The position numbers and the translations under genes were made by a program. From the IMG/VR virus record IMGVR_UViG_3300044858_002601, positions 1 through 31,325 of that record: DNA of 31,325 bases; one strand, 5' to 3'. The stretch is from a virus. This document shows positions 1 through 31,325 of this stretch, one piece after another. The notes below the pieces were generated by a model that did no database searches, had not been told where the DNA came from, and was given only the letters and a program-made list of their open reading frames with translations. The first letter of the stretch is position 1. Each line of letters begins with the position of its first letter.

Positions 1-1
1 A

Positions 2-61
2 GTACAGAAGTACCTGAAAGAAGGCATAACACGCCTAATCAAAGACCTTAAGTTAAAATAG
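2..61 (+). CDS. 3' end of an upstream gene (partial; possibly prohead protease gp21 by position)
   Basis: Frame 2 is open from the window edge to a TAG at 59-61. It encodes a short amphipathic, Lys/Leu-rich tail ending in KDLKLK. The next gene starts 10 bases later behind its own ribosome binding site, which is normal spacing for a late operon. In T4-type phages the gene before scaffold gene 22 is the prohead protease gene 21, so position suggests gp21. The 19 visible residues are too few to confirm any family. Frame 1 also stays open briefly but ends in a less protein-like string. Confidence 0.45.
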   Translation, partial: VQKYLKEGITRLIKDLKLK

Positions 62-71
62 GAGAAACCTG

Positions 72-1178
72 ATGTTATTAGATGCTATCAAACCATTGGT
101 AGACAGCGGCATCATAAACGAAGATACCAAACAGGCAATTAGCGAAGCTTGGGAAGCAAAACTTCTCGAAGCCCGTGAAAGTGTTCGTGCAGAACTTCGT
201 GAAGAATTCGCTCAAAGATACCAACATGACAAACAAGTTATGGTTGAAGCTCTAGACAAAATGGTAACTGAATCTCTGCAAAACGAACTCGAAGAGTTTG
301 CTACAGAGAAACAAGCTCTAGCAGAAGATCGTGCGAAGTTTAAAGTTCACATGATGGAAAGCAGCACCAAGTTCAATGATTTCATGGTTGGTAAACTGGC
401 CGAAGAAATCCGAGAACTACGCGAAGATCGCAAGCAATATGAGAATAGTGTAAGTAAGCTAGAATCATTTGTGATCAAGTCACTAGCAGAAGAAATTCAA
501 GAGTTTGAGCAAGACAAGCAAGCAGTAGTTGAGACAAAAGTTCGTCTAATTGCTGGTGCTAAAGATAAGCTTGCTGAACTACAACAAAATTTCATTGCTA
601 GATCTGCAGAACTAGTTAAAGAATCAATTACCAAGAAACTAGAGTCAGAAATGACTCAACTCAAAGAAGACATCCAACTTGCTCGTGAGAATATGTTTGG
701 TCGTCAACTCTTTGAAGCTTTTGCAAGTGAATTTGCAGTTACTCACTTAAACGAGAACAAAGAAATTCGCAAGCTACAAGCTGTCATTGCTACAAAAGAG
801 CAAGCTCTGCAAGAGGCACAAGCTCGGGCAGAACAAGCTGCAATGATCGTTGAATCAAAAGACAAAGAGATTAAGATTATTAAAGAATCAACAGAGCGTA
901 AGGACATCCTTGCAAATCTATTGAAATCTTTAAACAAGGAGAAAGCTGTAGTCATGAGCGAACTTCTTGAAAGTGTGCAAACTGTTAAGTTACAGAATGC
1001 ATATGAAAAGTATCTACCAGCTGTACTAAACAACACAGCACAGAAACCAACACAGCAAAAAACTATGTTGAGCGAAAGCCGTGTAGAAGTAACTGGCGAT
1101 AAATCTGCTAATACACCTGTAATCGAAGAAAACATTCACAATGTTTTTGAGATCAAGCGTTTAGCAGGGCTAAAGTAA
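72..1178 (+). CDS. 22: Prohead core scaffold protein, gp22-like
   Basis: This 368-residue protein is almost entirely charged, Glu/Lys/Gln/Ala-rich helix with long coiled-coil stretches (about residues 25-290), as expected of the internal scaffold around which the T4-type prohead shell assembles. The family is normally degraded by the prohead protease during maturation. Short Leu-X-Glu strings (for example LLES near residue 294) resemble the T4 protease recognition pattern, but I cannot assign sites. The identification rests on composition, length and its place immediately upstream of the gp23-like capsid gene (27 bases between them), the gene 22-23 order of T4. The start at 72 follows AGGAGA at a good distance. 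Coiled-coil proteins are easy to over-assign, so synteny carries most of the weight. Confidence 0.85.
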   Translation: MLLDAIKPLVDSGIINEDTKQAISEAWEAKLLEARESVRAELREEFAQRYQHDKQVMVEALDKMVTESLQNELEEFATEKQALAEDRAKFKVHMMESSTKFNDFMVGKLAEEIRELREDRKQYENSVSKLESFVIKSLAEEIQEFEQDKQAVVETKVRLIAGAKDKLAELQQNFIARSAELVKESITKKLESEMTQLKEDIQLARENMFGRQLFEAFASEFAVTHLNENKEIRKLQAVIATKEQALQEAQARAEQAAMIVESKDKEIKIIKESTERKDILANLLKSLNKEKAVVMSELLESVQTVKLQNAYEKYLPAVLNNTAQKPTQQKTMLSESRVEVTGDKSANTPVIEENIHNVFEIKRLAGLK

Positions 1179-1181
1179 ACC

Positions 1182-1189
1182 CTAAATAG
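1182..1189 (+). promoter_or_regulatory. Possible late promoter box before gp23
   Basis: CTAAATAG lies in the 27-base gap before the capsid gene, 16 bases upstream of its ATG. This is close to the 18-20 base spacing of four clearer NRTAAATAC boxes in this window. It ends in G rather than C and runs straight into the AGGAG sequence, so a transcript starting just downstream would have to use the later AAAGGAA as ribosome binding site. It is weaker than the others. Confidence 0.35.
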
Positions 1190-1205
1190 GAGAAAAGGAA
1201 ATAAA

Positions 1206-2402
1206 ATGACACAAGCATTACTAGAAAGCCGTTGGGGCGATACTAAAGACGCTCTGTTAGAAGGCTTAAACGGTTCCAAGAGAACCACAATGGGTGTAAT
1301 CCTCGAAAACACTCGCAAGCACTTGATGGAAGCAGCTACAGCTGGTGCTACAGCCGCTTCAAACGTTGCAACACTAAACCGAGTCATTCTACCAGTGATT
1401 CGTCGTGTTATGCCAACAGTTATTGCAAACGAAATCGTTGGTGTTCAGCCAATGACTGGACCTGTTGCACAGATCCACACATTGCGTGTTCGTTATGCAG
1501 ACAACACCACTGATACCGCTAGCCCATACGCTACTGGTACTACAGCCGGTGATGAAGCACTAAGCCCATTTAAGATTGCTGTTGCTTACTCTGGTCTAAC
1601 TTCAGGTGGTACAGCTACAACCGGTAAGGCAGCTACTACTTCTACTCTAGAAGGTGTACCTGGTAACCGTATCAATGTACAAATCTTAAAGCAAGTTGTA
1701 GAAGCTAAGACTCGTAAGTTATCAGCTCGCTGGACTTTCGAAGCTGCACAAGATGCACAAGCTATGCACGGTCTTGATATCGAAGCTGAAATCATGGCTG
1801 CTCTAGCACAAGAAATTACCGTTGAAATCGACCAAGAGATCCTAGGTTCTCTACGCTCGTTGGCTGCTACCGAATTCACATTCGACCAAGCTGCTGTTAG
1901 CGGTACTGCTACATTCGTTGGTGACGAACATGCTGCACTAGCTGTTCTAATCAACCGTACAGCAAACCTAATCGCTTCACGTACACGTCGTGGCGCTGGT
2001 AACTGGGCAGTAGTAAGTCCAGCAGCTCTAACTGTACTACAAAGCGCAACCACTTCAGCATTTGCTCGTACAACTGAAGGTACCTTTGAAGCTCCTACCA
2101 ACACCAAGTTTGTTGGTACACTAAACGGCGCAATGCGTATCTATGTTGACAGCTATGCTAGCGATAGCCAGGCTGTTCTAGTTGGTTATAAGGGCTCAAG
2201 CGAGGCTGATGCAGCCGCGTTCTACTGCCCATATATTCCTCTAATGAGTTCTGGTGTTGTTCTAGATCCTAGCACATTCGAACCAGTAGTAGGCTTTATG
2301 ACCCGTTATGGTTATGTTGAGTTAACAAACACAGCATCATCGTTCGGTAACGCAGCTGACTACCTAGGTGAGATTGCTGTTTCTAACCTATCGTTCCAGT
2401 AA
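1206..2402 (+). CDS. 23: Major capsid protein, gp23-like
   Basis: This 398-residue protein forms the hexameric lattice of the T4-type head. The N-terminal half carries recognisable gp23 features: a run of the type RRVMPTVIANEIVGVQPM (about residues 66-84), then GPVAQIHTLRVRY, and a later conserved segment NWAVVSPAALTVLQ. The stretch KHLMEAATAG has Leu-Met-Glu before Ala43, matching the (L/I)-X-Glu cleavage preference of T4-type prohead proteases, so residues 1-42 are probably removed in maturation. At 398 residues it is shorter than T4 gp23 (521), suggesting trimmed surface insertions. It follows the scaffold gene and is closed by a strong hairpin terminator, fitting very high expression. The start ATG follows AGGAGAAAAGGAA. 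Confidence 0.95.
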   Translation: MTQALLESRWGDTKDALLEGLNGSKRTTMGVILENTRKHLMEAATAGATAASNVATLNRVILPVIRRVMPTVIANEIVGVQPMTGPVAQIHTLRVRYADNTTDTASPYATGTTAGDEALSPFKIAVAYSGLTSGGTATTGKAATTSTLEGVPGNRINVQILKQVVEAKTRKLSARWTFEAAQDAQAMHGLDIEAEIMAALAQEITVEIDQEILGSLRSLAATEFTFDQAAVSGTATFVGDEHAALAVLINRTANLIASRTRRGAGNWAVVSPAALTVLQSATTSAFARTTEGTFEAPTNTKFVGTLNGAMRIYVDSYASDSQAVLVGYKGSSEADAAAFYCPYIPLMSSGVVLDPSTFEPVVGFMTRYGYVELTNTASSFGNAADYLGEIAVSNLSFQ

Positions 2403-2427
2403 TTTTCCACTCGGGATGGGAAACATT

Positions 2428-2450
2428 AAAGGGCCGCAAGGCCCTTTTTT
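2428..2450 (+). terminator. Rho-independent terminator after gp23
   Basis: AAAGGGCC (2428-2435) pairs perfectly with GGCCCTTT (2440-2447) around a GCAA (GNRA) tetraloop, followed by more T. It sits 26 bases after the capsid stop codon. The loop and closing pairs (CCGCAAGG) are identical to those in the next terminator at 2753. Confidence 0.93.
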
Positions 2451-2469
2451 GTTGGCTGTGTTTTTGCAC

Positions 2470-2479
2470 GATAAATACT
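2470..2479 (+). promoter_or_regulatory. T4-type late promoter box
   Basis: GATAAATACT lies between the gp23 terminator and the 75-residue gene, 44 bases before that gene's ATG. It matches the T4 late consensus TATAAATA in seven of eight positions and the ATAAATA form described in T4-like cyanophages. The same box recurs at the head of other units in this window. Confidence 0.7.
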
Positions 2480-2523
2480 TTTGCTCGTGTAGCATTTACA
2501 CACATACACACAAGGAGGTTATC

Positions 2524-2751
2524 ATGAGCAAAACACCATACGAGATTCGTCTTGAACTTTTACATCTAGCACAATCTATTCTACAAACTCCGGTTTATCA
2601 AACTCGAGAAGCAAAAGTTAATGAATATCATTCAAAATTAACTGATGCTAATCGTGGAACTATTCCGTATCCAACCTTGCCAGATTTTCCAAGTACTACG
2701 GATATTATCAGCAAAGCTGAGGAACTGAAGAAGTTTGTAGACCAAGCGTAA
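2524..2751 (+). CDS. Small conserved-type phage protein of unknown function (75 residues)
   Basis: The start is placed at the ATG of MSKTPYEIRLELLHLAQSIL because a near-perfect AAGGAGGT ribosome binding site (2512-2519) precedes it. A longer reading frame from 2368 would run back across the capsid terminator and promoter and is rejected. The N-terminal third is a predicted amphipathic helix, the middle is Pro/Thr-rich, and the C-terminus is helical (SKAEELKKFVDQ). No enzyme motif, signal peptide or membrane segment is seen. The general style (TPYEIRLELL) recalls small hypothetical proteins of T4-like marine phages, but I cannot name it. It is a self-contained unit with its own late box, strong binding site and terminator, which suggests an abundant late protein, perhaps a virion or assembly accessory. 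Confidence 0.85.
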   Translation: MSKTPYEIRLELLHLAQSILQTPVYQTREAKVNEYHSKLTDANRGTIPYPTLPDFPSTTDIISKAEELKKFVDQA

Positions 2752-2752
2752 T

Positions 2753-2776
2753 AAAAGCGCCGCAAGGCGCTTTTTT
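2753..2776 (+). terminator. Rho-independent terminator after the 75-residue gene
   Basis: AAAAGCGCC (2753-2761) pairs with GGCGCTTTT (2766-2774) around GCAA, followed by more T. It begins immediately after the stop codon and ends only 18 bases before the next start codon, leaving almost no room for a promoter for the downstream island. Confidence 0.92.
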
Positions 2777-2794
2777 GTTGGATAAGTAATTTGT

Positions 2795-3499
2795 ATGAAA
2801 CGACTTCTAGTAGCGTTTGGAGACAGTTGGACTTTTGGCTCTGAACTGGACAAACCTCAAGTTGATGCATGGCCACAGTTGATTGCAAATAAAATGGCGG
2901 ATAAATTATTAAATTTAGGAACTCCGGCTAGCTCCATTGGACATTTATCAGTTCAACTTTTTAATTTTTTGGATCAATATCCTAACTACAAAGATTATCA
3001 AACAATCTTTATGGTAGGATTAACTGCACAATCAAGGTATCTTAGCTATTCAAATGCATCTGATGAGTTTGTAAATATCACTACGGAAGCGGTTTATAGT
3101 ACAAGTGATATTAAATCCACAGGAGAACCACCAGAAGATATAGGACATCTATCAGGGGTAAAAGAATTACATTATAGATTAGTTGATCATTCAAATTATT
3201 CAGAATTTCTAGCAGCACAGACTATTTTTTTATTTCAACAGGTTGCAAATAATTACTGTATAGACACTTTATTTTTCAGTTATTTTAATGAAATAAATTT
3301 ACAAAAATATAGTTTTATTGACCAGCACTGCATTTTGCCTACTACAATTACAAAAACACTTACCGGTCAAGAATATAAAATACCTGACATAAGAGACAAT
3401 GTTTATTTTAAAAACAAATTGTTTCATCCAAATGAACAAGGACATCAAGCAATAGCAGATTTATTATTGGATTTCTATGAGAAAAATTACAATCATTGA
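2795..3499 (+). CDS. SGNH/GDSL-hydrolase-like protein (first copy)
   Basis: This 234-residue protein opens with a beta strand leading to GDSWTFGSE, the block I motif of SGNH (GDSL-like) esterases, with Ser11 as likely nucleophile. Near the C-terminus FHPNEQGHQAIADLL gives the block V His (His211) followed by the usual helix. The Asp normally three residues before this His is replaced by Lys208, and no clear GxND block III is visible, so a Ser-His dyad or altered activity is possible. SGNH enzymes hydrolyse esters such as O-acetyl groups on sugars; the substrate here is unknown. There is no signal peptide, so it would act in the host cytoplasm or on assembled virions. It overlaps the following GT-like gene by 23 bases, implying translational coupling, and is A+T-rich compared with gp22 and gp23. 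Confidence 0.72.
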   Translation: MKRLLVAFGDSWTFGSELDKPQVDAWPQLIANKMADKLLNLGTPASSIGHLSVQLFNFLDQYPNYKDYQTIFMVGLTAQSRYLSYSNASDEFVNITTEAVYSTSDIKSTGEPPEDIGHLSGVKELHYRLVDHSNYSEFLAAQTIFLFQQVANNYCIDTLFFSYFNEINLQKYSFIDQHCILPTTITKTLTGQEYKIPDIRDNVYFKNKLFHPNEQGHQAIADLLLDFYEKNYNH

Positions 3500-4481
3500 C
3501 GGTGTTGAGGGGTTTGATATTCCCTATCATCTTGAAATTTTAGGACATAAGGTTGAAGATATTCAAGATACATTCTTTGTTTCATTAAATGACCATTATG
3601 GTTTGCATACAGAAAGATGGGAGGAATTGGTAAAAAATACTGCGCAAGATTATGGCCGTGTAGTATTTTACGACTTAGTTAATCATGGCGATGAATATAT
3701 AGATAATTTCTGCAGTTTTATTAAAAATTTTTCTCATTCTAACAAATGGTATTTGACTAATAACTTTAGTAGCAATTTTTCATTAGAGAATGTTAATATA
3801 TTACCATGGGATTTTATGTGGAACAGATCCAAACTATATTATACTGACATCAATGAAGAATATGTAAGATCATTGAATTTAATACTACATCATTATGCGG
3901 GCAAAACTAGTTATATTTTAAATAACTTAGATGCTAATAGACCAAGAACTCGAACTTACTTAAATTTGTGTGGCAGAGGTTATGGATATAGACTAGACTT
4001 GTATTACTTCTTACAAGCATACGCTGACAAAGGATACAGCAGTATGCGTTCATTGGGTACCTACTTAGAGGACGATGATACTGCTGGCGCTTTTCGTCCT
4101 ATACCTAATAGCTTTTACGATGATACTTATCTAAGTGTTTATGTTGAAAGCAATTGTCAAAATAATAATTTAATTCATATTACAGAAAAAACATTTGAAC
4201 CTTTGTTAAAAGGTCATTTTATTATGCCATTTGCTAATTCAGGAACTATACAAAGATTGCGTGATTTAGGATTTCGCTTTCCTGATTTTATAGATTACTC
4301 GTACGACACAATAGATGATGTGCGTTGGAGATTTGCTGTATTTCAAAAATTAGTAAAAGACACACTTCAACTTCCGTGGGCTAAATTGTACCAAGATAAT
4401 TTTGATATAATTGAACATAATCGCAATCAATTGTATAATTTAGACTATGATAGATCAATATTGAAACTTTATGATGAATGA
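3477..4481 (+). CDS. Putative GT10-like (fucosyltransferase-fold) glycosyltransferase, first copy
   Basis: The 334-residue protein has, in its C-terminal half, a segment typical of alpha-1,3-fucosyltransferase-like (GT10-type) C-terminal domains: LSVYVESNC, then ITEKTFEPLLKG (ITEK at residues 235-238), then a strand and RLRDLGFRFPDF. In the known family this region binds the nucleotide sugar, and the Ser/Thr-Glu-Lys motif is conserved. The N-terminal half is divergent and may bind the acceptor. No membrane segment is seen. It is wedged between two SGNH-like genes, overlapping the first by 23 bases and the second by 11, so the four genes are probably translated as one coupled set. The donor and acceptor cannot be told from the sequence. 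It could also be a degenerate member without activity. Confidence 0.62.
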   Translation: MRKITIIDGVEGFDIPYHLEILGHKVEDIQDTFFVSLNDHYGLHTERWEELVKNTAQDYGRVVFYDLVNHGDEYIDNFCSFIKNFSHSNKWYLTNNFSSNFSLENVNILPWDFMWNRSKLYYTDINEEYVRSLNLILHHYAGKTSYILNNLDANRPRTRTYLNLCGRGYGYRLDLYYFLQAYADKGYSSMRSLGTYLEDDDTAGAFRPIPNSFYDDTYLSVYVESNCQNNNLIHITEKTFEPLLKGHFIMPFANSGTIQRLRDLGFRFPDFIDYSYDTIDDVRWRFAVFQKLVKDTLQLPWAKLYQDNFDIIEHNRNQLYNLDYDRSILKLYDE

Positions 4482-5361
4482 TATTTTTGATATTTTGAAA
4501 ACAAAAACAGTTTACCCAATCATTGGCACTGATGTAGAACTTTCTTGGCTACACCAAGAAAATAACAGTAAAGACACTTTGTTAATTACAGTAGGGGACA
4601 GTTGGACATGGGGAGACCATTTAGGAAGCATAAATTGGATAACTCAGTACGATGACCCTGTAAGGTTGCAGACAATCTACGGAAAAAAACTTTCTGAAAA
4701 ATTAGATTCTGATTGGATATTATTAGCTAGACCTGGGTGTAGCAATTATTGGATGTTTGAAAAATTAAAGTTTTTTTCTGAGCAAATAGCGCAATTAAAA
4801 TCTCGTTATCGAAGAATAATTATTACTGTTACACTCACAGAAGATTTTAGAGAATTTGGGTATAATGATGAAGAGGAATATACAGTGCCTTATAACTCAA
4901 TGATATCTAATTCTAAAGATTTGTTTGATTTTTTAGCTCAAGCAGAAGATTTGTTACTTGAAAAATTTGTAAACTTGTTACAAGGCTTGGAAGTAGAATA
5001 TTATATTACTAGAGCGTTTACTGATTTTTGGCCAAAAAATAAAGACTCTTACAAACAACAGTTGCTAGATAAAACTTGGTGCGATGTATTTCAAAATCAA
5101 GTAGAGTTTGATCGATATTATCAAGTGGTGCCTTTTATTGGTCAAATGGCCATTGGCGGTATTACAAAATTAATTGATTCTGCAGGAGATAGAAAAGACA
5201 TTTTCAAAAATAATTTTTTAGATATTGAAACAAAGATAACAGCAAGATATAATTTTTTTGCAGCTAGCTGGTACAATATTAAGGGTAGTTCGTGTCACCC
5301 TAATGCAATGGGACACGAAATATTTGCAGATTATTTGTATGAAAAAATAAAGTCAAAATGA
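4471..5361 (+). CDS. SGNH/GDSL-hydrolase-like protein (second copy)
   Basis: The 296-residue protein carries GDSWTWGDHLGS with Ser44 as likely nucleophile, after about 35 extra N-terminal residues compared with the first copy. The C-terminal block V is SSCHPNAMGHEIFADYL with His276. As in the first copy the Asp at minus three is missing (Ser273), suggesting both belong to the same subgroup with a Ser-His dyad. The two are clearly related in block I and block V but very diverged between, so any duplication is old or the two were acquired separately. A Trp follows the nucleophile in both. Two tandem ATG codons (4471, 4474) are possible starts; both overlap the upstream gene. It shares ATGA with the next gene. 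Substrate unknown; sugar O-acyl groups are an inference. Confidence 0.7.
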   Translation: MMNDIFDILKTKTVYPIIGTDVELSWLHQENNSKDTLLITVGDSWTWGDHLGSINWITQYDDPVRLQTIYGKKLSEKLDSDWILLARPGCSNYWMFEKLKFFSEQIAQLKSRYRRIIITVTLTEDFREFGYNDEEEYTVPYNSMISNSKDLFDFLAQAEDLLLEKFVNLLQGLEVEYYITRAFTDFWPKNKDSYKQQLLDKTWCDVFQNQVEFDRYYQVVPFIGQMAIGGITKLIDSAGDRKDIFKNNFLDIETKITARYNFFAASWYNIKGSSCHPNAMGHEIFADYLYEKIKSK

Positions 5362-6464
5362 AAAATTACTATTACGACTATTTGGAATGTAATTTCAAGG
5401 ACAGTTCACCTGTAATAACAGAATGGGTGCAAAAAAATAATATTGCAATGTTTGACTTTGATAATTGCATGTTTGATAATGAATTTGATAAAAACTTATT
5501 CGATCATTTAAAATGGGTAAAAGATACAGCATCATTGTTAATTGTAGTAGAAAGTCATCCGTTTTTTTCAAATGACTCAATTTATGAGCAAAGAAAAAAT
5601 GCTATAATTAACTACGCAAATGAGTTAAATTTACAGTATGGTTTTTTTACTAGCGATTATAAGTTGTGGCTAGATGACAATGACTCCAAAACAACATTTC
5701 ACCCAGACTGGTACTTTAGACAAAAAAAATGGGCAAAAGATAATAGATATCCAGAGTACACATTTAATGTGGAACGCAAGTATAGTTTTGCATGCGGCAA
5801 CAAATCAAATTATAGAACTGAAAAAATATACAACTACATAGAGTGTTACCGCAAACGCAGGTCAGATTGGCTAATAACAATTTACAAGCATCAACATTTG
5901 GATGTTAATGTGGTTGATGGGTTCCGTGTGCCTAGTTTAAGTACCGAGCAAGCTGAAATATGGAATAACGAAATTAGAAATAATATTCCTTTTTATGAAT
6001 ATGATTATGATAGATTTGAAACTTACGATAATCCACATAGTACATTATTTCCAGTACACACAAATTCTTATTGCAATTTAGTAATGGAACATACTATGGA
6101 GGTTCCTATACTGTCAGAAAAAAGTTACAAGTGTTTTATAGCAAAACAGATACCGGTTTATCTAGCAGCAGTTCGCACAGCTGAAGCTTTACAATATTTG
6201 GGGTTTGATTTGTTTTATGATTTCGTTGATCATGCAAAATACGATAATTTGCAAGTAAACAACTGGCGGGTACCAGAAAACTTTACCATGCGTATTGACC
6301 GTGTACATCAGCTAATAGATGAGTTATACAAAACAGATTTCACAGAGTTCTTTCATAGGCCAGAAACACAACAAAGATTACAGGCCAATCAAGATTACTT
6401 TTATAGCGATGCAATTGATCATATCTGTATCAAGCATTATAATCAATTACTGAATAAATACTAA
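5358..6464 (+). CDS. Putative GT10-like glycosyltransferase, second copy
   Basis: The 368-residue protein resembles the earlier GT-like protein in its C-terminal domain: SYCNLVMEHT, then ILSEKSYKCFIAKQIPVYLA (Leu-Ser-Glu-Lys at residues 252-255), then EALQYLGFDLFYDFVDH. This is the pattern of GT10-like C-terminal nucleotide-sugar binding domains. The N-terminal part begins with an acidic alpha/beta region and an aromatic-rich middle (HPDWYF, KYSFACGNKSNYRTEK). It starts at the ATG of an ATGA overlap with the second SGNH-like gene, typical of coupled translation. The stop codon overlaps a late promoter box, so this gene ends the island. Donor, acceptor and activity are unknown. The fold assignment is by motif only. 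Confidence 0.6.
   Translation: MKNYYYDYLECNFKDSSPVITEWVQKNNIAMFDFDNCMFDNEFDKNLFDHLKWVKDTASLLIVVESHPFFSNDSIYEQRKNAIINYANELNLQYGFFTSDYKLWLDDNDSKTTFHPDWYFRQKKWAKDNRYPEYTFNVERKYSFACGNKSNYRTEKIYNYIECYRKRRSDWLITIYKHQHLDVNVVDGFRVPSLSTEQAEIWNNEIRNNIPFYEYDYDRFETYDNPHSTLFPVHTNSYCNLVMEHTMEVPILSEKSYKCFIAKQIPVYLAAVRTAEALQYLGFDLFYDFVDHAKYDNLQVNNWRVPENFTMRIDRVHQLIDELYKTDFTEFFHRPETQQRLQANQDYFYSDAIDHICIKHYNQLLNKY
6453..6462 (+). promoter_or_regulatory. T4-type late promoter box
   Basis: AATAAATACT overlaps the last codons of the second GT-like gene and lies 81 bases before the ATG of the 163-residue structural gene. It matches the late box found at 2470 and elsewhere. The resulting leader would be the longest in the window and contains a short inverted repeat, CTCTA/TAGAG, at 6470-6483, of unknown meaning. 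Confidence 0.65.
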
Positions 6465-6543
6465 GTTCGCTCTAACCTTAGAGTTTATGCCGGAAAGCCA
6501 ACCGCGTATAGCCTAGAACGCTAATTTTTTAAGGAGAAATAAA

Positions 6544-7035
6544 ATGGCAAGAGGTTTAAAAATCAGTCATGAAAGAAGTGATGGCACATTAGTTGATCAA
6601 GAAGTTAGCACAACAATTAGTAGTATTGGTGCAACTGGTGGTCGTCCACAATGGGTAACAGTTGAAGGTGTTAAAACTGTTAAAGTTCAATTTAGAGATT
6701 CTGCGGGAATTTTGCATGCTAACGCATACATTATTGCTCAAAAAGGTGCCAAACAGTTTATGGTAGCAAATGCAGTTGGTGCAACTGAAAGTCATACCCA
6801 CAGTAATGCCAGCGTTACTATTTGCACACTGGCAGCAGGTGCAGATGCGGCCAATGGAACTCCTAGCTCAACAGCAAGTACAATGAGCATTGCCGGATAT
6901 ACCACAGCAAGTGCAGCATTTTATGCAAGTAGAATTTCCAACAAATTTGTTTGGGATCAAAGCAACAATCGCTACAGATATCGTAACAGTGATAATGTGG
7001 CAACTGCAACTTTTGCCAATGTGTTTGTGCATTAA
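6544..7035 (+). CDS. Virion structural protein candidate, unknown (163 residues)
   Basis: The start follows TAAGGAG at the right distance. The protein is beta-rich, Ala/Ser/Thr/Asn-rich and soluble, with no signal peptide or membrane segment. Its N-terminal part (residues about 8-75) alternates hydrophobic strands, ending in AYIIAQKGAKQFMVAN. The middle is a low-complexity Ser/Thr/Ala/His stretch (SHTHSNASV and following). The C-terminal part ends in FVWDQSNNRYRYRNSD and a final strand. It forms its own transcription unit with a late box upstream and a UUCG terminator downstream, suggesting high expression as a virion component. I do not recognise a named family. It lacks the TGAL and GNITT modules of the fibres that follow. 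Confidence 0.85.
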   Translation: MARGLKISHERSDGTLVDQEVSTTISSIGATGGRPQWVTVEGVKTVKVQFRDSAGILHANAYIIAQKGAKQFMVANAVGATESHTHSNASVTICTLAAGADAANGTPSSTASTMSIAGYTTASAAFYASRISNKFVWDQSNNRYRYRNSDNVATATFANVFVH

Positions 7036-7056
7036 TAAATCACAAAGCAAAAAACT

Positions 7057-7079
7057 AACCCGCTTCGGCGGGTTTTTTA
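7057..7079 (+). terminator. Strong rho-independent terminator with UUCG tetraloop
   Basis: AACCCGC (7057-7063) pairs with GCGGGTT (7068-7074) around TTCG, followed by a T-run. It lies 22 bases after the stop of the 163-residue gene, just before a late promoter box. Confidence 0.95.
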
Positions 7080-7104
7080 TTGGATTTAACAAACCAATTA
7101 TACG

Positions 7105-7113
7105 CATAAATAC
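7105..7113 (+). promoter_or_regulatory. T4-type late promoter box for the fibre operon
   Basis: CATAAATAC follows the UUCG terminator and ends 20 bases before the ATG of the 121-residue gene. Boxes at 10744, 21987 and 30448 (minus strand) have nearly the same spacing to their starts. Confidence 0.75.
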
Positions 7114-7133
7114 ACTGAATAAGGACACGAAAA

Positions 7134-7499
7134 ATGGCGGTAGTTAAAAGTCTCAATGACAATTATACCATAACAAACAAGTTAAATTCTGCTGCAAACA
7201 TAACATTAGCAACCGGAACTGTGATTATTGATGGCAACTTGGTTGTGCAAGGAACTAGTCAAACGGATTTAAATGTTAAAGATAATATTATTACAGTAAA
7301 CTTCGGCGAAACAGGCCCAGGAGTTACTGTAGGTACAGCAGGGTTAAATGTTGATAGAGGATCATTGACTGATGTAAATATTCTTTGGAATGAATCATTG
7401 GGTAAGTGGACACTGACAAATGATGGGACCACTTACGCTGTAATAGGAACAACAAGTGCGGCAGGCATAGCGCCGGTTGTTTATGCACTAGTACTTTAA
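7134..7499 (+). CDS. Small structural protein with the LNVKD fibre module (121 residues)
   Basis: After a leader of about 28 residues the protein carries IDGNLVVQGTSQTDLNVKDNIITVN, then a Gly-rich loop, LNVDRGSLTDVNILWNES, LGKWTLTND. This block recurs at about residues 955-1030 of the 2063-residue fibre (GNLTVYGNTTTIDTQSLNVKDLNITV ... DSWQVNKNL) and in altered form near that fibre's N-terminus. It is known from structural proteins of T4-like cyanophages, where it is found in virion or fibre proteins of unassigned position. The protein is therefore nearly a single free-standing copy of a fibre domain. It ends in VVYALVL. It opens the operon behind a late box and AAGGA binding site. Function beyond structural is unknown. 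Confidence 0.8.
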   Translation: MAVVKSLNDNYTITNKLNSAANITLATGTVIIDGNLVVQGTSQTDLNVKDNIITVNFGETGPGVTVGTAGLNVDRGSLTDVNILWNESLGKWTLTNDGTTYAVIGTTSAAGIAPVVYALVL

Positions 7500-7508
7500 G
7501 GATTAACA

Positions 7509-7832
7509 ATGGCAATACACAACACAGTTTTAGTAGATTCAGGGCAAGAAGCAGCAAATGTATTAGCGTCAAGTGGCACAGGTGGAGTAGCTGTGACTAC
7601 TATGTATTTTTGTAATACAAATACCGCTGCCACTGCTTTTACTTTGCATTTAGTCCCGGCCGGTTTCGTTGCCAATGCCAACAACATCATTTATAAAAAT
7701 AAAGTAATTACAGCTGGGGACACTTACATTGTTGATTGGGAAAAATTGGTTTTAGGAAACGGGGACACACTGAGAGCCAATGCCAATGTTGGTAATTCAA
7801 TTGTGGCAAGTGTAAGCACTATAGGTGTTTAA
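7509..7832 (+). CDS. Small virion structural protein (107 residues)
   Basis: The ATG follows AAGGATT. The protein is a compact beta-rich domain: NTVLVDSGQEAANVL, a strand VTTMYFCNTNTAATAFTLHLV, then KVITAGDTYIVDWEKLVLGNGDTLRA and a final strand SIVASVSTIGV. The pattern (ligand-like strand, then GDTY, then LxxGDTLRA) looks like the small virion proteins between fibre genes in T4-like marine phages. I know no more specific role. It has no export signal. It lies nine bases after the previous stop and two bases before the next start, so it is tightly packed in the fibre operon. Confidence 0.78.
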   Translation: MAIHNTVLVDSGQEAANVLASSGTGGVAVTTMYFCNTNTAATAFTLHLVPAGFVANANNIIYKNKVITAGDTYIVDWEKLVLGNGDTLRANANVGNSIVASVSTIGV

Positions 7833-7834
7833 CA

Positions 7835-8260
7835 ATGGGAAGATATTTAAAAAACACTCAATTGTTGGGCGGCAGCTATGCTGTTCAACTGCCGCTTGGC
7901 AGTAATAGCATAGGACCTGATCAACCACAGAATGGTCAGATACGATTCAATACTTCCAATAATCGAGTTGAATTATTTTTTGCTGGCTTATGGAATCAAG
8001 TGGCCAAAATTGGTTCGGTCAATATCACAGTTGATGAATTCACTGGTGACGCAGTTCAAACTGTCTTTACCATGAGTCAAGCAGAATCTGATGCCAATGC
8101 TGTATTGGTGCAAATTGGCGGAGTTTATCAACAACCAAATATAAATTACACAGTTAATGGCACTACATCAATTACATTTACAAGTCCCCCACCTGCTCCG
8201 GGCGTGAACCCTAACAAAATTGTTGTAGTACACAATCTAAACAGCACTGATGCTGCATAA
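7835..8260 (+). CDS. Small fibre-like structural protein (141 residues)
   Basis: The N-terminal MGRYLKNTQLLGGSYAVQLP leads into NGQIRFNTSNNRVELFFAGLW (about residues 33-54), a beta-hairpin module that recurs in the 813-residue protein as AGAIRWNNTTNTIEYYSGSTW and in the 2063-residue fibre as DGMVRFNTTTGELEFYGGGQW. It is followed by IGGVYQQPNINYTVNGTTSITF, another shared module (compare INGTLQAPGTAYTVAGTTITF and WNGIYQPRDTYSIAGTNITF in downstream genes). The gene is thus a minimal two-module version of what is embedded in the large fibres, probably a virion accessory or short fibre subunit. It starts two bases after the previous stop. Confidence 0.82.
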   Translation: MGRYLKNTQLLGGSYAVQLPLGSNSIGPDQPQNGQIRFNTSNNRVELFFAGLWNQVAKIGSVNITVDEFTGDAVQTVFTMSQAESDANAVLVQIGGVYQQPNINYTVNGTTSITFTSPPPAPGVNPNKIVVVHNLNSTDAA

Positions 8261-8269
8261 GGATCGGCC

Positions 8270-10711
8270 GTGGCTATTGGCAGAATAAGCGGCGCACTTC
8301 TATTTTCAGACCTAGATAGACAAAGTGTTGATCTTGCATTTACTACAAATAGCAAGCCGCTTACCTACATGGACTTCACCAACTTTAGATTTGGTGTTAA
8401 TACCAATTCTTTAGTTGATACTTTTACTGTCAATGGCACTGCCAATGTTTCCGGAATAACACGAGTATTTGGAAATCTTGTGGCGGCATCGGGAGTCGAA
8501 GCTTATGATGTAACCACAGGGGCATTCAATGTAGTAGGGGGTGCTGGTGTTTCTGGAAACCTATATGCAGGTAATATATTTGCTACCAATTTTAGTGGTA
8601 ATATTTCAAACACTGGCGGAACATCAACATTTGCAAATCTAGAAGTAACCGGAGCGGCTGTACTTGGCTCAATGAGTACAGCCAACGCGGTTATAAGTGG
8701 TGGTTATATAAGTGCATTGGCCAATGCCACAATAGCAACTGGTAATCTTTTGAGTCTGTATGCAACTAATTTAAACTCCACTGAGGCGAATTTAACAACT
8801 TTAAATGCTCAAAATTTCAGCACAGGCAACGCAGTAATATCAGGTGGCTACATTTCTAATCTAGCCAATGCTTACATTACCACAGCTAATATTGTAAACT
8901 TTAGTACAGGCAACGCAGTAATATCAGGTGGTTATATATCAGCACTTGCTAATGCTACAATTACAACAGGTAATGTTGTTTCGTGGTATACAACTAATTT
9001 AAACGCAACTACAGGTAATATTACAACACTAGATGCAGGAACAACAACCACAACGATACTGAATTCTACAACTGGTAACATTACAACTTTAGATACCAAT
9101 ACAACAACTACAGCAGTATTAAATGTTACAACAGCTAATATCACCACTGGTAATGCAGGCACATGGTATGCAACCAACTTAAATTCAACTACAGGAAATA
9201 TAACGACCTTAAATGTAGATACCACTACCTCTACTAATCTAAATGCCACAACTGGTAATATAACCACATTAGATACACAAACAACAACAAGTGCTATCCT
9301 AAATGCTACTAACGGAAATATAACTACACTCGATGCACAAACGACAACAAGTGCTATCCTAAATGCTACTAACGGAAATATAACTACACTCGATGCACAA
9401 ACGACAACAAGTGCTATCCTAAATGCCACAACTGGTAATATTACCACAGGAAATACTCAAACTTGGTATGCAACTAACCTCAACAGCACCCAGGCAAATA
9501 TTACAAGTGGCAATGTTCAAATTTGGTACGCTGGCAATTTAAATTCTACCAATGGAAATATAACAACTTTAAATGCAGGCACCACTACCTCTACCAGCTT
9601 AAATGCCACAACTGGAAATATAACCACATTAGATACACAAACAACAACAAGTGCTATCCTAAATGCTAGTAACGGAAATATAACAACTTTAAATGCAGAA
9701 AGCACAACTTCGGCAGTTTTAAATTCTACATCGGCTAATGTTAGTACAATAGCAGCAGGAAATTTATCTACTGCCAATGCAGTAATTACTAGTGGCTATA
9801 TTAATAGTCTTGCCAATCTTTCTTCTACTCTTGGTGCTATCACTAACTTTAGTACAGGTAATGCATTAATTACAGGTGGTAATATTTCAGGCCTTGCTAG
9901 CGCAAATATAGCATCAGCTAATATTACAATTGCAAATCTTGGCAATATTCAAATTGAAAATGTAAGTGTTAAAAGTTTAACTGGAAACCTTGTTCTCTCC
10001 CCACTCCTTAGTAATAGTAATGCTGTAGTGGTTATTAATGGAACTAGTGCTTTGCAGTTACCATCGGGCACAACTGGCCAACAGCCAGCGGCTTATGCCG
10101 GTGCAATAAGATGGAACAATACTACAAACACAATTGAATATTACAGCGGCTCAACATGGATAAGTTTACTCAGCCAAATTAACAATCAAACTATTAGTCC
10201 AGATGGTACAAACATAAGTTATACACTAGACTATGCTGCCGCCGAAGAGGGTATAATTGTAAGTATTAACGGTACCTTGCAGGCACCTGGAACAGCTTAT
10301 ACTGTAGCCGGAACCACTATAACATTTGCTGAGATACCATTAATCACTGATATTATTTCAATACGATTTATTGCAGCTGGTACAACTACCGCCGAAAATG
10401 CTCAGGAAATCAATGCAGGAAATCTTGCACTTACTACCGGGGCGGTGTTAATTGATAGCTTTAATAAAGATATCTATAGAAGTTGTAAGTATATGGCAAG
10501 TACCACAGCAGATTCTGGAGATGCGGAATTTGCGGAATTTGCAGTAACTCAATTTGATCCAAATGTGGCAGTTAGTAATGTGAATAGAGCTATAACTGGT
10601 TCAACACTAGCAACAATCACAGCAAATATAAGCGGATCTTTAGTCAGGGTCTACGCAACATCAAGCTCATCTGCTCAGATGAGACTGCAAAAAACCTATT
10701 TTATAATCTAA
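8270..10711 (+). CDS. Tail fibre / virion structural protein with 20-residue repeats
   Basis: The 813-residue protein starts at a GTG behind AAGGAT. After an N-terminal segment (AIGRISGALLFSDLDRQSVDL) comes one TTGAFNVVGGAGVSGNLY module (about residue 83), then from about residue 140 to 580 a long set of approximately 20-residue repeats of the type LNATTGNITTLDTQTTTSAI, interspersed with FSTGNAVISGGYISNLAN. The regular spacing and Thr/Asn/Gly/Ser content suggest a beta-helical or beta-prism shaft, probably trimeric. Then follow the IRWNN...GSTW and SINGTLQAPGTAYTV modules and a C-terminal domain (about 728-813, with YRSCKY) shared with the 2063-residue fibre. Repeats of 60 bases are visible in the DNA. 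Role: long or side fibre; position on the virion unknown. Confidence 0.85.
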   Translation: MAIGRISGALLFSDLDRQSVDLAFTTNSKPLTYMDFTNFRFGVNTNSLVDTFTVNGTANVSGITRVFGNLVAASGVEAYDVTTGAFNVVGGAGVSGNLYAGNIFATNFSGNISNTGGTSTFANLEVTGAAVLGSMSTANAVISGGYISALANATIATGNLLSLYATNLNSTEANLTTLNAQNFSTGNAVISGGYISNLANAYITTANIVNFSTGNAVISGGYISALANATITTGNVVSWYTTNLNATTGNITTLDAGTTTTTILNSTTGNITTLDTNTTTTAVLNVTTANITTGNAGTWYATNLNSTTGNITTLNVDTTTSTNLNATTGNITTLDTQTTTSAILNATNGNITTLDAQTTTSAILNATNGNITTLDAQTTTSAILNATTGNITTGNTQTWYATNLNSTQANITSGNVQIWYAGNLNSTNGNITTLNAGTTTSTSLNATTGNITTLDTQTTTSAILNASNGNITTLNAESTTSAVLNSTSANVSTIAAGNLSTANAVITSGYINSLANLSSTLGAITNFSTGNALITGGNISGLASANIASANITIANLGNIQIENVSVKSLTGNLVLSPLLSNSNAVVVINGTSALQLPSGTTGQQPAAYAGAIRWNNTTNTIEYYSGSTWISLLSQINNQTISPDGTNISYTLDYAAAEEGIIVSINGTLQAPGTAYTVAGTTITFAEIPLITDIISIRFIAAGTTTAENAQEINAGNLALTTGAVLIDSFNKDIYRSCKYMASTTADSGDAEFAEFAVTQFDPNVAVSNVNRAITGSTLATITANISGSLVRVYATSSSSAQMRLQKTYFII
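9241..9440 (+). repeat. 60-bp in-frame tandem repeats in fibre gene
   Basis: Units begin at 9241, 9301 and 9361, with a partial one at 9421. The 60 bases 9301-9360 and 9361-9420 are identical, while the flanking units are diverged. A further related pair lies at 9601-9720. Each unit encodes 20 residues (NxTxGNITTLDxQTTTSAIL). Confidence 0.95.
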
Positions 10712-10743
10712 TATTTACACAAAATATATCCACTCCAAGTTTT

Positions 10744-10753
10744 GGTAAATACT
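10744..10753 (+). promoter_or_regulatory. T4-type late promoter box for the giant fibre gene
   Basis: GGTAAATACT lies in the 60-base gap before the giant fibre gene and ends 18 bases before its preferred ATG (10772), matching the spacing of other boxes. The second position is G instead of A, so it may be weaker. Confidence 0.6.
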
Positions 10754-10771
10754 TAAAATTGGAGATAAGTG

Positions 10772-13700
10772 ATGGCCGTCACTAGGATTAAGAATAACCA
10801 GATTACAGATAGTACAATTACCTTTCAAAAAATTGCATCAGGCACGCTTGTTGGTAGCTTATTCAATGCAAATTTAACCCTTAATTCTAATGTCAGTATC
10901 AATGGAAATTTAAGCATTGCCGGTAATACTACCACGGTCAATTCAATTGATACCCTAGTTTCAGATAGTTTACTCACCCTAAATGCTGGTTATGTGGGTA
11001 TACCTTCATATGATGTTGGTTTGTTGTTCAATCGTGCATTAGGAACTCTAGGCAATTACGGTGGCGTCAATGCAGCTCTGGTATGGTCAGAATCCGACGG
11101 CGCTTTTATTGCTGTATTGACTACTGAAACAGGAACTACAGCCGGCACCATTAATAGAGCGTTCCAGGCCAACATGATTGTTGGTAATCTTACTGTTTCG
11201 AACGCAGTAACAGCACAGTCGGCCACAATTACTACACTCAATGCAACAAATACAAATCTTAGCGGGTTAACATCTACAGGTAATATTGTAGCGGCATCCG
11301 GCACAAATGCAACCAGCTTTGCTACAGGTGCCCTGGTTGTACCTGGAGGCGGTGGCGTTGGTATTACAGGCGCATTATATGTGCAAGGGCCAAGCAGTTT
11401 GCAAGGCAACATCAGCGCAGGCAATATTATATTAAGTGGTAACATCAATGTACCAGTTGGTGGCACATTCAGTAACACTGGTGTGTTCTTTGGTAATGCA
11501 GGTGGTATTGGAGCACTATATGCCGGTGTTTCGACATATACTGCCTTGCCTCATGTGGTATTACAATTGGCTGGAAACCTAGATACATACACTCAAGTTA
11601 ATTTTCAAAATATCAATAGTGGTGCTAGTGCGTCGACAGATTTTGTATTAACAGCCGACAACGGCGACGACGACAATGGTTATATCAATCTAGGCATTAA
11701 CTCAAGCACATTTGATGATCCGGCCTTTGCTGGTTATTACCCCAACGACGGTTATCTAATCATGCACGGCATTGAGCCAAGTACCGGCAATCTAAACATT
11801 CATTCACACAATCAGAACTCGGTAATAAAACTTATTGTGGGCGGATTTAGTGATGCCAATATTCGCGCAACCGTGTCCAAGACCGGTTTTAGAGTAAACA
11901 CCGCAACTGCAAGTACCTCATCATCTTCTGGTGCATTAATTGTAGACGGTGGTGTGGGCATTGGTGGCAACATTCATGCAGCAGCTATTAATGCTACACC
12001 CGTTGGTAACACAACACCAAGCACAGGTTCGTTTACTGATCTGACAGGAACTTACCTGACAGCAAGTACTGGAATGAGCACAGCCAATGCAGTCGTGACT
12101 GGTGGATACATACAAAATTTATCTAATATATCGGCCACAGATGGTAGTATTACTACTCTAGTTGCCACAAATGCTAGTACTGCAAATGCAGTTATCTCTG
12201 GTGGTTATATCAATAACCTATCAAACTTAACTGCTACCACAACACAGACTACAAACTTAAGTACTGGTAATGCAGTTGTTACTGGTGGTTATATTGACAA
12301 TACTCCAATTGGTCCTAATACAGCCAGTACTGGTAATTTTACTACTGCAAATGCTACATCTGTTGAAGCATATACGATTACTGCCGCTACAGTAAATTCT
12401 ACCACCGGAAATATCACTACTGTAACTGCTTCTAATGTTAGCACAAGTTCTTTATACACAGAAAATATTATTGTAACAGGTACCAGTGGTAATATCAGCG
12501 GTGTAGATGTCGTAAGTGCAAATACATTTGTTTTTGCAGCCAACGGTATTAACATTTTAACCAGTTTACAATCAACAGTTGATGCTCTTGATGCAAATGT
12601 AGGTGCGTATCAAATATATGCCAATGCCAATATTGGCACACTATTTTTAGGCAACATTAGTACCAATGCTAATTTAGGTGCATACCAAATTTATGCTAAC
12701 GCCAATGCAGCCAGTCAGCAAACTAAAATTGACAATATTGTTAGTCAAGCCAACGCAAACACCGCAGCGTACCTAACCATATACACAGGTAATATTAATG
12801 CAGATATTATAAGTGTTAATGTTGTAAATGCTAATAGTGGTAATATAACAACCCTAGTTGCAGACAACTTTAGCACTGCAAATGCAGCAATTACTGGTGG
12901 CGACATTTCTAATGTAAATGCTCAAATAAACAATTTTAGTACCGCCAACGCTTTAATCACTGGCGGGGTTCTAAATAATATTGATATACAGGCCAATAAC
13001 TTCAGCACTGCCAATGCAGTTGTTACTGGAGGTTATGCTCAAGGATTGGCAAATGTAACAGCCACAGATGGTGATTTTACAACCTTAGTTGCAGACAACT
13101 TTAGTACAGCCAATGCTATTATTACCGGCGGCAATATAACAATATTAACGCCAAGCGGATCAACTATTCCAAATTCGTATGTACAGGCAGACAAAGTTGA
13201 AGCTTACTTTGGTAATTTTGCCAATTTAGTCGCTTCTAATGTTGACTTAGACGGCAATTTTATTGGTAATGTTGTCTCGAGTAATGTGGAACTTACAGGT
13301 GGATACATTGATGCCATTATAATTGGTGCTAACACCGCTACTGCAGGAACATTTACACAATTAAATGCGGTTGATAGTACACTATCTGGCAATTTGCTTA
13401 TAAACAGCAATGTGGAGGCTGAGTCTCAATATACCGGTGCTCTAGTCGTTATAGGCGGTGCCGGTATAGGCGGAAACTTGTTTATTGGTGGTAACCTAAC
13501 TGTTTATGGCAACACCACTACCATTGATACTCAATCTTTAAATGTCAAAGATCTTAATATTACAGTTGCAGCTAATGCTACTACAGGTGCACAAGCCGAC
13601 GGTGCAGGTCTAACTGTAGCTGGCGCAAATGCCACACTGATATATGTAAATTCGCTAGATAGCTGGCAAGTCAATAAAAATCTTTATGGCATTGACACTA

Positions 13701-16700
13701 CCATGGTCAATGCCAATGTTACAACTGCTAACATTACCAATCTGAATACAGGAACCTTAACAGTTCCGACATTAAATGCAACATTTGCAAATGTTACCAC
13801 TGGCAATATAGACACCTTAAACACAGCTTCTGGAAATATCACTACCTTGGTGGCCGATAATTTCAGCAGTAGCAATACAGCGATAACAGGCGGATATGCA
13901 GATAATTTTCCAATTGGTGCAAACATTGCCAGTTCTGGAAACTTTACAAGCGCAAACACCAATATTTTGTCTGCATACACCAGCACCGCAACTGTTTTAA
14001 ATGCAACCAATGGTAATATCACAACATTAATAGTTGGCAATTTTAATACTGCCAATGCGGTTGTAACTGGTGGTTACATCAATGGCCTTGCCAATTTAAC
14101 TGCATCTAGCGCACATGCCACAGACTTCAGTACTGCCAATGCATTGATTACTGGCGGTGTATTAAACAATATAAATGTTCAAGCAAACAATTTTAGTTCG
14201 GGTAATGTGATTGTAACTGGTGGTTATATCAATGGCCTTGCCAATTTAACTGCCACCACAACACAAGCAACTAATTTTAGTACTGGCAATGCATTGATCA
14301 CTGGCGGTGTATTGAACAATATAAATGTTCAAGCAAACAATTTTAATACTGCCAACGCAGTTATTACTGGTGGTTACATCAACGACCTTGCTAATTTAAC
14401 TGCTACTACTGCACAAGCAACTAATTTTAGTACCGCTAACGCTTTAGTTACTGGTGGATACATTGATGGAGCACAAATTAACCCATTCAATGCGAACACG
14501 GGTAATTTCACCACAGCCAATGCAACTAGTGTCACAGCATATTCAATCACTGGTACCCAAGTCAATACAACAAACGGCAATGCAACAACTTTGGTTGCAA
14601 CAAACTTTAGTACAGCCAATGCAGTAATCACAGGCGGTTCTGTTGACGCTGTTGCAATTGGCGCAACCACGGCAGGTACTGGCAACTTTACCACTGCTAA
14701 TGCTACAACTGTAACTGCTTACAATGCAACTGTTACTGATCTAAATAGTACCAATGCCAATGCAACAACTTTTGTGGCCACAAACTTTAGCAGTGGTAAT
14801 GCAGTTATAAGCGGTGGATACATAAGTGCATTAACAAATGCGTATATCACAACTGGTCATATTACAAACTTTAGTACTGCCAATGCTGTCATAACTGGTG
14901 GATATGCAGATAACTATCCAATTGGTGCCAATACGGCAGCCCCGGGTTATTTTACAAATTTGGAAGCAAGTAATTCAACTAAAACAGCGACTTTAAATGT
15001 AACAGCGAATGTGTATCTAAGTCCGCAGTCGGGAGCTGCCACTGTAACAATAAATCCGTTAATTGGTGGAACAATTGACAGCGTATCAATTGGTCAAACT
15101 AACGCTGCCAATGTTTACGCTTCAAACTTTAGAACATCAACAAGTTTGTGGGCCGCTACCTCTGGACCTGTTTGGATCAGAGGTGGTACAGGCACAAGCG
15201 GAATTAACAATATTCCAATTGGCGCAGTAACGCCTAGCTCGGGCGTGTTTACAACTGTTAACGGTCAAACTGTTACAGGAACCGCTGTTAATAGTACAAA
15301 CGGTAATATCACGACCCTGGTAGCAACAAACTTTAGTAGCGGTAATATCTTTGTAAGTGGCGGGTATATTAGTGCATTGTCTAATGCTTATATTACACTA
15401 AGCCAAATCACAAACTTTAGCACAGGCAACGCCAGAATAACTGGTGGCTTCGCTGATAATTTCCCAATGGGAGCAAATACTGCCGCCACTGGTGCATTTA
15501 CTACCTTAACTGCTGCATCGTTGAATGGAGCAATAATTGGCAATGCGACACCGGCTGCTGGAACATTTACTGCATTAGCAGCTACCGGTAATTTAACTTT
15601 GGCCACTGGCAATGTAGTTATTAGTTCCGGTAATACAACTGTGTACACAGCCGCAGCGGGCATCGCAAATACAACTGGTGCCTTGGTTATTACTGGCACA
15701 GGTGGCGCAGCTATAAACGGTAATGTTTATATTGGGCAAGGCGCAGTAATCAACGGTAACAGAACCACAAACGATACTATAGTAAGAGGTGTAAATGAAA
15801 GAAGCTTGGTTTATGTTGCGGCAGACGCCACCTATGACCAGGTCAGCATTGGCGGTAATATCACTACAGCAAATATAACCCAAGGCGCAAAACTGGTAGT
15901 AAATTCTACAGATTCATTGATTATACCTGTAGGTACAACCGCGCAAAGACCAAGCGGCCAGGGTTACACTGATGTTGACGGCATGGTTCGATTCAACACC
16001 ACAACAGGAGAGCTAGAGTTCTACGGTGGCGGTCAATGGAATATCACCGGTGCAGTATTTACAGTCATACAGTCAAGAGTATTTGCCAATGTCAGTGGCG
16101 ATGTTTACGGTAATGTTGATGGCATCAACACACAATTTACACTAGGCAGTGACTCAACAACAGCAGCTACTATAGTTTCTATTAACGGCGTGATTCAGAT
16201 TCCAACTACTGCATATTCTGTTTCTGGAAATGTAGTTACCTTTACAGAAGCTCCAGCTGTTGGTGATACAGTTGACACCAGAGTGCTAACAACTACCGGC
16301 ACAGTAACTGGAGTAGCATCACTCAATGGATTTAATCAGTTCCAGGCTGACAGTGAAGCATTGAGATTTTACACCGGAAATGTAAGTTTAGGTAGCATTG
16401 AAAACTGGCGCATGGACACACATGGAGATTTCTATCCGGTAACCACTGCCAATCTAGGAACTCCTTCAAATCGAATTGATTATATATATGCAAGTAATGT
16501 CAATATCCAAGGTGGCACTATTACCGGAGCAGGGTTAAGTTCAGGAAGTTTAGATGATACCATAATTGGCGGTAATATCGCTAGAGCCGGTCACTTTACT
16601 ACCTTGTATTCTAATAGCACATTTACAACCAATGCCGAACATGTAACTGATGATGTGAGAGGTAAGTATGTTGCTCCTAGCGCAACAGATGCAGTTTTTG

Positions 16701-16963
16701 GATATCCAATTACAACTTATAGAAGTGCTAAGTACTTTGTTCAGTTAAGTGATGAAAACAGCGGCGAATATCAAGCCACAGAAATTATATCAGTACACAA
16801 CGGAACTGTATGTACTATTGAAGTTTATGGTGTTACTTATACTGGCGCAGCCAACCTGGCTACATTCTCGTGCAATATTGCCGGCGGCACAGCATGGTTA
16901 AGTGCAAGCAGTGCCGGAGCTAACTTGGCTATCAAAGTAACACCAACACTGATGAAAATATAA
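10772..16963 (+). CDS. Giant tail fibre protein with many beta-repeat modules
   Basis: The ATG at 10772 is preferred over an in-frame GTG at 10769 because GGAG (10761-10764) is then seven bases upstream. The product is about 2063 residues. An N-terminal part includes AGNTTTVNSIDTLVSDSLLTLN and a GALVWSESDG block. The protein then alternates TGALxVxGGxGI modules (four copies), Asn/Thr-rich repeats of the type NFSTANAVITGGYINGLANLTATT (the bulk, about residues 440-1600), a GAYQIYANAN helical segment (about 608-660), one LNVKD module (about 960), and near the end RFNTTTGELEFYGGGQW, SINGVIQIPTTAYSV and a PVTTANLGTPSNRIDYIY block. The C-terminal domain (about 1975-2063, with YRSAKY) matches that of the 813-residue protein. 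It is probably a long trimeric fibre shaft with a C-terminal tip. Its virion position is unknown. Confidence 0.87.
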   Translation: MAVTRIKNNQITDSTITFQKIASGTLVGSLFNANLTLNSNVSINGNLSIAGNTTTVNSIDTLVSDSLLTLNAGYVGIPSYDVGLLFNRALGTLGNYGGVNAALVWSESDGAFIAVLTTETGTTAGTINRAFQANMIVGNLTVSNAVTAQSATITTLNATNTNLSGLTSTGNIVAASGTNATSFATGALVVPGGGGVGITGALYVQGPSSLQGNISAGNIILSGNINVPVGGTFSNTGVFFGNAGGIGALYAGVSTYTALPHVVLQLAGNLDTYTQVNFQNINSGASASTDFVLTADNGDDDNGYINLGINSSTFDDPAFAGYYPNDGYLIMHGIEPSTGNLNIHSHNQNSVIKLIVGGFSDANIRATVSKTGFRVNTATASTSSSSGALIVDGGVGIGGNIHAAAINATPVGNTTPSTGSFTDLTGTYLTASTGMSTANAVVTGGYIQNLSNISATDGSITTLVATNASTANAVISGGYINNLSNLTATTTQTTNLSTGNAVVTGGYIDNTPIGPNTASTGNFTTANATSVEAYTITAATVNSTTGNITTVTASNVSTSSLYTENIIVTGTSGNISGVDVVSANTFVFAANGINILTSLQSTVDALDANVGAYQIYANANIGTLFLGNISTNANLGAYQIYANANAASQQTKIDNIVSQANANTAAYLTIYTGNINADIISVNVVNANSGNITTLVADNFSTANAAITGGDISNVNAQINNFSTANALITGGVLNNIDIQANNFSTANAVVTGGYAQGLANVTATDGDFTTLVADNFSTANAIITGGNITILTPSGSTIPNSYVQADKVEAYFGNFANLVASNVDLDGNFIGNVVSSNVELTGGYIDAIIIGANTATAGTFTQLNAVDSTLSGNLLINSNVEAESQYTGALVVIGGAGIGGNLFIGGNLTVYGNTTTIDTQSLNVKDLNITVAANATTGAQADGAGLTVAGANATLIYVNSLDSWQVNKNLYGIDTTMVNANVTTANITNLNTGTLTVPTLNATFANVTTGNIDTLNTASGNITTLVADNFSSSNTAITGGYADNFPIGANIASSGNFTSANTNILSAYTSTATVLNATNGNITTLIVGNFNTANAVVTGGYINGLANLTASSAHATDFSTANALITGGVLNNINVQANNFSSGNVIVTGGYINGLANLTATTTQATNFSTGNALITGGVLNNINVQANNFNTANAVITGGYINDLANLTATTAQATNFSTANALVTGGYIDGAQINPFNANTGNFTTANATSVTAYSITGTQVNTTNGNATTLVATNFSTANAVITGGSVDAVAIGATTAGTGNFTTANATTVTAYNATVTDLNSTNANATTFVATNFSSGNAVISGGYISALTNAYITTGHITNFSTANAVITGGYADNYPIGANTAAPGYFTNLEASNSTKTATLNVTANVYLSPQSGAATVTINPLIGGTIDSVSIGQTNAANVYASNFRTSTSLWAATSGPVWIRGGTGTSGINNIPIGAVTPSSGVFTTVNGQTVTGTAVNSTNGNITTLVATNFSSGNIFVSGGYISALSNAYITLSQITNFSTGNARITGGFADNFPMGANTAATGAFTTLTAASLNGAIIGNATPAAGTFTALAATGNLTLATGNVVISSGNTTVYTAAAGIANTTGALVITGTGGAAINGNVYIGQGAVINGNRTTNDTIVRGVNERSLVYVAADATYDQVSIGGNITTANITQGAKLVVNSTDSLIIPVGTTAQRPSGQGYTDVDGMVRFNTTTGELEFYGGGQWNITGAVFTVIQSRVFANVSGDVYGNVDGINTQFTLGSDSTTAATIVSINGVIQIPTTAYSVSGNVVTFTEAPAVGDTVDTRVLTTTGTVTGVASLNGFNQFQADSEALRFYTGNVSLGSIENWRMDTHGDFYPVTTANLGTPSNRIDYIYASNVNIQGGTITGAGLSSGSLDDTIIGGNIARAGHFTTLYSNSTFTTNAEHVTDDVRGKYVAPSATDAVFGYPITTYRSAKYFVQLSDENSGEYQATEIISVHNGTVCTIEVYGVTYTGAANLATFSCNIAGGTAWLSASSAGANLAIKVTPTLMKI
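14041..14490 (+). repeat. 150-bp in-frame repeats in giant fibre gene
   Basis: Three successive 150-base units begin at 14041, 14191 and 14341. The first two are nearly identical at their ends (GTATTAAACAATATAAATG with one change) and the third diverges in its last part. Each encodes 50 residues, a GGYINGLANLTA half followed by an ITGGVLNNINVQANN half. More diverged relatives lie at about 12860-13130. Confidence 0.9.
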
Positions 16964-16985
16964 GTCATAAGGGAGATATGGAACT

Positions 16986-18035
16986 ATGGCAAACAAGAAT
17001 TTTGTAGTACACAATGGATTAGAAGTAGGACCGGTTCAAATTTTTGCTGGCAACGGCGAAATACTAACCACTGGTAATATTACAAGTACTGCACTTACTT
17101 CTATCACCACAAGTTATGTTCAAAAAATTGGATTCCAGTTCCCTAGTGCATTAGGCTCCTCAACCTGGTATAAAATTGGAACATTTAATGTAAACAGCGG
17201 TCTAGGTGCTGGAGAAACAGTAGAAATAATAGTTACTGCCGGCCAAGGATATGCAGCAGAATCATTGGTCAAAGACATAGTTGAAATAAGATTTCTCAAT
17301 GGTGGATCTACCAACATAGAATCTAATTACTATAGTCTGGGATATAGAGAAGGCGTGCAAGGTGTAAAAGTTGTAAGCACCAGCGGCTTAGGCACAGGCA
17401 CCGAATGGGATGTATATTTTTTACTAGGCTCAGATCTTGGTAAAGGTTTTGTAGAACTAAAATTAAGTCCAGATGCCAAGTTTACCTGGATCAACACATC
17501 AGATTCTGATCCTGGTTCTGCTGCGGCCAATTTAGTTGTTGCTACAAATAAGTTTGTTACAGCCAGTTCTAATGTTGTGGTTAAAAGTGGTGATCTTTAT
17601 GTTGGCGGAAACATTTATCAACAAGGAAGTCAAGTCAGCACTGCTGCATCCTCAGGTTTACTTACAAAAGTTGTACAAGGCAACGATACTACAGGACCAT
17701 ACAATTTAGGTAATACACCTGCAGACAAAGATCAAGTTGCGGTATGGTGGAACGGTATCTATCAACCACGAGACACATATTCTATTGCTGGAACCAACAT
17801 TACTTTCACTGAACCAATACCGCTTGGCAGTAATGCCGAAGTCAAGATATTGGCCGGCGGCGGAGTTAATGCACTTGGTACTTTGGCAGATATAGATTTT
17901 GCCAGTGCTCCTGCAGACGGACAGTTTTTACAATTTAATGCATTAACTAATAAATGGAGTGCAAACTCCTCTACATCTATTAGCGTGGTACAAAATACTG
18001 CGTTGGTGTACGCAGTAGCACTGGGTGGATTATAA
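16986..18035 (+). CDS. Tail fibre / virion structural protein (349 residues)
   Basis: The ATG follows AGGGAGAT. The N-terminus ANKNFVVHNGLEVG is a start commonly seen in phage fibre-type structural proteins. Residues about 35-180 form a beta-rich domain (YVQKIGFQFPSALGSSTWYKIGTFNV, then GAGETVEIIV, SNYYSLGYREGVQGVKVV, EWDVYFLLGSDLGKGFVELKL) resembling a C-terminal or lectin-like virion domain. A short linker then leads to a WWNGIYQPRDTYSIAGTNITF module (about 245-290), shared with three other genes here, and a LADIDFASAPADGQFLQFN segment typical of repeated fibre domains. The C-terminus TALVYAVALGGL is hydrophobic. Located between the giant fibre and the 864-residue protein in the same operon. 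Role: fibre or fibre adaptor, not resolved. Confidence 0.8.
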   Translation: MANKNFVVHNGLEVGPVQIFAGNGEILTTGNITSTALTSITTSYVQKIGFQFPSALGSSTWYKIGTFNVNSGLGAGETVEIIVTAGQGYAAESLVKDIVEIRFLNGGSTNIESNYYSLGYREGVQGVKVVSTSGLGTGTEWDVYFLLGSDLGKGFVELKLSPDAKFTWINTSDSDPGSAAANLVVATNKFVTASSNVVVKSGDLYVGGNIYQQGSQVSTAASSGLLTKVVQGNDTTGPYNLGNTPADKDQVAVWWNGIYQPRDTYSIAGTNITFTEPIPLGSNAEVKILAGGGVNALGTLADIDFASAPADGQFLQFNALTNKWSANSSTSISVVQNTALVYAVALGGL

Positions 18036-18055
18036 AATAAAAGGATATTGAATAT

Positions 18056-20650
18056 ATGGCAAAGAAAACTTTTACAAGCGGATACATTTTTACAACCGGA
18101 ACATCAGGTAGCACACAGGTAACGCTACCTGACAAAGCCACACCTGAACAGATTTTATTAATCATTCATGTACCTAGTAAAACTACACTTTATAATTTTA
18201 ACGATACAACTTTTAATTCTGTAACTTTTACCAATATACAACGCACAATAAATGTTCAAGGTAATGTTGAATCAGGCAATACGGCCATCAAGTTTACTAC
18301 CGGACAGTTTAATACACTAAACTATAACACCATTGGGGTACAACAAGGATGGAGAATTTCAGGTAACGGCATGCCTGTCAATGGAGCCACTCTTGATTAT
18401 ACCAATGGCACAGATATCATTTACTTGGATGTACCTGCAACTTCAACAGAGACCAATACAGCACTTGCATTCTCAGACAGAAATTTTCAAACACGAATTG
18501 GCAATATTCCTGTTGACACCAGCGGTTATTCGGCCACAGACAAATTATTAATTATCACTGACAGCGAACCAGCTCCATTGGTCAGCTTCAGAGACTTTTT
18601 GGTTGATCCGGTTGGAAAATTGCGTGTAAGCCAACCACAGTCACTGATTGATACAGACTATGAATATGGCCCACAACCTACCAAGTGGCAGACCATGAAG
18701 TTTATTAACAACTATTTTGCCAGTTACGGTCGTAATACTGACACAGCATTGGCACAGACTGCAAATATTACAGCACTAACTGGAAACGGTACCTCAACGG
18801 TTACTGTAGTAACTTCGGCATCTCACGGTTTAACTGAAGGGCAACCTATTACAGTGGTTGGCACCACAGATGAACAGGCCAATGGAGAATTTCTAGTATC
18901 TAACATAAATGCAACTACTTTTAGATATATTGGTACCGGAACGGTGAGTTCTGGCAGCATTTTCCAAAACGGCGTAGCGATTTATCCGGGTGCGTTCTTT
19001 ACTGGCGCCAATATTGCTTGCACTGCATTAAAAACATTTGGTAATACTACTGTTCAAGTAATTACACAAACCAATCACGGATTGAAGGTTAACAATACAC
19101 TTTCTGTAGTTAATTTTTCGTGGGCAAATGTACGGGGACCTCAGACTATCGCAACTGTTGGTAATGGCAGAGCACTTACCTACGAAGCCGCTACTTCAAT
19201 AACTAGCACAACTTTTGCTGGTTCTGCAGGAAATGTTTATGTGAGACCACAAGGCATAGCGTTTGCTGCTCCGTTTGATGGTGGTATTACGATGACTACC
19301 AACGATACTCAACCAAACAGTCGTGTAATTAGACAGAGTCGAAAGTATTTCCGTTACCAGTCCGGTAAAGGTGTGCAGGTGTCTTTTGCTGTGGCCTTTA
19401 ACAATCCAGCTCAGGCCGCATCAAATATTCAAAACCGTGCAGGTGTGTATGACGACCAGAACGGCGCATTCTGGGAATGGGACGGTTCCGTTCTATGGTG
19501 CGTTCGTAGATCGAGCGTAAGACAAATTTCTGGTTCAATTACAGTTACAAACGGATCAGCAAACTTTACCGGATCAGGCACATTGTTCCAATCTGAATTA
19601 CAGGAAAATGATTTTATTGTTGTTAAAGGTAACAGCTATAAAGTAATTAAAATTAACTCCAATACTAGCATTGATGTGGCACCCACATATCGAGCAGATT
19701 CCAGTGTAACTACACTGGCAGGCGTAAAAGTCAGTAAAACTGTTGATGCTAGAATTCCTCAATCAGGATTTAACCTTGACAAGGCCGACGGCACTGGTCA
19801 AACCGGTTTTAATCTAGATATTAACAAGATTCTCATGTATTACATAGATTATGCCTGGTATGGTGCCGGTACTATCCGTTTTGGTGTTAAGGATCAAGAC
19901 GGGGATATAACATATCTACACAAGTTTGTACACGGTAACAACAAAATTGAAGCATATTTCAGAAGCGGTAACTTGCCAGTGAGATATGAAGTAGTTAACG
20001 GTGAAGAATCACCAAGCTCACCTCCGACATTGTTCCACTGGGGTACTAGCATGATCATGGACGGTTTGTTTAACGAAGATAGAGGCTACACATTCAGTGC
20101 CACTGGACAACTAAACACAATCAACCAGTTTAGCCCGTATACTATTCTGAATATCCGATTGGCGCCTACTGCCGATAACGGTATTCCGGGCGGCTTTGGT
20201 GTAAGAGATTTATGTAATCACATGCAACTGTGGCCGTTGAGCTGTGATGTATCCGCCACTGATGCTTGCCAAGTTCAAATTATACTAAACGGAACATTGA
20301 GTAATCCTGCACCAACCTGGGTCAATGTAGGCGGTAACAGTTTAGCACAGTACGACGACTCTGCAACACTTACCACGGGCGGTGAAGTAGTGTGGCAAGG
20401 TATTGTTGGTGCTCCGGCTCCTAGACAAAACGCTGTTAACTATTCGGGTGTGACAACCACTGGCGGATTCAATTTCCAAACTATTACTTACGAACTTAGA
20501 GCAATTAAAGAATTGAATAATAGTTTATTGGGCGGATTTAACACATATCCAGATGGTCCTGACACATTGAGCATCGTGGTCACTCCACTTAATAACAATG
20601 TTAGAGTGCAGGCTAGAGCAGTATTGCGTTGGCAAGAAAACCAAGCATAA
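18056..20650 (+). CDS. Large virion structural protein (864 residues), T4-like marine phage type
   Basis: Unlike its neighbours this protein is not built from TGAL or GNITT repeats. It has an N-terminal region (about 1-220) with LLIITDSEPAPLVSFRDF and PTKWQTMKFINNYFASYG, two small related domains with the pattern SHGLTEGQPITVVGT and NHGLKVNNTLSVVN (about 257 and 342), a conserved segment SRKYFRYQSGKGVQVSFAVAF (about 430), an SGSITVTNGSANFTGSGTLF domain (about 490), and LMYYIDYAWYGAGTIRFGV (about 600). SRKYFRYQSGKG and WYGAGxIRFG are patterns I associate with virion structural proteins of T4-like marine phages, where the position is usually not assigned. The AAGGA binding site precedes the ATG. 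Baseplate-adjacent or fibre attachment are both possible. No enzyme motif is visible. Confidence 0.82.
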   Translation: MAKKTFTSGYIFTTGTSGSTQVTLPDKATPEQILLIIHVPSKTTLYNFNDTTFNSVTFTNIQRTINVQGNVESGNTAIKFTTGQFNTLNYNTIGVQQGWRISGNGMPVNGATLDYTNGTDIIYLDVPATSTETNTALAFSDRNFQTRIGNIPVDTSGYSATDKLLIITDSEPAPLVSFRDFLVDPVGKLRVSQPQSLIDTDYEYGPQPTKWQTMKFINNYFASYGRNTDTALAQTANITALTGNGTSTVTVVTSASHGLTEGQPITVVGTTDEQANGEFLVSNINATTFRYIGTGTVSSGSIFQNGVAIYPGAFFTGANIACTALKTFGNTTVQVITQTNHGLKVNNTLSVVNFSWANVRGPQTIATVGNGRALTYEAATSITSTTFAGSAGNVYVRPQGIAFAAPFDGGITMTTNDTQPNSRVIRQSRKYFRYQSGKGVQVSFAVAFNNPAQAASNIQNRAGVYDDQNGAFWEWDGSVLWCVRRSSVRQISGSITVTNGSANFTGSGTLFQSELQENDFIVVKGNSYKVIKINSNTSIDVAPTYRADSSVTTLAGVKVSKTVDARIPQSGFNLDKADGTGQTGFNLDINKILMYYIDYAWYGAGTIRFGVKDQDGDITYLHKFVHGNNKIEAYFRSGNLPVRYEVVNGEESPSSPPTLFHWGTSMIMDGLFNEDRGYTFSATGQLNTINQFSPYTILNIRLAPTADNGIPGGFGVRDLCNHMQLWPLSCDVSATDACQVQIILNGTLSNPAPTWVNVGGNSLAQYDDSATLTTGGEVVWQGIVGAPAPRQNAVNYSGVTTTGGFNFQTITYELRAIKELNNSLLGGFNTYPDGPDTLSIVVTPLNNNVRVQARAVLRWQENQA

Positions 20651-20665
20651 TAAAGGAATACAAAA

Positions 20666-21931
20666 ATGTTACAAAGAATTAATACAGCATTTGGCCCAAA
20701 TCCCATAAGGTTTAATGGCAACATTCAACCTCAGGCCAATGCCAATGTATTCCTGGGCAATACCTCCAACCAATTTGCCACAATTTATGCAACTGAGTTT
20801 AGTGGTACTGCAACACACGCCAATTTATCTTATTGGCTTGCTCAAGGTACCCCAATCAATCCTAGTTCGGCAAATGTTGCAGGTAATATTGTAGGTTACG
20901 CTACAACTGTAACTGCTAATGTAAGCACAGGTGCTATAGTGAGTAGAGGAGGACTAGGCGTTGCTGGTGTAGGTATATTTGGTGGCAATATTGTTGCTGC
21001 ATCTGGTACTGCCAGTTCGAGTACAACCTCGGGCGCACTAGTAGTTGTTGGTGGTGCAGGTATCAGCGGAAGAGTAACTGCGGCCAATTTGTACGTTGCA
21101 GATGGTGTGTATTGGGCTGGTAACAATGCAGCATTTAGTTCAGCACCGGGCGGCAGTCAAGGACAAATACAGTTTAACAACAGCAGCACATTTGCTGGTG
21201 CAAATGTAATTTTTAACAATAGCACTGGTAATTTGGTTATAACTTCAACTACAACATCATCGTCCACAACCACGGGTGCTTTAATTGTGTCAGGTGGTGT
21301 TGGTATTGGTAATTCGTTGAACACAGGCGGTCCAATTGCTACAACAAGTAACACTCAAGCAACTTCGACTTCAACTGGTGCAATACGAGTCACAGGAGGT
21401 GTTGGTATCGGTGGTAATTTATATCTTAGTGGGTCAGCAGGAACTGCTATCGTGGCCACTGGTAATATTATCCCAAGCGGCAACGCAGTTGCTACAAATA
21501 ACATAGGCTCAGACACAGCCTGGTGGAACAACTTTTATGGAGTAGCCACCCAAGCAAGATACGCCGACTTGGCAGAAAATTATCAAGCCGATGCCGCATA
21601 CGAGCCCGGAACTGTGTTAGAATTTGGCGGCACCAATGAACTTACTGTAGCCGAAGACGGGTCAAGACGAGTAGCAGGTGTGGTATCTACTAACCCGGCT
21701 CACTTGATGAATGGAATGCTGCGTGGCGAGAATGTGGTGCCATTGGCATTACAGGGAAGGACTCCTTGCAAGGTTAGAGGCAGGATTCAAAAAGGTGACA
21801 TGCTAGTAAGTGGCGGTGCTGGATTTGCTAGACCCGATCATAATCCGCAATTGGGCACAGTAATTGGAAAAGCTCTTGAGGATTTTGATGGTATTGAGGG
21901 AGTAATTGAAGTAGTTGTGGGCAGAATGTGA
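20666..21931 (+). CDS. Tail fibre with C-terminal ARYADLAENY (peptidase G2-like?) domain
   Basis: The 421-residue protein begins with RINTAFGPNPIRFNGNIQPQ and a LGNTSNQFATIYATEF block. It then has four TGA(L/I) modules (about residues 88-255), a VYWAGNNAAFSSAPGGSQGQIQFN segment, and a LGS-like block with WWNNFYG (Trp286) leading into ARYADLAENYQAD (297 on). The C-terminal ~125 residues (GTVLEFGG, RVAGVVSTNPAHLMNG, PLALQGRTPCKVRG, KGDMLVSGGAG, IEVVVGR) match those of the 244-residue protein at 25784. This domain is widespread at phage fibre C-termini and resembles the intramolecular-chaperone autoproteolytic (peptidase G2) type, but I have not confirmed a catalytic residue. It is followed by a strong terminator, so it ends the long operon. 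Confidence 0.85.
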   Translation: MLQRINTAFGPNPIRFNGNIQPQANANVFLGNTSNQFATIYATEFSGTATHANLSYWLAQGTPINPSSANVAGNIVGYATTVTANVSTGAIVSRGGLGVAGVGIFGGNIVAASGTASSSTTSGALVVVGGAGISGRVTAANLYVADGVYWAGNNAAFSSAPGGSQGQIQFNNSSTFAGANVIFNNSTGNLVITSTTTSSSTTTGALIVSGGVGIGNSLNTGGPIATTSNTQATSTSTGAIRVTGGVGIGGNLYLSGSAGTAIVATGNIIPSGNAVATNNIGSDTAWWNNFYGVATQARYADLAENYQADAAYEPGTVLEFGGTNELTVAEDGSRRVAGVVSTNPAHLMNGMLRGENVVPLALQGRTPCKVRGRIQKGDMLVSGGAGFARPDHNPQLGTVIGKALEDFDGIEGVIEVVVGRM

Positions 21932-21954
21932 ATTTATTTGTTGTAAAAACTTCA

Positions 21955-21985
21955 CAAAAGGGTCTAAATGACCCTTTTGTTTTTT
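21955..21985 (+). terminator. Strong rho-independent terminator ending the fibre operon
   Basis: CAAAAGGGTC (21955-21964) pairs perfectly with GACCCTTTTG (21970-21979) around TAAAT, followed by six T. It directly precedes a late promoter box for the next operon. Confidence 0.94.
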
Positions 21986-21986
21986 C

Positions 21987-21995
21987 CATAAATAC
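21987..21995 (+). promoter_or_regulatory. T4-type late promoter box for the C1q-fibre operon
   Basis: CATAAATAC begins two bases after the T-run of the terminator and ends 20 bases before the ATG at 22016. It is the same sequence and spacing as the box at 7105. Confidence 0.75.
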
Positions 21996-22015
21996 AAACA
22001 CTATTTGGACAAATA

Positions 22016-25000
22016 ATGGGTTTAACTAGAACTAGATTTATACAGGCTAACACTGCACTAGCAAAAATACAAGATCCTATCACGGTATTGAATAGCGAAT
22101 CTACGATAGCTAACATTGATGTTGGGTTTCTTATAAATCGTGACAGCGGGCTATCGGCTAATTCGGTAATATACTGGAGCGAAGCTGGGTCAGAATTTGT
22201 CACCGCACTAACAGCAAATACTGGAATTCCTGACGCAAACATTGTTGTGTCTTCGTATGCTAATCTCAAACTAGGTTCAGTGTTTGGTAACATTGGCGGC
22301 GGAAACGATCAAGCAAATGTTTACATCACTGGAAGTTTAATTCCTAGTTCAAATGTAGAATACGATTTGGGTACTTCTACAAATAGATTCAGAAGCATAT
22401 GGGTCAGCGGTAATACCATTTATATTGGCAGAGAATCAATAAGTGTTGATGGTTCCGGAACTTGGAGCTTTAGTAGCGGTAACATGATTATTAATATAGG
22501 CGAAAATGTTCCATTTAATTCTCCTAGTATGACAACTGGTAATCTTACTGTTACCTCAATATTTGATGCTTCTACAATAATAGCCAGCAATGTTACTGTT
22601 ACCTCAAATCTAACAATTCAAGGCACTCAATTCATTGCCAACACCACAGATGTTGCATTTGTTGATTCTAAAATTGAATTACATACGCTGCCTAATTTAG
22701 CACCGTTAACATCAGATGACGGTCGCGACATTGGATTCAAGTTTCATTATTATAAAACCGAAGACGAACATGCGTTTTTAGGTTGGAGAAACAGCACAGG
22801 ATATTTAGAGTGGTTTGATTCGGGCCGCGAAGGTGTTGGCAATGTGTTTACTGGCAACACCTACGGAACAATTAAGTCTGGCGGACTAATTTTAGCCAAC
22901 ACCACTACCAGCACAAGCGCCACAACAGGGGCATTACAAGTGGCCGGCGGTGTTGGCATTGCAGGCAATTTATATGTTAACAATGTTGGTGATGTATCTG
23001 CCAATGTAGGTGCTATAATAGCATTTGTAGATGTATTAGACGCTAACATTGGTAGTTTTCAAATTTATGCCAATGCCAATTTATCAACACAAACTGAAAA
23101 CATCTCAAATATAACTAGCACCGCAAATACCAACACTGCTGCTTATATTTCTACATACACAGGCAATATAGGCGCAGGAAATGTTTCAGTTGTTAGTAAT
23201 GTGTTTGCGGATAGACTATTTACAAATACTGGCCTGTATTGGTATGGTAACGGTGCCACATTTAGTAGCAGCCCGGGTGGCGCAAGCGGTCAAATACAGT
23301 ATAACAATGCTGGATCATTTGATGGATCGCAATTATTATTTTATGCCGGATCTGGTAATCTAGTAGCAACCGCAACCACAGTTAGTACATCAATTAACAC
23401 TGGTGGATTGGTATTAAAAGGTGGATTGGGCGTTAACGGTAATATTTTTGCCGGCGGGTTAAATGGCACTTTGTATGGTTCATTGTTTATTGGCACCACT
23501 GATATTAATTATAATAGATCCAGTGGAGAACAAACTTTAACTGGGGTAGGAATTGATGGCACTGCGGGCACTGCCACCAATGCTGTGAACACACAGGTCT
23601 CTTCGAACATTTCATCTGGTACTGCATACGTGACTTTTGTAAGTGTTACATCTGGTAATACTGCACAAAATGTAAACACCAGTCTGACATATAATCCCAA
23701 TACAGGTAATTTGCAAGCATATGGTGTATTCACAGACACTGGAATATATTGGGCCGGTAACGGTGCTATCTATGGTAGCACAGACGAAATACTACGAGCC
23801 AATGTGGGTGCATATCAAACATTCGCTAATGCCAATGTATCTAGCTTACAAACACAAATATTCGCAAGTGATGCCAATATAGGTGCATATCAAATATTTG
23901 CTAATGCCAATGTATCTAGCTTACAAACACAAATATTCGCAAGTGATGCCAATATAGGTGCATATCAAATATTTGCTAACTCTAACAGTGCTGCACAGGC
24001 CACTAGTATCAACACTATCAACGCCAATCTAGGTGCATATCAAATATTTGCCAATGCCAATGTTAGTTCATTACAAACACAAATATTTGCAAGTGATGCC
24101 AATATTGGTGCCTTTTATAACTATGCCAATACAAAAATTGGTACAAACACCAATAGTAATTTAGTTGTTGTATCAACGACTCAATCAACATCGGCCACTA
24201 CTGGTGCCTTGGTTGTAGCCGGTGGTCTAGGCGTAGGGGCCAATGTAACATTTGCTGGTAACACAACCAGTGCAGGTAAGTTGATAATAACCGAAGATAC
24301 TGATGCCTTGCCTTATGTAATGGGTTCAGGAGCGTTCCACGTTGCTGGTGGTATAAGCATTGGAAAAGATCTCTGGGTTGGTGGTAATATTTGGGTTAAT
24401 AATGTAATCTCTCAGACTAGCACTATTCTACAGGTCAGCGAACCTTTGGTTTATCTATTCCCTAACAGCGCCAGTTACAATTACGATATCGGGGCATTCA
24501 GTGAAATCCCAGTGGGCGGAATACCTAAATATACTGGTATTGTAAGAAGCGTTCAATCTGGTGAATGGGTTTTTTTTAGTAATATTGCCAATCAACCAAC
24601 TTCGGGTTCGGTTGGTATAACCGAAGCCAATGTAATTTATGATCCAGTAAAAGTAGGCAATTTAGTTGTTTCCAATACGACCATAAGTTCAAGCACAACG
24701 ACAGGTGCATTAATTGTGCGCGGTGGTGCTGGTATTACAGGTAATGTTTATGCTGACGCTTTAAGAACTACCACTGGTATTTACTGGGCCGGTAACGGCA
24801 ATCCCATTGCCGGAATTACATACACGGCCAGTGCAAGCTCGCCCGCTGGTTCTAGTAATGGTGATCAATGGTACGACACTGTTAATGACATTTTGTATGA
24901 ATACATATTTGATGGAACCAGCAGTTATTGGGTAGATATACAAACATCCGTAATTGCAGCAAATGCAAGCACAGCTATCACCGACGGTATAAATGCCAAC

Positions 25001-25774
25001 ATCGGCGCATTTTACACTTATGCAAATACAAAAATTGGTACGAATGCCAATAATAATATTATTGCAAGCAATATTATCTCTACTGGGTCCGGAGTGTTCC
25101 GCGGTCCGTACGACGAGAACTCAATATTGAGTGGAGTGTTTGTTGGTAATACTGGTACCGCACCGGGTATAACACCACGAGTAGGATTTTTTAACGGCAA
25201 CACTCAACAGAACTGGCAAATTGACAACAATGGTGGTGTATTCCGTTGGTTTGTTCCAGGTTCTGTTAAACTGAGTTTGTACCCTAACGGTAATGTTGAT
25301 CTAACAGGATCGGTTACTGTCAATGGTAAACGAGCGGTCAATGGTCCTGCCTTCAGCGCCTACGCTAATGCCACACCACAGACTATAACAACAGGTAGCC
25401 AACAAAAAGTTCTATTCCAAACAGAAGAATTTGATACAGATAACTGCTATGCCAGCTCAACATTCACTCCTACAGTAGAAGGTTACTATCAATTGAATGC
25501 TGAAGTTCGACTGGATGGTGCAAGCGGTACTGGTGAAATGATGATTGTTATTTGGAAGAATGGTGCAGAGCATAAGCGTGGCACAAACCAACAAGGCACA
25601 CAAATTGCCGCAAACTTTTGGGCCATGACTGTTAGCTCATTGGTGTACGCCAATGGTACTACTGACTTTTTTGAAATATATGTTCAACACGGTGCTGGTG
25701 TTAGTAGAACTGTTACCGCAGTAGACTCCCCTAATATTACTTGGTTTAACGGCGCAATGGTGCGCGGCGCATAA
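22016..25774 (+). CDS. Tail fibre with helical repeats and C-terminal C1q-like domain
   Basis: The 1252-residue protein starts LTRTRFIQANTALAKIQDPITVLN. It has an early IPSSNVEYDLGTSTNRFRSIWVSG block, a block related to the giant fibre (DVGFLINRDSGL...VIYWSEAGSEF), five TGAL-type modules, and three (G)xYWxGNG segments followed by SSSPGGASGQIQYN or similar. GAYQIFANANVSSLQTQIFASD repeats (25 residues, about 596-700) are the only strongly helical part and may be a coiled-coil shaft. The last 140 residues (about 1113-1252: FSAYANATPQTI, VLFQTEEFDTDN, FTPTVEGYYQLNAEV, MIVIWKNGAEHKRG) match the C1q/TNF-like jelly-roll fold, a known phage fibre tip. The binding site before the ATG is weak. First gene of its operon. 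Probable receptor-binding or side fibre. Confidence 0.87.
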   Translation: MGLTRTRFIQANTALAKIQDPITVLNSESTIANIDVGFLINRDSGLSANSVIYWSEAGSEFVTALTANTGIPDANIVVSSYANLKLGSVFGNIGGGNDQANVYITGSLIPSSNVEYDLGTSTNRFRSIWVSGNTIYIGRESISVDGSGTWSFSSGNMIINIGENVPFNSPSMTTGNLTVTSIFDASTIIASNVTVTSNLTIQGTQFIANTTDVAFVDSKIELHTLPNLAPLTSDDGRDIGFKFHYYKTEDEHAFLGWRNSTGYLEWFDSGREGVGNVFTGNTYGTIKSGGLILANTTTSTSATTGALQVAGGVGIAGNLYVNNVGDVSANVGAIIAFVDVLDANIGSFQIYANANLSTQTENISNITSTANTNTAAYISTYTGNIGAGNVSVVSNVFADRLFTNTGLYWYGNGATFSSSPGGASGQIQYNNAGSFDGSQLLFYAGSGNLVATATTVSTSINTGGLVLKGGLGVNGNIFAGGLNGTLYGSLFIGTTDINYNRSSGEQTLTGVGIDGTAGTATNAVNTQVSSNISSGTAYVTFVSVTSGNTAQNVNTSLTYNPNTGNLQAYGVFTDTGIYWAGNGAIYGSTDEILRANVGAYQTFANANVSSLQTQIFASDANIGAYQIFANANVSSLQTQIFASDANIGAYQIFANSNSAAQATSINTINANLGAYQIFANANVSSLQTQIFASDANIGAFYNYANTKIGTNTNSNLVVVSTTQSTSATTGALVVAGGLGVGANVTFAGNTTSAGKLIITEDTDALPYVMGSGAFHVAGGISIGKDLWVGGNIWVNNVISQTSTILQVSEPLVYLFPNSASYNYDIGAFSEIPVGGIPKYTGIVRSVQSGEWVFFSNIANQPTSGSVGITEANVIYDPVKVGNLVVSNTTISSSTTTGALIVRGGAGITGNVYADALRTTTGIYWAGNGNPIAGITYTASASSPAGSSNGDQWYDTVNDILYEYIFDGTSSYWVDIQTSVIAANASTAITDGINANIGAFYTYANTKIGTNANNNIIASNIISTGSGVFRGPYDENSILSGVFVGNTGTAPGITPRVGFFNGNTQQNWQIDNNGGVFRWFVPGSVKLSLYPNGNVDLTGSVTVNGKRAVNGPAFSAYANATPQTITTGSQQKVLFQTEEFDTDNCYASSTFTPTVEGYYQLNAEVRLDGASGTGEMMIVIWKNGAEHKRGTNQQGTQIAANFWAMTVSSLVYANGTTDFFEIYVQHGAGVSRTVTAVDSPNITWFNGAMVRGA
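23801..24100 (+). repeat. 75-bp in-frame tandem repeats in fibre gene
   Basis: Four 75-base units begin at 23801, 23876, 23951 and 24026. The first two are almost identical, the third is diverged in its second half, and the fourth is close to the first two. Each encodes 25 residues (NIGAYQIFANANVSSLQTQI plus FASDA). A fifth, shortened unit follows at 24101 and a related one lies near 24990. Confidence 0.94.
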
Positions 25775-25783
25775 GGATAAACA

Positions 25784-26518
25784 ATGTCATTTCCAATTGG
25801 TCCAGTTAATAATCAAACAACAGTTGTAAACGGTATTACCTATGTTTACAGTTCTGCAAATAATGCATGGACTAGAGTTACTGCTAATAATATCACTGTT
25901 ACTGGAAATGTTACAGCAAATAGGCTCGTTACTGAACAGGGTGTATTTTGGTCAGGCAATGGTGCTGCATTCAGTTCAGGCGGCGGCGGAAGTTATGGCA
26001 ATGTGGAACTTACTGCTAACTTATCAACTGGATTTACTGCAAGTATTGTTCCTGCTGCGAACTTGACTTACAGTCTAGGATCAGCCACAGCATGGTGGGA
26101 TACATTTTACGGTATATCAACTCAAGCCAGATATGCTGACTTGGCAGAAAATTATCAAGCCGACGACAATTATGACCCGGGTACTGTTTTATGTTTTGGT
26201 GGACCCAGCGAAGTCACAATTTCAACTGTATCTCATGACACAGCAGTGGCTGGCGTAGTTTCCACTAATCCTGCACATTTAATGAATGGAGCATTAAATG
26301 GTTCTAACGTTATACCGCTTGCACTACAAGGAAGAGTTCCGTGTCTTGTTAAAGGCCCGGTAAACAAAGGTACAGTTGTTGTTACAAGTAATATCGCAGG
26401 AGTGGCCCAAGCTCTTGATATGAGACACTATCAACCAGGATGTGTAATTGGTAAGAGCCTAGATATAATTCCAGATGACTCAATACAAAAAATTGAAGTA
26501 GTGGTTGGGAGATGTTAA
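25784..26518 (+). CDS. Short tail fibre with C-terminal ARYADLAENY domain
   Basis: The 244-residue protein follows the C1q fibre by nine bases behind AAGGAT. The N-terminal part (VNNQTTVVNGITYVYSSANNAWTRV, about 7-32) is a short carbohydrate-binding-style hairpin often seen at the head of phage fibre proteins. It is followed by a VFWSGNGAAFSSGGGG segment, a VPAANLTYSLGSATAWWDTFYG block, and the C-terminal domain from Ala115 (ARYADLAENYQAD, GTVLCFGG, VAGVVSTNPAHLMNG, LALQGRVPCLVKG, IEVVVGRC). The last domain is the same as that of the 421-residue fibre. It looks like a minimal version of that fibre. The final Cys is unusual beside the Met of its relative. Its stop codon shares one base with the next start. 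Confidence 0.84.
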   Translation: MSFPIGPVNNQTTVVNGITYVYSSANNAWTRVTANNITVTGNVTANRLVTEQGVFWSGNGAAFSSGGGGSYGNVELTANLSTGFTASIVPAANLTYSLGSATAWWDTFYGISTQARYADLAENYQADDNYDPGTVLCFGGPSEVTISTVSHDTAVAGVVSTNPAHLMNGALNGSNVIPLALQGRVPCLVKGPVNKGTVVVTSNIAGVAQALDMRHYQPGCVIGKSLDIIPDDSIQKIEVVVGRC

Positions 26519-27288
26519 TGACAGTAATACAAAAAATTTATAGAAAAGATATCTTGGCTGAATCTGTAAATTTAGTAGGATTATATATTGAAGATGAGTG
26601 GAAGTACCTGTCTGAAGATATTAATATTCCACAATTTCAGAATTTGTCAGAGCATGCTGTAGTTGTTGGTAACGGTATAACTGCTAATCAATTTGATCTC
26701 ACTAATTTCCTACCATACAGAGAATCTACACCTTGGGGAGCTGTTACCCCCTGGGTTTCAAAAAGGCAGCGAAGAAATTTCTTTACATACGGTTGCAATG
26801 CAATTTATAGAAATTTTAAGCTTGATTTTGTCTCGTGTACCGGGAAAGGCATTATTCAAGAAATTGCAGAAACCACGAGAGACAAAACAGGAACATTATT
26901 TTACGCTGGTTCAAAATATTTAGAACAGTATCCTGGCGAATTTAGTTTTCTACCACAGAATCCAGATTTTAACTCAGGAGCCATGTCAGCTTACATGGCT
27001 GCGTTTGATGGTCATAAAAGAATTTACATGTTGGGTTTTGACGGGATAGACTCGGTCAATGACAACTATAACATGTTTGCAGGAACTGATAATTATCCGG
27101 TATCAGATTACCCCACCAACGAAGAATATTGGGTACGCAGTCTCAACACCATAATGGAAGTGTATTCAGACGCTGAATTCATTAGAGTTTGCCCAACTAA
27201 AAACTTTAGACAACCAGATATGTGGAGAAATAATTTAAACTATAGACAAATTGATTTTAGACAATTTGTGTCTGAGGCTGACCTATAA
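26518..27288 (+). CDS. Putative glycosyltransferase, DUF115/GT42-like
   Basis: The ATG at 26518 is chosen over one at 26512 because GGGAG (26507-26511) is then six bases upstream; it overlaps the previous TAA by one base. The product is 256 residues. It has a Rossmann-like opening strand VVVGNG (about 48-53), a TYGCNAIYRNFKLDFVSC segment, and the signature SGAMSAYMAAFDGHKRIYML followed by GFDGID (about 153-178). This Ser-Gly...Ala...Gly...Ile-Tyr-Leu-x-Gly-x-Asp pattern is typical of DUF115 (MptE-like) and GT42 sialyltransferase-like proteins. Activity, donor and acceptor are unknown, and a non-glycosyl role is possible. It is the last gene of a fibre operon, so an acceptor on the fibres or host surface is a reasonable inference. 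It overlaps the oppositely transcribed Nudix gene by 32 bases. Confidence 0.6.
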   Translation: MTVIQKIYRKDILAESVNLVGLYIEDEWKYLSEDINIPQFQNLSEHAVVVGNGITANQFDLTNFLPYRESTPWGAVTPWVSKRQRRNFFTYGCNAIYRNFKLDFVSCTGKGIIQEIAETTRDKTGTLFYAGSKYLEQYPGEFSFLPQNPDFNSGAMSAYMAAFDGHKRIYMLGFDGIDSVNDNYNMFAGTDNYPVSDYPTNEEYWVRSLNTIMEVYSDAEFIRVCPTKNFRQPDMWRNNLNYRQIDFRQFVSEADL

Positions 27289-27703
27289 CGGTTTCTGCAG
27301 TTAAAATTTTATTAATTATACTTTGAAAACTAAATGTTCTCCATACGCCAGGGTGCAATGGTTTAGGATGATCATTTATTGCAGTCCATGCATATCCACG
27401 ATGTTCATCATTGAGTTGTGGAACAAATTCGTCGGCAACTACTAGCAAATAAGTATGGTATTCAAAATTTGTATTGTCTGCTGTAAATTTTTCAAGAGGA
27501 ATTATTTTTTCAACATCAATGAATCCAATTTCTTCGACTATCTCTCTACGGAGGGCCTCAACGAGCGATTCTCCGGGCTCTACACCTCCGCCTACTAATC
27601 CCCATGATCCAGCATGTCTTTTTTGATTTCTTAGTAAAAACAGATATCTTTTTGTTGCGCGACTATAAATTAAGGCTCCGCAGCCTATATGATAATGCTC
27701 CAC
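27257..27703 (-). CDS. Nudix hydrolase
   Basis: The 148-residue protein has a complete Nudix box, G-x5-E-x7-R-E-I-x-E-E-x-G-F, at residues 39-61 (GGVEPGE ... RREIVEEIGF), with the metal-binding Glu residues present. The family hydrolyses nucleoside diphosphates linked to another moiety; the substrate (nucleotide sugar, dinucleotide, capped RNA end, oxidised nucleotide) cannot be told. The C-terminal part has aromatic residues (YAWTAINDHPKPLHPGVWRTF). It starts at a GTG behind GAGGTG and overlaps the end of the gp15-like gene by 19 bases, so it is translated with the neck and tail completion proteins. Its last 32 bases overlap the end of the convergent glycosyltransferase-like gene. A Nudix gene in the neck operon is an odd location for T4-like phages. 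Confidence 0.9.
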   Translation of the reverse strand: MEHYHIGCGALIYSRATKRYLFLLRNQKRHAGSWGLVGGGVEPGESLVEALRREIVEEIGFIDVEKIIPLEKFTADNTNFEYHTYLLVVADEFVPQLNDEHRGYAWTAINDHPKPLHPGVWRTFSFQSIINKILTAETVIGQPQTQIV

Positions 27704-29043
27704 TCACCACCTCGATAAACACCTTCTACTGATTTGACCCATTCTTGTCCAGTCCAACGGTACTGAACACCTGTTAAGGTATTGGTTACATATTCTGTGT
27801 TTGGCTCTACGCCACTATCAAACACCACTTGCCACAGTGATCCATTATATTCAACGATGTCATTTGAGTAAGCAACTAAATTTCCCCATATTACACTACC
27901 TTCTGTATTGCCTGCATTTCCAATATCGTCGGTTAGTAAATATCTAGTGCCAGTTGAGGGAGATAATAAGTCGCTGTCTACTTTAACTCGTTGAGGATTA
28001 ATAATGGCATTTACAGGTTGCAAGGTGTTACTTGGTTGCGTATCTTCAAACGGATCAAATAATAAAATATACGGATCAGCTGGATGGTAGGCAATTGTAC
28101 CTATCAATTCTGTGCCAGTGGGTAGCGCCAATCTTATTTCTGTAGTGCCGGTAACCAGTGTTCCATAAATTTCAATTACACTCCTCCAGGTAGCCGGCGG
28201 CGGTACAGCGATTATGGCATTGTTGCCGTCTACTAATTCTTGTGGTTTAAGTAATTGTAATTGATTACCCGAGTAAAATAACCCATAGTCCAACGGAGTC
28301 ACATATCGTCGAGATACCAAATTAGCTAGAACGGTATTCTCGTCAAATGCACCTTGCTCGTCATATATACTGCCAATGAATTTTTGAATAACTCCAAGAC
28401 GCTTGACCTTGGCTGGAGCCGATATCCAAATTGGCATCATAAATGTCAATGATGCTACATCAATTGGTTCTTCGGAACCAGCTGGTACAGATCTTGAAGT
28501 CCATAATACATTTGTTAGCTGAACATAACTCAAACTGGTCCAATCAATATAATTGTCTGTACTTTGTATTTCAAAACTAGGATTAAACAACACAGCCAAT
28601 TGTTCGATCAGCTGCATTTTTTGTTCAGTATTACTGGTCCATATATCTAGTTTTACTTCTAGATTGTAAGGGACCGGCATCAATCTTTCGATTGTATAAC
28701 TATCACCTTGTTGATTGGTGTACAACCCAGTTTCGGCGTCATATTGTCTTTCACGCAACTGCATTTTACTTACGAAGTATGGTTCTTGTACACGAGTTTG
28801 GTCGTAAGTAAACGCACTTATATAAGCACTCATAGCCGGGACTGCGTTCATTATGTTTTCGCTGTTTTGTCTTAGTATGGTAGCAGCCTGTCTACTAGGG
28901 TCGCCATAATAAACTGGCACCCTTTGCAATGTTCTTGTGCCGTCTTGATTTTTACCAAACTCTACCTCAAAGTTACTGACAATTCTCATAAATTGTACAA
29001 GAAACCGTCTTATTTGTGCATCATAAAAAAATTGTTGAGCCAT
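27685..29043 (-). CDS. 15: Tail sheath stabiliser and completion protein, gp15-like
   Basis: The N-terminal FFYDAQIRRFLVQFMRIVSNFEVEF and RVPVYYGD correspond to the start of T4 gp15 (FYNSSFRRY, LFSNIQIKR, IRVPITYAS). Further on, VPYNLEVKLDIWTSNTEQKMQLIEQLAVLFNPSFEI matches the gp15 block with EQILPYFQPHF, and SLTFMMPIWISAPAKVKR matches the later strand region. T4 gp15 caps the tail tube and sheath at the neck as a hexamer. At 452 residues this protein is far longer than T4 gp15 (272). The extra C-terminal part (from about 270) is beta-rich and ends in YRWTGQEWVKS, a motif also found in the gene upstream. The start ATG overlaps the previous TAA by one base (TAATG). It is transcribed against the fibre genes. 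Confidence 0.85.
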   Translation of the reverse strand: MAQQFFYDAQIRRFLVQFMRIVSNFEVEFGKNQDGTRTLQRVPVYYGDPSRQAATILRQNSENIMNAVPAMSAYISAFTYDQTRVQEPYFVSKMQLRERQYDAETGLYTNQQGDSYTIERLMPVPYNLEVKLDIWTSNTEQKMQLIEQLAVLFNPSFEIQSTDNYIDWTSLSYVQLTNVLWTSRSVPAGSEEPIDVASLTFMMPIWISAPAKVKRLGVIQKFIGSIYDEQGAFDENTVLANLVSRRYVTPLDYGLFYSGNQLQLLKPQELVDGNNAIIAVPPPATWRSVIEIYGTLVTGTTEIRLALPTGTELIGTIAYHPADPYILLFDPFEDTQPSNTLQPVNAIINPQRVKVDSDLLSPSTGTRYLLTDDIGNAGNTEGSVIWGNLVAYSNDIVEYNGSLWQVVFDSGVEPNTEYVTNTLTGVQYRWTGQEWVKSVEGVYRGGEWSIII

Positions 29044-30428
29044 TAGTTATCTGCCTTGGGTCTTAGAGCTTGACTTAAACTTTGTCTCACTGAAACATTA
29101 CCGCTGTTATTGGTAAAGGTATCAGTGTTGTTGATAAAACCACTGCGAAGTGTTTGACTGTTTGGTCCAGGGGTCAATGTTGTTCTTACATTGTCTTCCA
29201 TCTTGACCCAACGACGACCGTCCCATCTAAACAATCTATTAGGTAAGTAATCTGTTCTTAATGCGTAATCGCCAACTAGAGGATTACTAGGAAAGGCAAT
29301 GCCTGAGAATACTGGCAAGCCGTTTGGTGCTCCACCTGTACCAGTTAGATAACCTTGTACAGTTGCATCGGGAGTTACGATACCGCTATCTGGACTTATT
29401 ATATTACCATCTGCTGTGTAGTCTGCATTATCTGCTGTTACCCCAGTGGGATCACCAGGACCTCCGGTAGGGTCAGTTGGCTTAACGTATAGTGTGCTTA
29501 TGTCATAGCCACTGTAAGGAACATTGGTTTCTGCTTCACGCAGTATGGCATCGTTTATTTCTATATATTTGTTTATAATACTAGAAACATTGCCTAACGT
29601 GACATTACCAGTGTTGCCAGTGATAGGATCGCTGTCAACTTTGATTTGATTTAGTATATCTTTGTATTCTTGGCTATCAGTTAACGGATTGATCTTTACA
29701 CGCCATAGGTGCGGCCACCAAGTGGCTGAATAACCTTCGGCTGCATTGTTACAATCGCTGATTACATAATACCTTTTGAGTGCAACAGGTAGACTATCAT
29801 CCAATGGATAGTAATCTTTTAAATGCATTAGTTCGATTACATCGCCGGGCATTAATTTACGACCAAGAGTGGCTACCATGTCATTGATATGAAATACCAT
29901 AAACAATGTTCCGGTCTGTAAAAACATACCAAATTGACTAAGATCAAATGTTATATCTTGAGTTTGATATATACCGCGCATGCTATACACATCTGGGTCG
30001 TATTTTCTGTCTCTGTTTTCTAAAAACAGTAAATCCTGAATGTTCAAGGCAGATTGATTTACATAACTGGGCTTGGCTGCATCTGTGTAAAATTTTACTG
30101 ACGCTCCAGTTCCTAAAGCAGCAGTGGTATTTGCACTGAGAGTAACAGTTGTTGCAGTTTTTGCTGCCACTTTGGTTCCAGTGGTAACACCTGATGCAGT
30201 CACAAACATGCCTAAATCAATGTCCGAAGTATTGGCAAATGCAAGTGTGGAACCAGGTGTGCCTTGTGCACCGCTGGTGGTTTTTGAGAGATTTTGTTCA
30301 GTGGTACCAAGATACTTGTGAACAAGAATACCAGTACCACCTACCGTAAACATTTCACTAATGTTACGGTCCATGTATTTGTAATCGTTAGTATGAGCTC
30401 CGTCTTTCCAAAGCGATAATCTTGGCAC
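29043..30428 (-). CDS. 14: Neck protein, gp14-like (tentative)
   Basis: The 461-residue protein starts at a GTG behind AGGAAAAG. Its core (about residues 119-265: NIQDLLFLENRDRKYDPDVY, ITFDLSQFGMFLQTGTLFMVFHI, GRKLMPGDVIELMHLKDYYP, YYVISDCN, WWPHLWRVKINPL) looks like the neck protein found next to gp15 in T4-like marine phages. The position directly before gp15 matches gene 14 in T4. Residues about 48-115 are a Ser/Thr/Ala/Gly-rich beta insert that splits the core. The C-terminal part includes LFRWDGRRWVKMEDNVRTTL, sharing RWxGxxWVK with gp15. At 461 residues it is much longer than T4 gp14 (256). Direct sequence similarity to T4 gp14 is too weak for me to be certain; gp13 is an alternative. 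Confidence 0.55.
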   Translation of the reverse strand: MPRLSLWKDGAHTNDYKYMDRNISEMFTVGGTGILVHKYLGTTEQNLSKTTSGAQGTPGSTLAFANTSDIDLGMFVTASGVTTGTKVAAKTATTVTLSANTTAALGTGASVKFYTDAAKPSYVNQSALNIQDLLFLENRDRKYDPDVYSMRGIYQTQDITFDLSQFGMFLQTGTLFMVFHINDMVATLGRKLMPGDVIELMHLKDYYPLDDSLPVALKRYYVISDCNNAAEGYSATWWPHLWRVKINPLTDSQEYKDILNQIKVDSDPITGNTGNVTLGNVSSIINKYIEINDAILREAETNVPYSGYDISTLYVKPTDPTGGPGDPTGVTADNADYTADGNIISPDSGIVTPDATVQGYLTGTGGAPNGLPVFSGIAFPSNPLVGDYALRTDYLPNRLFRWDGRRWVKMEDNVRTTLTPGPNSQTLRSGFINNTDTFTNNSGNVSVRQSLSQALRPKADN

Positions 30429-30447
30429 AATCTTTTCCTGTTATCTA

Positions 30448-30455
30448 GTATTTAG
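30448..30455 (-). promoter_or_regulatory. T4-type late promoter box for the minus-strand neck operon
   Basis: On the minus strand CTAAATAC lies 19 bases before the GTG start of the gp14-like gene, the same spacing as the plus-strand boxes at 7105, 10744 and 21987. The transcript would have a leader of about a dozen bases that still contains AGGAAAAG. Confidence 0.6.
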
Positions 30456-30467
30456 CGGACACCAAAA

Positions 30468-30496
30468 TTGACACAAATTAGGTCGTGCTATATACT
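30468..30496 (+). promoter_or_regulatory. Sigma70-type promoter, near consensus
   Basis: TTGACA (30468-30473) and TATACT (30491-30496) are separated by exactly 17 bases. Transcription would be expected to start about seven bases after the -10 box, at or beside the ATG at 30502. A second TATACT lies at 30496-30501. It faces away from the late box at 30448, so the short gap is a divergent early/late promoter region. Confidence 0.78.
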
Positions 30497-30501
30497 ATAC
30501 T

Positions 30502-30783
30502 ATGAGTGATTTTAATTCTCTGTCGGATTGGCCCGCAATAGACAGTCAAATTAGACGCAACCTATGGGCCATGTACAACTTGACTAACAAACGCCAAATG
30601 GAGCGTATGTATAGAAACTTGGAGTCAAGTGTAACCAAATTAAGCCAACTAAATGTAGAGCGCCGTAAATACGGGCACTCTGTGCGCTACAACGAACAGT
30701 TAGCAAAAGTGCAACAAGAGTTGCAAGAATTGCAAGGGTGGCTTATGTTTGCAACATTACTTGACGAAAAACCCAAAGAATAG
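30502..30783 (+). CDS. Small helical protein, unknown, possibly leaderless mRNA (93 residues)
   Basis: The protein is almost fully helical: WPAIDSQIRRNLWAMYNLTN, then MERMYRNLESSVTKLSQLNVERR, then YNEQLAKVQQELQELQGWLM, with coiled-coil heptads in the second half. I do not recognise a family. There is no ribosome binding site before the ATG, and the near-consensus promoter is so close that the transcript should begin at or within a base or two of the start codon, so translation is probably leaderless. The next in-frame ATG would remove 23 residues. The -35 box of the following gene's promoter lies inside its 3' end. The promoter type suggests early expression, unlike the rest of the window. 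Confidence 0.75.
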   Translation: MSDFNSLSDWPAIDSQIRRNLWAMYNLTNKRQMERMYRNLESSVTKLSQLNVERRKYGHSVRYNEQLAKVQQELQELQGWLMFATLLDEKPKE

Positions 30784-30789
30784 TATAAT
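30761..30789 (+). promoter_or_regulatory. Sigma70-type promoter inside the end of the upstream gene
   Basis: TTGACG (30761-30766) and TATAAT (30784-30789) are 17 bases apart. The -35 box is within the last codons of the 93-residue gene and the -10 box directly follows its stop. The expected start, near 30796, gives a leader of about 23 bases containing AAGGAG. Confidence 0.82.
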
Positions 30790-30818
30790 TATATTTTGTA
30801 CAACTCAAGGAGTCTGCT

Positions 30819-31325
30819 GTGGCACTTGCACAATCTATTAAAGCACCCAAAAAAGCCGCACCCAAAAAGCGCGATCCATTGTTTGCTGATGAGAAGCACA
30901 CTGGTCGTGAACCAGTTTGGGATACAGAGCGAGCCCTTGCAATGACGCAAGAAGAGTTTGATCACCATTTACGCAAGTCCTTTACATATTACAACTATTT
31001 TTACAGCGCCAAAGACTTAAAAAAATATGTTGCGGATTGGATGAAGGATCATTACAGCAAAAATGAAGTTAGCCGGTTTATTCGCAGCAACGACCGGCTG
31101 TTGCCTATTACAGTTTGCAGTCTTATCAAAGCACACAAGCAGGGCATGCCTTTGCGTGAAAAAGAACTAGGCTATGTAAAAGACCGTATCTACGAAATCA
31201 TCAACAGCGACATACCCGACGAACCCGCTACAGAACAAAAAATTGTAGCCCCTGGTGCCGTTAAAACGATCCAAGATCGCCTCAACGAAAAAACCAGCGA
31301 GCACCTGGCACACTTTGAAGGCCTG
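30819..31325 (+). CDS. Unknown protein, 5' part (runs off the window)
   Basis: A GTG start six bases after AAGGAG (30807-30812) opens a frame that stays open to the window edge (169 codons). The first 20 or so residues are basic and Ala/Lys/Pro-rich (APKKAAPKKRDP). A helical domain follows with FDHHLRKSFTYYNYFYSAKD, LKKYVADWMKDHYSKNEVSRF, NDRLLPITVCSLIKAHKQG and LGYVKDRIYEIIN. The basic tail and compact helices would suit nucleic-acid binding, but no named motif is seen. The aromatic NYFYSAKDLKKYV pattern recalls conserved hypothetical proteins of T4-like marine phages, without a known function. It has its own sigma70 promoter, so it is likely early or middle. Confidence 0.85.
   Translation, partial: MALAQSIKAPKKAAPKKRDPLFADEKHTGREPVWDTERALAMTQEEFDHHLRKSFTYYNYFYSAKDLKKYVADWMKDHYSKNEVSRFIRSNDRLLPITVCSLIKAHKQGMPLREKELGYVKDRIYEIINSDIPDEPATEQKIVAPGAVKTIQDRLNEKTSEHLAHFEGL

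Follow-up and report, generated by a model that had tools for sequence, protein, structure and literature searches.

A recurring trio of predicted SGNH-type and glycosyltransferase-like genes behind the capsid gene of large T4-superfamily phages

The window analysed here, a virus contig of 31,325 bases, carries a cassette of four genes between its major capsid gene and its fibre genes. The first three of them, S1-G1-S2, form a unit that recurs in other phage contigs, and the fourth, G2, is a separate add-on. We give a probability of roughly 45% to the reading that the cassette encodes cytosolic enzymes which build an esterified or ester-trimmed glycan, the likeliest acceptor of which would be a virion protein. 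The conserved three-gene block, carried by large phages of the T4 superfamily that metagenomes have revealed, is newly defined, as is the glycosyltransferase-like family (G) to which G1 and G2 belong and which lacks any match in Pfam, NCBIfam or PHROGs.

The slot is anchored upstream by a gp23-type major capsid gene (1206..2402, plus strand; PHROG 138, E=8.7e-103). The capsid protein shares 68% identity with that of PA5oct and 69% with that of Vibrio phage 2.275.O, and its nearest annotated relatives belong to jumbo myoviruses, e.g. Vibrio phage 2.275.O, PA5oct, GAP32 and CBB. The capsid gene is followed by an intrinsic terminator, the first copy of a 31-nt repeat (2425..2455, plus strand), and by an ORF of 75 aa (2525..2751, plus strand) which is variably present in relatives. 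This ORF is flanked on its other side by a terminator-like second copy of the repeat (2751..2781, plus strand), which is 90% identical to the first, ends 13 nt upstream of S1 and is absent from the list produced by the terminator pattern scan. The cassette genes, all on the plus strand, are S1 (2795..3499, 234 aa), G1 (3477..4481, 334 aa; 23-nt overlap with S1), S2 (4471..5361, 296 aa; 11-nt overlap with G1) and G2 (5358..6464, 368 aa; 4-nt ATGA overlap with S2). The downstream anchor is the first gene of the fibre/virion module (6544..7035, plus strand), the family of which is represented by 47 slot ORFs in our census. ORF coordinates and flanking-gene matches bear out the original prediction of four overlapping genes between capsid and fibre genes (2795-6464), and the alternating S-G-S-G order is real in the window.

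All four cassette genes are under purifying selection (dN/dS 0.08-0.21 in comparison to the sibling contig L002), indicating that they are real genes. Tblastn searches with S1, G1, S2 and G2 singly against annotated phages returned no matches, and a genome scan with S2 yielded a single hit, a partial one, on a contig of a Pelagibacter MAG.

The trio was detected in at least 27 contigs besides the window according to the gene maps, a count which includes some viruses sampled twice; clustering at 90% resulted in 16 types of S1, 16 of S2 and 18 of G1. The S2 genes of three loci (L091, L092 and L095) were overlooked by the simple ORF picker used for the gene maps and were recovered by another scan. 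The recurrence of the gene order in other phages, a search for which had been suggested, was thus found in the form of S1-G1-S2, located directly 3' of the capsid gene in almost all contigs. Both overlaps, S1/G1 and G1/S2, are present in all 18 trio loci measured, the window included, and they persist together with the gene order while the proteins diverge to about 40-50% identity. Divergence is correlated between the trio proteins (rho 0.59 for S1-G1, 0.61 for G1-S2 and 0.39 for S1-S2), whereas the correlations with the divergence of the capsid protein are on the whole lower (rho 0.19-0.43); partial correlations within the trio, given the capsid protein, amount to 0.35-0.57.

Iterated profile searches revealed that S1 and S2 are homologous, though divergent, and that G1 and G2 are likewise homologous members of one family. 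Together with the A-B-A-B order, this homology would suit one of the two origins proposed in the original prediction, in which a single S-G pair was duplicated to give S1-G1-S2-G2. The G tree, which places G1 apart from G2 only weakly, tolerates a single G1+G2 clade (p-AU 0.40). In the S tree, however, S1 and S2 each belong to a clade of 16, and other SGNH proteins separate the two clades; forcing S1 and S2 into one clade was rejected (delta lnL 77.9, p-AU 0.0002), so that a duplicated two-gene unit is rejected for S. Moreover, G2 does not follow the trio in 22 of the 23 contigs that extend beyond S2, the exception being L002, and it occurs without the trio in five contigs (L004-L008), either alone or alongside other G genes. 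Duplication of the pair therefore retains a minimal likelihood.

S1 and S2 had been described as SGNH- or esterase-like from their motifs, and this assignment holds, although both proteins remain below the Pfam cut-off: S1 matches Lipase_GDSL (PF00657) with E=1.2e-4 and 22.8 bits, just under the cut-off of 23.6, and S2 with E=0.048 and 14.2 bits. Among 48 S relatives, 19 match PF13472 and 18 match PF00657 at E<=0.01. Profile comparisons give GDSL enzymes and CE2 esterases as the best relatives of solved structure (4rw0, E=9e-6; 2wao, E=7e-4). The catalytic serine of block I (GDS motif; Ser11 in S1) and the histidine of block V (His211 in S1) are conserved in all 48 relatives, and the aspartate preceding the serine in 46. 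The block II column contains glycine in 37 and alanine in ten of the 48, S1 being among the latter.

The S family departs from the SGNH superfamily in the column aligned as block III, where the asparagine is found in none of the 48 sequences and is replaced by threonine (40) or serine (8), followed four residues later by a near-invariant arginine (47/48), and in block V, where the aspartate three residues ahead of the histidine (DxxH) is retained in just three of the 48. Due to the lack of the block III asparagine and, mostly, of the block V aspartate, the activity of S1 and S2 is not assured. The block III asparagine is also missing from SASA, AlgX and some PC-esterase members, and a Ser-His dyad is known from the CE2 esterases (PMC9487903). 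Furthermore, proteins annotated as SGNH can act as sugar acyltransferases (PMC4555173), as does the mycobacterial octanoyltransferase OctT, which attaches an acyl group to a sugar within a glycan pathway and provides a precedent for S as a transferase. OctT differs from the S family in retaining all of the residues Ser, Gly, Asn, His and Asp. Taking these published relatives into account, the active-site pattern of S1 and S2 fits either a putative esterase or a putative acyltransferase, so that the ester trimming suggested in the original prediction is one of two candidate roles.

Neither G1 nor G2 has a relevant Pfam match, and searches with 44 G relatives against Pfam, NCBIfam and PHROG returned isolated, chance-like matches only. 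The AF2 model of G2 comprises two domains (pLDDT 84.5, pTM 0.86), whereas that of G1, built from 5 sequences, has a pLDDT of 46. The top PDB matches of the G2 model in Foldseek are GT-B-type enzymes, but with TM-scores of only about 0.27-0.45; the matches include UDP-GlcNAc 2-epimerase, a glycosyltransferase of phage HY126 and, at rank 2, the H. pylori fucosyltransferase 2nzw (E=1.1e-3, TM-score about 0.29). An E-K motif is almost invariant in the family (E254 in 43 and K255 in 41 of the 44 relatives), and the (S/T)EK stretch containing it aligns with the C-terminal-domain motif of the fucosyltransferases 2nzw and 9s6a.

This motif, the predicted GT-B fold and a marginal profile match to 2nzw (E=0.0096 with G profile A1, no match with the wider profile A7) are the present basis of the label "GT10-like" taken from the original prediction. 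The label stands in part: the GT-B-type matches of the G2 model and the alignment of the motif support a predicted GT-B glycosyltransferase for G2, while membership in GT10, the family of alpha-1,3-fucosyltransferases, was dropped, as a search of the window for PF00852 returned nothing up to E=10.

The Foldseek matches of G2 also include the T4 DNA alpha-glucosyltransferase at rank 15, which could indicate that the cassette glycosylates or hypermodifies the phage DNA. Phage glycosyltransferases have both DNA and virion targets, the DNA-modifying ones being covered by a reference given in the same source (PMC12619734). On the other hand, the cassette genes are situated in the structural block rather than beside replication genes, and the closer matches by fold and motif are sugar enzymes. 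To our knowledge, moreover, an SGNH partner has no role in phage DNA modification, and we regard this function as highly improbable.

That the two kinds of enzyme are connected is suggested by a natural S-G fusion protein of 608 aa in contig L127 (S domain, E=6.7e-60; G domain, E=1.5e-65). The fusion is also present in L128, which is identical to L127 over 15.2 kb, and it is therefore counted as one virus. In its S domain the fusion is sister to a stand-alone S gene of L130 which overlaps the next gene, a G, and its G domain groups with the G gene of L130 as well as with L129 and L136. In the loci holding both families, S has a G neighbour in seven of 13 cases, a modest excess over the shuffled mean of 3.9 (p=0.037) which includes one trio-bearing locus (L195). 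The fusion, the overlaps kept in every measured locus and the correlated divergence support the view that S and G are functionally linked, in line with the expectation that both activities are joined in glycan chemistry. The many different genes found in the slot might instead suggest that the four genes are unrelated morons that accumulated at a recombination hot spot without sharing a function; this seems decidedly unlikely given that an S-G fusion exists and that the order and overlaps of the trio have outlasted the divergence of its proteins.

We propose that an exchangeable accessory cassette occupies a capsid-fibre hot spot of a large T4-superfamily phage, with the overlapping genes S1-G1-S2 as its core and G2 as a relative of G1 that would have been acquired separately. 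The predicted GT-B enzymes G1 and G2 would use a nucleotide sugar as donor and attach its sugar to an acceptor, and S1 and S2, as predicted Ser-His acyl-ester enzymes (acyltransferases or esterases), would act on the same glycan. All four proteins are expected to act in the cytosol, since neither a signal peptide nor a membrane segment was seen in any of them (highest Kyte-Doolittle mean over 19 residues, 1.13). Their position directly 3' of the capsid gene and 5' of the fibre genes suggests that they are probably expressed late, and the terminators ahead of S1 suggest expression by read-through at a level below that of the capsid gene; the T4 late-promoter motif TATAAATA does not occur in the window. 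The presumed cytosolic site and the late structural-gene position favour a virion protein of the head or the fibre as acceptor, the glycosylation of which would diversify the particle surface. A more specific version, namely an acylated virion glycan made by a new family of GT-B enzymes, which would glycosylate a virion protein, and by a pair of SGNH-type acyltransferases, which would esterify the glycan, all encoded in a capsid-linked exchangeable cassette, is in our view unlikely. If the virion is indeed the target, the question why phages sugar-coat themselves becomes testable in a new lineage.

In mycobacteriophages, glycans occur on capsid and tail proteins and phage glycosyltransferases are the likely makers (Freeman 2023, as referred to in PMC12619734). 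Other phages and other enzymes are concerned there, and the virion glycan proposed here is a prediction from the genes. We know of no SGNH partner in mycobacteriophage virion glycosylation.

The main alternative is that the enzymes alter, within the cytosol, precursors of the host's surface glycans (LPS, O-antigen or capsule), which could block rival phages or keep the progeny from sticking to debris. It is consistent with the wider relatives of S and G, which are found in phage sugar clusters next to genes for UDP-glucose dehydrogenase, epimerase/GDP-mannose dehydratase-type enzymes and carbamoyltransferase, a setting which likewise suits the glycan synthesis proposed above. Similar clusters of jumbo phages and cyanophages, likewise combining glycosyltransferases with sugar-modifying enzymes and occurring sporadically among relatives, have been interpreted, for jumbo phages, as modifiers of host polysaccharides (PMC7824862). 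What sets the cassette apart from them is the compact make-up of its S-G-S trio, the fixed place of the trio behind the capsid gene and the absence of sugar-nucleotide genes from the 31-kb window, and its presumably late expression would come too late for superinfection exclusion. A host target thus appears possible, but clearly less probable than a virion protein.

The slot itself is variable. The GC content drops from 39-47% in gp22, the capsid gene and the gene at 6544 to 31-32% in the cassette genes, and synonymous divergence from L002, which is 0.18 for the capsid gene and 0.31 for gp22, reaches 0.62-1.63 among the cassette genes; this jump suggests that the capsid gene has a recombination boundary at its 3' end. 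The distance between the capsid gene and the fibre marker ranges from 0.7 to 6.5 kb in the 35 capsid loci with a downstream fibre marker. At about 97-99% capsid identity the slot may hold the trio with G2, G2 alone or no such gene; in another state it contains three G genes and the 5' remnant of another G2. Capsid proteins of phages with and without the trio are up to 97% identical (L011), so that no acceptor signature is visible in the capsid protein. The site directly 3' of the capsid gene is a place to seek surface-diversifying genes in large T4-superfamily phages. Other genes detected in the slot are of the homing-endonuclease type or encode a fatty-acid desaturase, a radical SAM protein and a TPR-glycosyltransferase. 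The NUMOD3 motif is a mark of homing endonucleases, and in 23 of 76 capsid loci an ORF of a family bearing it begins no more than 400 bp from the capsid gene, making exchange driven by homing endonucleases a plausible cause of the turnover in the slot.

A short 5' remnant of a G2 gene (G2 being the second glycosyltransferase-like gene of the cassette) was detected in two other phage contigs (L007, 8718-8876; L008, 6852-7010; 42 aligned residues), in both cases 3' of three intact genes of the same G family, and is a trace of cassette turnover.

Directly behind the capsid gene of the window, a 75-aa ORF (2525-2751) is flanked on both sides by 31-nt terminator-like repeats (2425-2455 and 2751-2781), which are 90% identical to each other. 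Some relatives carry this ORF and others do not, as if it had entered via terminator-to-terminator exchange. A family of NUMOD3-bearing ORFs, which probably represent homing endonucleases, starts at most 400 bp 3' of the capsid gene in 23 of the 76 capsid loci (e.g. L012, 2836-3582).

The slot between capsid gene and fibre module is occupied in other phages by genes encoding a fatty-acid desaturase (L019, 4267-5145), a radical SAM protein (L081, 4477-5841) and a TPR-plus-GT9-like protein (L062, 2435-3592). Fifteen relatives, all shorter, of a 258-aa protein encoded at 26512-27288 of the window (PHROG 30607, E=4e-10; weak match to a sialyltransferase PHROG, E=0.01) are also located there, directly 5' of the fibre module.

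In L168-L173 a G domain is part of 591-aa proteins (e.g. L172, 6675-8447), fused to an N-terminal part matching the transketolase pyrimidine-binding domain (E=4e-6); a carbamoyltransferase gene adjoins their genes. Genes encoding S1-like SGNH enzymes are adjacent to a Toprim (primase-like) gene in L198, L206 and related loci of other phages, and in L198 also to a DnaB-like helicase gene.

The long minus-strand ORFs opposite the repetitive fibre genes of the window (8932-9777 and 11056-15699) are probably a by-product of the codon bias of the repeats.
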